NCBI GenBank assembly: GCA_016763155.1
Contig: JAESUH010000217.1
Location: 35,845 to 99,844, forward strand
Origin: Rhizobiaceae bacterium
GTDB taxonomy: Bacteria; Pseudomonadota; Alphaproteobacteria; Rhizobiales; Rhizobiaceae
Direction of reading: 5' to 3'
DNA length: 64,000 nucleotides
Shown: positions 1-64,000 of the stretch, one piece after another
Layout of the letters: the number at the start of each line of letters is the position of its first letter
Numbering within the stretch: the first letter of the stretch is position 1
Notes under the pieces: generated by a model
The model's database searches: none
Told to the model about the DNA's origin: nothing
The model's input: the letters and a program-made list of their open reading frames with translations, nothing else
Translations under genes and position numbers: made by a program

Positions 1-145
1 CCTCAGCCCATGTCCAGCTTTGCCAGATGCCTTTATCCTTGTGGCGCATGGCCGTCAGGTCAGCAAAACGCGTGGAATTCAGCAGCATATATTGTGGCAG
101 CGTTACGGGCTCATTGCCCTCGATGAAATTGCCCTTTGATGGCAT
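1..145 (-). CDS. AMP-dependent acyl-CoA synthetase-like protein, N-terminal fragment
   Basis: The gene is cut by the left window edge, so only its first 48 codons are visible. The reverse strand reads M-P-S-K-G-N-F-I-E-G-N and continues with LPQYMLLNSTRFADLTAMR and WQSWTWAE. This pattern (many enzymes begin with a short leader, then a line describing parallel substrates and W..WTW.E) is typical of the start of long-chain fatty-acid-CoA ligases, which adenylate a fatty acid and pass it to CoA. The start is supported by GGGAGG eight bases upstream. It lies 205 bases downstream of xdhC on the same strand, so it may or may not share a transcript. The family call rests on a short stretch and the adenylation motifs are outside the window. 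Confidence 0.6.
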   Translation of the reverse strand, partial: MPSKGNFIEGNEPVTLPQYMLLNSTRFADLTAMRHKDKGIWQSWTWAE

Positions 146-350
146 TTCCAAGTCCTCCCTCAAGGCCTCTTATTAATCCTTCCAGGTCCCCCAACCCGAT
201 ATAAAAGCCGCATCTTCGAATATTTTTCCGATTTGCGGATTCCTCACCTTTTACTGAACGTAAATCTTCACGATGAATCAACCCGTTAAATCGATTAGGT
301 AGCGAAATAAATTTGCATTATGGACCTGCAAAAATAAACCGACCTCAATT

Positions 351-1190
351 TTATTGATGTACGTCTTTGATTTTATTAGCGAAAAATATATTTACCAGTT
401 GCGCAGCAACCAGAGCTGCAATTACTTGCGGGCGCTTATCATTGGCCCCACCGGCACCTATCGGGCAGGTTAACTTTTCCAATAATTCTGGAATATGCCC
501 GTTTTTGAGAAATTGTCGGCGGAATGTCCCCAATTTGGTATCAGAGCCGATCATTCCAACAAAAGCTGCGTCCTGACGATGCAGGGCAGTCTCGGTGATT
601 AGAAAATCCTGGGCATGATCATGGGTAAGAATAATAAAGGCAGAATTCGACCTGGCTTGAGCAATTATGCTTTCTGGAATCGCCAAATGTTTGTGTTCAC
701 AACCTTCTTTCGCTCGGGGTAATTGCCGCAACTGGTCCAGTCGTGAATCGATAATGACTATATTAAGTGGCAAGAGTGAAAGCGCTTCAAGCAGTGCTTT
801 GCCCACATGTCCCGCACCAAAGATATAAACCGTTGGGGCCTCGCATTTTTCCTGATCTTGTAACCGTATTAGAGCCTCGGCAATTTTCTTGTTTTGCGCC
901 TGATTGATGTATTCAAATTCCAGTTCAACAAAGCCGCCACAGCATTGTCCAATTTCCGGCCCCAGAGGCAGACTAAGGATAGAGGAGGCGCTTGTATCAA
1001 ACAACAATTTCCGGGCATGTTGAATGGCAAGATGCTCCATCTCGCCGCCGCCAATGGTTTCAAAAATATCTGCATTACCCACCAACATCCAGGTTCCACC
1101 AGAACGGGGTGTGGAACCTTTGGCACTTGTTATTGTAACCTTGATCGAGGATGCATTAGCCTTCAAAAAAGCCTGTACCCCTTCAGCCAT
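351..1190 (-). CDS. xdhC: XdhC, xanthine dehydrogenase accessory protein
   Basis: XdhC binds molybdenum cofactor, promotes its sulfuration and delivers it to the XdhB subunit; it is not part of the final enzyme. The 279-residue protein has the two-part layout of the XdhC/CoxI family: an N-terminal domain with TSAKGSTPRSGGTWM and IGGGEMEHLAI, and a C-terminal Rossmann domain with YIFGAGHVGKAL near residue 122, a THDHAQD segment and GMIGSDTKLGTFRR. The final conserved block reads CPIGAGGANDKRPQVIA. It starts inside the end of xdhB with an 8-base overlap, which indicates translational coupling, and is the last gene of xdhA-xdhB-xdhC. No frame damage is visible. The gene name is supported by both sequence and context. 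Confidence 0.93.
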   Translation of the reverse strand: MAEGVQAFLKANASSIKVTITSAKGSTPRSGGTWMLVGNADIFETIGGGEMEHLAIQHARKLLFDTSASSILSLPLGPEIGQCCGGFVELEFEYINQAQNKKIAEALIRLQDQEKCEAPTVYIFGAGHVGKALLEALSLLPLNIVIIDSRLDQLRQLPRAKEGCEHKHLAIPESIIAQARSNSAFIILTHDHAQDFLITETALHRQDAAFVGMIGSDTKLGTFRRQFLKNGHIPELLEKLTCPIGAGGANDKRPQVIAALVAAQLVNIFFANKIKDVHQ

Positions 1191-3501
1191 TGGAGACTTG
1201 ATTTCTCATGCGCTCTACCGCCTTTAATATGCGCTCCGGCGTGGCGGGTGTATCAAGCTTGGGGCAGGTTTTATAATCAGCTACACTGGCCACAGCCATG
1301 GAAAGCGCCTCAAGAACGGACATCGCCAACATGAATGGTGGTTCGCCTACGGCTTTTGAACGACGAATGGTGCGCTCTTTATTTTGCGACCATTCTGCCA
1401 GTGTCACATTGAAAACCAATGGTCGATCTGAAGCCAATGGAATTTTATAGGTGGATGGTGCATGGGTGCGCAAGCGACCGTCATTATCCCACCAAAGCTC
1501 CTCGGTGGTGAGCCATCCCATGCCCTGAATAAAGCCACCTTCAACCTGCCCTTTATCAATGGCAGGGTTCAAAGATTTTCCCACATCGTGCAAAATATCT
1601 ACCCGGTCTACCTGATATTCTCCAGTGAGTGTATCAATGGCAACTTCGGAAACTGACGCACCGTAGGAGAAATAAAAGAACGGCCGACCCGTGCCCTTTT
1701 CCCTGTCCCAGTGAATTTTTGGCGTTTTATAAAACCCGGTAGCTGAAAGATGGATGCGGGCCATATAGGCCCGGTTCACCAAATCTGCGAAAGAAATTTT
1801 GTGCTGGCCGATATGCACTTCATTTCCAAAAAATTCTATTTGATCATTAGCGTTCCCAATTACTGCCTTTGCAAAATCGGTAAGCCGTTGCTTGATCTGC
1901 TCCACTGCATCAAGTGCAGCCATGGCATTCAAATCTGTGCCTGAGGAGGCCGCAGTTGCCGAAGTGTTTGGCACTTTGGATGTATTGGTAGCAGTGATTT
2001 TTATCCGGCTCATATCCACGCCGAAACCATCGGCCACAATCTGGGCAACTTTGGTATTTAGCCCCTGGCCCATTTCGGTACCGCCATGATTGATCTGGAT
2101 GGAACCATCCCGGTAAACATGGAGCAGGGCAGATGCCTGATTATACCAGGTGGCAGTGAAGGATATGCCGAACTTTACCGGCGTCAGGGCGATACCGCGC
2201 TTGATGATCTTGCTTGATTGATTGAATTTCAGAATTTCTTCGCGACGTTTTTGGTAGTCAGCGCTTTGTTCCAGCTCATCCACCAATCGGTGGATGATAT
2301 TATCTTCAACGATCTGATGATACGGCGTGACGCAACGCGCCACATCGTCATAAAAATTTGCCTTGCGGATTTCCAGCGGGTCTTTTCCCAACGCATAGGC
2401 AATTTCTTCAATTACCCGCTCGCCGGCAATCATACCTTGAGGACCACCGAACCCGCGAAAGGCGGTGTTGGAAACCGTATTGGTTTTCATCGGGCGAGAT
2501 TGCAGTTTTACGTTTGGAAGAAAATAGCAATTATCCACATGGAACAATGCCCGGTCGGTAACCGGACCTGACAAATCCGAGGAATAACCACAACGCGCTG
2601 CGAGAACCGCATCGAGTGCTGAAATTACACCGTTCTCATCAAAGCCAACTTCATATTGAGCAAGGAAATCATGGCGCTTTCCTGTGGCGATCATGTCGTC
2701 ATCACGGTCCGGTCGAATCTTGACTGCACGTCCATATTTCTTCGCTGCAAGTGCTGCAACAACTGCAAATGCATTGGACTGGGTTTCCTTGCCGCCAAAG
2801 CCACCACCCATACGACGAATATTCACCGTGACTGCGTTAGATGGCACATCCAGCACATGAGCGACCATGTGTTGAACTTCGCTTGGGTGCTGGGTGGAGG
2901 AATAAACGAGCACATCATCATCTTCACCGGGAATGACCATGGCTATATGGCCTTCCAGATAGAAGTGATCCTGTCCGCCAATTTCCATCTCGCCTTTGAT
3001 GTTGTGTTCAGCTTTGGAAAGTGCCGATTTGGCATCCCCATATTTCAAGGTCAACGGTTCTGTGACATGGGGGTAATCAGCTTCCATTGCTGATTTTACA
3101 TCAATCACCGGAGTTTGTTTATCATAGGTAATTTCAGCCAGCTTCGCGGCGCTGCGCGCTTCATCTCTCGTTTGGGCCAATACTGCAAATATCGGCTGAC
3201 CATAAAATTCGATTTTACCCTCGGAAAAAACCGGCTCATCATCGCGCCCGGTAGGGCTCACATCATTGACGCCTGGAATATCGGCTGCGGTGAGCACTGC
3301 GACCACTCCTTTTGCCTCAGCTACGGCCTCTAGTTTGATCTCCGTAATGGAGCCATTGGCAACTTCAGAAAGACCGAAATAAAGGTGCAACATTCCCGCA
3401 GGTTCTGGAATGTCATCGATATATTCTGCGCTGCCGGAAACGTGTTTATGGCCGGAATCGTGGGGAATGGAGGTGTGCACTGCGCCTTTGAATTCATTCA
3501 T
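1183..3501 (-). CDS. xdhB: Xanthine dehydrogenase molybdopterin-binding subunit
   Basis: This is the large catalytic subunit that oxidises hypoxanthine and xanthine to urate at a molybdenum centre, passing electrons to the iron-sulfur/FAD subunit. At 772 residues it has the usual length of the bacterial split enzyme. Visible hallmarks are the cofactor loop RRMGGGFGGKETQ (about residue 230), the FRGFGGPQGM segment (about 345), and KAVGEPPFML near residue 730, whose glutamate matches the catalytic base of the family. It overlaps the xdhA stop by one base and xdhC by eight, so the three are one operon. Aldehyde oxidase-type relatives share the fold, but the accessory XdhC and the subunit split favour xanthine dehydrogenase. 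Confidence 0.94.
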   Translation of the reverse strand: MNEFKGAVHTSIPHDSGHKHVSGSAEYIDDIPEPAGMLHLYFGLSEVANGSITEIKLEAVAEAKGVVAVLTAADIPGVNDVSPTGRDDEPVFSEGKIEFYGQPIFAVLAQTRDEARSAAKLAEITYDKQTPVIDVKSAMEADYPHVTEPLTLKYGDAKSALSKAEHNIKGEMEIGGQDHFYLEGHIAMVIPGEDDDVLVYSSTQHPSEVQHMVAHVLDVPSNAVTVNIRRMGGGFGGKETQSNAFAVVAALAAKKYGRAVKIRPDRDDDMIATGKRHDFLAQYEVGFDENGVISALDAVLAARCGYSSDLSGPVTDRALFHVDNCYFLPNVKLQSRPMKTNTVSNTAFRGFGGPQGMIAGERVIEEIAYALGKDPLEIRKANFYDDVARCVTPYHQIVEDNIIHRLVDELEQSADYQKRREEILKFNQSSKIIKRGIALTPVKFGISFTATWYNQASALLHVYRDGSIQINHGGTEMGQGLNTKVAQIVADGFGVDMSRIKITATNTSKVPNTSATAASSGTDLNAMAALDAVEQIKQRLTDFAKAVIGNANDQIEFFGNEVHIGQHKISFADLVNRAYMARIHLSATGFYKTPKIHWDREKGTGRPFFYFSYGASVSEVAIDTLTGEYQVDRVDILHDVGKSLNPAIDKGQVEGGFIQGMGWLTTEELWWDNDGRLRTHAPSTYKIPLASDRPLVFNVTLAEWSQNKERTIRRSKAVGEPPFMLAMSVLEALSMAVASVADYKTCPKLDTPATPERILKAVERMRNQVSNG

Positions 3502-4976
3502 TACGCAACTCCTTCCATATGGGTTGGATGGCTGCGGGAAAGCTGTGCCACCTCACCCGTAGTCTCAAGATAAAAACGACGGAGCAGATTTTTTGCAACA
3601 TTCATGCGGTATTCAGCCGAGGCACGCCAATCACCCAATGGGGTGTAGTCATTTTCAAATGATGCCAAGGCATTTTCAATTGTTGCCTCATTCCATTCGC
3701 TTCCCAACAGAGCCTGTTCAACACTGGATGCGCGCAGAGGTGTGGCCGCCATACCACCAAAAGCGATGCGGCAGGTTTCTACCTTACCCTCTCCATCCAG
3801 TGAAATTTTGAAAGCACCACAAAGGGCAGAGATATCTTCGTCGCGGCGTTTTGAAATTTTGTAGACTTCAAATTTTTCACCGTCCTGAAGAGCCGGAACA
3901 AACAAGGATTGAACAAATTCGCCCGGCTGCAAATTCTGTTTGCCATAGGCAATGAAAAAATCTTCCAGCGGAAGGTCGCGGGTTTCGTTTCCCTTGCGAA
4001 GGGTCAATTTTGCATCAAGGGCAATGAAGGCTGGAGGCAAATCGCCGATTGGAGAGCCATTGGCAATGTTGCCGCCAATCGTTCCCATATTGCGCACCTG
4101 CTCGCCACCAATACGATTCCAGAAATTACTAAGGGCTGGAAATGTTTTAGTCACTGCTTCAAAGGCCGTGGTGTAGGGCAGGCAAGCTCCCAATACCACT
4201 CCCTCAGGCGTGACGGAGATTTCGGCCAACTCATCCAGATGGGCAATGAATATTGCAGGCGCGATATCATGAAAATGTTTGGTCACCCAAAGGCCCACAT
4301 CGGTAGAACCGGCGATGATGGTTGCATCAGGTTTTTGCTGTAGTAAGTCGGCAAAATCATCCAGATTTGCGGGAATGGAGAAGCTATCTGTTTCCACCCG
4401 GCTGCCATCATTCCAGCCCTGCAAAATGTCGGTAATTTCTGATGGAGCAAGTAACGCATCTTCATTCATGGCATTGCTGGCAGCGACTTCAAGGGCGGCG
4501 TTTATGATAGGTTCATAACCGGTACAGCGACAGAGGTTTCCCTGTAGTGCTTTTTCAATTTCGAACACATCCGGATTGGGGTTCGACAAAAACAAACCAT
4601 AGAGCGACATGACAAAACCCGGCGTACAAAAGCCACATTGGGAACCATGGTTTGTGACCATTGCTTGTTGAATTGGATGGAGCGCGCCACCCTTCCCTGT
4701 CAGATGTTCCACGCTCACCACATGACAATTATCGAGTGACCCAATAAAACGGATACATGCGTTGATCGCCATATAGCGCAACTTGCCCGCAATGAGCTTA
4801 CCCACCAACACCGTACAAGCGCCACAATCACCCTCGGCGCAGCCTTCTTTCGTGCCTGTAAGGTTTTTTTCCAGACGCAAAAAATCAAGTAATGTTTTAT
4901 CAGCGCCTACATTATTCAGGCTAATTTTTTTATCGTTGAGAACAAATCTGATTTCAGTTCGAGATTTCAATATCAT
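3501..4976 (-). CDS. xdhA: Xanthine dehydrogenase iron-sulfur/FAD subunit
   Basis: The 491-residue small subunit carries electrons from the molybdenum centre to NAD+. Domains in order: a plant-type [2Fe-2S] domain (about 10-90, with GCAEGDCGACTVLVG), a helical [2Fe-2S] domain (about 90-165, with QCGFCTPGFVMSLYG and LCRCTGYEPI), an FAD-binding domain (about 200-370, with IIAGSTDVGLW and MGTIGGNIANGSPIGD), and a C-terminal CO-dehydrogenase flavoprotein-type domain. All expected cluster cysteines are present. It is the first gene of xdhABC. The start is supported by GAAGG upstream. A lone TGGTCAA half-site resembling the RutR motif sits about 55 bases upstream, but the other half is not conserved, so regulation cannot be assigned. 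Confidence 0.94.
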   Translation of the reverse strand: MILKSRTEIRFVLNDKKISLNNVGADKTLLDFLRLEKNLTGTKEGCAEGDCGACTVLVGKLIAGKLRYMAINACIRFIGSLDNCHVVSVEHLTGKGGALHPIQQAMVTNHGSQCGFCTPGFVMSLYGLFLSNPNPDVFEIEKALQGNLCRCTGYEPIINAALEVAASNAMNEDALLAPSEITDILQGWNDGSRVETDSFSIPANLDDFADLLQQKPDATIIAGSTDVGLWVTKHFHDIAPAIFIAHLDELAEISVTPEGVVLGACLPYTTAFEAVTKTFPALSNFWNRIGGEQVRNMGTIGGNIANGSPIGDLPPAFIALDAKLTLRKGNETRDLPLEDFFIAYGKQNLQPGEFVQSLFVPALQDGEKFEVYKISKRRDEDISALCGAFKISLDGEGKVETCRIAFGGMAATPLRASSVEQALLGSEWNEATIENALASFENDYTPLGDWRASAEYRMNVAKNLLRRFYLETTGEVAQLSRSHPTHMEGVA

Positions 4977-5107
4977 AGGCCTTCTTTGCTAAGCGTGTCC
5001 TGTGCCCATGTTCCCTTATTCTTGCAGTCTGGTCAAACCGAATTATTGCACTCATAAGGTGAGTTAATGTATGTAGACAGTGGTTGTTTTTTAACGAGGT
5101 TTTTTTG

Positions 5108-6325
5108 ATGGGTCAGCAGGTAATTATTGTGGGTGCAGGACAGGCGGCCTGTTCGATGGCGGCGAAACTTCGTGAGTTGGATAGCGATGCTAAAATCACC
5201 ATTATTGGGGAAGAATCCCATCTGCCTTATCAAAGGCCTCCTCTATCAAAAAAGTATGCCACTGGCGAAATGGACCTTGATAGTTTGATGCTGCGTCCTG
5301 CGGATTGGTATGAGGTAAATGACATCCAATGCATTACTGGTTTACGCGTCGAAAGCATTGATACCAATGCCAAATCAATATTGTTGAGCGATGGAAAATC
5401 GCTCAACTATGACAAGCTGGCGCTGACCACCGGCTCGCGCCCGCGGGCTTTGCCTGCCTCTATAGGCGGTGAACTTGATGGCGTTTACGTCGTTCGCGGG
5501 ATTGATCATGTGGATAGTTTCGCTTCCGAAATGGTAGAAGGCAGAAGTGCCCTTGTGATAGGCGGCGGATATATCGGGCTTGAAGCTGCGGCGGTATTAG
5601 CCCGCAAGGGATTGAAAGTTCGGGTGGTTGAGATGTCTGATCGCATCCTGCAACGGGTGGCCTGTAGTGCTACCTCCGATTTTTTCCGTGCCCTACATAG
5701 TGGCCATGAGGTAGAAATTAGTGAGAATCTTGGGCTGGCTCGTTTGATCGAGAAAGATGGCCGTGTCTGCGGTGCTGAATTTTCCGACGGCAGTTCTGGT
5801 GAATATGATTTTGTGCTGGTTGGCATCGGTGTTTTGGCTAATTCAGAACTTGCCGAAGAGGCAGGTATCGCATGTGATAATGGGATCACTGTGAATGGGT
5901 TTGGGCAAACGAGTAATTCAGATATTTATGCCGCCGGTGACTGCGCAAAATTTGAATATAAGAGCCAGTTTATCCGCCTTGAATCTGTGCAAAATGCCAT
6001 TGATCAGGCTGAATGTGCCGCGAAAAATATAGCGGGTGTGGAAACTGATTATCACCCGCATCCATGGTTCTGGTCAGATCAATATGATGTGAAACTACAA
6101 ATCGCAGGATTGAACCTTGGCTATGATCAAGTGGTTCTGCGCCCCGGGGCAAGGGAGGGAACCCAGTCCATTTGGTATTTTGATCAGGGCAAGTTTATTT
6201 CTGTTGATGCCATGAATGATCCACGATCTTTCATGGTTGGGAAAAGGCTGTTGGAAAAGGGATTACCAATTACGCCGGAGCAGGCTGGAGATGTTGATCT
6301 CGAACTCAAGACCTTGATGAAATAA
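5108..6325 (+). CDS. FAD-dependent NAD(P)H:ferredoxin/rubredoxin reductase-type oxidoreductase
   Basis: A 405-residue two-dinucleotide-fold flavoprotein. It opens with VIIVGAGQAACSMAAKL (FAD fold), has the PYQRPPLSKKY segment characteristic of ferredoxin reductases serving Rieske dioxygenases or P450s, a second Rossmann motif ALVIGGGYIGLEAAAVLA for NAD(P)H, and the second FAD motif IYAAGDCAKF. It would pass electrons from NAD(P)H to a small redox partner that is not encoded nearby. The track start at 5084 is replaced by the ATG at 5108, which has AACGAGG at a proper distance. It is divergent from xdhA across about 130 bases; whether it serves purine oxidation is unknown. The substrate partner cannot be named. 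Confidence 0.85.
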   Translation: MGQQVIIVGAGQAACSMAAKLRELDSDAKITIIGEESHLPYQRPPLSKKYATGEMDLDSLMLRPADWYEVNDIQCITGLRVESIDTNAKSILLSDGKSLNYDKLALTTGSRPRALPASIGGELDGVYVVRGIDHVDSFASEMVEGRSALVIGGGYIGLEAAAVLARKGLKVRVVEMSDRILQRVACSATSDFFRALHSGHEVEISENLGLARLIEKDGRVCGAEFSDGSSGEYDFVLVGIGVLANSELAEEAGIACDNGITVNGFGQTSNSDIYAAGDCAKFEYKSQFIRLESVQNAIDQAECAAKNIAGVETDYHPHPWFWSDQYDVKLQIAGLNLGYDQVVLRPGAREGTQSIWYFDQGKFISVDAMNDPRSFMVGKRLLEKGLPITPEQAGDVDLELKTLMK

Positions 6326-6340
6326 CCCGCAATATCATTG

Positions 6341-6432
6341 CGCCATCCCTCTCTATTCTCGGCACAGCTGATCCATCGAATTTGATGAATACTCCAATGG
6401 CATGGATTCCTGTGACAAGCACAGGAATGACG
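6341..6432. repeat. Left-truncated copy of the 117-bp palindromic element
   Basis: The right arm ATGGATTCCTGTGACAAGCA... (6402-6432) is intact and matches the right arm at 12619-12649. The left side keeps only CGCCATCCCT before the core TCTATTCTCGGCACAG, as if about 20 bases of the left arm were deleted. The core matches that of the copy at 6618. Confidence 0.7.
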
Positions 6433-6617
6433 TGGAGTTGGGGAGCCAGCAAGAATGGCACGGTAGCCAGAGTGCTGTGCGCTTGCGATCCATAAACGAC
6501 GCGATCTCCCTGACTTCTGGCGGCACTTCGGTGAATGGTGATAAGGATTATTCTGTTACGCAATTAAAATATGGTTGGCACTAGATGGAAACGAGGGTGG
6601 GTTTGATCTCTCTCCAA

Positions 6618-6685
6618 CGTCATCCCTGTGCTTGTCACAGGGATCCATTCTCGGCACAGTTGGTATTATCGAATTGGACAAGGTG
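6618..6685. repeat. Right-truncated copy of the 117-bp palindromic element
   Basis: The left arm CGTCATCCCTGTGCTTGTCA... (6618-6648) is intact and is followed by the same core (TCTCGGCACAG, then ATCGAATT) as the copy at 6341, but no right arm can be found before the terminator. The arm itself folds as CCTGTG-loop-CACAGG. Confidence 0.7.
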
Positions 6686-6698
6686 AACTGCATTTAAC

Positions 6699-6723
6699 AA
6701 AAAGGGCGACCCGTGGGCCGCCC
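6699..6723 (-). terminator. Rho-independent terminator of the pyrimidine transport operon
   Basis: On the minus strand GGGCGGCC pairs with GGTCGCCC (8 bp, one G-T pair, CACG loop) and is followed at once by TTTTT. It lies about 30 bases past the stop of the substrate-binding protein gene, the last gene of the minus-strand run. Confidence 0.75.
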
Positions 6724-6750
6724 TCTTCAAAAATTATCTGAAAAACCAGA

Positions 6751-7743
6751 TTACATTTTCAATGCTTTATCAGTGATTGCATGAGTCCATGCACCTTCAG
6801 GTGCTTTGGAAATCACAGGATCTGAACCAGCTGAAAGCAGTGTTTTCACAGTACGCTCATAATCAGCTACATCGAGTGCGCCATTTGAACCGGCAGTCAA
6901 TTTAGCAATTTCGCGCATCATGCGTCTTTGATGTTTGGCAGTTTGAGCGCCGGAAGCATCGTTTTCCAGAATGATATCAGCTGCACCATCTGGATTTTCT
7001 TCAGCCCATTTCCAACCTTTCATGGAAGCGCGCACGAAGCGAACCAGTTTATCAACCATGACAGGGTCTTTCAGGCTGGCTTCGTTGACATACATGCCAT
7101 CTTCCAGCGTGGAAACGCCCTGTTCTTCATATTTGAACACGATCAGTTCGTCTGGGCTAAGGCCCGCATCAATGATCTGCCAATATTCATTATAGGTCAT
7201 GGTAGAAACGCAATCGGCCTGTTTTTGCAGGATTGGATCAACGTTGAAACCCTGTTTCAATACGGTTACGCCATCTGGACCACCTTCGGTTTTAAGACCG
7301 AGTTTGCTCATCCATGACAGGAACGGATATTCATTGCCGAAGAACCAAACACCAAGAGTTTTACCCTTGAAATCTGCAGGAGATGCAATGCCTGAATCCT
7401 TGCGGCAGGTCAGCATCATGCCAGAGCTTTTGAAAGGCTGGGCAATGTTTACCAAAGGCAGGCCTTTTTCGCGAGTTGCCAATGCAGAAGGCATCCAGTC
7501 AAGAACGACGTCAGCGCCGCCACCAGCAAGAACCTGAGCCGGAGCAATATCTGGTCCGCCCGGTTTGATTTCAACGTCGAGATTTTCAGCGTCGTAAAAA
7601 CCTTTATCCTTGGCCACATAGTAACCGGCAAATTGTGCCTGGGTTACCCATTTAAGCTGCAATGTCAGCTTATCGGCAGCAAGTGCATATGACGCGCTCA
7701 GCGCCATAGCACCCGCCATCAATAGAGTTGTAATTTTTTTCAT
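6751..7743 (-). CDS. ABC transporter substrate-binding protein, NMT1/THI5-like (probable pyrimidine importer)
   Basis: A 330-residue periplasmic binding protein with a clear signal peptide (MKKITTLLMAGAMALSASYA, cleavage after ALA before ADKLTL). The mature start LTLQLKWVTQAQFAGYYVA and the GGPDIAPAQVLAGGGADVV segment are typical of the NMT1/THI5-like family that binds pyrimidine precursors, nitrate/sulfonate-type ligands and related compounds. It is the last gene of a minus-strand run containing dihydropyrimidinase, carbamoyl-beta-alanine amidase and an aminotransferase, with its two permeases and ATPase just upstream. The ligand is inferred to be uracil, thymine or a reduced or opened derivative; the sequence alone does not show which. 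Confidence 0.87.
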   Translation of the reverse strand: MKKITTLLMAGAMALSASYALAADKLTLQLKWVTQAQFAGYYVAKDKGFYDAENLDVEIKPGGPDIAPAQVLAGGGADVVLDWMPSALATREKGLPLVNIAQPFKSSGMMLTCRKDSGIASPADFKGKTLGVWFFGNEYPFLSWMSKLGLKTEGGPDGVTVLKQGFNVDPILQKQADCVSTMTYNEYWQIIDAGLSPDELIVFKYEEQGVSTLEDGMYVNEASLKDPVMVDKLVRFVRASMKGWKWAEENPDGAADIILENDASGAQTAKHQRRMMREIAKLTAGSNGALDVADYERTVKTLLSAGSDPVISKAPEGAWTHAITDKALKM

Positions 7744-7780
7744 TTGTTTTCCCTTTTTTGTTTTTATTGTAATTCAGTGC

Positions 7781-8908
7781 TTATCCTGCACGTATTGACG
7801 GGTGCCAGAAGGTGACAGCCCTTTCTGTGAGTGCGATTATTCCATAAAATGTAGAGCCTGCCAACGCCGCCATAGCAATTTCTGCCCACACCATGTCGAT
7901 ATTCATTCGGCCCACTTCGGTGGAAATTCTAAAGCCCATGCCGACAGTCGGAGTGCCGAAAAATTCGGCCACGATGCCTCCGATCAGAGCCAATGTAGAA
8001 TTGATTTTTAGCGCATTGAAAATGAAGGGTGCGGCCACTGGCAAGCGCAGTTTAAACAATGTTTGCCAATAGCCCGCCGCATAGGTACGCATCAAATCCT
8101 GCTGCATGTTCGTTGCCACAGTCAGGCCGGTAAGCGTGTTCACCAGCATTGGGAAAAACGTCATGATGACGATCACCGCAGCTTTGGATTCCCAGTCAAA
8201 GCCAAACCACATCACCATGATTGGTGCCATGCCGACAATTGGCAGGGCCGCAACAAAATTGCCAACCGGCAACAAGCCGCGCTGCAGGAATGGGCTGCGA
8301 TCAATGGCGATTGCTGCCAAAAACGCGCTGCCGCAACCCATCACATATCCGCTGAGGACTGCCTTCAAAATTGTTTGTTGAAAGTCTGCCCAAAGGATGG
8401 AAAGCGAAGTGGTGATTTTTACCCAGACCATGCTTGGAGGCGGCAACAGAACGAAGGGTACATTAGCGCCGCGCGTAATTGCTTCCCACAAAACTAAAAT
8501 CCAGATGCCAAAAAAGACTGGTGTTATCAACCCAATCAGGCGGGTCAAGAAGACGTTCAAACCAGTCACATTGGAGAGGCGCTCAATGTATAGCCAGCCA
8601 AAGGCCCAGGCCGCAACAAGCAGCATCCAAAACCCGAAACTGGCTTTATCAATGCCGTTCAAAATGACCATGATGCCCCAAATGCCAAGCACTGACATGA
8701 TGCCATCAAAGGCAATCGAGAATTTGAGCTTGAAGCGGATAATTGTTGCAAGCCCTGCCAAAGCAAAGGTCATTGCAATGGGGTGGGAGAGGGTTGAAAC
8801 CGTGGTTTCACCTATCATTGCCAAGGGAGAAAGAAGGGCTGCAAGAGAAGCACCAATTGCAATCAATGCCAGAACTTTCTGCAAACTACTCATGGTTCCA
8901 AATTTCAT
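7781..8908 (-). CDS. ABC transporter permease, pyrimidine-type importer (long form)
   Basis: A 375-residue membrane protein of the binding-protein-dependent permease family. The C-terminal 230 residues carry the usual membrane domain with the cytoplasmic coupling loop (AAGYWQTLFKLRLPVAAPFIFNA, an EAA-like motif). The N-terminal 130 residues add several extra hydrophobic segments (VLALIAIGASLAALLSPLAMI and following), making it longer than its partner. Its start overlaps the upstream permease stop by four bases (ATGA). The pair would form the membrane channel for the NMT1-like binding protein. Substrate is inferred from the operon only. Confidence 0.87.
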   Translation of the reverse strand: MKFGTMSSLQKVLALIAIGASLAALLSPLAMIGETTVSTLSHPIAMTFALAGLATIIRFKLKFSIAFDGIMSVLGIWGIMVILNGIDKASFGFWMLLVAAWAFGWLYIERLSNVTGLNVFLTRLIGLITPVFFGIWILVLWEAITRGANVPFVLLPPPSMVWVKITTSLSILWADFQQTILKAVLSGYVMGCGSAFLAAIAIDRSPFLQRGLLPVGNFVAALPIVGMAPIMVMWFGFDWESKAAVIVIMTFFPMLVNTLTGLTVATNMQQDLMRTYAAGYWQTLFKLRLPVAAPFIFNALKINSTLALIGGIVAEFFGTPTVGMGFRISTEVGRMNIDMVWAEIAMAALAGSTFYGIIALTERAVTFWHPSIRAG

Positions 8909-9783
8909 TGGCTCATCCCCATACGTTTGAGAACGACATTATTTGCAACTCCCACCAGCATCACCAACACGGCGGCAAGTACGGCCGCTGAAATCAGTGC
9001 CGACCAAATTTGGATGGTCTGGCCGTAATAGGAACCGGCAAGAAGTCTAGCGCCAAGACCGGCAATGGCGCCCGTTGGCAACTCGCCAACGATGGCACCG
9101 ACCAGCGAAATTGCCACGGCGACCTTCATGGAAGTGAACAAAAATGGCACTGAGTTGGGCCAGCGCAATTTCCAAAATGTCTGGGCCGCGCTGGCATTAT
9201 ACGTATGCATCAAATCGAGCTGTTGTTGATCAGGGCTGCGCAAGCCCTTGACCATGCCAACAGCAATCGGGAAAAAACTGAGATAGGTGGAAATCAACGC
9301 TTTTGGCAGCAGGCCTGAAACGCCGATGGCGTTTAGCACCACAATCACCATGGGCGCGATCGCCAATATGGGGATGGTCTGGCTGGTGATAATCCACGGC
9401 ATGAGACTCTTATCCAACGCCTTATTATGGACGATGAGTACTGCGAGCGTGATGCCGAGAATTGTACCGAACAGAAAGCCAAGCAGGGTCGCTGAGAGCG
9501 TGATCCAGCCATGATAAATCAGGCTGCGCTTGGAGGTGATGTTTTTGTTTACCGTGGTTTGCCAGATTTCAACCACCACCTGATGCACCGCTGGTAGAAC
9601 CGGGCGGTCTTGCTTCATTGTATCAGTGATAAGCTGGGAATAGGTCCAGTCCGTACCTGCTTTTTCATAACGATCTAACTGCCACGGGGTGTTCAGATAG
9701 ACGGTAAAACAATACCAGATTGCGATGAGTACCGAGACAACCACAACAACTGGAGCAATTTTTCCTTCGAGCAATTTATTCAT
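8905..9783 (-). CDS. ABC transporter permease, pyrimidine-type importer (short form)
   Basis: A 292-residue inner-membrane permease with about six membrane segments and the coupling-loop pattern YNASAAQTFWKLRWPNSVPFLF. The track opens the frame at 9891, which would overlap the ATPase gene by more than 100 bases; the ATG at 9783 (MNKLLEGKIAPVV, then a strong membrane segment) overlaps the ATPase stop by only eight bases and is the natural start. It sits between the ATPase gene and the second permease, all translationally coupled. Confidence 0.87.
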   Translation of the reverse strand: MNKLLEGKIAPVVVVVSVLIAIWYCFTVYLNTPWQLDRYEKAGTDWTYSQLITDTMKQDRPVLPAVHQVVVEIWQTTVNKNITSKRSLIYHGWITLSATLLGFLFGTILGITLAVLIVHNKALDKSLMPWIITSQTIPILAIAPMVIVVLNAIGVSGLLPKALISTYLSFFPIAVGMVKGLRSPDQQQLDLMHTYNASAAQTFWKLRWPNSVPFLFTSMKVAVAISLVGAIVGELPTGAIAGLGARLLAGSYYGQTIQIWSALISAAVLAAVLVMLVGVANNVVLKRMGMSQ

Positions 9784-10567
9784 CGTAGGAGTGTCCTGCC
9801 CGCAGGCCATCGCGAACACGGTGGGCAAGCTCCAGAAATTTCGGGCTTTCGCGAATATCGAGCGAACGATCTTTCGGCAAGGTGCTTTCAATCACATCAA
9901 TCACCCGACCCGGACGTGGTGACATAACGACGATTTTTGTCGAAAGATATACAGCTTCGGGAATGGAGTGGGTGACGAAACAGATGGTTTTATTGGTGCG
10001 ATCCCAGAGCTTCAACAATTGCTCGTTGAGATGATCGCGGACGATTTCATCGAGCGCACCGAAGGGTTCGTCCATCAGCAATAAATCTGCGTCGAAGGCC
10101 AGAGCCCGGGCAATCGAAGCACGCTGCTGCATGCCGCCGGAAAGCTGCCAGGGGAATTTTTTGCCGAATTCATCCAGATCAACAAGCTCCAGCACACGTC
10201 GTGTGCGTTCTTGAATTTCGGATTTTGAAAAACCCATAATTTCCAACGGCAAGGCAATATTTTTTTCAATGCTGCGCCAAGGATATAGCGAGGCTGCCTG
10301 AAATACAAAACCATAAGCTCGCGCCAAACGCGCTTCTTCCGGGCTGACACCACCAACGGTAATCTCGCCACCAGTGGGCTTTTCCAGATCAGCAATCACC
10401 CGCAAAAATGTAGTCTTGCCGCAACCGGATGGCCCGATGAAAGATACAAATTCGCCCTTGGCAATATCCAGATCGATTTCGGATAATGCATGAACCGGCC
10501 CGTCATTCGTTTCGAATGTGAGCGATAGTTTCTTGGCCGATACGACTGGTGACGCGTCTTTACTCAT
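9776..10567 (-). CDS. ABC transporter ATP-binding protein, pyrimidine-type importer
   Basis: A 263-residue nucleotide-binding subunit of the nitrate/sulfonate/taurine-like importer class. Walker A is IGPSGCGKTTFLR (about residue 43), the signature is LSGGMQQRASIARALA, Walker B is LLLMDEPFGALDE, and the switch histidine is in CFVTHSIPEAVYL. All catalytic motifs are intact. It follows the VOC gene with a one-base stop/start overlap and precedes the two permeases. It would power uptake for the pyrimidine catabolic pathway encoded upstream. Confidence 0.92.
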   Translation of the reverse strand: MSKDASPVVSAKKLSLTFETNDGPVHALSEIDLDIAKGEFVSFIGPSGCGKTTFLRVIADLEKPTGGEITVGGVSPEEARLARAYGFVFQAASLYPWRSIEKNIALPLEIMGFSKSEIQERTRRVLELVDLDEFGKKFPWQLSGGMQQRASIARALAFDADLLLMDEPFGALDEIVRDHLNEQLLKLWDRTNKTICFVTHSIPEAVYLSTKIVVMSPRPGRVIDVIESTLPKDRSLDIRESPKFLELAHRVRDGLRAGHSYDE

Positions 10568-11016
10568 TAATTGCTTTCATCTGGATCATAGTCCCATAAT
10601 TTTGGTTCGGCGAATTCAAGACTGTTGCCAGCAGGATCACGGAAATAGACAGAGCGGGCGCCATTCGGCCAAGTAATTTTTGACTCAATTTCAATGTCAT
10701 TTTTCTGCAAATGAGCCGTCCATGATTCAATGGCTCCCGGAGGGGCCGAAAAACAAACATGGATTGGGCCATTGGAACCATGGGGCGGAATTGGTAATGA
10801 CTTTTCGAAGGGCTGTTTCACAGTTTCATTCGGGTTGAAAACCAGAACCATTGTCTTGCCGCAACGAAAGAAAACATGACGACCTTCTGTCGCTGTCACT
10901 TCTTCCATGCCCAAAATGCCGCCATAAAACTCTCGCGCCACATCAAGGTCTTCGGCATAAACCGCCGTTTCCAAAATGCCATTTAAGGCAGGAGAAATAT
11001 TTTGGCTCAATTGCAT
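10567..11016 (-). CDS. VOC (glyoxalase/bleomycin-resistance fold) protein
   Basis: A 149-residue protein built of two beta-alpha-beta-beta-beta units. It has AVYAEDLDVAREFYGGILGME at the start and SVYFRDPAGNSLEF near the end, the standard end of VOC domains, with possible metal-binding His and Glu residues. The track start at 11088 lies inside the dihydropyrimidinase gene; the ATG at 11016 (MQLSQNISPALNG) falls eight bases after that gene's stop and is preferred. Its place between dihydropyrimidinase and the ABC ATPase, with an overlapping stop/start, suggests a role in pyrimidine breakdown, perhaps dealing with a reactive aldehyde, but this is only context. The reaction is not known. Confidence 0.8.
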   Translation of the reverse strand: MQLSQNISPALNGILETAVYAEDLDVAREFYGGILGMEEVTATEGRHVFFRCGKTMVLVFNPNETVKQPFEKSLPIPPHGSNGPIHVCFSAPPGAIESWTAHLQKNDIEIESKITWPNGARSVYFRDPAGNSLEFAEPKLWDYDPDESN

Positions 11017-11024
11017 AGACCGCC

Positions 11025-12479
11025 TTATACTCCCGAAGCCGGAATGCCCGTGCGCTGAACTTTGCGTGGGGCGGTGACTTCTTTCCATTTGGAAAGGGCT
11101 TTGTTGACGGCCTGGAAGGGTTCGCGTTTTACGAATTCTCCGTGGCCTTCCTGAGTTTTGACTGCACCTTCTTCAACGGCCACATAACCTCTGGTCAATG
11201 TGTAGCGCGGCAGGCCTTTGACCTTTTTGCCTTCAAACACATTATAGTCGATGGCCGATTGTTGTTTGTCTGCGGTGATAGTTTTTTCAAGGCTTGGGTC
11301 CCAAACCACAATATCCGCGTCAGAGCCCACAAGGATTGCGCCTTTTTTGGGATAAATATTGAGAATTTTGGCGATGTTGGTGGAGGTGACCGCGACGAAT
11401 TCATTCATGGTCAGGCGACCGGTTGCAACGCCGTAGGTCCATAACATTGGCAAACGATCTTCAAGGCCACCTGTGCCATTTGGAATTTGGGTGAAGTCGC
11501 CAACGCCGTAGCGTTTTTGCTCGGTGGTGAAGGCACAGTGATCGGTTGCGACCACTTGCAGCGATCCTGCTTGCAGGCCTGCCCAAAGCGAATCCTGATG
11601 CATTTTATTGCGGAATGGGGGTGACATGACACGGCGTGCGGCATGATCCCAATCTGGGTTTGCGTATTCGCTTTCATCCAAGGTCAAATGCTGGATTAGC
11701 GGCTCGCCATAAACGCGCTTGCCGTTTTGGCGGGCGCGGCGGATGGCTTCATGTGATTGTTCGCAAGAGGTATGCACCACATAAAGCGGCACGCCTGCCA
11801 TATCGGCAATCATGATGGCGCGGTTTGTGGCTTCGCCTTCTACTTCCGGTGGGCGCGAATAGGCATGGGCTTCCGGGCCGTTATTGCCTTCTGCCATAAG
11901 TTTAGCTTGCAATTGGGCAACCACATCGCCGTTTTCGGCATGAACCATCGGCAAAGCGCCAAGCTCAGCGCAGCGCTGGAAGGATGAATACATCTCATCA
12001 TCATCCACCATCAAGGCACCCTTGTAAGCCATGAAGTGTTTGAAAGTATTGATGCCTTTTTCTTTGACGACGGTTTCCATCTCATCAAAAACCTGCTCAC
12101 TCCACCAGGTGATCGCCATGTGGAAGGAATAATCACAATTGGCACGACCAGATTTATTATCCCACATCTGAATGGCTTCAAGCAGGGATTGGCCAGGAGC
12201 TGGTAGCGCAAAATCAACCACCATTGTGGTGCCGCCGGAAAGTGCGGCACGGGTGCCCGATTCAAAATCATCGGAGGAATAAGTGCCCATAAATGGCATT
12301 TCCAAATGGGTGTGCGGATCAATGCCGCCGGGCATGACATAGCAACCTGTAGCATCCAGCGTCTCGTCACCGGAAAGGTTCTGGCCGATTTCGGTAATAA
12401 TACCGTCTTCGATTTTTACGTCTGCTTTATAGGTACGATCAGCGGTAACAATGGTGCCGCCTTTGATTACTTTGGTCAT
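11025..12479 (-). CDS. hydA: Dihydropyrimidinase
   Basis: This zinc amidohydrolase opens dihydrouracil to N-carbamoyl-beta-alanine (and dihydrothymine to its methyl homologue), step two of the reductive pathway. The 484-residue length is typical. Metal-site motifs are in order: GGIDPHTHLEMPF (about residue 55), the carboxylated-lysine segment KHFMAYKGALM (about 150), MVHAENGDV (about 183), VVHTSCEQSHEA (about 238) and VATDHCAF (about 315). It could also act on hydantoins, as the family name D-hydantoinase implies, but the surrounding preT-preA and amidase genes favour dihydropyrimidines. It follows the amidase gene after a spacer filled by a repeat element. Confidence 0.94.
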   Translation of the reverse strand: MTKVIKGGTIVTADRTYKADVKIEDGIITEIGQNLSGDETLDATGCYVMPGGIDPHTHLEMPFMGTYSSDDFESGTRAALSGGTTMVVDFALPAPGQSLLEAIQMWDNKSGRANCDYSFHMAITWWSEQVFDEMETVVKEKGINTFKHFMAYKGALMVDDDEMYSSFQRCAELGALPMVHAENGDVVAQLQAKLMAEGNNGPEAHAYSRPPEVEGEATNRAIMIADMAGVPLYVVHTSCEQSHEAIRRARQNGKRVYGEPLIQHLTLDESEYANPDWDHAARRVMSPPFRNKMHQDSLWAGLQAGSLQVVATDHCAFTTEQKRYGVGDFTQIPNGTGGLEDRLPMLWTYGVATGRLTMNEFVAVTSTNIAKILNIYPKKGAILVGSDADIVVWDPSLEKTITADKQQSAIDYNVFEGKKVKGLPRYTLTRGYVAVEEGAVKTQEGHGEFVKREPFQAVNKALSKWKEVTAPRKVQRTGIPASGV

Positions 12480-12532
12480 TTTGTTTTTCCCTCAATTCTT
12501 CCAGTTTTCCTCAACGGAGCTTCCAGATAATG

Positions 12533-12649
12533 CGTCATCCCTGTGCTTGTCACAGGGATCCATTCCTCTTCCCTATCAGCGCAATGGCACTTCCGAATGA
12601 ACCGCTGCCCTCAATGGCATGGATTCCTGTGACAAGCACAGGAATGACG
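12533..12649. repeat. 117-bp palindromic intergenic element, intact copy 1
   Basis: Left arm CGTCATCCCTGTGCTTGTCA... (12533-12563) and right arm ATGGATTCCTGTGACAAGCA... (12619-12649) are near-perfect inverted copies of 31 bases around a 55-base centre. The element lies between the amidase and dihydropyrimidinase genes of one operon, so any transcript must read through a long hairpin. Confidence 0.85.
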
Positions 12650-12673
12650 CGGGGGTGAATGGCGTGGAAAAAC

Positions 12674-13924
12674 TCACTCCACAATCTCCGCAGTTTCTAC
12701 CACCGCGTGGAACAGTACATCTGTTCCGGCTCTGGCCCATTCCTGCGAGATGTCTTCTGCTTCGTTATGGCTTAAGCCATCGACGCAGGGGCACATTACC
12801 ATGGAGGTTGGGGCGACACGGTTGATCCAGCAGGCGTCGTGGCCAGCGCCGGAAATTAGATCGCGGTGGGAATAGCCCAGGCGTTCGGCGGCGTTGCGTA
12901 CAGCAGTGACACAGCCTTCATCGAAGGTCACCGGATCAAAACCGCCGACGGTTTCCATTTCGATTTCGAGACCCATATCATCGCAGATTTTCTTGGCGCC
13001 CTCTGCCAGTTGTTTTTCCATATCTTTAATGGTGGCAAGATTTGGTGAGCGAAAATCAACGGTGAATACCACCTTGCCGGGGATAACATTACGCGAATTT
13101 GGGAACACATCGATATGGCCAGCAGCACCCACCGCATCGGGGGCTTGGGACCATGCGATTTTATCGACTAAATCCAAAATTCTTGCCATGCCAAGCCCTG
13201 CATTTTTGCGCATGGGCATAGGGGTAGAGCCGGTGTGACTGTCCTTACCTGTAACGGTAATTTGCGTCCATGAAAGGCCCTGACCGTGGGTGACCACGCC
13301 AATGTCTTTTCCTTCGTTTTCCAGGATTGGGCCCTGCTCAATGTGAAGCTCGAAAAAGGCGTGCATCTTGCGTTCGCCGACTGTTTCTTCGCCCTTCCAG
13401 CCAATGCGCTCTAATTCGTCGCCGAACTTTTTGCCATCGGCATCTTCCAGTTCATAGGCCCAGTCTTGCTTATGCATATCGGCAAATACACCGGAGGCCA
13501 GCATGGCGGGGGCGTATCTTGTGCCCTCTTCATTGGTCCAGTTGGTAACGACAATCGGGTGTTTGGTTTTGATATCCAGATCGTTAAGAGTGCGCACGAT
13601 CTCAAGACCTGCAAGCACACCAAGGACACCATCATATTTGCCGCCGGTTGGCTGGGTATCCAAATGGCTACCCACATAAACGGGCAGTGCATCGGGATCA
13701 GTTCCCTCGCGACGCATGAACATGGTGCCCATCTGGTCGACACCCATGGTGAGACTAGCTTCTTCGCACCATTTGCGGAAAAGGTGACGGCCTTCACCGT
13801 CTTCATCGGTCACGGTCTGGCGATTATTACCACCGGCAATGCCGGGGCCAATCTTTGCCATTTCCATGAGTGTTTCCCAGAGTCTGTCTGAGTTAATGCG
13901 TAGATTTTCGCCCGGTGCGGCCAT
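12674..13924 (-). CDS. N-carbamoyl-beta-alanine amidase (beta-ureidopropionase), M20 family
   Basis: This enzyme would hydrolyse N-carbamoyl-beta-alanine to beta-alanine, CO2 and ammonia, step three of reductive pyrimidine breakdown. The 416-residue protein is of the M20/allantoate amidohydrolase-carbamoylase class. Dinuclear metal and substrate motifs include YVGSHLDTQPTGGKYDGVLG, NWTNEEGTRYAPAMLASG, FELHIEQGPILE, GAGHDACWIN and DGLSHNEAED. The dimerisation domain with KDSHTGSTPMPMRKNA sits in the middle. Close relatives act on allantoate or carbamoyl amino acids, so substrate is assigned from its neighbours, dihydropyrimidinase and omega-aminotransferase. It is separated from the aminotransferase gene by a short repeat. 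Confidence 0.9.
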   Translation of the reverse strand: MAAPGENLRINSDRLWETLMEMAKIGPGIAGGNNRQTVTDEDGEGRHLFRKWCEEASLTMGVDQMGTMFMRREGTDPDALPVYVGSHLDTQPTGGKYDGVLGVLAGLEIVRTLNDLDIKTKHPIVVTNWTNEEGTRYAPAMLASGVFADMHKQDWAYELEDADGKKFGDELERIGWKGEETVGERKMHAFFELHIEQGPILENEGKDIGVVTHGQGLSWTQITVTGKDSHTGSTPMPMRKNAGLGMARILDLVDKIAWSQAPDAVGAAGHIDVFPNSRNVIPGKVVFTVDFRSPNLATIKDMEKQLAEGAKKICDDMGLEIEMETVGGFDPVTFDEGCVTAVRNAAERLGYSHRDLISGAGHDACWINRVAPTSMVMCPCVDGLSHNEAEDISQEWARAGTDVLFHAVVETAEIVE

Positions 13925-13994
13925 GATATTTCCTCTTCCAGCGGTCGTTCGACCGCGCCTGTTTGGGCACTTTCGCTATCCTTCGAATTGCTCA

Positions 13995-14063
13995 AGCGCT
14001 CTAACTTTTGTTTTTACGCACTTCTATCCGAAAACTGGCTACCACTTTTCGGGAAGCGCTCTA
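13995..14063. repeat. Rhizobiales-type short palindromic repeat, copy overlapping the aminotransferase stop codon
   Basis: The unit begins AGCGCTCTA and ends AGCGCTCTA, with a centre containing CCGAAAACTGG and CCACTTTTCGGG, so the whole can fold. Its final CTA supplies the TAG stop codon (14061-14063, minus strand) of the aminotransferase gene. The consensus (AAAACYGG...CCACTTTT) is shared with the repeat behind polA. Confidence 0.75.
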
Positions 14064-15389
14064 GTCCACCTCGTTTAATACCTTTCTCAGGCAATCCATC
14101 AATTCGTCGATGTGACTTTTCTCAATGATTAGCGGTGGGGATAATGCAATCGTATCTGCGGTTACGCGGATCAGACAGCCTTTTTCAAAGGCGTTGACGA
14201 AGGCAGCAAAGCCACGCTTTGCCGGCTCACCTTTAATGGGCGATAGCTCAATCGCGCCGATCAAGCCGACGTTGCGAATGTCTATGACGTTGGGACAGTC
14301 TTTGAGATCGTGCAGCGCGTCTTCCCAGTAGGAAGCCATTTCGCTGGCGCGGGTCAAAAGCCCCTCTTCCGCGTAAGTATCTAGCGTGCCAAGTGCTGCA
14401 GCGCAGGCCATCGGATTACCTGAATAGGTATAGCCGTGGAAAAACTCAATCAGATGTTCCGGGCCGGTCATGAAGGCGTCGTGAATTTCTTTCTTCACGA
14501 AAACAGCACCCATAGGAATGACCCCATTGGTAATGCCTTTAGCTGTTGTCATCAAATCTGGCGTCACACCAAAAAAATCTGAACCAAAGGGCGAGCCCAG
14601 CCTGCCAAAGCCAGTGATAACTTCATCAAAAATTAGAATAATGCCATGCTTGTCGCAAATTTTGCGCAGGCGCTGGAGATATCCCTGAGGCGGGATCAAT
14701 ACGCCGGTGGAACCAGCTACCGGCTCAACAATCACTGCCGCGATGGTCGAAGGATCATGCAGGGCGCAAATTCTCTCAAGCTCATCAGCAATATTCTCGC
14801 CATGCTCCGGCACGCCTCTAGTAAAGGCGTTTTGCTCGGGCAAATGTGTGTGAGGCATGTGGTCGACGCCGTTCAGCATGGAGCCAAACATTTTGCGGTT
14901 GCCACTGATACCACCAACAGAAATGCCGCCGAAATTTACCCCGTGATAACCGCGCTCGCGACCAATCAAACGAGTGCGTTCGCCTTGGCCATTTACACGG
15001 TGATAGGCCAGCGCAATCTTCAGCGCTGTATCAACAGATTCCGAACCGGAATTTGTGAAGAAAACATGATCCATTCCATCGGGAGCCAAATCGACCAGAC
15101 GGTTGGCAAGTTCAAATGCTTTTGGATGGCCAATCTGGAAAGCAGGCGCATAGTCCAGCTCTTCCGCCTGCTTTTGAATGGCTTCGGTAATTAGTGGACG
15201 GCCATGGCCAGCATTACAACACCAAAGACCAGATGTACCATCCAGAACCAGACGGTTTTCTGTAGTGGTATAATGCATGTCCTTTGCAGCAGCGAACATA
15301 CGAGGTTGTTTTTTAAATTGCCGGTTTGCCGTGAAAGGCATCCAAAAGGCGCGCAAATCATTTGGCGCAGGCTGCAACCTATCTGACAT
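14061..15389 (-). CDS. Class III omega-aminotransferase, probable beta-alanine:pyruvate transaminase
   Basis: A PLP enzyme of 442 residues that would move the amino group of beta-alanine to pyruvate, giving malonate semialdehyde and alanine, the last step of the pathway here. Motifs: LWCCNAGHGRP near residue 53, FTNSGSESVDTALKIA (phosphate binding, about 110), LIFDEVITGFGRLG (PLP-contacting aspartate, about 250) and TTAKGITNGVIPMGAV with the Schiff-base lysine (about 285). It heads the minus-strand run that continues with the amidase and dihydropyrimidinase. A candidate RutR operator lies about 105 bases upstream. Other omega-amino acids such as gamma-aminobutyrate remain possible substrates. 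Its TAG stop is contributed by a repeat element. Confidence 0.9.
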   Translation of the reverse strand: MSDRLQPAPNDLRAFWMPFTANRQFKKQPRMFAAAKDMHYTTTENRLVLDGTSGLWCCNAGHGRPLITEAIQKQAEELDYAPAFQIGHPKAFELANRLVDLAPDGMDHVFFTNSGSESVDTALKIALAYHRVNGQGERTRLIGRERGYHGVNFGGISVGGISGNRKMFGSMLNGVDHMPHTHLPEQNAFTRGVPEHGENIADELERICALHDPSTIAAVIVEPVAGSTGVLIPPQGYLQRLRKICDKHGIILIFDEVITGFGRLGSPFGSDFFGVTPDLMTTAKGITNGVIPMGAVFVKKEIHDAFMTGPEHLIEFFHGYTYSGNPMACAAALGTLDTYAEEGLLTRASEMASYWEDALHDLKDCPNVIDIRNVGLIGAIELSPIKGEPAKRGFAAFVNAFEKGCLIRVTADTIALSPPLIIEKSHIDELMDCLRKVLNEVD

Positions 15390-15493
15390 GCAAGTTCTCC
15401 CAAATTGCTTCTCAAAATCGCCTTAACTAGCCGCCTGATCTAATCTTTTACTCAAACGATTTTGACGATTTAGATTAATTCATGTTACAAATT

Positions 15494-15509
15494 TTTACCA
15501 GTTGGACAA
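15494..15509. promoter_or_regulatory. Candidate RutR operator between the aminotransferase gene and rutR
   Basis: TTTACCAGTTGGACAA matches 12 of the 14 fixed positions of the RutR palindrome TTGACCA-NN-TGGTCAA. It lies in the divergent intergenic region about 80 bases upstream of the rutR ATG and about 105 bases upstream of the aminotransferase gene, where it could control both. Confidence 0.65.
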
Positions 15510-15575
15510 ATATTAGCATTGTTGGCCTTTGGGTCAAGATATATTTCGCTAGGGAATTCGGAGACTAACGGGCAG

Positions 15576-16208
15576 ATGAAACCACGGGCAGCAAGCACTC
15601 AGCGACGCACGCGTATTCAAAAAGAAAACGAGGAAATTATCCTTGAATCTGCGTTGGAAATTTTTTCAACCAACGGTTTTCGCGGCACGACAATTGATCA
15701 AATTGCAGCAGCTGCCGGCATGTCTAAACCGAATTTGCTTTACTATTTCCGGCGCAAGGAAGACATGCATCAGGCCTTGCTCGATCAACTTTTGACCAAT
15801 TGGCTGGCTCCCCTTGAAGAAATGGACCCCGGTGGCGAGCCGCTTGAGGAAATCTGTAAATATATCAGACGTAAACTTGAAATGGCTGAAAAATATCCTC
15901 GCGAAAGCCGCCTCTTTGCCAATGAAATTCTTCAAGGCGCGCCGCACATAAAAGAACAGTTGGAAGGCGCATTACGCGAATTGGTTGATGAAAAATCCAT
16001 GCTGATTGAAAACTGGATCGAACAGAAAAAACTTGCCCCCTGCGATCCCCGCCATGTGATCTTTTCGATCTGGGCGACCACGCAGCATTACGCAGATTTT
16101 GACGTGCAAATTTGTGCCATTCTAGCTGAAGAAGAACGCATCAAAACTCGCTTTGAAGATGCAGCAAAAATGCTTGAAGGTCTCTATGTGAACGGACTTA
16201 AACCCTAG
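15576..16208 (+). CDS. rutR: RutR-type TetR-family regulator of pyrimidine catabolism
   Basis: RutR is the uracil/thymine-responsive TetR repressor. The 210-residue protein (ATG at 15576) has the N-terminal helix-turn-helix (IFSTNGFRGTTIDQIAAAAG, then MSKPNLLYYFRRKEDMHQAL) and a C-terminal ligand domain starting LTNWLAPLEEMDPGGEPLEE and containing SRLFANEILQGAPHI, which closely follows RutR proteins. The track start at 15519 adds 19 residues unlike the family and reaches into the promoter region, so the later ATG is preferred. It is divergent from the aminotransferase gene, convergent with the DMT gene three bases away, and a RutR-like palindrome lies upstream, consistent with autoregulation and control of the cluster. 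Confidence 0.9.
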   Translation: MKPRAASTQRRTRIQKENEEIILESALEIFSTNGFRGTTIDQIAAAAGMSKPNLLYYFRRKEDMHQALLDQLLTNWLAPLEEMDPGGEPLEEICKYIRRKLEMAEKYPRESRLFANEILQGAPHIKEQLEGALRELVDEKSMLIENWIEQKKLAPCDPRHVIFSIWATTQHYADFDVQICAILAEEERIKTRFEDAAKMLEGLYVNGLKP

Positions 16209-16211
16209 TCA

Positions 16212-17156
16212 TTATTCGTCTGGCGAGACAACCAGAATCACCAGCCCCATAACGATAACAACAGCACCGACAGCTACCGACATACTGGTCCAGCCATGAC
16301 CCGCCACACCTTCCAGCACGATCACAATGACCGGCACCAGATAAGCATAAGCAAGGACTTTTGCAGCCGGTAGCCTGAGAGAGGCAAATTTCAAAAGGTA
16401 GAAGGTTACTGCGGTGGTAAAGGTGGCCAGATAGGCAATGACACCCCAAACGAATAGCGGAATATTTGTCCAATCGGTCGCAATAATGTCGTTAAAACCG
16501 TAAACGGCAACAAAAATAAATATCCCTATTACAGTCCACAGGGTGAATAATATCAGGGGTTCACCACGGCTAAACTTCTTGATAAGGGGCGCATAGATCG
16601 CATGGCCGACACAGCCTGCAAAAAAGATCAGCTCGCCTTCCCCGACATGAAAACCAAGAATAGCCTCCAAATCCCCGCGAAAAATTACCCAAACAGATCC
16701 GATAGCACCAACAGTTAGGGCAAACAGCATTAAGGGTTTAGATGGTTGGCGCAGTATCAGATAGCCGAACCCGGCTGTCATAAAGGGCACCAGTGTAAAT
16801 ACCGCACCTGTTGCCACCGGCGTGGTGGTTTGCAGGGCCGCAAACATGGTGATGAAATAGAGCGCCATCAAACTGCCAAGTATCAAAAAGCGCCAAGGGG
16901 CGGGAGGGAAATATACTCCGCCGGGTAGGATAAAATGACAGGGAACGGCGATTAAAACCGCCCCAATTAGAAACCGCACGGCGTTAAGCGCCGAAGGCTC
17001 CAAATAAGGAGCCGCTATACCACCAAGGGAAAATGAACCGGCTATCAGTGAAGCAAACAAAATCAACGCCAAATGGCCCAGAATTTTCTGTTTACCAGTC
17101 GCGTAGTTATGCTCAGGTGCGGAAACCCGCATTTTTACACGTTGATTGATATTCAT
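16212..17156 (-). CDS. EamA/DMT-family transporter
   Basis: A 314-residue inner-membrane protein with about ten hydrophobic segments in two repeated EamA halves (ILFASLIAGSFSLGG..., then FFAGCVGHAIYAPLIKKF...). The N-terminal 25 residues are polar and cytoplasmic. Family members move small metabolites or amino acids, often outward; the ligand here is unknown. It follows preA after about 50 bases on the same strand, so it is probably co-transcribed with preT-preA and could export a pathway product, but that is inference. Its stop is three bases from the convergent rutR stop, with no visible terminator between them. Confidence 0.85.
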   Translation of the reverse strand: MNINQRVKMRVSAPEHNYATGKQKILGHLALILFASLIAGSFSLGGIAAPYLEPSALNAVRFLIGAVLIAVPCHFILPGGVYFPPAPWRFLILGSLMALYFITMFAALQTTTPVATGAVFTLVPFMTAGFGYLILRQPSKPLMLFALTVGAIGSVWVIFRGDLEAILGFHVGEGELIFFAGCVGHAIYAPLIKKFSRGEPLILFTLWTVIGIFIFVAVYGFNDIIATDWTNIPLFVWGVIAYLATFTTAVTFYLLKFASLRLPAAKVLAYAYLVPVIVIVLEGVAGHGWTSMSVAVGAVVIVMGLVILVVSPDE

Positions 17157-17208
17157 TCCCGCCTTGTAGCGAATGGTAGCCCGAAATTCTAGTTCCTGAA
17201 CATATTAA

Positions 17209-18534
17209 TTACTCGGCAGGCTCCGATTGAAAATTCGGTGATGACGGATTATTCACGTGCTGAGTCCAGTTAGCATATTCCGGATCAACTTTTTTGCCTG
17301 TTCGTGGATCTACGCTACCTGCTGCCATTGGTTCCATAGTGATGCAGTTTTCCACTGGGCAAACGCTGACACAAAGGTTGCAGCCGACGCATTCTTCATC
17401 AATGATTTCAAAATGGCGCTCGCCATCAAACATATGCGTAATCGCCTGATGGGACGTGTCTTCGCAGGCGATATAACAACGGCCACATTTGATGCAAGCG
17501 TCCTGATCGATCACCGCTTTGGCGATATAATTGAGATTGAGATATTGCCAATCGGTGACATTGGGTACCGCTCTGGAAATTACGTCATCCAGAGTTTTGT
17601 GACCGGCCTCATCCATCCAATTGTTCAAACCATCGGTCAGTTCATCAATGATTTTAAAACCGTAGGTCATGGCTGCGGTACAGACCTGAACGTTACCTGC
17701 ACCAAGGGCCAAGAATTCTGCCGCATCGCGCCAAGTGGTAATGCCGCCAATACCGGAAATTGGCAGGCCGCGCGTGTCTTCATTACGGGCAATTTCTGAA
17801 ACCATGCTGAGTGCAATAGGCTTAACCGCAGGGCCGCAATAGCCGCCGTGCGAACCCTTGCCATCAACGCTTGGCTCCGGAGAAAAAGTATCGAGATTAA
17901 CCGAAGTGATTGAATTGATGGTATTAATCAGGGATACCGCGTCCGCACCGCCACTCTTGGCGGCTTCGGCTGGTCGGCGGATATCTGAAATATTCGGCGT
18001 TAGTTTCACGATCACCGGCATTGAGGTGGTTTGCTTGCACCAGCGGGTAACCATCTCGATATATTCTGGCACCTGGCCAACGGCTGCACCCATGCCGCGC
18101 TCGCTCATACCGTGGGGACAACCGAAATTCAGTTCGATGCCATCGGCTTCCGTTTCTTCAACTACCGGCAGGATGGTTTTCCAAGCATCTTCTTCACAAG
18201 GCACCATAAGGGAAACAATCAGAGCCCGATCGGGCCAGCTTTTCTTTACCCGTTTGATTTCCTGCAAATTTAATTGCAGCGGCCGGTCGGTGATCAGCTC
18301 GATATTATTGAGACCGAGCAAACGGCGATCGCCGCCATAAATTGCGCCGTAGCGAGGGCCGTTGACATTCACCACTGGCGGGCCATCTTCGCCTAGAGTT
18401 TTCCAGACAACACCGCCCCATCCAGCTTCATAGGCGCGCACTACGTTATATTCTTTGTCGGTGGGTGGAGCGGAAGCGAGCCAGAATGGGTTGGGAGATT
18501 TTATTCCGGCGAAATTATTACGGATATCGGCCAT
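17209..18534 (-). CDS. preA: NAD-dependent dihydropyrimidine dehydrogenase, PreA subunit
   Basis: PreA reduces uracil and thymine to their dihydro forms at an FMN site, with electrons from PreT. The 441-residue protein has a dihydroorotate-dehydrogenase-like barrel (ADIRNNFAGIKSPNPFWLAS at the start, ELNFGCPHGMSERGMGAAVG around 155, KLTPNISDI, GGADAVSLINTINS) and a C-terminal pair of [4Fe-4S] motifs, CIKCGRCYIACEDTSHQA and CVGCNLCVSVCPVENC. In the mammalian fused enzyme a catalytic cysteine follows GMG..; here GAAVGQ has valine at about that position, as I recall for bacterial PreA too. The gene overlaps preT by one base. Confidence 0.94.
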   Translation of the reverse strand: MADIRNNFAGIKSPNPFWLASAPPTDKEYNVVRAYEAGWGGVVWKTLGEDGPPVVNVNGPRYGAIYGGDRRLLGLNNIELITDRPLQLNLQEIKRVKKSWPDRALIVSLMVPCEEDAWKTILPVVEETEADGIELNFGCPHGMSERGMGAAVGQVPEYIEMVTRWCKQTTSMPVIVKLTPNISDIRRPAEAAKSGGADAVSLINTINSITSVNLDTFSPEPSVDGKGSHGGYCGPAVKPIALSMVSEIARNEDTRGLPISGIGGITTWRDAAEFLALGAGNVQVCTAAMTYGFKIIDELTDGLNNWMDEAGHKTLDDVISRAVPNVTDWQYLNLNYIAKAVIDQDACIKCGRCYIACEDTSHQAITHMFDGERHFEIIDEECVGCNLCVSVCPVENCITMEPMAAGSVDPRTGKKVDPEYANWTQHVNNPSSPNFQSEPAE

Positions 18535-19889
18535 TATGCTGCTCCTCCGGTCAAAGTCTGATGGATATTTTCTGCGGCATCACGCCCATCGGCAACGGCT
18601 GAAACCGTCAAATCATCTCCGCCTGCAACACAGTCGCCGCCCGCCCAGACATTGGACAAAGAGGTTTTGCAATTGTCGTCGGTTTTGATACGCCCAGATT
18701 GCAATTCCGGAATATCATCGCTGCCGTCAAAAATTGAAGGCAAAAAGAATTGCCCAATGGCAGAAAACACCTGATCTGCTGACAGGATCACAATTTCACC
18801 AGTGCCTGAAAACTTGCCACCGACATTTGTGGTGTATTCCATCTCGATTGCGGAGAGTTTGCCACCATCAGCCACAAGACTTTTGGGTTGAAGCCAGTGA
18901 CGGATGGACACCCCTTTGGAGGTTGCAAGATCCTGCTCAAATTCTGAAGCGTTCATGGCCTCCTTGCCACGGCGATAACAGAGCGTCACCACTTCCGCGC
19001 CAAGCAATTTGGCCTGCACAGCAGCGTCAATGGCAGTCATGCCACCACCGATAACCACCACATTGCGACCAATAGGTAGCTTGGACAAATCATCGGACTG
19101 ACGCAGATCAGAGATAAAGTCGATTGCATCATCAAGGCCGGTTACATCATCATCGAAGAGCGCATTCGCCCCGCCTAGACCGGCACCAATGAAGACTGCA
19201 TCATAGTCTTTTGCCAATTGGCTCAAATGACAGTTATCGCCAAGCCTTTGATCATGTTTGATTTCAATCCCGCCAATTGACAGAACATATGCAACTTCAC
19301 TTGCAGCAAATCCATCAATGCTCTTATAGGCAGCAATGCCATACTCATTCAGGCCACCAGGTTTTTCTCTGGCTTCAAAAATTGTAACTCCATGACCATA
19401 GGTAGCCAGGCGATGGGCGCAGGCCAGACCGGATGGTCCAGCGCCAATGATAGCTATTTTTTTGCCGCTTTCCGGTGCACGCACATAGAATTGTGCATTT
19501 TCTCGCATGGCCACATCGGTGGCAAAGCGTTGTAGTTCGCCGATTTTTACAGGCTTGCCTTCAGCCGTTTCACGCACACAGACCTCTTCACATAAGGTCT
19601 CGGTGGGACAGACCCGGGCACACATGCCTCCAAGAATGTTTTGGTCGAAAATGGTTTTGGCAGAACCCAGAGGGTTATCGGTAGAAATCTGTCGGATGAA
19701 AAGCGGGATATCGATTTCGGTCGGACAGGCATTCATGCAGGGTGCATCGTAGCAAAAATAGCACCTATCAGCCTCCACACGGGCCTCATGCTTGTTCAAA
19801 GGAGGATGTAAATCACCAAAATTTTCATCACACGCCTGTTCGGACAAGCGCCCGGCGTGAATACCATTTTGCAAAGGGTTTACGGACAT
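18534..19889 (-). CDS. preT: NAD-dependent dihydropyrimidine dehydrogenase, PreT subunit
   Basis: PreT takes electrons from NAD(P)H and passes them to PreA. The 451-residue protein has an N-terminal cysteine-rich region (CYFCYDAPCMNACPTEIDIP and CARVCPTETLCEEVC) for two [4Fe-4S] clusters, an FAD fold IAIIGAGPSGLACAHRLA near residue 150, an NAD(P)H fold VVVIGGGMTAIDAAVQAK near 285, and a late VWAGGDCVAGGDDLTV FAD segment. The track starts at a TTG (19901); the ATG at 19889 is preferred because GGGAGG, which that TTG overlaps, sits five bases upstream as its ribosome binding site. A RutR-like palindrome lies about 55 bases upstream. It is first in preT-preA-DMT. Confidence 0.94.
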   Translation of the reverse strand: MSVNPLQNGIHAGRLSEQACDENFGDLHPPLNKHEARVEADRCYFCYDAPCMNACPTEIDIPLFIRQISTDNPLGSAKTIFDQNILGGMCARVCPTETLCEEVCVRETAEGKPVKIGELQRFATDVAMRENAQFYVRAPESGKKIAIIGAGPSGLACAHRLATYGHGVTIFEAREKPGGLNEYGIAAYKSIDGFAASEVAYVLSIGGIEIKHDQRLGDNCHLSQLAKDYDAVFIGAGLGGANALFDDDVTGLDDAIDFISDLRQSDDLSKLPIGRNVVVIGGGMTAIDAAVQAKLLGAEVVTLCYRRGKEAMNASEFEQDLATSKGVSIRHWLQPKSLVADGGKLSAIEMEYTTNVGGKFSGTGEIVILSADQVFSAIGQFFLPSIFDGSDDIPELQSGRIKTDDNCKTSLSNVWAGGDCVAGGDDLTVSAVADGRDAAENIHQTLTGGAA

Positions 19890-19942
19890 TAAACCTCCCA
19901 ATTCTCGAGTACCATTAGAAAAACATAGGCCAAATCAATAAA

Positions 19943-19958
19943 TTTATCAAATGGTAAA
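19943..19958. promoter_or_regulatory. Candidate RutR operator upstream of preT
   Basis: TTTATCAAATGGTAAA agrees with TTGACCA-NN-TGGTCAA at 11 of 14 fixed positions and is itself close to a palindrome. It lies 54 bases upstream of the preT ATG in the interval shared with dxs, placing both catabolic arms under one regulator if real. Confidence 0.55.
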
Positions 19959-20098
19959 TTTTTGGACCCGGTAACTGATTGCAAACAAGTATTTTTGTTT
20001 TGTCCGGCTGCAAAGCCAAGTGCTTCTTGAACCTGCCATACATTTGTTTATGTTGGGTTAGATAATAAAGCCTCTTAACGAGGCCCGAAGGACGTACA

Positions 20099-22021
20099 TT
20101 GAAAAAACCTCATACACCATTGCTGGATACGATCGACTCTCTGGATAACCTCAGAAGTCTGAGCGATGGGCAATTGCCGCAATTGGCAACGGAATTACGT
20201 GAAGAACTGGTGGATGCCGTATCTCAAACCGGCGGCCATTTAGGTGCGGGACTTGGGGTTGTGGAACTGACCATTGCCATTCACGCCATCTTTAACACTC
20301 CCCATGACAGGCTGATTTGGGATGTAGGGCATCAGTGCTATCCTCATAAAATCCTTACAGGCCGACGAGAACGTATCCGCACCCTACGGCAAGTGGATGG
20401 CGTTTCTGGATTTACCAAACGCCGTGAAAGTGAATTTGATCCGTTTGGTGCGGGACATTCCTCCACCTCCATTTCTGCTGGACTTGGCATGGCAGTTGCA
20501 AGCGAGATCAAGGGCATAGACCGTCAGGTTATTTCAGTTATCGGAGATGGCGCGATGTCTGCGGGCATGGCCTATGAGGCCATGAACAATGCGGGCGCTC
20601 TGGATGCACGCATGATTGTGATCCTGAACGATAATGATATGTCTATTGCCCCGCCAACGGGTGCCATGAGCGCTTATCTGGCACGCTTGGTTTCCGGTAA
20701 AACCTATTTATCCATACGTGAAACCGCAAAACAGATCGCAGAAAAACTACCGCGTTTTCTACACGAAAAAGCCCGCAGAACGGAAGAATTCGCCCGTGGC
20801 TTCTGGTCCGGCGGAACCCTGTTTGATGAATTGGGATTTTATTACGTAGGGCCAATCGATGGCCATGATTTTGACCATTTATTGCCCGTATTGCGCAATG
20901 CGCGCGATGCCGGTATCGGGCCAATTCTGGTGCATGTGATAACCAAAAAAGGCAAGGGATACGCACCTGCGGAAGCCTCGGCTGATAAATATCACGGGGT
21001 CTCCAAATTTGACGTAATTACCGGGACTCAGGCCAAACCTGTACCCAATGCGCCGAGCTATACCAAGGTATTTGCCCAGGCGCTGGTGGAAGAAGCCCGG
21101 CTGGACGACAAAATTGTCGGTGTAACAGCGGCCATGCCAGATGGCACAGGGCTTGATACGCTTGCTGAAGCTTTTCCAAAACGCTGCTTTGATGTGGGGA
21201 TTGCCGAACAGCACGCCGTGACATTTGCTGCGGGTCTTGCAAGTGAAGGGTTGAAGCCATTTGTGGCAATTTATTCGACCTTCCTGCAGCGGGCCTATGA
21301 TCAGGTGGTGCATGACGTATCCATCCAGAATTTGCCAGTGCGCTTCCCCATCGATCGGGCAGGTTATGTGGGGGCTGACGGCCCTACCCATGCGGGTACT
21401 TTTGACACCACGTTTCTGGCAACCCTTCCGGGTTTTGTCGTGATGGCAGCCAGTGATGAGGCTGAATTGAAACATATGGTGCGAACCGCTGCGGCCTATG
21501 ATGAAGGCCCGATTTCATTTCGCTATCCGCGCGGTGAAGGGGTTGGCGTTGAATTGCCCGAACGTGGCGATCTGCTTGAAATTGGCAAGGGCCGTATCGT
21601 CAAAGAGGGTACCAGAGTTGCTCTGTTATCCTTTGGTACACGCCTGCAAGAATGTCTCATGGCTGCCGAGGAATTGGAAAGCTACGGCCTTTCAACCACG
21701 GTTGCCGATGCACGATTTGCTAAACCACTGGATCATGATTTGATTGCAAGACTGGCCAGCGAACATGAGGTGTTGATCACCGTCGAAGAAGGTTCAGTCG
21801 GTGGTTTTGGCTCTCATGTGGCTCAGGCATTGGTTGAAAATGGCAAGCTCGATAATGGAGCTCTGCGCTTTAGAAGCGTCTTCATGGAAGATGACTACGT
21901 CAATCAGATGAGCCCTGACGCCATGTATGCCAGTTCAAATCTCGATGCACGCGGCATTGTTGCGAAAGTATTCGAAGCATTGGGCAAAGAGCTGGGTGAC
22001 CAAGCACAATTGGGAGCCTGA
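20099..22021 (+). CDS. dxs: 1-deoxy-D-xylulose-5-phosphate synthase
   Basis: DXS condenses pyruvate and glyceraldehyde 3-phosphate to start the non-mevalonate isoprenoid pathway and also feeds thiamine and pyridoxal synthesis. The 640-residue length is standard. Motifs: [16 protein letters not shown] and [16 protein letters not shown] near the start, the thiamine diphosphate site [18 protein letters not shown] (about 150), and the transketolase pyrimidine domain with [18 protein letters not shown] (about 365) containing the catalytic glutamate. It begins with TTG (20099) after CGAAGGAC; no nearby in-frame ATG fits the family N-terminus. It is divergent from preT and appears to be single-gene. 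An 8-bp hairpin overlaps its stop codon. Confidence 0.95.
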
Positions 22022-22038
22022 TTGTCTTTCGACAATCA
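22019..22038 (+). other. Hairpin overlapping the dxs stop codon
   Basis: TGATTGTC-TTTC-GACAATCA is a perfect 8-bp stem whose first three bases are the dxs stop codon. It is followed by CTTCATTTC rather than a T run, so it is at best a weak terminator. Confidence 0.4.
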
Positions 22039-22073
22039 CTTCATTTCACTCGAATCTGTCTTAGGATCAAACC

Positions 22074-23069
22074 CTAGCTATCAATCGGCAAAACCCGGTC
22101 TGGTGGCCGATGGCCGTCATATAATGTTCTAATATTTATGATTACCCGGTCGCCCATTTCAAGGCGGCCTTCGATGGTGGCTGAACCCATATGGGGCAAG
22201 ATGACGGCTTTGCCTTCATCCACCAATTTCATCATTTCAGAACTAACGGCGGGTTCATGTTCGAAGACATCGAGGCCAGCGCCTGCCAGCTTTCCATCGT
22301 TCAAAGCTTTGACCATAGCGATCTCATCAATGATTTCACCGCGAGCGGTATTGATGATGGTTGCCTCTGGCTGCATCAAGGCGAGCCGCCTTGTGGATAA
22401 AAGGTGAAAGGTTGCCGGCGTATAAGGGCAATTGATGGAAATAATATCCATTCTGGCCAGCATCTGGTCCAGGCTATCCCAATAGGTTGCCTCCAACTCG
22501 TCTTCTATCTGTTGGGCAACACGGTTGCGGTTATGATAGTGAATGGCCAGACCAAACGCTTTGGCGCGCCTTGCCACAGCACTACCGATTCGCCCCATTC
22601 CAATAATTCCCAGACGCTTGCCCCAGATGCGTTGGCCAAGCATCCATGTGGGGGACCAACCGTTCCAGTTTCCTTTTTCAAGTGTCTTTGCCCCTTCCAA
22701 TATCCGCCTGGACACAGCAATCATCAGACCAACGGTCATATCTGCGGTATCTTCGGTCAAAACATTTGGGGTGTTGGTAACTGTCACACCTTTACGAGCA
22801 GCAGCGGACACATCAATATTATCGACTCCATTGCCGAAATTTGCGATCAGTTTGAGTTTTTCTCCGGCCTGTGAAATGAGCGCCGCATCAATTTTATCGG
22901 TAACCGTTGGCACCAGCACATCAGCGTTCTTAACGGCTTCTATCAATTCGGCCTGGCTCATGGGGTGATCATCAAGATTCAATTTGGCGTTAAAAAGCTC
23001 GCACATTCGTGTTTCTACTGCATCCGGGAGTTTCCGTGTCACGACGACAACAGGCTTTTTAACTGACAT
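22074..23069 (-). CDS. D-isomer-specific 2-hydroxyacid dehydrogenase (glyoxylate/hydroxypyruvate reductase type)
   Basis: A 331-residue NAD(P)-dependent dehydrogenase that would reduce a 2-keto acid such as glyoxylate or hydroxypyruvate. The substrate-domain region has LIANFGNGVDNIDVSAA, and the nucleotide fold has LGIIGMGRIGSAVARRAKAFG near residue 155. The catalytic triad is visible as the arginine in NTARGEIID, the glutamate in DVFEHEPAV and the histidine in VILPHMGSAT. The sequence is closest in style to the GyaR/glyoxylate reductase group of Rhizobiales; substrate is inferred. It converges on dxs and is divergent from the SH3-domain gene over about 145 bases. Confidence 0.88.
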   Translation of the reverse strand: MSVKKPVVVVTRKLPDAVETRMCELFNAKLNLDDHPMSQAELIEAVKNADVLVPTVTDKIDAALISQAGEKLKLIANFGNGVDNIDVSAAARKGVTVTNTPNVLTEDTADMTVGLMIAVSRRILEGAKTLEKGNWNGWSPTWMLGQRIWGKRLGIIGMGRIGSAVARRAKAFGLAIHYHNRNRVAQQIEDELEATYWDSLDQMLARMDIISINCPYTPATFHLLSTRRLALMQPEATIINTARGEIIDEIAMVKALNDGKLAGAGLDVFEHEPAVSSEMMKLVDEGKAVILPHMGSATIEGRLEMGDRVIINIRTLYDGHRPPDRVLPIDS

Positions 23070-23213
23070 ATATTTCTATCCAATTGTTGACGGCTCTTTA
23101 ACTATGATCCGTCACACTGCGCCAATCAGGCCCAATTTAGATTGTTACTGTTTGAAATGTAGCAGACCATATTTGGAGCTCAAAGCAAATCAGAAAATTT
23201 ACAGGGCAAATCA

Positions 23214-23786
23214 TTGAAAACTCCGCATTTAGCTGCCAATGGACGAAAGCGACCGATTAAAACTGGAACATTGTTGGCTTTTGCGATCAGCTTTGCTGTT
23301 GCTTCTTTAGCTCTAACCATTGGGAAAGCAGAGGCTGAAACAGGAAAAACCGGCCTACCACTGCCGCGCTTTGCCAGTTTGAAATCCAGCAGGGTAAATA
23401 TGCGGGTTGGACCGGGCAGCGAATATCAGGTGTTATGGCTGTATGTTAAGCGGGGATTACCTGTTGAAATCATACAAGAATTTGATAATTGGCGGAAAGT
23501 TCGCGATCCACAGGGAAACGAAGGCTGGATGCTACATTCCCTTCTTTCAGGACGACGTACGGCGATAGTCACTCCGTGGAACCGCGGTGTCGATGATCAA
23601 ATGATTTCCATGCTTGATGCACCTGATGGTGACGCGCATTTGATGGCCAAGGTTGAACCTGGCGTGGTTGCAAAAGTCAGCTATTGCGAAAACCAGTGGT
23701 GCAAACTGTCAGCGGAAGATGCGCATGGATTTGTAAAGCAAGATTTACTTTGGGGTGTTTATCCCGACGAAACCATTAACGACTAG
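23214..23786 (+). CDS. Exported bacterial SH3-domain protein
   Basis: A 190-residue protein with a long signal sequence (about residues 18-41: GTLLAFAISFAVASLALTIG, then KAEAE) and two SH3b-like units: SSRVNMRVGPGSEYQVLWLY through RKVRDPQGNEGWMLHSLLSG, and a second, more diverged one from MLDAPDGDAHLMAKVEPGVV to KLSAEDAHGFVKQDLLWGVY. Such proteins usually sit in the periplasm and contact cell wall or partner proteins; no enzyme activity is suggested. The start is TTG at 23214; no ATG is available before the signal sequence. It ends with a polar tail and is followed by the convergent irr gene. The family is common in Rhizobiales but its role is unsettled. Confidence 0.82.
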   Translation: MKTPHLAANGRKRPIKTGTLLAFAISFAVASLALTIGKAEAETGKTGLPLPRFASLKSSRVNMRVGPGSEYQVLWLYVKRGLPVEIIQEFDNWRKVRDPQGNEGWMLHSLLSGRRTAIVTPWNRGVDDQMISMLDAPDGDAHLMAKVEPGVVAKVSYCENQWCKLSAEDAHGFVKQDLLWGVYPDETIND

Positions 23787-23849
23787 CAATCTGCGATTCG
23801 GCGGACTTGTTTTAAATTAACTGGCCAAAACCCACCACAAATGTTTGCT

Positions 23850-24287
23850 TTATGATTTCCGGCTTGGCCGGATGCGTACCACTATATCCATGCCGCTAAT
23901 TTCCATCCCTTCGGGGGGAGAAGGAAGGTTTTCGATGCGGATTTCACATTCCGGCATATCAATCAGTTCATCAGTACCTTCAATGTAGAAGTGGTTGTGG
24001 TCACCAACATTGGTATCAAAATAGGTACGGTTGGAATCAATCGCGATTGCCTTTAGCAATTTGGATTCTGTAAATTGGTGCAAGGTGTTATAAACGGTTG
24101 CAAGTGAAATCGCGACGCCGGCCTGTTTTGCCTCTTCAAAGAGATTTTCAGCCGAGACATGCCTATCTCCTTTAGCAAATAACAGATCCGCAAGGGCCAG
24201 ACGTTGTTTGGTCGGGCGTAAATTTACAGCGCGAAGACGTGAGCAATTATCTTCTAAAAGGTTCATATCAGTCCGACTATCAATCAT
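23850..24287 (-). CDS. irr: Irr, iron response regulator of the Fur family
   Basis: Irr is the haem-responsive Fur-family regulator that replaces Fur as a main iron sensor in Rhizobiales. The 145-residue protein has the winged-helix part (LRPTKQRLALADLLFAKGDRH, then ATVYNTLHQFTESKLLKA) and a C-terminal dimerisation region with DHNHFYIEGTDELIDMPE, where the His cluster lies. There is no cysteine-containing N-terminal haem motif of the Bradyrhizobium kind, as in most other Irr proteins. The neighbourhood irr then divergent fabA-fabB-fabI is characteristic of Rhizobiales and separates it from ordinary Fur. The promoter contains a palindrome fitting an iron-responsive box. Start by ATG at 24287; 24266 would be a second option. 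Confidence 0.9.
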   Translation of the reverse strand: MIDSRTDMNLLEDNCSRLRAVNLRPTKQRLALADLLFAKGDRHVSAENLFEEAKQAGVAISLATVYNTLHQFTESKLLKAIAIDSNRTYFDTNVGDHNHFYIEGTDELIDMPECEIRIENLPSPPEGMEISGMDIVVRIRPSRKS

Positions 24288-24332
24288 CGAATTCTCTTCG
24301 CCATCGTTTTATCGCAGGATTTATATACGTTT

Positions 24333-24361
24333 ATTATAATGAGAATGGTTCTCATCTGCAA
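24333..24361 (-). promoter_or_regulatory. irr promoter with embedded iron-responsive palindrome
   Basis: On the minus strand TTGCAG is followed by exactly 17 bases and then TATAAT. The 17-base spacer, ATGAGAACCATTCTCAT, is a perfect 7-3-7 inverted repeat (24339-24355). It contains TGA-N9-TCA, the pattern published for the RirA iron-responsive operator, and GAA-N3-TTC, the core of the Irr iron control element. The -10 lies about 46 bases upstream of the irr ATG. Confidence 0.75.
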
Positions 24362-24584
24362 TAGGGTGTGCCCATTGACCGCATGACCGGGTTTTTGCCG
24401 ATATTTGCAATCTAAATCGCTGGTTAAACCACGGACTAAATCATTAATTCCCATTTCACCAATTCGTTACCTGTTATTTGCACCCGATTGTTCTGGATTT
24501 CACAATCTTTCTTTTGGCGAAGGCAAAAGCTTGTGCTAATAAGTTAAAGAAAATTAAGAAGTTTACCAGTGAAGGCAGGCGCAA

Positions 24585-25094
24585 ATGGCCGAACAGAAAT
24601 CCAGCTACACCTATGAAGAAATACTGACCTGCTCCAGCGGGGAAATGTTTGGACCGGGCAATGCCCAATTACCGATGCCGCCCATGTTGATGGTGCATCG
24701 CATTACCGATATCAGCGAAACTGGTGGAGAATTCGGCAAAGGATATATCCGAGCGGAGTTTGATATCACCGATGACCTTTGGTTCTTTGAATGCCATTTT
24801 CCTGGTGATCCGGTAATGCCTGGTTGCCTTGGGCTTGATGGTCTTTGGCAATTGACCGGTTTTTACCTGGGTTGGCTGGGTGAACCTGGAAAAGGCCGCG
24901 CTATTGCTACTGGCGAAGTGAAGTTTAAAGGCATGGTTACCCCCTCCACCAAAAAATTGGAGTTTGGCATTGATTTTCGCCGGGTTATGCGCGGAAAACT
25001 GGTGCTTGGCATCGCAAATGGATGGGTCAAAGCTGATGGCGAAACAATCTTTACAGCAAAAGATCTAAAAGTTTGCTTGTTTCAGGACGCCTGA
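24585..25094 (+). CDS. fabA: 3-hydroxydecanoyl-ACP dehydratase/isomerase
   Basis: FabA dehydrates 3-hydroxydecanoyl-ACP and isomerises the product to the cis-3 enoyl form, the branch point to unsaturated fatty acids. At 169 residues it is full length. The hot-dog fold motif [20 protein letters not shown] contains the catalytic histidine (in CHFPGDP) and the aspartate (in GLDGL). It starts at ATG 24585 and is followed by fabB and fabI on the same strand, the standard Rhizobiales unsaturated-fatty-acid cluster next to irr. The approximately 95-base gap to fabB could hold a separate promoter. No defect is visible. Confidence 0.95.
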
Positions 25095-25189
25095 TCTGCT
25101 TCAAAACAATTCGACATTATATACACATATTGGAGCCTTAGAACTCCTTTGAACACTTTTTAGTCTCCTTAGAGAAAGGATCGTCCGCC

Positions 25190-26404
25190 ATGAAACGCGT
25201 AGTAATAACCGGCATGGGTGTTGTTTCTTCAATCGGCAATAACCATCAGGAAGTGCTTTCTTCCCTGAAAGAAGCAAGATCTGGAATCACACCTGCGGAA
25301 GACTATAAAAAGTACGACTTTCGCTGTCAGGTGCACGGAGCGCCAGACCTTGATCCGTTCGAGGTTCTTGATCGCCGGACGGCTCGTTTTATGTCTAAGG
25401 GCACTGCGTGGAACTATATTGCCATGGAAGAGGCAATTACTGATTCAGGCCTTGAAGAAAGTGACATTATCAATCCGCGTACCGGTATTATTATGGGATC
25501 GGGCGGACCTTCCACCAAGATAATTGTAGAAGCTGCGGCAACGACAGTAGAACGCGGACCAAAACGCATTGGGCCAACGGCCGTGCCAAAGGCCATGAGT
25601 TCTACCGCATCTGCGGTGCTGGCAACCCAGTTTAAGATCAAGGGCGTGAATTATTCGATTTCATCTGCCTGTGCCACATCCAATCACTGCATTGGCAATG
25701 CTTATGAAACCATCCAAATTGGCAAGCAGGAAGTTATTTTTGCCGGTGGGTCTGAGGATCTCGATTGGACCATGTCCAATATTTTTGATGCTATGGGCGC
25801 CATGTCGAAACACAATGACACACCTTTAACCGCTTCACGTCCTTATGATGTGACACGGGACGGATTTGTTATTGCGGGTGGTGCAGGTGTTCTGGTGCTT
25901 GAAGAATTGGAACATGCCAAAGCGCGTGGCGCAAAAATTTACGGTGAAATTGTTGGTTATGGCGCCACATCTGATGGCGCTGATATGGTTGCACCATCCG
26001 GCGAAGGTGCTGTTCGTTGCATGCAAATGGCGCTGGATACCGTTAATGATCCAATCGACTACATCAACCCTCATGGCACCTCGACCCCTGTGGGCGATCT
26101 CAAGGAAATTGAGTCCATTCGGAAAGTCTTCGGCGCAAATTGCCCACCAATTTCCGGAACGAAAGCCCTGACCGGCCATTCACTTGGCGCAACTGGTGTT
26201 CAGGAAGCGATTTACTCCCTTATGATGATGAATAACGATTTCATTTGTGAAAGCGCGCATATTACCGAACTTGACCCGGCTTTTGCCGACATGAACATTG
26301 TGCGTGAGCGCATTGATGGGGTGAAACTCAACACCGTTCTTTCTAACTCCTTCGGTTTTGGTGGCACCAATGCCACACTGGCATTTCAGCGCTATAATGG
26401 TTGA
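25190..26404 (+). CDS. fabB: 3-oxoacyl-ACP synthase I
   Basis: FabB extends the cis-3-decenoyl-ACP made by FabA and so commits chains to unsaturated fatty acids. The 404-residue thiolase-fold protein has the catalytic cysteine in [15 protein letters not shown] (about residue 162), and the two histidines in [14 protein letters not shown] (about 292) and [15 protein letters not shown] (about 328). The glycine-rich end [17 protein letters not shown] is typical. AGAAAGGA about ten bases before the ATG at 25190 is a good ribosome binding site. It lies between fabA and fabI; fabI begins only 12 bases past the stop codon. Confidence 0.95.
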
Positions 26405-26416
26405 TTGGATCGGTTG

Positions 26417-27223
26417 ATGAGCACATTGATGAAAGGCAAACGCGGCCTGATAATGGGGGTTGCCAATAACCACTCCATTGCTTGGGGTATTGCGAAAAAG
26501 CTTTCCGAGGCCGGTGCTGAACTGGCCTTTACCTATCAAGGTGACATGTTTGCCAAGCGCGTTAAACCGCTAGCCGAAAGCCTTGGTTCAGATTTGCTCA
26601 TTTCATGTGACGTGGAAGACATTGCCTCTGTCGACGCATTGTTTGAAACCCTGAAGGAAAAATGGGGAAAAATTGATTTTGTCGTCCATGCAATTGCATT
26701 TTCTGACAAGAATGAACTCAAAGGCCTTTATGCAGATACCAGCCGCGAGAACTTTACCAAAACCATGTTGATATCCTGCTTTTCGTTTACAGAAATCGCT
26801 AAACGCGCAGCGGAAATGATGAATGATGGCGGAGCAATGCTCACCCTTACATATGGCGGATCAACAAGGGTAATGCCCAATTACAACGTGATGGGAGTTG
26901 CCAAGGCGGCGCTGGAGGCAAGTGTTAGATATCTTGCCACTGATTATGGACCGCAGGGTATTCGGGTGAACGCGATATCCGCAGGCCCTGTACGCACTCT
27001 TGCAGGCTCTGGGGTAGCTGACGCCCGTGCCATGTACAATTTTCAAAAGAACAACGCCCCCTTACGGCGCACCGTTGAACTTTCTGAAATTGGCGGATCA
27101 GCATTATACCTATTGTCAGAATTGTCTTCAGGGGTGACGGGTGAAATTCACTATGTGGATAGCGGTTATTCAACCCTCTCCATGCCGCGCGCAGAAATAA
27201 TGCAGAAGCTGGATAAGTTTTAG
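26417..27223 (+). CDS. fabI: Enoyl-ACP reductase (NADH), FabI type
   Basis: FabI carries out the last reduction in each round of fatty-acid elongation. The 268-residue short-chain dehydrogenase-like protein has the variant nucleotide motif IMGVANNHSIAWGIAKKL rather than the normal GxxxGxG, and the catalytic Tyr-x6-Lys in NYNVMGVAKAALEAS. The C-terminal HYVDSGYSTLSMPRAE is typical of rhizobial FabI. The track starts at a TTG four codons earlier (26405); ATG 26417 is preferred because it is an ATG close to the fabB stop and gives the usual N-terminus. This family is the target of triclosan-type inhibitors. It is the last gene of fabA-fabB-fabI. Confidence 0.94.
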   Translation: MSTLMKGKRGLIMGVANNHSIAWGIAKKLSEAGAELAFTYQGDMFAKRVKPLAESLGSDLLISCDVEDIASVDALFETLKEKWGKIDFVVHAIAFSDKNELKGLYADTSRENFTKTMLISCFSFTEIAKRAAEMMNDGGAMLTLTYGGSTRVMPNYNVMGVAKAALEASVRYLATDYGPQGIRVNAISAGPVRTLAGSGVADARAMYNFQKNNAPLRRTVELSEIGGSALYLLSELSSGVTGEIHYVDSGYSTLSMPRAEIMQKLDKF

Positions 27224-27232
27224 AGCGCTCTA

Positions 27233-27370
27233 ACTCTGCTCATGCCCCCTCTTCAAGAATGATGGAATGATCGTTATTAAACCTTGAACTGCTGATTCCC
27301 ACTCAGCTTCATCGCCATCATATTCATAGATAATTGCGATTCCATGCGTTGGACTTCTCCATACAGCTAG
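27233..27370 (-). pseudogene. Possible remnant of a small coding sequence without a start
   Basis: On the minus strand, between the SAF-domain oxidoreductase and fabI, a 46-codon frame is open between TAA and TAG. Its conceptual product, including IIYEYDGDEAEWESAVQGL, has a protein-like composition, but no ATG, GTG or TTG is present to start it. It could be a decayed gene end or chance. I do not recognise it. Confidence 0.2.
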
Positions 27371-27406
27371 TTAGTTAATTACGCCGCGGCAGCTTTAAGA
27401 AGCAAT

Positions 27407-28726
27407 TCAATTTCCAAATATCATGGCATCCTGGCGCTTACGCATTTCTACGAGTGCTGAATTAGCCGGCAAAGTAATGTTTTCACTTGTTATTAAGCCG
27501 CCTTTGGAAATTGGTGCCGTTACAGTAGCGCCCTTTAACAGGCCACAGGGAATGGCCATTTGGCTGCGCGCTTCAGGTACGCTCATTACCCAGGAGCGGT
27601 AACAATATTCACCGATTGCATCGAGGGTATCGCCGGCTTTTAAGCTTTTCTTTGCAACGGCGCACACTTCTGCCACAGGCTTTGCCAGCGGCACCATATC
27701 CGCCTTACCGTAAAGCACGACCTTGGCACATGTGAGCGGCACTTCGAGGGAGGTCAAATGGTAAGGCCGATGGAAAGTGAAATACGGACCTTTGCCGATT
27801 TTCAAATCTTCCATGCGCTCACTCACTCGCGGATGAGACATTTTTGCCACGACAAATACGCCGGGCGACACGCCTTTACCGATGGAAAAATCAACACAGC
27901 CAACCCTTGATAATACGCCCCCATCAGATTTGGGTATCAGGACTGAGGATAATTCATCTACTGAAGCTGCCGGTCCATGCATGCCCGGTTTATCGGGCAA
28001 CAAGCCGGTAGCATTGGCAATGGCTGCCATTTCCACCATGGTTTTCGAGCCATCAATGAATTCCACGAGAAGGCGCACATTCATGTTTCGCGCTTCGGCT
28101 TCTTCTCTGTAATCGTCGGGCACGGCATCAAAATCCAGCGGATTATTTTTGCCCTTGCCGGCACAAACTATTGGATAACCCAGAGCGGAAACGAACTCGA
28201 TCAACTCCATGCAGGATGAAGGCTCATCGCCCGCTCCCAGCGAATAAACCACACCGTGGCGATCTGCCTGAGCCTTGAGATACGGGCCGATGGTGACATC
28301 TGCTTCAACATTCATCATCACCAGATGTTTGCCATTTTCAATGGCGCGAAGCCCGATTTCGGCACCCACATCAGGAATGCCGGTAGCATCAATCACCACA
28401 TCAATCTCGCCACACCCAATGGTTAGAGAATTATCGCTGGTAATCGGAATTTTTCCCATTTCAAGAATTCTCGAAACGTCACTTTCACTATGCGCCTCAA
28501 CCGCATGCCCTGTTTCACCATAGGCAATTTCAACGGCCTTTTTTGAATTCTCGACGTTGCGGGAGGAAATTACCCCGATCTCAATGCCTTGCATGTGGGC
28601 AACTTGAGTCACCAGATCGGTTCCCATCTCTCCTGCACCAACCACACCGATGCGGATGGGATTACCGCTCTCCTCACGCTCGGCTAAATCCTTGGCGAGA
28701 CCAGTGAGCACGACATTACTTGGCAT
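27407..28726 (-). CDS. NAD(P)-dependent oxidoreductase with C-terminal SAF domain (homoserine-dehydrogenase-like)
   Basis: A 439-residue protein with an N-terminal Rossmann fold (IRIGVVGAGEMGTDLVTQVAHM, about residues 21-42) of the homoserine dehydrogenase/Gfo-Idh kind, a middle catalytic-type region (YSLGAGDEPSSCMELIEFVS) and a C-terminal SAF domain (about 340-430, LKAGDTLDAIGEYCYRSWV), the fold seen in sialic-acid synthase and FlgA. Such fused proteins are frequent in Rhizobiales sugar or polyol gene clusters and probably act on a sugar-acid-like compound; the substrate is not known. It stands alone on the minus strand, divergent from the glutamine-synthetase-like gene. It is not the biosynthetic homoserine dehydrogenase, because the ACT domain is absent. 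Confidence 0.75.
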   Translation of the reverse strand: MPSNVVLTGLAKDLAEREESGNPIRIGVVGAGEMGTDLVTQVAHMQGIEIGVISSRNVENSKKAVEIAYGETGHAVEAHSESDVSRILEMGKIPITSDNSLTIGCGEIDVVIDATGIPDVGAEIGLRAIENGKHLVMMNVEADVTIGPYLKAQADRHGVVYSLGAGDEPSSCMELIEFVSALGYPIVCAGKGKNNPLDFDAVPDDYREEAEARNMNVRLLVEFIDGSKTMVEMAAIANATGLLPDKPGMHGPAASVDELSSVLIPKSDGGVLSRVGCVDFSIGKGVSPGVFVVAKMSHPRVSERMEDLKIGKGPYFTFHRPYHLTSLEVPLTCAKVVLYGKADMVPLAKPVAEVCAVAKKSLKAGDTLDAIGEYCYRSWVMSVPEARSQMAIPCGLLKGATVTAPISKGGLITSENITLPANSALVEMRKRQDAMIFGN

Positions 28727-28872
28727 GAAAAAATCCTGTTATTGGGTAATTCCAGAGATTGTAACGATTATCGCAACGCCTGTCGCGCAATCTTTGGGTT
28801 TTTTCCGGTAAATTGGGAGTTGGCTAATTCTACAAATTGTGGTGATGATAGGCAGAAATAAGGAATATCCGA

Positions 28873-30198
28873 TTGAATAACAAGCCAGATAAGAATGCCA
28901 ACCTCACAGTCGGTGTATGCGATTTGAACGGCGTATTGCGCGGCAAGCGGATTACGCCCGCCCAACGGCAAAAAGCTCTGAGTGGGGGCATTCGTATGCC
29001 CCTATCGACCTGCTCGGCCGATATTTGGGGCAATGATCTTATCGGCAATAAAATGGTGATGGAAACAGGCGATCAAGACGGCATCTGCCTGCCAACCGGG
29101 CGCGGTTTTATGGAGCAACCATGGCTGGGTGAGGGAGCTGAATTTTTGCCTATCACCATGAATTGGGAAGATGGGCGCGCTTATGAAAGTGACCCGCGCA
29201 GGGCATTGGAAAATGTGGTGGCACGATTTAAGGAACGCGGCTGGACGCCTATTGTTGCCAGTGAACTGGAATTTTATCTGGTTGATCCTCAATATAGCAC
29301 CCCGCACCCGCCTTCCGCCCCGCTTTCGGGTAAACGCCTCAGCGCCAATAACGTGCTTGCAATTGATGATCTCGATTTAACATCCGCCTTTTTCAACGAG
29401 GTTTACGCCACTTGCAAAAAGCTCGATATTCCAGCGGATGCGGCCATCTCGGAAGGTGGTGCCGGGCAATTTGAGATAAATTTACTACACGGCAATGACC
29501 CCATGAAAGCAGCCGATGATGCGCTTTATTTCAAGCGGTTGGTTAAGGGCATCGCCCGCAAACACGGCATGGCTGCCAGCTTCATGGCTAAACCCTATCT
29601 GGATAAATCCGGCAATGGTTTTCATATTCATTTCAGTGTGCTGGATGAGAATGGCAAAAATATTTTTGATAATGGCACTGCCGAAGGTTCGCCACTAATG
29701 CAGTTTGCCGTCGGAGGTTTGCTACAGGCAATGAGTGAATCGGCACTGATTTTTGCTCCGCATTTTAATTCATATCGGCGTTTTGCCCATGAATCCCACG
29801 CACCAACCGCCATTTGCTGGGGTTATGAAAACCGAACTGCCGCTATCAGAATTCCTGGCGGGCCGCCAGTTGCAAAACGAATAGAACACCGGGTTTCGGG
29901 AGCTGATATCAACCCTTATCTGGTAATCGCCACCATTCTGGGTTCGGCTCTTTATGGCATTGAAAACCAGATCAAGCCCGCAGAACCAGAAAGCGGCAAC
30001 GCTTATCTGGGTGATCATCCGCGCATCCCCAATAGCTGGCTAAAAGCAATTTCAGCCTTTGAAAATGCCAAAATATTGCCTGATATCTTCTCCCCCTTGC
30101 TGATGGAGAATTTTCGCGCTTGTAAACAACAGGAACTGGATAAATTCTTTGAAGAAATCACAGAAAGAGAAATCGAAACTTATCTCGACGTGGTTTAG
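28873..30198 (+). CDS. Glutamine synthetase-family ligase, possible gamma-glutamylpolyamine synthetase
   Basis: A 441-residue protein of the GS superfamily with a beta-grasp N-terminal part (VGVCDLNGVLRGKRI) and catalytic part: VASELEFYLVD, ISEGGAGQFEINLLHGN, GFHIHFSVLDENG and ICWGYENRTAAIRIPGGP. It lacks the central adenylylation Tyr region of ordinary GlnA and resembles PuuA/FluG-type ligases that join glutamate to an amine. The adjacent PotF-type transporter and agmatinase suggest putrescine or a related amine as acceptor. Start is TTG 28873, with AGGAA upstream; there is no in-frame ATG nearby that keeps the conserved N-terminus. It is the first gene of the polyamine cluster. The assignment of substrate is inference. 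Confidence 0.8.
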   Translation: MNNKPDKNANLTVGVCDLNGVLRGKRITPAQRQKALSGGIRMPLSTCSADIWGNDLIGNKMVMETGDQDGICLPTGRGFMEQPWLGEGAEFLPITMNWEDGRAYESDPRRALENVVARFKERGWTPIVASELEFYLVDPQYSTPHPPSAPLSGKRLSANNVLAIDDLDLTSAFFNEVYATCKKLDIPADAAISEGGAGQFEINLLHGNDPMKAADDALYFKRLVKGIARKHGMAASFMAKPYLDKSGNGFHIHFSVLDENGKNIFDNGTAEGSPLMQFAVGGLLQAMSESALIFAPHFNSYRRFAHESHAPTAICWGYENRTAAIRIPGGPPVAKRIEHRVSGADINPYLVIATILGSALYGIENQIKPAEPESGNAYLGDHPRIPNSWLKAISAFENAKILPDIFSPLLMENFRACKQQELDKFFEEITEREIETYLDVV

Positions 30199-30281
30199 AG
30201 ACAAGATAAGCATGGACTTTGAATAATATGCGCCCTTAAGATAAGGGAAACAAAAAACAATATTCTAAGAGGGAAAATCGA

Positions 30282-31385
30282 ATGAAAAAATGGACATTTG
30301 CTGTATCAGTTTTGGGTTTAACAATGGGAACTGCGCTTGCAGGAACGACATTGGCCAATTCAGAAACTCTGAACATCTACAATTGGTCGGATTATATCGC
30401 CGAAGATACAATCGAAAAATTCACCAAAGCCACCGGCATTGAAGTCAATTATGATGTTTACGACAGCAATGAAGTGCTGGAAGCAAAAATGCTCGCAGGC
30501 AGCTCTGGCTATGATCTGGTAGTGCCAACATCTGATTTTCTTATGCGTCAGGCGGCAGCGGGTGCCTATCAGCCTCTCGATAAATCAAAACTACCTAATT
30601 TGAAGAATATGGACCCTAAATTGATGGCAACGGCTGCGGCCTATGATGAAGGCAATAAAAATGCCGTCATTTATATGTGGGGCACAACCGGCATTGGTGT
30701 GAACAATGCGAAAGTCAAAGAGCGACTAGGTGCAGATTTCGCGCTCGATTCATGGAATTTGATTTTCGATGAAGCAGTGATTTCAAAGCTTGCTGATTGT
30801 GGCGTATCCATTCTGGATGCCCCAACTGAAATGATCCCGGCTGCGATGAATTACCTGGGCCTTGATCCACGTTCAACCAATAAGGACGATCTCGCCAAGG
30901 GCGCAGCACTGCTAGAAAAAATTCGCCCTCATGTGCGCTATTTCCATTCATCCCAATATATCAACGATCTGGCTAATGGTGACACCTGCGTTTCCGTCGG
31001 CTGGTCCGGCGATATTGTTCAGGCGCAGACCCGCGCTACAGAAGCTGAAAACGGTGTTGATATCGCTTATATCATTCCAAAGGAAGGCGCCTTGCAATGG
31101 TTTGACATGATGGCAATTCCGGTTGATGCGCCAAATCCGGATGCGGCTCATAAATTCATCAATTTCGTGATGGATGCACAGATCACTGCCGATATCACCA
31201 ATTATGTGGCCTACGCGAATGCCAACACTGCCTCTATGGCTTTGGTAGATGACGCAATCAAAAACGATACCGGCATCTTCCCCACTCAGGAGACATTGGA
31301 CAAACTTTGGGCCTCGAAAGTTTACGGCTCTAAGACAGACCGTATTTCCACACGACTTTGGACCAAGGTAAAAACCGGCCATTAA
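30282..31385 (+). CDS. Polyamine ABC transporter substrate-binding protein (PotF type)
   Basis: A 367-residue periplasmic protein with signal peptide (MKKWTFAVSVLGLTMGTALA, followed by GTTLANSETLNIYNW). NIYNWSDYIAEDTIEKFTKATG and YDLVVPTSDFLMRQ are hallmarks of the PotD/PotF family; the later GWSGDIVQAQTRA is also typical. It captures putrescine or a similar polyamine for the PotGHI-like membrane complex encoded directly behind it. Ribosome binding site AGAGGG precedes the ATG at 30282. It follows the GS-like gene after about 80 bases and is separated from the ATPase by only four bases. The exact polyamine is not determinable from sequence alone. Confidence 0.92.
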   Translation: MKKWTFAVSVLGLTMGTALAGTTLANSETLNIYNWSDYIAEDTIEKFTKATGIEVNYDVYDSNEVLEAKMLAGSSGYDLVVPTSDFLMRQAAAGAYQPLDKSKLPNLKNMDPKLMATAAAYDEGNKNAVIYMWGTTGIGVNNAKVKERLGADFALDSWNLIFDEAVISKLADCGVSILDAPTEMIPAAMNYLGLDPRSTNKDDLAKGAALLEKIRPHVRYFHSSQYINDLANGDTCVSVGWSGDIVQAQTRATEAENGVDIAYIIPKEGALQWFDMMAIPVDAPNPDAAHKFINFVMDAQITADITNYVAYANANTASMALVDDAIKNDTGIFPTQETLDKLWASKVYGSKTDRISTRLWTKVKTGH

Positions 31386-31389
31386 TCCA

Positions 31390-32529
31390 ATGGCTCAAGA
31401 ACCCCTTGCGGCAGATGCAAAACCATGGCGTTCTTCTGAGGAGACACCATTCATAAAATTGCGAAACATCACCAAGGTGTTTGGCGATTTTACCGCTGTT
31501 GATGATGTCAGTCTTGATATCTACAAGAGCGAATTGTTTTGCCTGCTGGGGGGATCTGGAAGTGGCAAATCTACCCTGCTGCGCATGTTGGCAGGGTTTG
31601 AATTACCGACCTCCGGTACAATTGAAATTGACGGGCAGGATATGGCTGGCGTGCCAGCCTATGCGCGCCCGACTAATATGATGTTTCAATCCTACGCCCT
31701 ATTTCCTCATATGACCGTCGAAAAAAATGTGGCCTACGGATTACTGCGCGACGGGGTCTCCAAGACCGAAGTAAAGAACCAGGTAGGCGATATGCTGGCG
31801 CTGGTGCAAATGAGCGAACTGGCAAAACGCAAACCCCACCAACTTTCCGGCGGTCAAAAGCAGCGCGTGGCATTGGCCCGCTCCCTTATCAAACGTCCCA
31901 AAGTTTTATTGTTGGACGAACCGCTGGGCGCACTGGATAAAAAATTGCGTGAAGAAACCCAGTTTGAGCTGGTTAACATTCAAGAAAGCCTCGGCATTAC
32001 CTTTATTGTGGTCACCCACGATCAGGAAGAAGCCATGACGCTTGCATGCCGCATCGGGGTGATGGATCAGGGCAGAATTGTGCAAATCGGGGAGCCGGAA
32101 GAAGTTTACGAATACCCAAATTCGCGATTTGTTGCTGACTTCATTGGTTCGGTTAATATGTTTGAAGGTCGGGTGATTGAAGACGACGATGATTTTGTGC
32201 GTATCCAGTCAGAAGATGCCGGTTGCGAAATATATGTCTCCCATGGGGTGAGCTGTTCGCCAAACCAAACATTATGGTTTGCTATTCGCCCGGAAAAACT
32301 TGAGATCACCAAAAAGAAGCCGAAGGGCTCGACAAATATCATCAGCGGCATCGTAGAAGATATTGCTTATCTTGGTAATTTATCCACCTATCGGGTGCGG
32401 CTTGATAGCGGCAAAATCATGCGGCTGACCCGAACCAATCGCGCCCGATCTGATGAAGATAAAATCACTTGGGAAGATAAGGTTTATATCACCTGGGATG
32501 ATAAGGCCGGGGTGGTGCTAACCTCATGA
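31390..32529 (+). CDS. potG: Polyamine ABC transporter ATP-binding protein (PotG type)
   Basis: A 379-residue ATPase of the PotA/PotG family. Walker A is LGGSGSGKSTLLRMLAG, signature LSGGQKQRVALARSLI, Walker B VLLLDEPLGALDKKLR, switch VVTHDQEEAM. The C-terminal TOBE domain (about 290-375, AIRPEKLEITKKK, VEDIAYLGNLSTYRV) is a regulatory part typical of this group. It lies between PotF and PotH and overlaps potH by four bases (ATGA). The N-terminal 17 residues before the conserved region (FIKLRNITKVFGDFTAVDDV) are a variable extension common in PotG. Confidence 0.93.
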   Translation: MAQEPLAADAKPWRSSEETPFIKLRNITKVFGDFTAVDDVSLDIYKSELFCLLGGSGSGKSTLLRMLAGFELPTSGTIEIDGQDMAGVPAYARPTNMMFQSYALFPHMTVEKNVAYGLLRDGVSKTEVKNQVGDMLALVQMSELAKRKPHQLSGGQKQRVALARSLIKRPKVLLLDEPLGALDKKLREETQFELVNIQESLGITFIVVTHDQEEAMTLACRIGVMDQGRIVQIGEPEEVYEYPNSRFVADFIGSVNMFEGRVIEDDDDFVRIQSEDAGCEIYVSHGVSCSPNQTLWFAIRPEKLEITKKKPKGSTNIISGIVEDIAYLGNLSTYRVRLDSGKIMRLTRTNRARSDEDKITWEDKVYITWDDKAGVVLTS

Positions 32530-33413
32530 ACTGGTTTGCGAAACTTGGCCTCAATGGTCGCTGGCTGGTCATCGCAATACCCTCTCTCTGGCTACTGATA
32601 TTCTTTCTGGCACCATTTCTGGTCGTCCTGAAAATCGCATTTTCAGAAGCCGCCATTGCGCGTCCGCCCTATACACCGCTGATAACATGGGAAGAAGGCC
32701 GGTTATTGCTGACGTTGAATTTCGGCAATTTCCAATATCTCTGGGAGGACAGCCTTTATTTACTGTCCTATTTATCCTCCATCAAAATTGCCTTTTTCTC
32801 GACTGTCTTTGCCCTGCTGATTGGCTATCCGATGGCCTATTACATTGCGCGTTCGGATGAGAAAATCAGAAACATCCTTTTAATGCTGGTGATTTTGCCG
32901 TTCTGGACATCTTTCTTGTTGCGGGTCTATGCATGGATTGGATTTCTCAAAGGCAATGGCCTGATCAATAATTTTCTGATCTGGCTGGGCATTATCGATA
33001 CCCCAATCATAATGATGCAAACAGATTTCGCGGTCTATGTGGGAATTGTCTATACATATTTGCCATTCATGATCCTGCCGCTTTACGCCAATTTGGTGAA
33101 ACTCGACGAGGCCCTTCTGGAGGCATCGGCCGATCTGGGTGCAAAGCCTATGACCACCTTCTTTACCGTCACTTTGCCACTTTCCATGCCGGGAATTATT
33201 GCTGGTTCCATGCTGGTGTTCATTCCTGCGATTGGAGAATATGTGATACCTGCTCTCTTGGGTGGGCCGGATACATTGATGATCGGCAAGGTGTTGTGGT
33301 CTGAATTCTTCTCTAACCGAGACTGGCCGGTGGCATCAGCCGTTGCGATGGCCATGCTGATCCTATTAGTTGTCCCGGTTATGCTTCTGCGAAAAGCGGA
33401 GGTCAGAACATGA
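32526..33413 (+). CDS. potH: Polyamine ABC transporter permease (PotH type)
   Basis: A 295-residue inner-membrane permease with six predicted membrane segments, beginning WLVIAIPSLWLLIFFLAPFLVVL. The coupling loop is LLEASADLGAKPMTTFFTVTLPLSMPGI (EAA motif). It would pair with the PotI-type protein to form the channel. It starts inside the end of potG and ends inside the start of potI, both with four-base overlaps, so the genes are translationally coupled. No damage is visible. Confidence 0.93.
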   Translation: MNWFAKLGLNGRWLVIAIPSLWLLIFFLAPFLVVLKIAFSEAAIARPPYTPLITWEEGRLLLTLNFGNFQYLWEDSLYLLSYLSSIKIAFFSTVFALLIGYPMAYYIARSDEKIRNILLMLVILPFWTSFLLRVYAWIGFLKGNGLINNFLIWLGIIDTPIIMMQTDFAVYVGIVYTYLPFMILPLYANLVKLDEALLEASADLGAKPMTTFFTVTLPLSMPGIIAGSMLVFIPAIGEYVIPALLGGPDTLMIGKVLWSEFFSNRDWPVASAVAMAMLILLVVPVMLLRKAEVRT

Positions 33414-34219
33414 ATAGAAAGTCATGGTTTTTACCAGGCGTAACGATTTTTGGGTTTGTATTTCTCTACGCCCCGATAATTTCACTGGTGGTTTTTTCCT
33501 TCAACAAATCAAAACTGGTGACGGTGTGGGGTGGGTTTTCTACCAAATGGTATGGCGAATTATTAAATGATCCACAAATATTGGGAGCGGCCTGGATCAG
33601 CCTGAAAATCGCATTTATCAGCGCCACCATCGCATTGATATTTGGCACAATGGTCGCATTGGTACTGACCCGGTTTGGGAAATTCCGCTCAAAGAACCTG
33701 CTCAACGGAATGATCACAGCACCGCTGGTGATGCCGGAAGTAATTACCGGGCTCTCACTATTGCTATTATTTGTTTCAATGGAGGCTGCTTTTGGTTGGC
33801 CTGCAGGGCGCGGAATGCTCACCATCATCATTGCCCATACTACCTTTGGCATGGCCTATGTGGCGGTGGTAGTTCAAGCGCGCCTTAGCGATATGGACGA
33901 TTCGCTGGAAGAGGCAGCACTTGATCTTGGCGCAAAGCCGGTGCGGGTATTTTTTGATATCACCCTGCCGGTAATTGCGCCGGCACTGGTTTCCGGCTGG
34001 CTATTGGCCGTCACCTTATCACTGGATGATCTGGTGATTGCGAGCTTTGTTTCCGGCCCCGGAGCCTCGACCCTGCCCATGGTGATATTTTCAAAAGTTC
34101 GATTGGGAGTCAGCCCGGATATTAATGCCCTGGCGACAATCATGATAGGAATTGTTGGCCTTGGCGTGGCAATTGCTGCTTTTTCCCTGCTCAGAAAACC
34201 GAAAACGAAACTCAAATGA
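33410..34219 (+). CDS. potI: Polyamine ABC transporter permease (PotI type)
   Basis: A 269-residue second permease of the complex, with six membrane segments starting FLPGVTIFGFVFLYAPIISLVVFSF. The coupling loop is LEEAALDLGAKPVRVFFDITLPVIAPALVSG, and the nearby SLDDLVIASFVSGPGASTLP is characteristic of PotC/PotI. It overlaps potH and the following agmatinase gene by four bases each, tying uptake and catabolism in one transcript. The C-terminus is short and basic (RKPKTKLK), positioned for the cytoplasm. Confidence 0.93.
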   Translation: MNRKSWFLPGVTIFGFVFLYAPIISLVVFSFNKSKLVTVWGGFSTKWYGELLNDPQILGAAWISLKIAFISATIALIFGTMVALVLTRFGKFRSKNLLNGMITAPLVMPEVITGLSLLLLFVSMEAAFGWPAGRGMLTIIIAHTTFGMAYVAVVVQARLSDMDDSLEEAALDLGAKPVRVFFDITLPVIAPALVSGWLLAVTLSLDDLVIASFVSGPGASTLPMVIFSKVRLGVSPDINALATIMIGIVGLGVAIAAFSLLRKPKTKLK

Positions 34220-35199
34220 CCGACAAAGAGAGCAACAAAACGGGCGACCAGGCATTCCGAGCCACTTCGATAAACCAGCGCTGGCACGAAATGACTTATG
34301 GCGGGGCACTCAGCTTTTTGCGCCGTAAATATTCCCGTGATCTTACCAATGTTGATGTGGTGGTGAGTGGCGTACCTTATGACGCATCGGTCAGCTATCG
34401 ATCTGGCTGTCGCCTTGGGCCACGAGCCATACGCGAGGCATCGGTACAATTGGCAGAATTATCTGCCTTCCCATTTGGCTTTGACCCCTTCGAGACACTT
34501 GGCGTTATTGATTATGGTGATTGTTTTCTTGATCCCCATCACCCGCTGACCATTCCCGGAGCGATCGAAGAACATGCGACGACCATTCTTGCCTCTGGTG
34601 CGAAAATGCTCACCTTCGGTGGCGACCACTTTGTGGCCTACCCCCTGCTAAAAGCCCATGCGAAGAAATATGGGCCCATTGCGCTTGTGCAATTTGATGC
34701 CCATTGCGACACTTGGGAAGATGACCCAGGCCGCATTGACCATGGCACCATGTTTGCCCGGGCGGTGGCCGAAGGCATCGTGGACGTGACAAAATCCACG
34801 CAAATTGGACTTCGCACTTATAATGACAGCGATCATGGGTTTGAAATTCTGACAGCCCCATGGGTGCATCGAAATGGTATTGATGCGGCTCTGGAAGTTA
34901 TTCATGAACGCGCGGGCGATGCACCACTTTATATTTCTTTTGATGTGGATGGGTTGGACCCGGCCTTTGCACCTGGCACGGGAACACCGGTTGCTGGTGG
35001 TTTGGCAAGCTGGCAAGCTCTTGAACTCATTCGCGGAATGGGCGCGCTTAATTTGGTTGGTATGGACGTGGTTGAGGTATCACCTCCCTATGATCACGCG
35101 GAAATCACAGCGATTGCTGCGGCAACCGTTGCCCATGACTGGCTGTGCTTGCTGGCTAAGAAAAAAGGCGCTAAAGGTTTGCCTATTGGGCGGCTCTAA
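34216..35199 (+). CDS. speB: Agmatinase/ureohydrolase family protein
   Basis: Ureohydrolases split a guanidino compound into an amine and urea; agmatinase makes putrescine. The 327-residue protein has all binuclear manganese-site motifs: TFGGDHFVAYPLL (about residue 136), VQFDAHCDTWED (about 160) and SFDVDGLDPAFAPGTGTP (about 240), plus the GMDVVEVSPPYDHAEIT end block. It is translationally coupled to potI, which fits use of an imported guanidino-amine. Guanidinobutyrase or guanidinopropionase are possible alternatives, because the specificity loops are not diagnostic by eye. It ends 17 bases before the carbonic anhydrase gene. Confidence 0.87.
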   Translation: MTDKESNKTGDQAFRATSINQRWHEMTYGGALSFLRRKYSRDLTNVDVVVSGVPYDASVSYRSGCRLGPRAIREASVQLAELSAFPFGFDPFETLGVIDYGDCFLDPHHPLTIPGAIEEHATTILASGAKMLTFGGDHFVAYPLLKAHAKKYGPIALVQFDAHCDTWEDDPGRIDHGTMFARAVAEGIVDVTKSTQIGLRTYNDSDHGFEILTAPWVHRNGIDAALEVIHERAGDAPLYISFDVDGLDPAFAPGTGTPVAGGLASWQALELIRGMGALNLVGMDVVEVSPPYDHAEITAIAAATVAHDWLCLLAKKKGAKGLPIGRL

Positions 35200-35216
35200 A
35201 ACGGACTTTGAAACAA

Positions 35217-35822
35217 ATGTCTATCAAGCAACTTCTCGACCACAATAAAAACTGGGCAGCGGAACAGAATTCCCGCGATCCTGATTATTTTAATCGCCTG
35301 AGCAAATTGCAGGCACCTGACTATTTATGGATCGGGTGTTCCGATAGCCGTGTTCCGGCAAACGTGATCACCGGCCTTGCGCCGGGTGAAGTGTTTGTTC
35401 ACCGCAATGTTGCCAATTTGGTACATCCTGGAGACATCAATCTGCTTTCCGTGCTGGAATATGCTGTCGATGCACTTCAGGTCAAACATATTATTGTCTG
35501 CGGCCATTATGGTTGTGGCGGCATCCGCGCGGCAGTGGATGGCGATCAACACGGCATTATTGACCATTGGTTGCAACCAATTCGGGATATTGCTGAACAA
35601 AACGCAGGCGTTCTGGCAAGTTTTGAGGATGAAGAAGCGCGGCAGAACCGTCTGTGCGAACTAACAATCGAGGCACAAGTTCAAAGTCTGGCGCGGACCC
35701 CGATCATCAGGGCGGCGCGGACCCGTGGATTTGACATTCAAATCCACGGCTGGGTTTACGGCCTAAGCAACGGTTTGTTGCATGACCTCCATTGCTGCAG
35801 TGGTGAGCACAAGCATAAGTAA
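35217..35822 (+). CDS. Beta-class carbonic anhydrase
   Basis: A zinc enzyme that interconverts CO2 and bicarbonate. The 201-residue protein has the zinc and catalytic dyad motifs WIGCSDSRVPANVI (Cys and Asp-Arg) and CGHYGCGGIRAAV (His and Cys). The C-terminal IQIHGWVYGLSNGLLHDL is usual for the plant-type/Can group. The start is uncertain: the track uses TTG 35208, three codons before ATG 35217, and neither has a strong ribosome binding site. Only 17 bases separate it from the agmatinase gene, so it may be co-transcribed; a use in handling CO2 from urea breakdown is possible but not shown. Confidence 0.92.
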   Translation: MSIKQLLDHNKNWAAEQNSRDPDYFNRLSKLQAPDYLWIGCSDSRVPANVITGLAPGEVFVHRNVANLVHPGDINLLSVLEYAVDALQVKHIIVCGHYGCGGIRAAVDGDQHGIIDHWLQPIRDIAEQNAGVLASFEDEEARQNRLCELTIEAQVQSLARTPIIRAARTRGFDIQIHGWVYGLSNGLLHDLHCCSGEHKHK

Positions 35823-35839
35823 GCACCACTCTCTATATT

Positions 35840-35956
35840 CGTCATTCCTGTGCTTGTCACAGGAATCCATGCAGTTAAGCGGGCTGCATTAACGATGGTT
35901 TGGATTCATCGGATAAGGGAGAGGAATGGTTCCCCTGTGCAAGCACAGGGGTAACG
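35840..35956. repeat. 117-bp palindromic intergenic element, intact copy 2
   Basis: Left arm CGTCATTCCTGTGCTTGTCA... (35840-35870) and right arm ATGGTTCCCCTGTGCAAGCA... (35926-35956), each 31 bases, inverted around 55 bases. Length equals copy 1 although the centre differs. It sits between convergent genes (carbonic anhydrase and asd) and may serve as a two-way terminator. Confidence 0.85.
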
Positions 35957-35984
35957 CTCTAAGAGCTAGGTGAATAGCTGCTTC

Positions 35985-37007
35985 TTATTTCTTCTTAAGC
36001 AGTCCGCGATTGACCAGCAATTCTGCAATCTGCACCGTATTAAGGGCTGCACCCTTGCGCAGATTATCGGAAACCACCCAAAGGTTGAGACCATTTTCCA
36101 CGGTGATATCTTCGCGGATACGGGAGATATAAGTCGCATCTTCGCCGGCGCATTCATAAGGGGTCATATAACCACCATCCTCATGTTTATCGATCACCAG
36201 ACAACCGGGAGCTTCGCGAAGAATATCACGGGCTTCCGTTGCAGAAATTGGGTTTTCAAACTCGATATTGACTGATTCCGCATGGCCAACAAAGACCGGC
36301 ACGCGCACGGCAGTACAAGTAACCTTGATATTTTTATCAAGAATTTTCTTGGTCTCTGCCAGCACCTTCCATTCTTCCTTGGTGTAACCATCTTCCATAA
36401 AATCATCGATATGAGGGATAACGTTGAAAGCAATGCGTTTGGTGAATTTTCTCACTTCAATTGGATCAGCTACAAACACTGCTCTGGTCTGCTCGAACAA
36501 TTCATCCATGGCCTCTTTGCCAGCGCCCGATACTGCCTGATAGGTAGAAACCACAACACGTTTGATTTTCGCTATGTCATGCAACGGTTTCAGAGCTACC
36601 ACCAGTTGAGCGGTGGAGCAATTTGGGTTGGCGATAATGTTCTTTTTGGAAAACCCTTCAATCGCATCTGCATTGACCTCGGGAACAATCAAAGGCACAG
36701 CGGAATCATAGCGAAACGCCGATGAATTATCGATGACAACACAGCCCTTGGCAGCAATTTTTGGTGCCCATTCCTTCGAAATTTTACCACCAGCGGACAT
36801 CAGTACTATATCTGTGCCGGAAAAATCGAAAGTATCCAGCGATCTAACCTTCAGGGATTTATCGCCAAAAGATACTTCCTTACCTTGTGACCGGCGCGAG
36901 GCCAGCGCCACCAATTCATCAATTGGAAAGCCCCGCTCATGCAGAATTTCCAACATTTCCTGGCCCACATTACCTGTGGCGCCAACGATTGCGACTTTAA
37001 TACCCAT
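35985..37007 (-). CDS. asd: Aspartate-semialdehyde dehydrogenase
   Basis: Asd reduces aspartyl phosphate to the semialdehyde, the common precursor of lysine/diaminopimelate, threonine and methionine. The 340-residue protein has the NADP motif VAIVGATGNVGQEMLEIL at its start, the active-site cysteine in NPNCSTAQLVVAL (about residue 129), SGAGKEAMDEL, and the catalytic histidine in VFVGHAESVNIEF. The ATG at 37007 has GGAG eight bases upstream. The upstream 230 bases hold a small ORF rich in Thr and Lys codons and possible alternative RNA folds, described separately. It is monocistronic here, convergent with the carbonic anhydrase gene. Confidence 0.95.
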   Translation of the reverse strand: MGIKVAIVGATGNVGQEMLEILHERGFPIDELVALASRRSQGKEVSFGDKSLKVRSLDTFDFSGTDIVLMSAGGKISKEWAPKIAAKGCVVIDNSSAFRYDSAVPLIVPEVNADAIEGFSKKNIIANPNCSTAQLVVALKPLHDIAKIKRVVVSTYQAVSGAGKEAMDELFEQTRAVFVADPIEVRKFTKRIAFNVIPHIDDFMEDGYTKEEWKVLAETKKILDKNIKVTCTAVRVPVFVGHAESVNIEFENPISATEARDILREAPGCLVIDKHEDGGYMTPYECAGEDATYISRIREDITVENGLNLWVVSDNLRKGAALNTVQIAELLVNRGLLKKK

Positions 37008-37101
37008 AATTTTGCTCCATGCGCTCTCCCCAAGGTTTCAGCCGAATGGCTGTTTCTCCCAGCTTGTGGCCCGGGAGAGATTTGGGAACAAGCAGAGGAA
37101 A
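37008..37101 (-). promoter_or_regulatory. asd leader with alternative base-pairing segments
   Basis: In the asd mRNA leader UCUCUCCC (37080 to 37073) can pair either with GGGAGA (37060 to 37055) or, as CUCUCCC, with GGGAGAG (37030 to 37024), about 17 bases before the start codon. A small CAGCC-AUUC-GGCUG hairpin (37052 to 37039) lies between. There is no U tract, so a classical intrinsic terminator is not seen. Confidence 0.35.
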
Positions 37102-37227
37102 TCAGACCTTGGTGGTCTTCTTTGCTGTGGTTGTTTTTGATGTGGCAACAGATGCGCAGCCGGACACATTCGCGTCAATGATTGACACGAGGAAATGGCC
37201 TGAATGAAAAACACACATATTGTGCAT
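37102..37227 (-). CDS. Candidate 41-residue leader peptide of asd
   Basis: Reading on the minus strand, ATG at 37227 is preceded by AGGAG at nine bases, a strong ribosome binding site. The 41-codon ORF starts MHNMCVFHSGHFLVSII and ends ATSKTTTAKKTTKV: ten of the last fourteen codons are Thr or Lys, apart from Ala, Ser and Val. Threonine and lysine are end products of the pathway in which the next gene, asd (94 bases downstream), acts. It resembles an amino-acid-sensing leader peptide rather than a functional protein. It is contained in the longer track ORF ending 37362, whose upstream part has no such binding site. Unrecognised as a protein family. Confidence 0.4.
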   Translation of the reverse strand: MHNMCVFHSGHFLVSIIDANVSGCASVATSKTTTAKKTTKV

Positions 37228-37343
37228 AGAATGCTGCTCCTGTTGGAAGATGTCATAGGGCATCTTCCCGATTGTCACAAGCCAACACGCCGCAAAATAT
37301 ACTAAATGTGTACTCCACCAAAATTGAGTGCTAGCTTTTTTGA

Positions 37344-37853
37344 ATGATTTTGCTACCACCACTTACTATTTGCGCATTTTCACCAATATTTCGCGAGGCA
37401 TTTAGAACGATGCTGCGCGAAAGCTGGACAGAAACCTATTCAGGTGAATTGGGAAAAGAAGTGGCCAAGGCCATGACCGAACGATTGTCTACGGATGATC
37501 TGGCAGGGCTGGTGCCAAGCCGGGATGAGCAGGCCGTGATTGCCCTGCAGGATAACGAGATTTGTGGCAGTGCTATTTCTGCGGCACGCGGAAACATAAC
37601 TTATCTTTGGGGCGTGTATGTTTTGCAGCGTTTTCAACGACAAGGCATTGGACGCGCATTATTGGCGAAGGCCGTGTTGGCTCATAGCATGGACAATGTG
37701 GTTGAAATTTTTGTCCTGAAGAGCAGTATCGGTGCGATAAAATTCTATGAGGGGCTGGGCTTTAAGCCTACCTCAGAGGATGATCTTGAGATATTGCCGG
37801 GGCTCTCCTACCCCTCAATGACCATGCAAATTCCTGCATCTGCTCTGGTGTAA
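37344..37853 (+). CDS. GNAT-family N-acetyltransferase
   Basis: A 169-residue acetyltransferase-fold protein. The acetyl-CoA loop is RFQRQGIGRALLAKAVLAH (Q/R-x-x-G-x-G/A pattern), preceded by ITYLWGVYVL and followed by the C-terminal block IFVLKSSIGAIKFYEGLGFKPTSEDDLE. The opening MLRESWTETYSGELG resembles GNATs that begin with a W-ETY segment. The substrate, which could be a small amine or a protein N-terminus, cannot be stated. Two starts are possible: ATG 37344 as in the track and ATG 37410, which has GCGAGG at some distance. It is flanked by convergent leuB and divergent asd leader sequence, and appears monocistronic. Confidence 0.8.
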   Translation: MILLPPLTICAFSPIFREAFRTMLRESWTETYSGELGKEVAKAMTERLSTDDLAGLVPSRDEQAVIALQDNEICGSAISAARGNITYLWGVYVLQRFQRQGIGRALLAKAVLAHSMDNVVEIFVLKSSIGAIKFYEGLGFKPTSEDDLEILPGLSYPSMTMQIPASALV

Positions 37854-37864
37854 AAAGCAAAATA

Positions 37865-37895
37865 CGCGGGCAGTTTTTCGTTAAACCGCCCACGC
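37865..37895. terminator. Hairpin between convergent GNAT and leuB genes
   Basis: GCGGGCAGTTT and AAACCGCCCACGC pair with two interruptions around a TTCGTT loop. It sits between two stop codons, so it may end both transcripts. A clean T run is missing on the plus side (TTATTTT after a few bases). Confidence 0.45.
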
Positions 37896-37916
37896 ACTTA
37901 TTTTGGTAATTCAGAA

Positions 37917-39029
37917 TTAGGCTGACAATGCTGCCATCTCAGCAATAATAGCTGCGCCCATTTCTTCTGTTGTAATCTGAGTGCAACCTTCAGACATGAT
38001 ATCTCCGGTGCGTTTGCCGGTATCAAGTACGTTGGCAATGGCTTTTTCCAGATTATCGGCTTCTTCGGTCATCTCGAATGAATAGCGCATGCACATGGCA
38101 AAGCTGGCGATCATTGCAATCGGGTTGGCAATGCCTTGGCCTGCAATATCGGGTGCCGAACCATGTACGGGCTCATAGAGTGCCTTGCGTTTTTTGGTAA
38201 TCGGATCTGGAGCTCCAAGAGATGCGGAAGGCAACATGCCGAGAGAACCGGTCAACATCGCTGCAACATCAGACAGCATATCGCCAAAGAGGTTATCTGT
38301 GACGATTACATCAAACTGTTTTGGCCAGCGCACAAGCTGCATACCACCAGCATCGGCCAGCATGTGATCAAGCTCAACATCTGGGTAGTTTTCTTTGTGG
38401 TATTTGGTAACCACCTGGTTCCAAAGCACGCCGGGTTTCATCACATTGCGTTTTTCCATTGAAGTAACCCGGTTACTTCTGGTGCGGGCCATCTCAAAGG
38501 CCACGCCGGAAATCCGCTCAATTTCGTAGGTGTCATAAACCTGCGTATCGATTGCGCGCTGCTGTCCATTGCCAAGGTCGATGATTTCTTTCGGCTCGCC
38601 AAAATAAACACCGCCGGTCAGTTCACGGACGATCAGGATATCGAGGCCATCCACCACTTCCTTACGCAGGGAAGATGAATTTGCCAGCGCCGGATAACAA
38701 ATGGCCGGGCGTAGATTTGCAAACAGTTCCATATCTTTGCGCAAGCGCAACAGACCAGCTTCCGGGCGAGCTTCATAGGCAACATCATCCCACTTGGGGC
38801 CACCCACGGCACCGAAAAGCACGGCATCTGAAGCAACGGCTTTTTCCATGTCTTCATCAGAAATTGCTACGCCATGAGCGTCATAGGCGCTGCCGCCTAC
38901 AAGGCCGGAATCAGTTTCAAACCCTGTAGAAAGGTTTTCATTCATCCAATTGATCAGTTTTTCAACTTCAGCCATGATTGCAGGGCCAATGCCGTCGCCG
39001 GGCAACAGGAATATTTTGCGGTTAGCCAT
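37917..39029 (-). CDS. leuB: 3-isopropylmalate dehydrogenase
   Basis: LeuB oxidises and decarboxylates 3-isopropylmalate to 2-ketoisocaproate in leucine synthesis. The 370-residue protein begins [20 protein letters not shown], and shows the substrate-binding arginines in [16 protein letters not shown], the metal/nucleotide block [29 protein letters not shown] and [18 protein letters not shown]. The motif layout is standard for the IPMDH family and no residues appear missing. It follows leuD on the same strand with 23 bases between, giving the order leuD-leuB. The absence of leuC here is normal for alphaproteobacteria, where it is often elsewhere. Confidence 0.95.
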
Positions 39030-39052
39030 AGATATTTGCCTTTAATTTTAAT

Positions 39053-39658
39053 TCAGACCCAAGGATGGGTTTTGGAATATTTATCTTCAAAACTATCAAT
39101 ATCACGGGATTTTCCCATCGTCTCGCCAATGTCATCAATGCCTTCAAGCAGACGATGTTTGCGGTTGGGATCCATCTCAAACTTGATCTCTCCACCATCG
39201 GGACCGGTGATGGTTTGATCTTCCAGATTGATCGTCAGCTTGGCGTTGGCACCGCGATTTGCATCTTCCATCAAGGCTTCAAGTTCCTTGGGCGATACGA
39301 TGATCGGCAGGATGCCGTTCTTGAAGCAGTTATTGTAGAAAATATCTGCAATGCTGGTGGAGATGATGCAACGAATGCCATAATCCAACAACGCCCAGGG
39401 CGCATGTTCGCGTGATGAGCCACAGCCGAAATTATCTCCAGCTACCAAGATCTCAACACCTTCATAGGCGGGCTTGTTGAGTACAAAATCCGGGTTTTCC
39501 GAACCATCTTCGTTAAAGCGCATTTCTGCAAACAGACCAATACCTAAGCCTGTGCGTTTAATGGTTTTGAGATAGTCTTTCGGGATGATCATATCGGTAT
39601 CGATATTAACGATCGGCAGGGGGGCTGCCGTCGAAGTCAGGGTCTTGAATTTATCCAT
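39053..39658 (-). CDS. leuD: 3-isopropylmalate dehydratase small subunit
   Basis: LeuD is the swivel-domain subunit that works with the iron-sulfur subunit LeuC to isomerise 2- to 3-isopropylmalate. The 201-residue length is right for the proteobacterial form. Motifs include [20 protein letters not shown] near the start and the conserved substrate loop [21 protein letters not shown] (about residue 70-90). LeuC is not in this window. It lies directly upstream of leuB, and the intergenic region to the divergent CitE-like gene is about 140 bases, holding its promoter. No leader peptide with repeated leucine codons is seen there. Confidence 0.95.
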
Positions 39659-39802
39659 TTTGGGTGTGCTCTTAATAAACCGGAATGTCTGTTTGAGGAT
39701 TTACACCAAGGGAAGCGTTGCGTCGAGAGCAAAATGGTAGCGCAGTGGCGTTGCTTTACAGTCGAGCCTTGCAATGTAGTTTTTCATCGTCCAAAAAAGG
39801 CT

Positions 39803-40669
39803 ATGGTATTCTTTCACAAAAACTGGCGACAGCGCCGCTCCGTCCTCTTCAGTCCAGCAGCCAATCGCAGGGCCTTGGAAAAAGCTCCGAACCTAAAATG
39901 CGATGGTATTATCTTCGATCTCGAAGATTCCATTGCTGATAGCCAGCGCAGTGACGCCCATCAAAATTTGATCGATCTGGTAAAAGATACAGATTTCGCC
40001 GGGATGGAACGCATAATCCGCCTGCCGCAACTGGACCAACCTAGCTTTAGCGATGATCTGGCTGTTTCACTTGCCTGCAATGTGGATGCGCTATTATTGC
40101 CCAAAGTGCGGGATGCAGCAGATATTGCGGCATTTCAGCAAATGCTGAAGGACGCGCCAGAAAGCCTACAAATATGGGCGATGATTGAGACACCCGGCGC
40201 ATTGTTGAATTTACATGAAATTGCCAAATGCGGCGAAGACACCAGGTTAAATTGCCTGATGGTTGGCCCTAATGACCTAGCAAAAGAAACCGGCGCCAAA
40301 ATGGAACTTGGGCGGCAGGTTATGATGCCGTGGCTAATGCAGATCTTGGCGGCCGCACGGGCCTATAACCTTTGTATGCTGGATGGGGTATTTAATAATT
40401 TCGGTGATGCTGATGGCTTTGATGCTGAATGTCGGCAAGGTGCTTCCATGGGATATGATGGAAAAACCTTGATTCACCCATCACAGATTGATGCTGCAAA
40501 TCTTCGTTTTGGCCCGACAATGCATGATACCGAACAGGCCGAGGCAATTATCAATGCTTTTAGCGATCCGGCCAATGAGGGCAAAGCGGTGCTGCAAATC
40601 GATGGAGAAATGTTTGAATTTTTGCATCTGGAGCAAGCTCAGCAACTGATTTCATCTTTGAAAAATTGA
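39803..40669 (+). CDS. HpcH/HpaI aldolase/citrate lyase-family protein (CitE-like)
   Basis: A 288-residue TIM-barrel protein of the CitE-like group, which cleaves or hydrolyses (3S)-malyl-, citramalyl- or HMG-type CoA esters. Motifs: RSVLFSPAANRRALEKAPNL at the start, IIFDLEDSIADSQR (metal/phosphate side), ALLLPKVRDAADI, WAMIETPGALLNL (metal glutamate), GPNDLAKETG, and GKTLIHPSQIDAAN. The track opens at 39734; ATG 39803 (MVFFHKNWRQRRSVLF) is preferred since it begins near the conserved strand and has AAAAAAGG just ahead, although spacing is short. It is followed 12 bases later by a DUF1737 gene. The CoA substrate cannot be told from sequence. Confidence 0.82.
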   Translation: MVFFHKNWRQRRSVLFSPAANRRALEKAPNLKCDGIIFDLEDSIADSQRSDAHQNLIDLVKDTDFAGMERIIRLPQLDQPSFSDDLAVSLACNVDALLLPKVRDAADIAAFQQMLKDAPESLQIWAMIETPGALLNLHEIAKCGEDTRLNCLMVGPNDLAKETGAKMELGRQVMMPWLMQILAAARAYNLCMLDGVFNNFGDADGFDAECRQGASMGYDGKTLIHPSQIDAANLRFGPTMHDTEQAEAIINAFSDPANEGKAVLQIDGEMFEFLHLEQAQQLISSLKN

Positions 40670-40681
40670 GGACATTCCAAA

Positions 40682-40888
40682 ATGGCCAAATTATATAGAA
40701 TACTCACTGGCACAGATGATGCCGCCTTTTGTCACAAAATTACCAAAGCCCTGAATGATGGCTGGGACCTCCACGGTTCGCCAACCGTCTCTTTCAACAC
40801 CAAAGACAATCGAACAATTTGCGCGCAGGCTGTAACCAAAGACGTGGTCGCCCCGTACAATCCCGACATCTCTCTCTCAGAGCAGTAA
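40682..40888 (+). CDS. DUF1737 small protein
   Basis: A 68-residue protein that is nearly all one DUF1737 domain: LYRILTGTDDAAFCHKITKALNDGW is the defining stretch, followed by DLHGSPTVSFNTKDNR. No catalytic motif or signal peptide is visible; such proteins are usually cytoplasmic and of unknown role, and are often found next to acyl-CoA-related genes in Alphaproteobacteria. It follows the CitE-like gene after 12 bases with GAGGA before its ATG, so they are likely co-transcribed. Its stop is one base from the stop of the convergent lipoprotein gene, with no terminator between them. Confidence 0.82.
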   Translation: MAKLYRILTGTDDAAFCHKITKALNDGWDLHGSPTVSFNTKDNRTICAQAVTKDVVAPYNPDISLSEQ

Positions 40889-40889
40889 A

Positions 40890-42116
40890 TTAACTGCCTG
40901 AGCGGCTAAAGGTTTTGGGTGCCGGGCTGACCAATTGCTCACGGCCATTATTAATTTGATATATGGCCAGGCCGCGCTCAGTGGTTCCGTTGGAAAGCAA
41001 TCTGAACAGGCCATTTGTTCCGGTAAAGCCACGGCGATTTTCAATTACAGAGCTTGAAAAGGCCCGCTTTGCCCCGTTTTGGCGCACCAGTTCAGATACC
41101 AGAGTTACAGCATCATACCCAAGGGCTGCCTGAACTCCCGGCTTGCTGTTATACGTGGTCTGATAGCGTTGGGCAAAGGCAGTAAAATTGCTGATGTCAC
41201 GTTTGGGATAGAGCGCGCCGGAAAGCGATCTGTCGGATAGTTTGACCGTTTCCCAGTTGCCAGACCCTAAAACCTGTTTGCCCTTAATGGAAAGACCAAG
41301 TTCTTTCATCGTCGATAACATGATGCCGGGAACTGGCCCACCATCTGGAATATAGATACTATCTGCCCCTTCAAGCTGGCTTGAACTGGCACCAATTGCA
41401 GAACGAATGCTCTCGGCGTTACGATCGTATTTGACAACGCTGACCACCATGCCTGATGTTGCTGCTACTTTTTTCAGCACAGATTCACGCAAAGCGCCTT
41501 CGGCATTGTTGGGAAGAAGGGCTAAAACTGAGCGTCTACCTTTGGAGGCTGCAAATGTAATCATTCGCTTGGTGTCACCCTGGGGGGTGAACGAGATCAA
41601 ATAGACCCCTCTTTTTGCAACGCTTGTATCCGTTGAAAATGCAAACATTGTTACATTTGCCGGTTGGGTAATGCCTGAAGCGGCACTCACACTGCCAGAA
41701 AATAGCGGACCAATAATGGCTGAAGAACCCTCCAGCACGGCTTCATTAGCAACACCTTGAGCGGATGAGGCTTGCCCGGCTGTATCCTTGATTACCAATT
41801 GCAGGGTCTTATTGCCAAAATCTGACATGGCTAACAAAGCACCATTACGAATTTCGTTGGCAACAGCTGCTCCATTTCCAGCGGCAGATTTGGGCAATAG
41901 CAGTGCGACCCGAACGGTGCCCTGGCCGAAAACGTCGCCCTTTGGGTTTGCGCTTAAAACGCGCGGTGTGTTATTTTGCTGATCATTTTGAGTGCCGGAA
42001 ACACCGAAGTTGGAAGATTGACAAGCAACCAAAAACAGCGAGGTTGCGATAACCAAGCCACGCCCGACAGCCTTGCTAAAACGCAATGGCTGTTTGTATT
42101 CCAGATTTTGCCGCAT
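40890..42116 (-). CDS. Penicillin-binding protein activator LpoA-like lipoprotein
   Basis: A 408-residue lipoprotein with a lipobox SLFLVACQSS (cysteine near residue 32) and a type I periplasmic-binding-protein fold (VRVALLLPKSAAGNGAAVANEI and IGPLFSGSVSAASGI). The family is annotated variously as LpoA-like PBP activator or Leu/Ile/Val-binding protein. The position, divergent to rsmI-yraN, recreates the lpoA-yraN-rsmI neighbourhood of gammaproteobacteria, supporting a role in peptidoglycan synthesis at the inner face of the outer membrane. The start is set at ATG 42116 because GGAG lies eight bases ahead; track start 42164 adds 16 unlikely residues. Alternative function as a ligand sensor is possible. 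Confidence 0.8.
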   Translation of the reverse strand: MRQNLEYKQPLRFSKAVGRGLVIATSLFLVACQSSNFGVSGTQNDQQNNTPRVLSANPKGDVFGQGTVRVALLLPKSAAGNGAAVANEIRNGALLAMSDFGNKTLQLVIKDTAGQASSAQGVANEAVLEGSSAIIGPLFSGSVSAASGITQPANVTMFAFSTDTSVAKRGVYLISFTPQGDTKRMITFAASKGRRSVLALLPNNAEGALRESVLKKVAATSGMVVSVVKYDRNAESIRSAIGASSSQLEGADSIYIPDGGPVPGIMLSTMKELGLSIKGKQVLGSGNWETVKLSDRSLSGALYPKRDISNFTAFAQRYQTTYNSKPGVQAALGYDAVTLVSELVRQNGAKRAFSSSVIENRRGFTGTNGLFRLLSNGTTERGLAIYQINNGREQLVSPAPKTFSRSGS

Positions 42117-42325
42117 ACTCATAACTCCAGGTCTTAACCCCAGAATAAAACTTGCCTCTAACAAATTTTACCCTCTATCTGGGGTCAGCCAATTCTTAGT
42201 GTCCAATTTTTGCAATTTGTACAGATAAATGTCAAAGAATTGAACGTTATTTATATTTATTACAGTTGATAAAGCGATGTCGTCAGATTCTTTTGCAATT
42301 CTGATGACTTCAGAAAGAAGTACTA

Positions 42326-43204
42326 ATGTCTGGTTATGTCATCGAAAACGCTACTTTTAACCAGCGCAGCCTCACTCCCGCCCTCTATATTGTCGCGACC
42401 CCCATTGGCAATTTGTCTGACATTACAATTAGGGCGCTGGAGACCCTTTCATCGTGTGATCTGATTGCTTGCGAGGATACAAGGGTGACGGGAAAGCTGC
42501 TCAACCGATTCGCTATTAAAAAACGCATGTTTCCTTACCATGAGCATAATGCTGAAATTGCCGGTCAAAAACTGATCGAAGCCTTGCAGCAGGGCAAGTC
42601 TGTGGCGCTGGTATCAGATGCCGGTACGCCCCTTATATCCGACCCCGGGTTTAAACTGATCGGACTGGCTGTGGCAGAAGGAATTCCCGTGGTGCCAATT
42701 CCTGGTTGCTCGGCACCAATGGCTGCATTGGTTGCAAGTGGCCTGCCAAGCGATGGTTTCCATTTCGCTGGGTTTTTGCCACCCAAAATGGTTGCCCGCA
42801 AAAAGCGGTTGCAGGAATTACAAACCATTCCTTCGACGATCATTTTATTTGAAAGCCCCAAAAGAATTGGTGCCTGCCTGCAGGATCTGGCTGAAGTGTT
42901 CGACCCTGAAAGGAAGGGAGCCGTTTGCCGTGAGTTGACCAAGTTGCATGAAGAAATTGTGCGCGGTTCACTGTCAAAATTAGCCGAACATTTTAAGGGT
43001 GATGCACCAAAGGGTGAAATTGTCATTGTCATTGGCCCGCCAAATACAAATTCTGACACAGTGGATGTGGATGAAATGCTGGGGGAATTACTGGAAAGAA
43101 TGCCCGTTAGTCGGGCAGCAGCAGAAGCCGCCGGACTATCCGGCCTGCCAAAGCGTGACTTATATAAACGTGCGCTCGCGCTAAAAGATGCTTCAAAGCA
43201 ATGA
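42326..43204 (+). CDS. rsmI: 16S rRNA (cytidine(1402)-2'-O)-methyltransferase
   Basis: RsmI places the 2'-O-methyl group on C1402 in the ribosomal decoding centre using S-adenosylmethionine. The 292-residue protein has the tetrapyrrole-methylase fold: LYIVATPIGNLSDITIRALETL at the start, CEDTRVTGKLLNRF, VALVSDAGTPLISDPG and PIPGCSAPMAALVASGLPSD, all family hallmarks. The C-terminal small domain (about 240-290) is complete. It overlaps yraN by four bases (ATGA). A large antisense frame (42565-43467 in the track) is a shadow. Confidence 0.94.
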   Translation: MSGYVIENATFNQRSLTPALYIVATPIGNLSDITIRALETLSSCDLIACEDTRVTGKLLNRFAIKKRMFPYHEHNAEIAGQKLIEALQQGKSVALVSDAGTPLISDPGFKLIGLAVAEGIPVVPIPGCSAPMAALVASGLPSDGFHFAGFLPPKMVARKKRLQELQTIPSTIILFESPKRIGACLQDLAEVFDPERKGAVCRELTKLHEEIVRGSLSKLAEHFKGDAPKGEIVIVIGPPNTNSDTVDVDEMLGELLERMPVSRAAAEAAGLSGLPKRDLYKRALALKDASKQ

Positions 43205-43554
43205 ACAAGGCAAAACGCCAAGCCTATAATAAAGGGTTCTGGGCGGAATTTCTTGCCGCATGGTTTTTGCGATTTAAGGGATATCGCATTCTTCATATGC
43301 GTTTTAAAACCAACTCCGGTGAGATCGATATTATCGCCAAAAAGAGCGATTTGATTGCCTTTGTCGAAGTGAAGGCGCGCAAAAATGTTCAAAGCGCTGT
43401 GGATGCTGTGAGCGTTACCGCTCAACGGCGCATTTCCAACGCCGCTGATATTTGGCTTTCCTGGCAATCCAATGCAAACACCTATTCATTGCGATTTGAT
43501 ATAATCGCAGTACAGCCATGGAAATTGCCGGTACATTTCAAAGATGCTTTTTAA
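43201..43554 (+). CDS. YraN/UPF0102 family endonuclease-like protein
   Basis: A 117-residue protein of the UPF0102 family with a PD-(D/E)xK nuclease-like core: GFWAEFLAAWFLRFKGYRILHMR, then GEIDIIAKKSDLIAFVEVKARK, where D and E-V-K are the catalytic-type residues. The biological role is not firmly known. It is coupled to rsmI and lies upstream of gshB by about 70 bases, a neighbourhood kept in many proteobacteria. The start at ATG 43201 overlaps the rsmI stop. Confidence 0.88.
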   Translation: MNKAKRQAYNKGFWAEFLAAWFLRFKGYRILHMRFKTNSGEIDIIAKKSDLIAFVEVKARKNVQSAVDAVSVTAQRRISNAADIWLSWQSNANTYSLRFDIIAVQPWKLPVHFKDAF

Positions 43555-43624
43555 GCACTTGCAAAATCCGGCCTGTGGGTTTTAGTGGCTACAGAAAATT
43601 ATCATCACGCATTGGAAAAAAAGT

Positions 43625-44562
43625 ATGTCCCTGAAAATCGGCATCCAGATGGATCATATTTCGACCATTCAAATTGGCGGGGATTCCACCTTTGCCATGG
43701 CCCTTGAAGCGCAAAAACGCGGGCATTCACTGTTTCATTTTCATCCCAATGACGTGCAGATGCGCGGTGGTGAGGTTCGCGCAAAAATGGAAACGCTTGA
43801 AGTGCGTGATATAGAAGGCGATCACTTCACTCTTGGCGAACCAGTCTTGGATGAACTCTCCAATCTGGATGTGATATTGATGCGGCAGGACCCGCCATTT
43901 GATATGTCCTATATCACCAACCCCATTTGCTGGAGCGGGTTCACCCTGATACTTTGGTGGTCAATGACCCGGCTTCTGTGCGCAATGCACCGGAAAAAAT
44001 TCTGGTTACCGAGTTTCCTGATCTGATGCCTGAGACCCTGATCACCCGTGATTTTGCTGCCATTAAAGATTTCCGCAATGAGTTTGGCGATATCATTGTT
44101 AAGCCGCTTTATGGCAATGGCGGCGCTGGCGTCTTCAGGCTGGCAGATGGGGACCAAAATCTCTCATCCCTACTGGAAATGTTTGACGACATGTTCCGCG
44201 AGCCGCTGATTGCACAGCGTTACCTTTCTGATGTTCGGGCTGGCGATAAGCGCATTATATTAGTCGACGGTGAACCGGTCGGCGCGATTAACCGTGTACC
44301 GCCGCCAGATAGCGCACGCTCCAACATGCATGTGGGTGGCGTCGCTGAACATTCGGAACTAACAACTCGAGAAAAAGAGATTTGTGAGCGCATTGCCCCT
44401 GTGCTGAAAGAACAAGGGTTTATCCTTGTTGGCATTGATGTAATCGGCGATTACATGACAGAAATCAACGTCACTTCGCCCACCGGAATTAGAGAAGTGC
44501 AGCGGTTTTCCGGGACAGATATAGCGGCGCTTGTACTTGATGCAATCGAAAGAAGAAGATAA
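43625..44562 (+). pseudogene. gshB: Glutathione synthetase, frameshifted
   Basis: GshB ligates glycine to gamma-glutamylcysteine to give glutathione. The gene is split into two frames: the first 98 or so residues ([20 protein letters not shown] to [12 protein letters not shown]) match the N-terminal domain, and the rest ([20 protein letters not shown] to the end, including NGGAGVFRL and [16 protein letters not shown]) matches the ATP-grasp part. The frames join at ACCAACCCCATTTGCTGG (43916-43933): one extra C in the run AACCCCATT would give [12 protein letters not shown] and a full-length 312-residue protein. Everything else is intact. It could be a sequencing or assembly error in the C run, or a true recent loss; both parts are otherwise typical. 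Confidence 0.85.
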
Positions 44563-44587
44563 CTAGTTTCTCATCCGATTCTTGTTT

Positions 44588-44602
44588 GTTCTATTTTTGT
44601 TC
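44588..44602 (+). promoter_or_regulatory. LexA box upstream of comM
   Basis: GTTC-TATTTTT-GTTC is the exact alphaproteobacterial LexA motif GTTC-N7-GTTC. It ends directly at the possible -35 TTGTAA (44603-44608), 17 bases before a TATAGT -10 (44626-44631), about 30 bases ahead of the comM ATG, so LexA binding would block the promoter. Confidence 0.8.
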
Positions 44603-44656
44603 TTGTAAATCTTCTTTTGTTCTCCTATAGTCCCTCGAGTGTAGGGAGTATAGATT

Positions 44657-46186
44657 ATGGTCTCAATAGTAAAAACTGTGGCCTTTCAGGGGGTTGAAGC
44701 GATCCCTGTTGACGTGCAGGTTATGGTCGCGCCGGGCAAGATTGCCATGACGATCGTTGGCCTTGCCGATAAGGCAGTAGCGGAGAGCCGTGAGCGGGTT
44801 CAGGCAGCCCTTCATGCATCGGGTCTTTCAATTCCTCCCAAGCGGGTGACGATCAATCTGGCCCCTGCTGATTTACCCAAAGAAGGCAGCCATTACGATC
44901 TTCCCATTGCTCTTGGTTTAATGGCGGCCCTTGGTGCCATTCCTCCTGATGCGCTTGAGCGGTTTGTCGTGGTGGGTGAATTATCACTAGATGGAACCAT
45001 TGCAAAAATTGCAGGCACCCTGCCTGCTGCCATGGGCGCAAATATACAAAACCGCGGTTTGATATGCCCCTATGATAGCGGTCCCGAGGCTGCATGGGCC
45101 GACCCGGATATGGAAATTTTGGCACCAAAAAGCCTGATTGCGCTGGCCAACCATTTCAAAGGAACGCAGATCTTATCGCGGCCAACGGCCTCTATTCGTA
45201 AACATGGTGATGATTTACCTGACCTTTGCGATATTAAGGGACAGGAAACTGCCAAACGAGCATTGGAAATTGCAGCTGCTGGCAGCCATAATATGTTGAT
45301 GGTCGGTCCGCCCGGTTCTGGAAAATCCATGTTGGCGGCGAGGTTACCCAGTATTCTGCCTGCACTTGAAGCAAGAGAATTGCTGGAAGTTTCAATGATT
45401 GCCTCCATTGCCGGTAATCTGGCCGGAGGGCAATTGACCGACCGCCGTCCTTTCCGCGAGCCCCATCATTCAGCTTCAATGGCAGCTATGGTTGGCGGTG
45501 GCATACGCGCACGCCCGGGCGAGGTTTCGCTGGCTCATAACGGGGTATTATTTCTCGATGAGTTTCCTGAATTCTCGCCACAGGTTCTCGATAGTCTGCG
45601 CCAACCTTTGGAAACCGGGGTGACCTCAATTGCAAGGGTTAATCACCGGGTCACCTATCCATCACGCATTCAACTGATTGCAGCGATGAATCCCTGCCGT
45701 TGTGGGATGGCGGGAGAGCCGGGTCACACCTGTCGGCGCGGGGATCGATGTGCAGCTGATTATCAGGCGCGTATTTCTGGGCCCCTGCTGGACCGCATTG
45801 ATTTGCGGGTGGAAGTTCCTGCAGTTTCTGCTGCCGATATTATGACCCGTAAAACAGCCGAATCAAGCGCAGATGTGGCAAAGCGGGTTTCGATCGCACG
45901 CGAAATTCAAAAGCAGCGGTATCTCCAGGAAGGTGTCTCCACACTCACCAATGCAACCGCTTCCGCCTCTTTGATAGAAAAAATTGCAGCCCCGGATAAC
46001 GATGGCGTGAAGCTATTGAGAGAAGCGGCAGAATCCTTACGTTTTTCAGCGCGTGCCTATCATCGTATTTTGAAGACCGCCCGCACCATTGCCGATTTGG
46101 AACAATCCCAAACCGTGGGTTGCACACATCTGGCCGAAGCAATTGCTTATCGCATCGCCGGAAACCGTTTAGCGGTAGCGGCATAG
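44657..46186 (+). CDS. comM: ComM/YifB family Mg-chelatase-like AAA+ ATPase
   Basis: ComM is a branch-migration helicase acting in natural transformation and recombination. The 509-residue protein has the Lon-protease-like N-terminal domain (VMVAPGKIAMTIVGLADKAV, then RVTINLAPADLPKEGSHYDLPIA), the AAA+ core with Walker A MVGPPGSGKSMLAARLP (about residue 217), Walker B VLFLDEFPEFS (about 300), and the C-terminal cysteine segment MNPCRCGMAGEPGHTC. The helix GARISGPLLDRIDLRVE is also typical. It stands behind a LexA box, which agrees with its known inclusion in SOS regulons of some Alphaproteobacteria. The ATG at 44657 follows GGAG at a proper distance. Confidence 0.94.
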   Translation: MVSIVKTVAFQGVEAIPVDVQVMVAPGKIAMTIVGLADKAVAESRERVQAALHASGLSIPPKRVTINLAPADLPKEGSHYDLPIALGLMAALGAIPPDALERFVVVGELSLDGTIAKIAGTLPAAMGANIQNRGLICPYDSGPEAAWADPDMEILAPKSLIALANHFKGTQILSRPTASIRKHGDDLPDLCDIKGQETAKRALEIAAAGSHNMLMVGPPGSGKSMLAARLPSILPALEARELLEVSMIASIAGNLAGGQLTDRRPFREPHHSASMAAMVGGGIRARPGEVSLAHNGVLFLDEFPEFSPQVLDSLRQPLETGVTSIARVNHRVTYPSRIQLIAAMNPCRCGMAGEPGHTCRRGDRCAADYQARISGPLLDRIDLRVEVPAVSAADIMTRKTAESSADVAKRVSIAREIQKQRYLQEGVSTLTNATASASLIEKIAAPDNDGVKLLREAAESLRFSARAYHRILKTARTIADLEQSQTVGCTHLAEAIAYRIAGNRLAVAA

Positions 46187-46302
46187 AAGAAGCAAAACAT
46201 CTGAAACCCACGAGCGTTCAACCATTGGTCACAATGCGGTGAGACGGGTTTCTTCAAGTATTATTCCAACCTATGTTCCCCAGCATGAGAAGGAATATTG
46301 GT

Positions 46303-47676
46303 TTGAAAAATTCGATCATTAATTTAGCGATTACGCTTGCACTTATTTTCGATGGCAGCTCGGCTTATTCAGCCGAAGCGCTGGATGTGGGGAAATTGAG
46401 TAAAGCGGCAATATTTGGACATGAAAAAGATTCCAATATTGCAATTGATAAACTCGCGACCAGAGGCAAGCTGGATGCATTTGCTGCATTGTTGCAAACA
46501 GCCCGGATACGCCAGAACCACTCAAGAACAATTGATGCACTCAATGTGCTGACCACGCAAAAGTTTGAGAGTTGGAATGACGGTATGGTCTGGCAGGAAG
46601 CCCATCCAGAAATTAAACCCCATGCCAGCTATCGTAATCTCAAGCGGGCTTTCCTCAATCGTATTGATCCAAATTTCGACCGTTTCCTAAATGGCGAACG
46701 AGCCTTGCCTGAAAAGATGAAGATCCGACTTGAAGAAATCACGTGGGGCGGCGTGATCGTTGATGGCATCCCGGCTTTGGACAATCCAAAGCTTATTGCT
46801 GGCTCAAATGCAAATTATTTGCTCGATAGTGATTTGGTGTTTGGCATAAAGATCAATGGCGATGTTCGTGCCTATCCTTTGCGGATAATGGGCTGGCATG
46901 AAATGTTCAACGAGGTCATTGGCGGAGTGCCTGTGGCACTCGCCTATTGCACATTATGTGGTGCCGGTATTTTGTTTGAAACCAAGGTGGAGGGCCATGA
47001 GGAACCTTTGATATTTGGTTCATCGGGTCTTTTATACCGCTCCAACAAACTAATGTTTGACCGCAAAACAGACAGCCTTTGGAATCAGTTTACCGGGGAG
47101 CCCGTGGCTGGCCCGCTGGTGGGCACCGGATTGAAACTTAAAATTCGACCGGTGACAATCACCAGTTGGGAGCGATGGTATCAATCCAACCCCGACACCA
47201 AGGTATTGGCGCTTAACACCGGCCATAACCGCAATTATGGCTCAGGCGTTGTTTATAACCAGTATTTTGCCTCACCTGATTTGATGTTTCCTGTTCTGGT
47301 AAAAAACGAGAGCAAGGTAAAACGCAAGGAATATGTTTTTGGTATTCGCGATGTGGCCGCCGCCAAAGCCTGGCCACTGGCAGCATTTGCAAAAACCAAA
47401 ATCATCAATGACGCTGTTGGATCACTAAATGTGGTGCTGATTGGAGACGAAAAAAGCCGCACCGTTCGTGCATATGAACGCGGCACGTTGGAGTTCACCC
47501 ATTCAGATAAGGTTGATCAAATTTTGGCAAATGGCCAAGAGTGGAAAATCGGCGAAGAATTTCTCACCGCAACCGATAGAAGCCGATTGCCACGAATTGC
47601 CGGCCATATAAGTTATTGGTTTGCCTGGGATGGTTATTTGGGCGTTCGAAGTGAATTATACTCTTTGAACGATTGA
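46303..47676 (+). CDS. Exported DUF3179 domain protein
   Basis: A 457-residue protein carrying a DUF3179 domain over its C-terminal two thirds: FGIKINGDVRAYPLRIMGWH, EVIGGVPVALAYCTLCGAGI, SSGLLYRSNKLMFDRKT and ALNTGHNRNYGSG are family-defining. The cysteine pair in YCTLCGAG may bind metal or haem. The N-terminus is a signal peptide (MKNSIINLAITLALIFDG, then SSAYSAEA). A TTG start at 46303 is preferred over the track ATG at 46273 since AGAAGGA stands eight bases ahead and the peptide then starts correctly. The function of DUF3179 is not known; it lies downstream of comM but after about 115 bases, so likely separate. Confidence 0.82.
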   Translation: MKNSIINLAITLALIFDGSSAYSAEALDVGKLSKAAIFGHEKDSNIAIDKLATRGKLDAFAALLQTARIRQNHSRTIDALNVLTTQKFESWNDGMVWQEAHPEIKPHASYRNLKRAFLNRIDPNFDRFLNGERALPEKMKIRLEEITWGGVIVDGIPALDNPKLIAGSNANYLLDSDLVFGIKINGDVRAYPLRIMGWHEMFNEVIGGVPVALAYCTLCGAGILFETKVEGHEEPLIFGSSGLLYRSNKLMFDRKTDSLWNQFTGEPVAGPLVGTGLKLKIRPVTITSWERWYQSNPDTKVLALNTGHNRNYGSGVVYNQYFASPDLMFPVLVKNESKVKRKEYVFGIRDVAAAKAWPLAAFAKTKIINDAVGSLNVVLIGDEKSRTVRAYERGTLEFTHSDKVDQILANGQEWKIGEEFLTATDRSRLPRIAGHISYWFAWDGYLGVRSELYSLND

Positions 47677-47908
47677 ACCATTTGACGACCGATAATTCAA
47701 AAGCCTTCCCGCGAGATAAACACCATTGAAAAATAGAGGCGTTGTTTGATGTGGAAATTGTGGTAATTTCCATGCTTCGCGTGATGTTGGTTGTCATTTT
47801 CATTCCAGAGCATTTCTGGCAATGCCAAAATGCAATGGTCAAAGTCATCTGATTTGCACAATCACATTTGCTAATAATTTTTAGACAAACTCTACGAGGA
47901 CAATATTC

Positions 47909-48670
47909 ATGCTTGAAGACATTAAAGGAAAACGCGTTCTGGTAACCGGATCGTCGACCGGAATTGGTGCAGCAATGGCCATCGAATTTGGTCGCTTGGG
48001 TGCAGCTGTTGCAGTGCATGGCAACCGTTCACTGGATAAGGCGCAGAAAATTGTTGATCAGATTATAGCTGCTGGCGGAAAGGCCGTTCTTGTTGCGGGC
48101 GATGTTTCTGATAAAGCGGCGGCTGCAAAAATCGTGGCCGATGCTGTTGCTGGTCTCGGTGGGCTGGATGTTCTCGTTAACAATGCAGGTGGCATTGTTG
48201 AACGGGTCACCAATGCCGATTTTGACAATGATATTTACGACAAAGTCTATGACCTCAACGTGCGCTCGGTCCTTAATATCACCAGAGAGGCCTATCCGCA
48301 CATAAAGGCCGCTGGCGGCGGTTCAATCATTAATACGGGTTCTATCGCAGGACGCTTTGGCGGGTTCGGCGGCTCCACGGTTTATGCCTCGGCCAAATCG
48401 GCGGTACATTCCATCTCCCGTAATGCAGCGCGGGAATTTGCACCGGATAATATCCGGGTTAATACGGTTGCGCCCGGCTTCATTGAAACTCCGTTTCATG
48501 CCAACACCCCACAGGCAGCACGTGATGGGGCCAAAGCAACCATCGCCATGGGTCGCCTTGGAACTGCTGAAGAGTGTGTTGGTGCCTACGTCTTTCTCGC
48601 AAGTGATGCCATGAGCGGCTATATTACCGGACAGATCATCGATATTAATGGCGGGCAATTAATGCCATAA
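47909..48670 (+). CDS. Short-chain dehydrogenase/reductase (FabG-like)
   Basis: A 253-residue classical SDR. The NAD(P) motif is VLVTGSSTGIGAAMAIEFGRLG (TGxxxGIG), the structural NNAG appears as VNNAGGIVERV, the catalytic serine is in IINTGSIAGRFGG, and the Tyr-x3-Lys is YASAKSAVHSISR. The C-terminal ASDAMSGYITGQIIDINGGQ is typical. It probably oxidises or reduces a small hydroxy compound, sugar or acyl group; the substrate is not known. It begins with ACGAGGAC ahead of the ATG at 47909. Neighbours (DUF3179 protein, OsmC protein) give no pathway clue. Confidence 0.87.
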   Translation: MLEDIKGKRVLVTGSSTGIGAAMAIEFGRLGAAVAVHGNRSLDKAQKIVDQIIAAGGKAVLVAGDVSDKAAAAKIVADAVAGLGGLDVLVNNAGGIVERVTNADFDNDIYDKVYDLNVRSVLNITREAYPHIKAAGGGSIINTGSIAGRFGGFGGSTVYASAKSAVHSISRNAAREFAPDNIRVNTVAPGFIETPFHANTPQAARDGAKATIAMGRLGTAEECVGAYVFLASDAMSGYITGQIIDINGGQLMP

Positions 48671-49010
48671 TGGCTGCAATTTCCAGATTACTCTCAATGG
48701 GATAGCGATATCTGGAGTTGGTCGAATGCTTGAAAAAGGGTTGTCTGATAGGGCCGCCGCGACCTATAGCCAGCGCGGGGGAACACGCATTCAGCGGCCC
48801 ATATCATGACACGATGGACCAAATCACTTGGGAGGAATTCGTTCACATCGTTTTCGATCCTTGAACTCATTGGGGACGTCATGTCTCAAGGGTCGCTGGG
48901 ATATTTAGGGATATCCCAATAGAAGTCATTTGGTGTGCGAGAAGGTTGATTTCAATGATCTATTTGTCACGAGTTTGTGAAGTTGAAAAATTAGAGGATT
49001 TAAAGATCAC
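48671..49010. other. Gene-free interval between the SDR and OsmC genes
   Basis: About 340 bases without a credible gene. The only frames (48694-48882 on the minus strand and a 28-codon plus-strand frame) lack ribosome binding sites and family likeness. A palindromic GGGATATTTAGGGATATCCC is present at about 48898-48917, of no clear purpose. Confidence 0.6.
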
Positions 49011-49484
49011 ATGAGCCAGAAAAACCACGAATATACAGTGACAATTAAATGGACTGGCAATCGCGGAACCGGCACCAGCGCCTATAAGTCCTATGAAAGA
49101 GACTGGGACCTGGCGACGCCTGGGAAACCTGTCATTCATTGTTCAAATGACCCGCTATTGGGAGGGAACCGGGAAAAGCATAACCCCGAGGATATGTTGA
49201 TTGCAGCATTATCTTCCTGCCATATGCTTTGGTATTTGCACCTTTGTTCCGAAGCCGGGATTGTGGTCACTGCATATGAGGATAATCCGATTGGCATTGG
49301 CGAGGTTGAACCATCGGGCAAAGGGCGTTTTCTATCTGCAATTCTCAAACCTCGAATCGAAATCACGCCTGAAAGTGACCTTGCTAAAGCCATGCAATTA
49401 CATGATGAAATCCACGCATTTTGCTTTGTGGCACGATCTGTGAATTTCCCTGTTACTTATCAACCTGAGATCGTGCAAACCTGA
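49011..49484 (+). CDS. OsmC/Ohr family peroxidase-like protein
   Basis: A 157-residue OsmC-fold protein, the class of thiol peroxidases that reduce organic hydroperoxides. The region IAALSSCHMLWYLHLCSEAGIVV holds the first reactive-type cysteine, and a second cysteine occurs in IHAFCFVARSVNFPVTY, matching the two-cysteine arrangement. YTVTIKWTGNRGTGTSAYKSYERDWDL at the front corresponds to the subfamily that carries a G-T-x-x-Y pattern. The start ATG 49011 is clear. It precedes polA by about 80 bases on the same strand but the two are probably independent. Confidence 0.85.
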   Translation: MSQKNHEYTVTIKWTGNRGTGTSAYKSYERDWDLATPGKPVIHCSNDPLLGGNREKHNPEDMLIAALSSCHMLWYLHLCSEAGIVVTAYEDNPIGIGEVEPSGKGRFLSAILKPRIEITPESDLAKAMQLHDEIHAFCFVARSVNFPVTYQPEIVQT

Positions 49485-49563
49485 CGCAACGTCTTGCAAT
49501 TCATGCTGGCGTGGGCAATCCTTATTCGGATATTTCAAAACCAACCTTGCAGGAGCAGCGCCG

Positions 49564-52467
49564 ATGAAATCGGGCGATCATCTCTTTCTGGTCGATGGAT
49601 CGGCCTATATTTTTCGCGCTTATCACGCACTGCCTCCGCTAACGCGCAAGAGTGACGGTTTGCCGGTGGGCGCTGTTTCCGGATTTTGCAACATGCTCTG
49701 GAAACTGTTGCAGGAAGCCCGCGATACTTCTGTTGGTGTGGTGCCGACTCATTTCGCGGTGATTTTTGATTATTCGTCAAAGACCTTCCGAAATGAGCTT
49801 TACCCAGAATATAAGGCTAATCGTGACGCCCCGCCGGAAGATTTGCGACCACAATTTGGTCTGATCAGACAAGCCACACGCGCCTTTAATATCCCCTGCA
49901 TCGAAACTGAAGGTTTTGAAGCGGATGATATCATTGCCACCTACGCCAAAGAGGCCCGCGAAGCTGGTGCCGATGTCACCATCATTTCCTCAGACAAGGA
50001 TTTGATGCAATTGATTGGCCCGCAAGTCATCATGTATGACACCATGAAAGACCGAAGGTTTGACGCGGAAGGGGTGTTTGAAAAATTTGGCGTTTATCCG
50101 GAGAAAATGATCGATTTGCAGGCGCTTGCAGGTGATAGCACCGATAACATTCCGGGCATTCCAGGTATTGGCCCCAAGACTGCCGCCTTGCTTTTGAACG
50201 AGTATGGCGATCTTGAAACCTTGCTGGAAAAAGCCGGTGAGATCAAACAAAATAAACGCCGCGAAAACTTGATTGAGTTTGCTGACCTTGCACGAATTTC
50301 AAAGCAATTGGTTACCTTGCGTGATGACGTTGCTCTCGATGTACCGCTTAGCGGATTGACGCTGGAACCCGTAAACGGGCCGATGCTGGTTTCATTTTTA
50401 AAGGCTATGCAATTTACCTCGATCATAAAAAGAGTAGCCGAAGCAACGGATACTGATGCAAGTGCTGTTGAAGCAGATGAAGTCAGCGTCGATGGGTTTG
50501 AAGCAACCCGCGGTCCTGATCTTGATGCAGGTACATCAAAAAACGGGCAAACCAGCGAAGGGATTGCCACGCCGACAATGCTTGTCGATGCCCGCAAAAA
50601 TCAGGCTTTTGGGTCGCCTATTGATAACACCACCTATGACTGTATTCACGATGCGGAAGGTCTGCAATCCTGGGTCGATGCGGCCTATGAGGAAGGTGTG
50701 GTAGCTGTTGATACGGAAACCACTTCCCTTGACCCGATGCTTGCCGAACTTGTGGGAATTTCACTTGCCATCACGCCGGGAAAAGCTTGCTATATTCCGC
50801 TTGCCCATAAAACCGGGACAGATGATCTATTAGGTGGCGGACCAGCTCCCGATCAGATGAAAACCAGCGAAGCATTAGCGATCCTGAAGCCGTTATTGGA
50901 AGATACGAGCGTTTTAAAAATTGGTCAGAACTTCAAATATGACTGGTTGATCTTTTCCCAACACGGGATCGAACCTCAAGGCATGGATGATACCATGTTA
51001 CTCTCCTATGTGCTTGACGCCGGGCAGGGCGGCCACGGCATGGATGATCTGGCGAAGAAATGGCTCGACCATACGTGCCTTTCGTTTAAAGAACTGACCG
51101 GCACCGGCAAATCAAAAATTACCTTTGATTATGTGGATGTGGCTAAAGCTACTGCCTATGCCGCCGAAGATGCAGATGTCACCTTGCGACTCTGGAAAGT
51201 CCTTAAGCCCCGTCTGGTGGCTGAAGGCATGACCAGCGTTTACGAACGGTTGGAACGACCGCTGATTGATGTGATTGCCAAAATGGAACAGAGGGGCATT
51301 TCCGTTGATCGGCAAATTCTGTCACGACTTTCCGGTGAACTGGCACAAGCAGCAGCCGGCCTTGAAGCTGAGATACACGAAACGGCGGGAGAGAAATTCA
51401 ACATTGGTTCGCCGAAGCAATTGGGTGAAATTCTATTTGGAAAAATGGGAATTCCCGGTGGTAAGAAAACCAAGACCGGACAGTTTTCTACCTCTGCTCA
51501 GGTCTTGGAAGAATTAGCCGCAGAAGGCCATGAACTGCCATTGAAGATTGTGGCCTGGCGCCAACTAACCAAGCTAAAATCCACTTATACGGACGCTTTG
51601 CCCGGTTATATCAACCCGCAAACCAAGCGGGTGCACACATCATATTCGATGGCCTCAACTTCTACCGGACGTCTATCTTCATCAGAACCAAATTTGCAGA
51701 ATATTCCAATCCGCTCCGCTGAGGGGCGCAAAATTCGCACGGCATTTGTTGCTAACCCGGGTAACAAGCTAGTTTCAGCCGATTATTCTCAAATTGAGTT
51801 GAGAGTGCTTGCGCATGTCGCTGACATTGATCAGTTGAAACAGGCTTTTGACGATGATCTGGATATTCATGCCATGACAGCGAGTGAAATGTTCGACACT
51901 CCCATTGAGGGCATGGATCCAATGGTGCGCCGACAGGCAAAGGCGATTAATTTTGGCATTATCTACGGAATTTCTGCATTTGGTCTGGCAAACCAGCTTG
52001 GTATTTCACGCACTGAAGCGAGTGATTATATCAAAATGTATTTTGAACGCTTCCCGGGCATTCGCGACTATATGGAAGCCACCAAGGAATTTGCCCGCGA
52101 GCATGGTTATGTGGAAACAATTTTTGGGCGGCGTGCTCATTTTCCAGATATGAAATCCTCCAATCACCAAATGCGAGCCTTCAATGAACGCGCTGCAATC
52201 AACGCACCGATACAGGGTTCTGCTGCTGATATTATTCGCCGTGCCATGGTGCGCATGGATGGCGCGCTGGCGGATGCTAATCTTTCTGCGAAAATGCTGC
52301 TTCAGGTTCATGATGAATTAATTTTTGAAGTTGCCGAAGAAGAGGTGGACGAGACCATAACTTTGGTGCAAAAAATCATGGAAGAAGCGCCATTTCCTGC
52401 GCTGGATTTATCTGTTCCATTAAAAGTGGACGCTCGTGCCGCCGATAATTGGGACGAAGCCCACTAA
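49564..52467 (+). CDS. polA: DNA polymerase I
   Basis: PolA removes RNA primers and fills gaps in replication and excision repair. The 967-residue protein has all three domains. The 5'-3' exonuclease (1-300) has LVDGSAYIFRAYHAL, EADDIIATYA and SSDKDLMQLI. The 3'-5' exonuclease (about 370-560) has VDTETTSLDPMLAELVG and YAAEDADVTLRLW, so proofreading residues are intact, unlike in some bacteria. The polymerase domain has ASTSTGRLSSSEPNLQNIP, SADYSQIELRVLAHV (motif A), RRQAKAINFGIIYGISAFGL (motif B) and QVHDELIFEV (motif C). GGAG precedes the ATG at 49564. A short palindromic repeat begins only two bases past its stop. Confidence 0.96.
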   Translation: MKSGDHLFLVDGSAYIFRAYHALPPLTRKSDGLPVGAVSGFCNMLWKLLQEARDTSVGVVPTHFAVIFDYSSKTFRNELYPEYKANRDAPPEDLRPQFGLIRQATRAFNIPCIETEGFEADDIIATYAKEAREAGADVTIISSDKDLMQLIGPQVIMYDTMKDRRFDAEGVFEKFGVYPEKMIDLQALAGDSTDNIPGIPGIGPKTAALLLNEYGDLETLLEKAGEIKQNKRRENLIEFADLARISKQLVTLRDDVALDVPLSGLTLEPVNGPMLVSFLKAMQFTSIIKRVAEATDTDASAVEADEVSVDGFEATRGPDLDAGTSKNGQTSEGIATPTMLVDARKNQAFGSPIDNTTYDCIHDAEGLQSWVDAAYEEGVVAVDTETTSLDPMLAELVGISLAITPGKACYIPLAHKTGTDDLLGGGPAPDQMKTSEALAILKPLLEDTSVLKIGQNFKYDWLIFSQHGIEPQGMDDTMLLSYVLDAGQGGHGMDDLAKKWLDHTCLSFKELTGTGKSKITFDYVDVAKATAYAAEDADVTLRLWKVLKPRLVAEGMTSVYERLERPLIDVIAKMEQRGISVDRQILSRLSGELAQAAAGLEAEIHETAGEKFNIGSPKQLGEILFGKMGIPGGKKTKTGQFSTSAQVLEELAAEGHELPLKIVAWRQLTKLKSTYTDALPGYINPQTKRVHTSYSMASTSTGRLSSSEPNLQNIPIRSAEGRKIRTAFVANPGNKLVSADYSQIELRVLAHVADIDQLKQAFDDDLDIHAMTASEMFDTPIEGMDPMVRRQAKAINFGIIYGISAFGLANQLGISRTEASDYIKMYFERFPGIRDYMEATKEFAREHGYVETIFGRRAHFPDMKSSNHQMRAFNERAAINAPIQGSAADIIRRAMVRMDGALADANLSAKMLLQVHDELIFEVAEEEVDETITLVQKIMEEAPFPALDLSVPLKVDARAADNWDEAH

Positions 52468-52469
52468 CC

Positions 52470-52575
52470 CTAAAGCATGTTGCGTTCATTGGCATTCACC
52501 CAACATACTTTCTCTTTTCCTTTTCGCGTGTCTTTTGTCACAAAACCGGTGCCCACTTTTGGGAGACACGCTTTA
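52470..52575. repeat. Rhizobiales-type short palindromic repeat behind polA
   Basis: The unit runs TAAAGCATGTTGCG to GACACGCTTTA. Its right half is a hairpin with GCGTGTC (52526) pairing with GACACGC (52565) and the inner AAAACCGGTGCCCACTTTTGGG, which is the consensus shared with the copy at 13995. It separates polA and the MFS gene. Confidence 0.75.
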
Positions 52576-52595
52576 TAGTTTTACTGGAGCCCTTC

Positions 52596-53804
52596 ATGGC
52601 TAAACGTCCTGCATTGGGCATGGTTGAATTTGTCCTGCTTTTTGCCCTGGTGAATTGTCTGGTTGCGCTGGGTTTGGATGCCCTGCTTCCAGCCATGCGG
52701 ATGCTAGAGGGGGCCTTGAATGTTTCGGACCCGAACCGAATTCAACTGGTCATTCCTATATTCATTCTTGGCGCAGTGTTTGGCGAAATAATTGCAGGCC
52801 CTCTTGCGGATGCTTATGGGCGGAAAGTAGTTATATTAGTCGGCTTGGTAATATTTTGTTTGGGCAGCATCATATCAATGCAGGCCTCTTCTCTGGATCA
52901 ATTGCTGCTTGGTCGGATCATTCAGGGCTTTGGTGTTTCGGGCCCGAAAATTGCTTCACGAGCAATGATCCGCGATCAGTATTCTGGGGATGCCATGGCC
53001 CGTATTATGTCCTTCATTTTCATGATTTTTATTCTGGTTCCCATGATTGCCCCTGCAATTGGCCAATGGGCGATAGGGATCGCAGGTTGGCAGGCCATAT
53101 TCGTTATGTATCTGGTGACAGCGGGTTCGGGGTTTATCTGGCTTGGTTTGCGGCAGGGAGAAACCTTGCCGCCGGAAAAGAAATTGCCGATATCTCCGAC
53201 TACCCTTGCGGCAAATATTGGCCTGATTGTTCGCAATAAGCAGGTCGTGGCTTATACGATTTCCGTCGGGTTTGTTTTTGGTGGCGTCCTGAATTATCTG
53301 GGAACTGCACAAGCCATTTTCTTTGACGTCTATGACATAGACAAGCAATTTCCGCTTTATTACGCCATCCTTGCCGGCGGCATTGGCCTCGCGTTTTTTG
53401 CAAACAGCCAATTGGTAACACGTTACGGCATGCATCGCCTTGCATTCATGGCGTTGTGGGGCTCGATATTTTTCAGCCTGATTATGCTCTTTGCTGCGAT
53501 ATTATATTCAGGTTCGCCACCGTTTTCTCTATTCATGGCCGGTGGATTTTGCATCTTCTTTTGTAACGGTTTTTTATTCGGCAATCTAAATACAATGGCT
53601 ATGGATTTAATGGGGCGGGTGGCAGGACTTGGGGCATCCGTGGTTTCATCCTGCTCCAGCCTGATCGGTGTTGGCATCGCCCTTGCGATTGGGCCGTTCT
53701 ACGATCAATCTGTTATTCCGCTATATTTCGGATTCTTAATCTCGGGGCTGGTTGGAGTAACACTCCTTACACTTTCAGCAAGACTAGAGCGCGCTGAAGT
53801 TTAA
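52596..53804 (+). CDS. Major facilitator superfamily drug-resistance-type transporter (Bcr/CflA group)
   Basis: A 402-residue inner-membrane protein with twelve predicted membrane segments. LGAVFGEIIAGPLADAYGRKVVILVG is the cytoplasmic loop 2-3 signature (GxLADxxGRK) of the superfamily, and LLGRIIQGFGVSGPKIASRAMIRD matches the Bcr/CflA group, which expels bicyclomycin, chloramphenicol-like drugs or metabolites. The substrate is unknown. The track starts at 52449, inside the polA end and repeat; ATG 52596 (MAKRPALGMVEF) is used since GGAG precedes it and the first membrane helix follows at once. It converges on rimI. Confidence 0.87.
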   Translation: MAKRPALGMVEFVLLFALVNCLVALGLDALLPAMRMLEGALNVSDPNRIQLVIPIFILGAVFGEIIAGPLADAYGRKVVILVGLVIFCLGSIISMQASSLDQLLLGRIIQGFGVSGPKIASRAMIRDQYSGDAMARIMSFIFMIFILVPMIAPAIGQWAIGIAGWQAIFVMYLVTAGSGFIWLGLRQGETLPPEKKLPISPTTLAANIGLIVRNKQVVAYTISVGFVFGGVLNYLGTAQAIFFDVYDIDKQFPLYYAILAGGIGLAFFANSQLVTRYGMHRLAFMALWGSIFFSLIMLFAAILYSGSPPFSLFMAGGFCIFFCNGFLFGNLNTMAMDLMGRVAGLGASVVSSCSSLIGVGIALAIGPFYDQSVIPLYFGFLISGLVGVTLLTLSARLERAEV

Positions 53805-53811
53805 TCGCTTC

Positions 53812-54312
53812 TCACTGAAAATCCAGCCTCATCACCAAGGCATTGGTGGGTTGCTTTTCATCATCAGATTGGCCGGAATAATAACCCTTGCGTTCGCCCG
53901 CTTGAACGAACCCCAAAGAACGATACAGCCCAATCGCGCTTGCATTGGTTTCGTCAACTTCAAGGAATAGCGATTTCACCCGGTCTGATTGCAGATTCCT
54001 GATGGCTGCATCCATTAAAAACCTACCGATGCCGCGCTTCCGGTTTTTGGGTTCGGTGGCAATCGTGATGATTTCCGCTTCATCACTTGCCTGTCGGCAC
54101 AAAACAAACCCCATGGGCGGCTGATCAATTTTACCTTCCTGACGTAAAACAAGACAAAGGGCACCTTGCGAGCCGATCAGTTTTCCCAGCTCGTTCTTAC
54201 TCCAGCCCCGTGTGAAACTTTGGCTATGGATCGTAGATAGCTGAGGGATATCCTCAGACGTTGCGCCAGTGATATAGGGAGATGTCAGTTTTGTTTGAAA
54301 AAATTGAATCAT
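53812..54312 (-). CDS. rimI: Ribosomal-protein-alanine N-acetyltransferase RimI
   Basis: RimI acetylates the N-terminal alanine of ribosomal protein S18. The 166-residue GNAT protein has the motif IIATEPKNRKRGIGRFLMDAAI for acetyl-CoA, then LFLEVDETNASAIGLYRSLGF and AGERKGYY, a layout typical of RimI. The start at ATG 54312 gives the right N-terminus (MIQFFQTKL); the track start 54435 reaches into tsaB. It follows tsaB on the same strand with a gap of about 37 bases, the conserved tsaB-rimI pair. Other GNATs could look similar, but the position makes RimI the best choice. Confidence 0.88.
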   Translation of the reverse strand: MIQFFQTKLTSPYITGATSEDIPQLSTIHSQSFTRGWSKNELGKLIGSQGALCLVLRQEGKIDQPPMGFVLCRQASDEAEIITIATEPKNRKRGIGRFLMDAAIRNLQSDRVKSLFLEVDETNASAIGLYRSLGFVQAGERKGYYSGQSDDEKQPTNALVMRLDFQ

Positions 54313-54349
54313 TGAATATCGATGTTTTGGATGGCAAGACTCACTTGTC

Positions 54350-55027
54350 TCATGTATCCTGACCTGGTGCAAATACCGGCAATTTCTGCGGCTTTGCATC
54401 GGGGGCACGAAGATAATTTGGCTCTGGTGGAGCAAGTTTCCCGTTCATTTCAGCACCCAATCGGGCAATCGTTGCAATTGAGGCCGACGATAATTCATGC
54501 AAAACCTCGTGAGGTGTTTGCATGTGGGTTTGCAATTCCGCGGCACCAGAACCGCAAATATCAAAAGTTTTACCTTCAAGATGCTCGGCCAGAACCTCAT
54601 AGGCTATTACGCTGGGGGATGAAAAAGGCGCATCACTGTTTCCGCGCCATTGCACATAGGCTTCGCCACGCCTTGCATCGAGAACGGTTGCAAGTGGCCC
54701 TGTGGTGTTTGCTTCATGCTGCAGGGCATCCAGCGTGCTGATGCCTGTTACTGGCAAGGAAAGGCCAAGACCAAGGCCGCGAGCGGTTGCAAGGCCAACC
54801 CTAACCCCGGTGAAACTGCCTGGGCCGGTAGTGCAGATGATTTTGTCGAGGTCGCAATATTCAAGCTCAGTCCTGCTGAAACAATCGCTGATTACATCCA
54901 TCAAACGTTCAGCATGGCCGCGTCCGATATCTTCGGTCATTTCACCAAGAATGGATTGGTTGTCATCATCATAGATTGCTGCTGCACATAGATGGTTTGC
55001 CGTATCCAGCGCCAGATAAATCATCAA
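54350..55027 (-). CDS. tsaB: tRNA threonylcarbamoyladenosine biosynthesis protein TsaB
   Basis: TsaB is the scaffold partner of TsaD in making t6A at position 37 of ANN-decoding tRNAs. The 225-residue protein has the ASKHA-type opening IYLALDTANHLCAAAIYDDD and the conserved CTTGPGSFTGVRVGLATARGLGLGL block. It lacks a full ATP site, in line with its non-catalytic role. It is directly upstream of rimI and downstream of the Nfu gene after 44 bases, all on the minus strand. The start ATG 55027 is preferred over alternative internal Mets. Confidence 0.93.
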   Translation of the reverse strand: MMIYLALDTANHLCAAAIYDDDNQSILGEMTEDIGRGHAERLMDVISDCFSRTELEYCDLDKIICTTGPGSFTGVRVGLATARGLGLGLSLPVTGISTLDALQHEANTTGPLATVLDARRGEAYVQWRGNSDAPFSSPSVIAYEVLAEHLEGKTFDICGSGAAELQTHMQTPHEVLHELSSASIATIARLGAEMNGKLAPPEPNYLRAPDAKPQKLPVFAPGQDT

Positions 55028-55071
55028 AAGAGCCTTATTGGGCGAACCCGCTGTTAGTCAGTCACAGCTTG

Positions 55072-55647
55072 CTAAACAGCTGAGACTTCCTGCACTTCAG
55101 GAATGAAATGCTTGAGCAAGTTCTGAATGCCATATTTTAATGTTGCTGTAGAAGATGGGCAACCGGCACATGCGCCGCGCATATGAAGATAGACAACGCC
55201 TTCTTTGAAGCCACGGAAGGTGATATCGCCACCATCCTGAGCCACCGCAGGGCGCACTCTGGTATCGAGCAGTTCTTTAATTGTGCTGACAATTTTTTCG
55301 TCGCCAGCTTCATAAAACTCTTCTCCTTCACCAGCCAAATCACCGTCGGTGCGGCTCATTACAGGCTGACCGGTAACAAAATGCTCCATGATTGCGCCCA
55401 AAATTGCAGGACGCAAATGTTGCCAGTCAAAACCGTCAGTTTCCTGTTCATCTTTGGTGATTGAAATAAAATCATGGCCAAAGAAAACACCCGTTACGCC
55501 GGGAATTTCAAACAGACGCAAGGCAAGCGGCGAATCTTCTGCTTCATCCGCATGGCGAAAATCTACAGAACCGTCCTCAAGCACAACTTGACCCGGCAAG
55601 AATTTCAGTGTGGCTGGGTTTGGTGTGGTCTCGGTCTGGATAAACAT
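55072..55647 (-). CDS. NifU/Nfu-type iron-sulfur cluster scaffold protein
   Basis: A 191-residue protein with an N-terminal Nfu domain (MFIQTETTPNPATLKFLPGQ and FFGHDFISITK) and a C-terminal NifU domain with the cluster-binding GACAGCPSSTATLKYGIQNLL CxxC motif. It would carry [4Fe-4S] or [2Fe-2S] clusters to targets. This two-domain arrangement is that of mitochondrial NFU1 and alphaproteobacterial homologues. It lies between the universal stress gene and tsaB on the minus strand, a grouping common in Rhizobiales. The start codon ATG 55647 gives the canonical N-terminus. Confidence 0.93.
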   Translation of the reverse strand: MFIQTETTPNPATLKFLPGQVVLEDGSVDFRHADEAEDSPLALRLFEIPGVTGVFFGHDFISITKDEQETDGFDWQHLRPAILGAIMEHFVTGQPVMSRTDGDLAGEGEEFYEAGDEKIVSTIKELLDTRVRPAVAQDGGDITFRGFKEGVVYLHMRGACAGCPSSTATLKYGIQNLLKHFIPEVQEVSAV

Positions 55648-55756
55648 TTCGCTCTCCGTAAATTCGAATATCTGGCGTTGAAAAAGGGTTCAGGCTATCA
55701 AACATAGCCCAGTTTAGAACCATTCAAAACTAAAATAGGCCTTTTTACAGCGCTAT

Positions 55757-56248
55757 TCAAGTCATACTGTAAATATCATCGTCGCTCATTGTGCAAGGAA
55801 CAACGGTCACGGGTATGGGAAAGGCTGAACCACGCCCGGCAATTGAGGAAACCAGCGGTCCCGGACCTTCTGAACTATCACTGGAAGCCAACACCAAAAG
55901 TGCGATATCCTGATCTTCCTCGATCAATTTCAGTAATTCATCCGCAGTTTTGCCTTCACGCAACACCATCTCTGGATCAATATCGCAATGCTGGCGGCTA
56001 TATTGGGCACTACGGTCCAAATGGGTTGCTGCCGCCTCATTGGCTTCAGCGCGCATGATTTCCTCGACACCAATCCAATGTTGAAAATCTGCAGGCGGAA
56101 TCACATAAAGCAATGCCAGACTGCCATTAGTGGTTGCTGCGCGGCGTGCGGCATAGAGCACTGCCCTGTCACATTCCAACGAATCGTCGACAATTGCCAA
56201 AAATTTCCGCTGATGTCCTGCCTCATGTATGAGTCGCTTGCTTACCAT
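55757..56248 (-). CDS. Universal stress protein (UspA family)
   Basis: A 163-residue alpha/beta protein: KFLAIVDDSLECDRAVLYAARRA at the start and LVSSIAGRGSAFPIPVTVVP near the end fit a UspA domain, with DIALLVLASSDSS in the middle. The ATP-binding GxxGx9GS pattern is only partly kept, so nucleotide binding is uncertain. The track start at 56287 uses TTG without a binding site; ATG 56248 (MVSKRLIHEAGHQ) is preferred. It lies between trpS and the Nfu gene, about 55 bases downstream of trpS, and may be co-transcribed. Confidence 0.85.
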   Translation of the reverse strand: MVSKRLIHEAGHQRKFLAIVDDSLECDRAVLYAARRAATTNGSLALLYVIPPADFQHWIGVEEIMRAEANEAAATHLDRSAQYSRQHCDIDPEMVLREGKTADELLKLIEEDQDIALLVLASSDSSEGPGPLVSSIAGRGSAFPIPVTVVPCTMSDDDIYSMT

Positions 56249-56304
56249 GGGCGCATTTAGACATTGAGGCCCTGTCGTGACAAGCAAAAAGGCGTTTTTT
56301 GGAA

Positions 56305-57342
56305 TTAAGCCTGTAGAAATCCAACGATGTCTTTGACTTCTCTTATGGTTTTATCGGCAATTTCACGTGCCCGCTCAGAACCTTCAGCCAAAACTTTATC
56401 CACTCCAGCTGGGTCAGCCATCAAACGACGCATTTCATCATTGATTGGGGATAGCTTTTCAACCGCCAGTTCAACCAAGGCTGGTTTAAATACTGAGAAA
56501 GGCTGGCCAGCATATTCAGAAATCACAGCTTCCTTGGTAGTATCTGCCAGTGCAGCATATATTCCCACCAGATTTTCAGCTTCTGAACGCCCTGCAAGAC
56601 CTTCGAGTGTTTCTGGCAACGGATCGGAGTCAGTCTTTGCCTTGCGAATTTTCTTGGCAATGGCGTCCGCGTCGTCGGTCATCCTGATTCTGGACAGGTC
56701 CGAAGGATCGGATTTCGACATTTTCTTGGAGCCGTCACGTAGGGACATAACGCGAGTAGCCGGGCCCTCAATCAAGGGGTCCGTTATAGGGAAATAACCA
56801 TCGCCATGCCCAAGTTCTTTAATTCTGTCACCAAAATCATGGTTGAACTTTGTGGCAATATCTCTTGTCAGCTCCATATGCTGTTTTTGGTCTTCACCCA
56901 CAGGGACGAAATCAGCACGGTAGAGCAAGATGTCTGCAGCCATCAAATTTGGGTAACAAAACAAACCAACAGACGCATTTTCACGGTTCTTGCCGGCTTT
57001 GTCTTTAAACTGGGTCATCAGGTTGAGCCAACCCATGCGGGCAACACAGTTGAATATCCACGCGAGTTCCGCATGGCCGCTAACCTGAGATTGATTGAAA
57101 ATAATATTCTTGGCCGGATCAATGCCGCAAGCAAGATATGCAGCAGTTACTTCACGAGTATTATTTTTGAGTTCGGCTGGGTCTTGCCACTGGGTGATGG
57201 CGTGCAAATCTACCACGCAGTAAATGCAATCATGGGTATCTTGCAGGGTAACAAATCTTTTGATTGCTCCCAGATAGTTTCCCAAATGGAGATTGCCCGT
57301 TGGCTGAACCCCAGAAAATACTCGGTCGTTTGATTTGTTCAT
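56305..57342 (-). CDS. trpS: Tryptophanyl-tRNA synthetase
   Basis: TrpS charges tRNA-Trp. The 345-residue class I synthetase shows the HIGH-like [14 protein letters not shown] at residue 14 and the KMSKS motif [14 protein letters not shown] at about residue 205, with the [19 protein letters not shown] segment in between. Length and motifs agree with the bacterial single-copy form. It is followed by the universal stress gene and preceded by murJ on the same strand, 67 bases apart. There is no T-box or leader peptide upstream. Confidence 0.96.
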
Positions 57343-57409
57343 TTCAATCTCGTTTTACTTCAAATTTTGCCCGTTATGGCCCAGTCAAACACTTGTTGCA
57401 AGGACTGGT

Positions 57410-58969
57410 CTATTTGTTACGGCGAAGAAGCCTCAACACATCTTGTTTTTTAAAGGCGCCGGTAACGAACAGAGCGGAGAAATAGAGTGTCGCGCCAGCA
57501 GCAATTGCTGCCAGAACGCTCAGTATTCTTATGAAGACGGATTGAGCAAAGAGCATTTCAGAGCCATATTCCTGCACCCCCCACAAGAAAATCCCCATGA
57601 GGGCTGAGGCAAATATCATCAAGGCAATTCGTTTAATCGTTGCCGATGATGGGCAAAAATCGCCGCGTCGCCAAAGGCTACCGCCCAGGAACAATACATT
57701 CACCCAAGCGGAAATGGAGGTTGCTAACGCGATTGCCACATGCCCCAAGCGCGGAAATAACATCAGGCTGAGGGCAATATTCAGCGCCACTGAAATGAGT
57801 GAATACCACAAGGGTGATTTCATATCTTCGCGTGCAAAAAAGGCGGGCAGGAACACTTTGATTAGTACATAGGCAGGCAGGCCGATGGCAAAAGCTGCCA
57901 GGGCTGCGGCAGTCATTGCCGTTGTTTCCGCGTCAAATGCTCCGCGTTGATAAAGAATGTTTACAATTGGTATCGGCATGACTGCAAACCCAACTGCTGC
58001 TGGAAGGGTGAGCGCCAGCGAAAATTCCAAACTGTTATTTTGCAGGCTATGAACTTCTTCGGCATTGGAAGCTTTCAGCGCCCGTGAAAGTTCCGGTAAT
58101 AAGACGACACCAACTGCAATGCCGATAATGCCCAAGGGCAATTGATTGATGCGGTCGGCATAATTGAGCAGTGAAATTGCGCCATCTTGTGATGAGGCGA
58201 TAATGCGCCCGATCATGATGTTGATTTGCACTACTCCGCCCGTGATAATTGCAGGTCCCATTAGAACCAACAGTCTTTTTACCTGAGGCGTGAAGACCGG
58301 TTTTTTCAGGGATAGTTTGAAATCCTGTTTTCGCACGCCCCAATAGAGCAAAAACAATTGTAGAAACCCTGAGAAAACCACTCCCCATGCCAAAACATAG
58401 CCAGTCAGATTGTCTTCAAAATCCAGCCACAAGGCCATGGCAGCAAGGCTAACCAACACCACATTCAACAATACCGGCAAAATTGCTGCCAGAAAATAAT
58501 GGCGCATGGAATTCATAATGCCTGACAGCATCGCTACCAGTGACATGCAGAACAAATAAGGGAACATAATCCGTCCCATGCCGACGGTAATTTCAAATTT
58601 TTCTGGAATTGCGCTGAACCCGGGGGCAACGACCGTATCCACCAAGAACGGCATAAAGACCATCAAGAGAGCACAAAGCGCCAGCAACACCACCACCAGA
58701 ACTGCCATCACTTGCTCAGCGAATTTTCGTGCAGCAGCTACACCGCCGCCTTCCAGTTCTTTTGCAAAAAGAGGTATGAAGGCCGAATTGAAGGCTCCCT
58801 CTCCCAAAATTCGGCGAAACAGATTGGGAAATCCGAACGCTGCATAAAATGCATCAGCAACGGGGCCTGCCCCAAGGGTTGCCGCAATCAGCGCTTCACG
58901 TAAAAACCCAAGCACCCGGCTTGCCATAGTCGCGCCACCGACGGTGGCAAATTTTCTAAGCAGGCCCAT
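57410..58969 (-). CDS. murJ: Lipid II flippase MurJ
   Basis: MurJ moves lipid II across the inner membrane for peptidoglycan assembly. The 519-residue MOP-superfamily protein has about 14 membrane segments. It begins MGLLRKFATVGGATMASRVLGFLREALIA and continues ADAFYAAFGFPNLFRRILGEGAFNSAFIPLF, a hallmark stretch with the conserved arginines of the central cavity. The track begins three codons earlier; ATG 58969 overlaps the stop of the XRE gene, giving a TAATG junction. It is followed by trpS, a common pair in Rhizobiales. No truncation is seen. Confidence 0.94.
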   Translation of the reverse strand: MGLLRKFATVGGATMASRVLGFLREALIAATLGAGPVADAFYAAFGFPNLFRRILGEGAFNSAFIPLFAKELEGGGVAAARKFAEQVMAVLVVVLLALCALLMVFMPFLVDTVVAPGFSAIPEKFEITVGMGRIMFPYLFCMSLVAMLSGIMNSMRHYFLAAILPVLLNVVLVSLAAMALWLDFEDNLTGYVLAWGVVFSGFLQLFLLYWGVRKQDFKLSLKKPVFTPQVKRLLVLMGPAIITGGVVQINIMIGRIIASSQDGAISLLNYADRINQLPLGIIGIAVGVVLLPELSRALKASNAEEVHSLQNNSLEFSLALTLPAAVGFAVMPIPIVNILYQRGAFDAETTAMTAAALAAFAIGLPAYVLIKVFLPAFFAREDMKSPLWYSLISVALNIALSLMLFPRLGHVAIALATSISAWVNVLFLGGSLWRRGDFCPSSATIKRIALMIFASALMGIFLWGVQEYGSEMLFAQSVFIRILSVLAAIAAGATLYFSALFVTGAFKKQDVLRLLRRNK

Positions 58970-59349
58970 TAGCGCCAATCCGTTCTGTTGCGGTTCACCC
59001 GTATCTTGATCGCATGAAGCAATTCGCGCAAATCTTCTTCCTCAAGATGGTGAATGTTTTTGGCAAGGTAATTGGACAATTCCGTGGCTTCCCATGAAAG
59101 GGTGCTGGTATCAATCACCGCTTTGGGTTGAGAAGATACCGCTAATTCCTGCAATTCCTCAGCATCATCCCAAATTACATTAAAATAACCAATGATACGC
59201 TGCACAAACTCCCAGCTTGGCGAGCCTCTTTGGCCATTTTCCAAGGCTGATAAATAGGCAGCAGAAACTCCCAGTGAAGCGGCCATTGATTTTTGCGTCA
59301 CCTGTTTTTCAGCGCGCAATTCCCGCACTCGCCTGCCAAATGGCGTCAT
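58969..59349 (-). CDS. XRE-family helix-turn-helix regulator
   Basis: A 126-residue protein with an N-terminal HTH_3 domain (VRELRAEKQVTQKSMAASLGVSAAYLSALENGQRG, residues 8-42) and a helical C-terminal part of about 80 residues without known domain. It starts inside the end of the Smr gene (four-base overlap) and its stop overlaps the murJ start, so it is translationally coupled to both, suggesting control of, or co-expression with, cell-wall genes. Similar XRE genes lie beside smr in Rhizobiales. Its target sites cannot be identified here. Confidence 0.87.
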   Translation of the reverse strand: MTPFGRRVRELRAEKQVTQKSMAASLGVSAAYLSALENGQRGSPSWEFVQRIIGYFNVIWDDAEELQELAVSSQPKAVIDTSTLSWEATELSNYLAKNIHHLEEEDLRELLHAIKIRVNRNRTDWR

Positions 59350-59969
59350 ATGTGCCTCACCTGTCGCCGGATGCGAACGTAAAGCGCGCCAGCGCCGCCA
59401 TGATTGTTGTTTGCTTCGCTAATACCGCTGACCATCATTCTAAATTCCGGCTCGTTCAACCAGCGCGGAACAGCCTGACGCAAAATGCCCTCTCCGGCAT
59501 ACCCTTTGCCCGTAATAACCAAAATAATGCGCTGATTATTCTCCCACGCACTTTCAATAGCGTTAAACAAACGACTATGTGCCTGAAGCTGGGTCATGCC
59601 GTGTAAATCTACACGGGCATCAATCCCGACCCTTCCTTTAGAAATCTTGCGTACTGTTTTTTGGTCCAACTCATGATGTTGCACCGCTTGTTTGGCAAGG
59701 GTGTATGGGGCAGCATTTGCAGGGGTAGGGGAAAACGGTTTTACGATCCGCTGTTTCTTTGGCGCGATAGTGGGGCCTTCGCCAAACTCTCGTTCAAGCT
59801 TTGAGTGCCAATTTGACCCGGCATTCGGATTGGCTGCGCTGGCATTGAGCAAGGATGTAAAAAGGGCATCTCGATTTTCGAGCGGCGTTGCCGATTTTTT
59901 AACCCGCTCCCAAAGCGCTCTATCGGGTGCCGAAAGGCGCTGTGGATCGTTATTTTTGTTCCCGTTCAT
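59346..59969 (-). CDS. Smr (MutS2 C-terminal-type) domain protein
   Basis: A 207-residue protein with a charged N-terminal half of low complexity and a C-terminal Smr domain (about 110-205). The domain has the motifs VDLHGMTQLQAHSRL and ILVITGKGYAGEGILRQAVPRWL, with the LDLHG-like (V-DLHG) and TGKG loops expected of the nuclease-type fold. It may nick DNA or RNA; the biological role of the rhizobial form is not known. It is coupled to mltA upstream (four-base overlap) and to the XRE gene downstream. Confidence 0.88.
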   Translation of the reverse strand: MNGNKNNDPQRLSAPDRALWERVKKSATPLENRDALFTSLLNASAANPNAGSNWHSKLEREFGEGPTIAPKKQRIVKPFSPTPANAAPYTLAKQAVQHHELDQKTVRKISKGRVGIDARVDLHGMTQLQAHSRLFNAIESAWENNQRIILVITGKGYAGEGILRQAVPRWLNEPEFRMMVSGISEANNNHGGAGALYVRIRRQVRHI

Positions 59970-61060
59970 TGCGCCACCGATTGGTTGCGGGGAAACAAGG
60001 CGATGAATTCCGCTCCAAATTTAATTGCACCGGCAATTTCACCAGCACGATCTCCTGACCCGATAAATACGTCACCTCTGGCCGAGCCGACAATCGCGGA
60101 GCCTGTATCTTGTGCAATCATCAAGCGGGAAAATGGATTTTCTTCCCCCGGCAGAGAGTCTTGCGAATTGACGAAAATTGGAGTGCCGAAAGTGTGCATC
60201 TTGTGATCTATGGCCAAGCTACATCCAGACGTCAAAGGAACACCACCAGCAGCAACCGGCCCTAGATCGGGATCATCCAGAATTGTTTCCTGAAAGAAAA
60301 TATAGGATTGGTTTCCCTCCATCGCCGCAAACATTTGGGTTGGGTTGTCTCTTAGCCATTGCTTGAGGGTGGCCATGGTCACATCTTCCAATTTCATGGC
60401 ATTAATGGAAACAAGATATTTCCCAATGGCTGAATAAGGGTGCCCTGATTTTGCAGCATAGGAAACCCGCTGGGTCGTGCCATTGGTAAGAATAAGCCGG
60501 GCAGAACCCTGAATATGCATAAAATAGCAATCAACTGGATCTTTTAGCCAAAAAATTTCCAACCCCCGGCCGTCCAGCGCGCCCTGATTTATTTCACGGC
60601 GGTTATGATAGGAGGAGAAATTCCCCTGCTCTTCCCGCGCAAACATGAAATAGGGGTCCATTTCATTTGGTCTGGTATCATCATTAATATCGGCCAAATC
60701 CGGTGGTCGCCGATAGATCGGGACAGAATATTCGTCGCTTCTTGTCCGAGATGCCAGCAATTCCGGTTCGAAATATCCGGTGATGAAGCCCTGATCGCGT
60801 ATTTCAAAGGGCTGAAAGTTCTCCTCAAAAAAACTTCGGGCAGCCAAGTCTGAAATATCTGATCTGTTGCCAAATTGCTCAAGCGCTTTTTGGCCAATAT
60901 CGGCAAGGGCCTGACCGTCCGCACCCAGTGATTTTGTCGAATGAGGTTTCTCTACTGCCCGCTCTGCGGTTTTTAAAAAGCACCCCAGAGCATCGGCTTG
61001 TCGGCCATCATTCCAGCCCCTGATTGTTGAAAAATCCATTTTGTGGAGAAGTTGCGACAA
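59966..61060 (-). CDS. mltA: Membrane-bound lytic murein transglycosylase A family protein
   Basis: MltA cleaves the glycan strand of peptidoglycan to give 1,6-anhydromuramic acid products. The 364-residue protein has the MltA domain (FITGYFEPELLASRTRSDEYS, MHIQGSARLILTNGTTQRVSYA) and the 3D domain (about 310-355, PFSRLMIAQDTGSAIVGSARGDVFIGSGDRAGEIAG), whose three aspartates, one of which is the catalytic acid, are all present. No signal peptide is obvious with either start (TTG 61060 as in the track or ATG 61039), as in other Rhizobiales MltA proteins. It lies between the Tim44-like gene and the Smr gene with short gaps. Confidence 0.9.
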   Translation of the reverse strand: MSQLLHKMDFSTIRGWNDGRQADALGCFLKTAERAVEKPHSTKSLGADGQALADIGQKALEQFGNRSDISDLAARSFFEENFQPFEIRDQGFITGYFEPELLASRTRSDEYSVPIYRRPPDLADINDDTRPNEMDPYFMFAREEQGNFSSYHNRREINQGALDGRGLEIFWLKDPVDCYFMHIQGSARLILTNGTTQRVSYAAKSGHPYSAIGKYLVSINAMKLEDVTMATLKQWLRDNPTQMFAAMEGNQSYIFFQETILDDPDLGPVAAGGVPLTSGCSLAIDHKMHTFGTPIFVNSQDSLPGEENPFSRLMIAQDTGSAIVGSARGDVFIGSGDRAGEIAGAIKFGAEFIALFPRNQSVAQ

Positions 61061-61071
61061 GGTTCAACCGA

Positions 61072-61797
61072 TCAACTCTCTGATTCTGTTGCCACCAGTT
61101 TCCAGTTTGGATCGTTCGAATTTAAATCACGGGCAAAGGTCCAGATATCCGTCACTTCGGCAATTTGTTCTGGATCACCATCAATCAATTCATTTTCGCT
61201 GTCATAGGTGGCAGACACGATTTCAGACACAAACCGAATTGCGATTTGAGCTTCATCGTCGGAGATTTCTGCATGGGATATTGCAGCAGTTTCAATGCCC
61301 ACAAACGTTGATTTTACTGTATCACCGCGATCTTCACGATCTGAAATAGCCTGAGAAAAGCCGTCATAAACTTCTTTTGACAGCAGGCCCTTGAGTGATT
61401 TGCGATCACCATCAGCATAAGCAGAAACAATCATCTCGTAGGCCATTTTGCCACCGGAAAGAAATTGCCTTGGATCAAAATTACTATCGGCTACCAGAAT
61501 TGCCCTAAGCGCCTTATTGAGTTTTGTACGAGGTTTGGCAATCTCGTCAATGGCAACAAGGTCAGGGTTTTTGGCCTCTTTATCCTTGGATTTTGACGAT
61601 TTTCTGGATGGCAATGTAACAACATTGTCATTGGAAACATCATCTGTCATTTCGCGAGGCATGTTCTGCTCGCCATCGTTTCTACGGTCCATAGGTGGTT
61701 TTGGCCCATGGCGTTGACCCAGCACAGAGCGCAGCCTTAAAAATACAAATACTGCTATACCTATGGTAATCAGGGTTGATAGGTCAAAAATTTCCAT
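61072..61797 (-). CDS. Tim44-domain membrane-anchored protein
   Basis: A 241-residue protein with one N-terminal membrane anchor (DLSTLITIGIAVFVFLRLRS), a charged linker (RRNDGEQNMPREMTDDVSND), and a C-terminal Tim44-like domain (about 95-240) with KMAYEMIVSAYADGDRKSLKG and ATYDSENELIDGDPEQIAEVTDIWTFAR. Bacterial members are relatives of the mitochondrial import component; a role in membrane-protein assembly is suspected but not established. ATG 61797 is preferred over the GTG two codons earlier. It heads the minus-strand Tim44-mltA-smr-XRE-murJ series and is divergent from fxsA. Confidence 0.88.
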   Translation of the reverse strand: MEIFDLSTLITIGIAVFVFLRLRSVLGQRHGPKPPMDRRNDGEQNMPREMTDDVSNDNVVTLPSRKSSKSKDKEAKNPDLVAIDEIAKPRTKLNKALRAILVADSNFDPRQFLSGGKMAYEMIVSAYADGDRKSLKGLLSKEVYDGFSQAISDREDRGDTVKSTFVGIETAAISHAEISDDEAQIAIRFVSEIVSATYDSENELIDGDPEQIAEVTDIWTFARDLNSNDPNWKLVATESES

Positions 61798-62041
61798 TGC
61801 CACCGCCGGGATTTTGGGTTTCGATTTGCCGAAGCATTATTAGATATAGGCTGTTAGCTAATTAATTTAAACAGGCTATACAAATTTCACGGGCCAAAGC
61901 CTATGTTTAATTAGGGACGGTGATCGGATATAACAAAACAAGCTCGATATTGTTCGATCAGACGCCCAACCGTTTTCTGACAGCTTTTGTTACAGCTTTC
62001 AACGGTCAATTGAGACTTCAAGAGGATTTGGAACTAAAAAC

Positions 62042-62605
62042 ATGCCTTTCAGCATCATACCCTTCCTACTGCTATTCATTCCCATTTGCGAGATTGGGGT
62101 GTTTATCCTTGTTGGTGGGCAAATCGGAGTTGCCTACACGCTGACATTAATTCTGGTGACCGCGATAATTGGCTCAATTCTTTTGCGCTACCAGGGCCTT
62201 TCACTGCTGACAAAGATACAGGCTGAAACCAGCGCTGGCAGGGTGCCCGGCAAAGAGCTGGTAAATGGCGTGATGATTATGATTGCAGGCGTCTTGTTGC
62301 TGACGCCGGGCTTTGTCACCGATACGATCGGCTTTTTACTGTTCGTCCCATTTATACGCATGATGATTTGGACCTTTATAGGCTCAAAAATTTCCATGGC
62401 CACGGTAGGAAATTCCCAAGGCTTTGGGCAGGCTCCCTTTGACCGGGAATCTGGCACTTCAGATAGAAAGTATCGTGGGGACGAAAACACCATTGATCTG
62501 GACGCAGATGAATATAGCGAAGCACCAAACCCGGATTCTCCCTGGGGCGATTCAGAATCATCCGGGCAAACAGGTTTAAAACCACCCAAAGATAAGACCG
62601 ACTAG
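62042..62605 (+). CDS. fxsA: FxsA family membrane protein
   Basis: A 187-residue protein with several membrane helices in its first 115 residues (FSIIPFLLLFIPICEIGVFILVGGQIG, ILVTAIIGSILLRYQGLS and IAGVLLLTPGFVTDTIGFLL), which is the FxsA fold, and a polar acidic tail (about 120-187) of low complexity. E. coli FxsA was named for its effect on F-plasmid exclusion of phage T7; the normal role is unclear. It is followed by secB after about 130 bases and is divergent from the Tim44-like gene. The ATG at 62042 is the only start that keeps the first helix whole. Confidence 0.9.
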   Translation: MPFSIIPFLLLFIPICEIGVFILVGGQIGVAYTLTLILVTAIIGSILLRYQGLSLLTKIQAETSAGRVPGKELVNGVMIMIAGVLLLTPGFVTDTIGFLLFVPFIRMMIWTFIGSKISMATVGNSQGFGQAPFDRESGTSDRKYRGDENTIDLDADEYSEAPNPDSPWGDSESSGQTGLKPPKDKTD

Positions 62606-62733
62606 GCCTCAAATGGCCAACCTCACCTTGTTATGTTGAGGTGGACATGTTAGCCACGCGCCGAAACATTTAAACAAATCATACTTTGATTTACATCTAT
62701 TCGACAGACTAATTTCAAAATCAGGAAGAACAA

Positions 62734-63249
62734 ATGGCAAAAACCCCTAAAAAGGCCGAAGAAGCAGCTGCACCCAATGGCGCAGGCACTGAAACTGCAC
62801 CAGCATTGAGTGTATTGGCGCAGTATATCAAAGATTTTTCATTTGAAAGCCCAAATGCCCCTCATTCTCTGCGCCCGCGCGAGAAGGCCCCGGATATTCA
62901 AATCAACATCAATGTAAATCCAACGCCACTTTCCGAGACTGATTTTGAGGTAGAGTTGAAACTTGAAGCACGCGCCGTTGATGGTGATGAAGTGCTCTTC
63001 AATGTGGAACTGGATTATGCCGGTATTTTCCGGGTACAAGGCGTTCCTCAGGAATCATTGCAGCCCATCGTTTTGGTGGAATGCCCAAGAATCCTGTTTC
63101 CTTTTGCCCGCCAGATTATTGCTGATGCCACCAGAAACGGCAATTTCCCACCCCTGATGGTGGATCCGGTAGATTTCGCGCAGCTTTATCAAGCAAGATT
63201 GGCTGAAGCCGCTGCCGCAGAAAAAGAAGAAGATAAGAAACCAAGCTAA
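62734..63249 (+). CDS. secB: Protein-export chaperone SecB
   Basis: SecB holds preproteins unfolded and delivers them to SecA. The 171-residue protein has [62 protein letters not shown] and [32 protein letters not shown], all family hallmarks. The N-terminal 30 residues are alanine-rich and the C-terminal EKEEDKKPS is charged, as in rhizobial SecB. GGAAGA precedes the ATG at 62734. It is monocistronic or follows fxsA, and ends in a very strong terminator. Confidence 0.96.
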
Positions 63250-63271
63250 GCAGCTTCATTTCATAAATAAC

Positions 63272-63309
63272 AAAAAGGCCCGGTGATCTTTGATCACCGG
63301 GCCTTTTTT
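63272..63309 (+). terminator. Strong rho-independent terminator of secB
   Basis: AAAAAGGCCCGGTGATC, loop TTT, then GATCACCGGGCCTTTTTT: a perfect 12-bp stem (GGCCCGGTGATC) with A and T runs on the two sides, so it can also end a minus-strand transcript. Confidence 0.9.
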
Positions 63310-63341
63310 CTAACTTTTAAGCTCTACACGCTTTCCGTAGA

Positions 63342-63403
63342 GGCGGCCAAAGGCCGCCCGGCGCAAATAGCGCCGCGCCAGCGCAGGCCCGAGCAAAGCT
63401 CGG
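63342..63403. repeat. Three consecutive, different short GC-rich hairpins
   Basis: In 62 bases there are GGCGGCC-AAA-GGCCGCC (63342-63358), CGGCGC-AAATA-GCGCCG (63359-63375) and CCGAGC-AAA-GCTCGG (63389-63403), all perfect stems. They lie just downstream of the binding-protein gene (stop at 63431, minus strand) and before the secB terminator; GC content is visibly higher than the surroundings. Confidence 0.75.
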
Positions 63404-63430
63404 ATACGCCGTGAGCCAAACAAATACGAT

Positions 63431-64000
63431 CTAGCGAAGCTTGATCGTAGCAAATTCCTTGCCATCGATTTCCAGCTCTTTGTAAGAACCGAAAACTTCA
63501 CCAATGTCGTTGAATTCAACGCCGGTAGCGCCTTGATAATCAACATCGCCACCGTCTTTGATAATTTTCAAAGCTTTGGCAATTTCACCAGGATAGATTT
63601 TTTCGCCCGGTGCATTGGCAACAGACATGATCTTGGCTTGGATTGCTGAGCGATCAGCAGAACCTGCTGCCTGTATGGCCAAGACAATCAAAGCACCAGC
63701 ATCGTAGGAGTTTCCATCAAACGGGCCTTTGCCGTCTCCAGCAACTGTGCCTTTTGCGATGGCGTGGAATTTTTTAATTCCATCAACATCAGATCCTGGA
63801 CCTGAACCGAAAGAACCTTTCAAATCATCACCGAATGCATCGACAAGTGCTTGGCCAACCATGCCATCTGCAAAGATGAAGCGTTCGAAAGCGCCTGTAT
63901 CAAGAGAAGACTGGATGATGCCTTTACCGCCTTGGTCAACATAACCGAAAACAACAAGCTCTTTGGCGCCTGATGCTGCAAGGGCTGCAACTTCAGCGGA
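63431..64000 (-). CDS. Branched-chain amino acid ABC transporter substrate-binding protein (C-terminal part)
   Basis: The frame stays open to the right window edge, so the 5' end with the signal peptide is outside. The visible 190 residues read EVAALAASGAKELVVFGYVDQG, then FADGMVGQALVDAFGDDLKG and KGPFDGNSYDAGALIVLAIQAAG, then DYQGATGVEFNDIGEV and the end FATIKLR. These match the second lobe of LivJ/BraC-type periplasmic binding proteins for leucine, isoleucine, valine and similar ligands. The track ORF starts at an internal Met at 63862, which is not the real start. Ligand specificity is inferred from the family and not visible. Confidence 0.85.
   Translation of the reverse strand, partial: SAEVAALAASGAKELVVFGYVDQGGKGIIQSSLDTGAFERFIFADGMVGQALVDAFGDDLKGSFGSGPGSDVDGIKKFHAIAKGTVAGDGKGPFDGNSYDAGALIVLAIQAAGSADRSAIQAKIMSVANAPGEKIYPGEIAKALKIIKDGGDVDYQGATGVEFNDIGEVFGSYKELEIDGKEFATIKLR

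Follow-up and report, generated by a model that had tools for sequence, protein, structure and literature searches.

A putative threonine/lysine-sensing leader peptide upstream of asd in rhizobia and their relatives

The leader thrL of the Escherichia coli thrABC operon is rich in codons for threonine and isoleucine, the end products of the pathway, and acts through an intrinsic terminator. In translation attenuators of the ermC type, which function without a terminator, a leader ribosome stalled through nascent-peptide arrest, in answer to antibiotics, exposes or hides the ribosome-binding site downstream. The gene considered here, asd, is needed for the synthesis of threonine, lysine and methionine and, via diaminopimelate, for the cell wall.

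A short ORF of Sinorhizobium meliloti, SEP5, was found to be translated by Ribo-seq and Western blot in a 2023 study (PMC10117765). According to the accessible passages of that paper, SEP5 carries six Thr codons and three Lys codons close to its 3' end, lies in the 5'-UTR of a gene named aspartate dehydrogenase, is conserved only in Sinorhizobium and was termed "possibly a leader peptide" (PMC10117765). These tail counts equal those of the consensus of one class of asd leaders (class A, below), and SEP5 is therefore very probably the same element, i.e., the S. meliloti counterpart of the asd leader, matched by its description and not by its sequence. Whereas SEP5 is restricted to one genus in the paper, the accessible passages of which contain no RNA structure, the same type of tail is found here across much of the order Rhizobiales.

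The asd leader shares with the thr, trp, leu and his attenuators an upstream short ORF with start signals and a conserved cluster of end-product codons, but mostly lacks their intrinsic terminator, a G+C hairpin followed by a U-tract. Its likeness to thrL lies in the codons for pathway end products placed before a threonine-pathway operon, and the Ile-containing tails of class B recall the Thr/Ile codons of thrL; it differs in having no terminator, in its amino acids (Thr and Lys, some Ile) and in its target, asd. Unlike the ermC type, its presumed signal is amino acid supply. The distal arm of its RNA ends 5' of the Shine-Dalgarno sequence. With the trpL/peTrpL leader of rhizobia, members of the same clade, it has in common control codons near the end of the ORF and pairing segments right after the stop. 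An order-wide description of an asd leader was not found in the openly accessible literature; the present analysis adds its spread over the order, the evidence from its codons, the conserved helices and the comparison of terminators.

The asd leader in the window and in related genomes

The window, i.e., the whole stretch of 64,000 nucleotides that was analysed, carries the leader and asd on its minus strand:

37102..37227, minus strand: leader ORF of 41 codons, MHNMCVFHSGHFLVSIIDANVSGCASVATSKTTTAKKTTKV, read from the sequence; counterpart ORFs were found in relatives
37105..37146, minus strand: control region, the last 14 codons with six Thr and four Lys; the Thr/Lys enrichment is conserved in relatives
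37237..37241, minus strand: AGGAG, presumed Shine-Dalgarno sequence of the leader ORF, nine bases 5' of the leader ATG
37015..37018, minus strand: GGAG, presumed Shine-Dalgarno sequence of asd, read from the sequence
35985..37007, minus strand: asd, aspartate-semialdehyde dehydrogenase, the presumed regulated gene, with a match to TIGR01296 asd_B

A preliminary description of this DNA had noted the 41-codon minus-strand ORF (37227-37102), the AGGAG nine bases before its ATG and the six Thr and four Lys among its last fourteen codons, and had named asd as the next gene. All of this was borne out, the identity of asd by a TIGR01296 asd_B profile score of 479 bits against a cut-off of 324. The leuB and leuD genes lie upstream of the leader on the same strand as asd, and a GNAT acetyltransferase gene on the opposite strand (37344-37853) is located between leuB/leuD and the leader. 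An inverted repeat, GGAAGATG-CCCTATGA-CATCTTCC (37244-37268, minus strand), adjoins the leader Shine-Dalgarno sequence on its upstream side; it might serve as an operator or form a hairpin at the 5' end of the leader transcript. No Rfam family, including the lysine riboswitch (RF00168), matched at gathering thresholds in the window and six relatives, and at a relaxed threshold the leader region gave chance-level matches only.

The asd gene was found in 150 of 151 related genomes, and upstream DNA was taken from 109 of these loci; 78 further asd loci with named organisms were added for a total of 187 upstream regions (the two sets may share a few species). The best ORF tail had at least 6 Thr/Lys among 14 residues in 156 of the 187 regions, as compared to 0/187 antisense strands and 8/1870 dinucleotide shuffles. 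By this comparison of sequences, the conserved Thr/Lys-rich short ORF expected before asd in relatives is real and far above chance. Carriers known by name include Brucella, Agrobacterium, Rhizobium, Mesorhizobium, Shinella, Hoeflea, Martelella, Roseibium, Pseudovibrio and Aureimonas. Among the 24 sampled families of the order (family labels as given by the search), 16 have the leader and eight do not. Of the 27 genomes that belong to other orders of the class, one has a leader-like tail upstream of asd (L213). This tail is AAPTTTKKTKTVA* (the asterisk marks the stop) and ends 109 nt before asd; it possibly reflects an older origin or a transfer.

No Thr/Lys leader was found upstream of asd at the loci L042, L065, L072, L081, L098, L100-L102, L104-L106, L108 and L109. 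Some leaderless loci come from small genomes (L072, 1.9 Mb; L106, 1.4 Mb), which suggests that loss of the leader accompanies genome reduction. A comparable leader was not found before hom, dapA and lysC of related genomes, where the starts of hom and of part of the lysC genes were only bracketed. Comparison of the sequences thus shows that, of the four aspartate-pathway genes covered (asd, hom, dapA and lysC), asd alone has the leader.

The leaders were sorted into three classes. In class A the tail is typically KTTAKTTTKTV* and ends about 95-125 nt before asd. In class B the tails are TIKTKTTI*, RSLTKTSIS* or similar, contain Ile and end about 75-90 nt before asd. Class C comprises all the remaining leaders. 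Class B tails (e.g., L027, L035 and L160) often end in Ile, as in KTTI* or TKTSIS*; isoleucine is made from threonine. A purine-rich Shine-Dalgarno sequence together with an in-frame ATG was seen in only 77 of 134 leaders.

Evolution of the leader tail

The tail evolves as a protein-coding sequence in class A, as judged from its codons. Among single-base codon differences in class A tails, 65% are synonymous, versus 27% expected without selection, while in the other two frames the synonymous share is below expectation (22% against 30%, and 5% against 19%). Variability grows from codon position 1 to 3, the third position being the most variable. Codon choice within the tail also departs from that of the gene downstream: AAA makes up 73% of the Lys codons of the tail versus 12% of those in the asd bodies (106 genomes). 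Thr and Lys account for 41% and 19% of the 14 tail residues; of the 20 residues that precede them, only 6% are Thr. It is extremely improbable that the Thr/Lys richness simply follows from a repetitive ACN/AAR tract or an RNA motif and owes nothing to translation. The tail bases of class A do also pair with the segment that follows the stop (GGCCAA with TTGGCC), which could sway the choice of codons, but the synonymous bias appears in the leader frame alone, the third codon position is the one that varies most, and ribosome footprints across the ORF have been reported for SEP5 in the accessible passages.

Across the order, the Thr/Lys composition of the tail is kept and the N-terminal sequence is not, and leader length ranges from about 11 to over 40 codons. 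Because the N-terminal part is unconserved, the peptide as such is unlikely to be what matters. It is very unlikely that the ORF encodes a small protein with a function of its own, or a peptide acting in trans, and that its place before asd is incidental, even though peTrpL of Sinorhizobium acts in trans (PMC7298713, as far as its accessible passages go) and tagged SEP5 was abundant enough for a Western blot (PMC10117765, likewise); conservation of tail composition only speaks against such a product. The reading as a leader peptide, which the preliminary description had offered, is thus strongly supported by the conservation of Thr and Lys, the synonymous evolution, the bias in Lys codons, the restriction to asd and SEP5; the choice between two exclusive RNA folds that went with it is a step that we infer.

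RNA pairing between the leader and asd

The spacer between the leader stop and asd contains the following elements in the window:

37088..37093, minus strand: segment a, GCTTGT, +9 to +14 after the leader stop, pairs with c; conserved in relatives
37073..37079, minus strand: segment b, CTCTCCC, pairs with e (distal) or d (local), from the helix tests
37062..37067, minus strand: segment c, ACAAGC, partner of a; conserved in relatives
37055..37060, minus strand: segment d, GGGAGA, local partner of b (the first fold described earlier), from the sequence and with a weaker pairing statistic
37039..37052, minus strand: small hairpin CAGCC-ATTC-GGCTG between the local and distal folds; a hairpin is frequent here in relatives
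37024..37031, minus strand: segment e, GGGGAGAG, distal partner of b just 5' of the asd ribosome-binding site, from the helix tests

The preliminary description had segment b pairing with either GGGAGA at 37060 or GGGAGAG at 37030, the second fold reaching to about 17 bases before the asd start. Both pairings are present, with GGGAGA at 37060-37055 and, as CTCTCCC/GGGAGAG, with GGGGAGAG at 37031-37024. The distal arm e ends 17 nt before the asd ATG and 5 nt 5' of the GGAG Shine-Dalgarno sequence, and its pairing is conserved with changes in the partners; in relatives also, the distal arm often ends about 15-20 nt before the asd start. The distal helix stops upstream of the asd Shine-Dalgarno sequence and does not cover it. 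The a:c hairpin, absent from the earlier account, represents in the window a hairpin that relatives have conserved; in them, segment a begins about 6-11 nt past the stop (median, 7 in class B and 11 in classes A and C). The fold of the window RNA alone is not exceptional (z = -1.65), and the case therefore rests on comparison among relatives.

Column-pair covariation against a tree-simulated null did not single out the helices, probably because of register shifts between clades, and an alignment-free test was used instead. In this self/cross test, the longest Watson-Crick helix formed with the partner from the same genome is compared to that formed with the partner from another genome, the b window extending from +16 to +42 after the leader stop, the a window from +1 to +15 and the e window from -26 to -8 of asd; the final figures come from windows without overlap. 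For b:e the longest helix measured 6.24 within genomes versus 5.50 between genomes (z = 7.7), evidence that is that of an alignment-free test whose composition control (2.6) is itself not null. The signal was present in all three classes (z = 3.3 to 4.9 each). For a:c the z was 6.3 (control, 3.5), with the strongest signal in class B. Pairing of the tail codons with a gave 3.6 (control, -0.1), mainly from class A. The local b:d pairing was weaker than the distal one (z = 3.6; control, 1.7, from an earlier version of the test). In an alignment of 22 class B sequences, a:c was paired in 100% of the cells and three of its seven pairs had changed on both sides; column counting of b:e in this class was also disturbed by register shifts. 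The compensatory changes looked for in the stems are seen as co-variation of the a:c and b:e partners between genomes, in the self/cross test and in the class B alignment. Comparison thus shows, at the level of sequence, that the downstream RNA keeps two helices: the post-stop hairpin a:c, and b:e just 5' of the asd ribosome-binding site.

In place of two exclusive folds, the two helices might form jointly as an H-type pseudoknot beside the asd ribosome-binding site, to be opened by a ribosome at the leader end. Both helices co-vary and, in class B, they have no bases in common and are separated by gaps of mostly 3-5 nt (a to b) and 0-1 nt (b to c), hence with textbook pseudoknot spacing. These adjoining boundaries are, however, partly an automatic result of the C- and G-rich runs. 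In a rough energy model, only 7/23 sequences of class B, 1/59 of class A and 0/27 of class C gave a pseudoknot no more than 2 kcal/mol above the best nested fold, and in the window it was 11.6 kcal/mol worse. A joint pseudoknot is on balance doubtful; as a general fold it was rejected, since its energy is competitive in only some class B sequences. When accessibility of the asd ribosome-binding site was modelled with a leader ribosome at several positions, the direction of the change was not consistent. Of the two exclusive folds first proposed, the distal pairing has stood as a conserved feature; the proposal missed the third pairing, a:c, part of the family has spacing compatible with a pseudoknot in place of strict alternatives, and modelling assigned no direction to the switch.

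Proposed control of asd

As the preliminary description had stated, the window spacer has no U-rich terminator, and the same is generally true of relatives. At least six T in 8 nt occurred in only 5 of 134 asd spacers, whereas 12 of 13 trpE spacers of relatives, the window's own genome included, have such a tract, their leaders ending in a U-tract terminator. This T-tract measure took the place of a perfect-stem terminator detector, which found only 2/19 trp terminators. A few class A relatives have at least four T behind a hairpin, and these may possess a weak terminator. The trpE region of the window's own genome (L316) contains the trp leader MKCTKLWWWTR followed by a G+C hairpin and a T-tract, a terminator-type attenuator. 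Since U-tracts are rare before asd, its control is probably translational or Rho-linked.

One form of Rho-linked control would dispense with the folds as a switch: the leader ribosome would govern loading of Rho on the untranslated C/U-rich spacer, and so transcription into asd, the hairpins only tuning the process. The scarcity of U-tracts and a spacer of about 75-125 nt that is pyrimidine-rich right after the leader stop are in its favor. Yet conserved pairing that ends beside the asd ribosome-binding site in all three classes would be unneeded for Rho, and we regard this form as rather unlikely.

With good confidence, the asd leader is taken to be a cis-acting, amino acid-responsive leader peptide that adjusts asd via the RNA that follows it. 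The transcript would start upstream of 37227, and a ribosome would translate the leader ORF first. When charged tRNA-Thr or tRNA-Lys is scarce, the ribosome would slow or stall in the Thr/Lys run leading up to the stop. Its position would determine whether segment a, which begins at about +6 to +9, is free to pair with c: by the generally known size of the ribosome footprint, a ribosome on the last control codons is estimated to end just short of a, and one at the stop would cover a at least in part. The state of a:c would in turn set the use of segment b, either locally or with e beside the asd ribosome-binding site. The outcome would be altered translation of asd or altered access of Rho to the untranslated spacer, presumably with more asd made when Thr or Lys is short, the direction assumed from the usual logic of leaders. 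The arrangement resembles that of the classical attenuators, with the region of the asd ribosome-binding site in the terminator's place. Tentatively, it may be extended to an order-wide, terminator-free sensor that reads Thr and Lys (Ile in one class) and controls the shared branch-point gene asd via a conserved, possibly pseudoknotted RNA at the ribosome-binding site, beside terminator-type trp attenuators in the same genomes.

As compared across these genomes, the asd leader very probably lets the ribosome sense a shortage of Thr or Lys and adjust asd in rhizobia and their relatives. It makes terminator-free amino acid leader control testable in this order with simple reporters, and the trp leader in the same cell could serve as a control. 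A conserved sensor before asd, where no Rfam regulator was found, would explain how this branch point is tuned in rhizobia, Agrobacterium, Brucella and their relatives.
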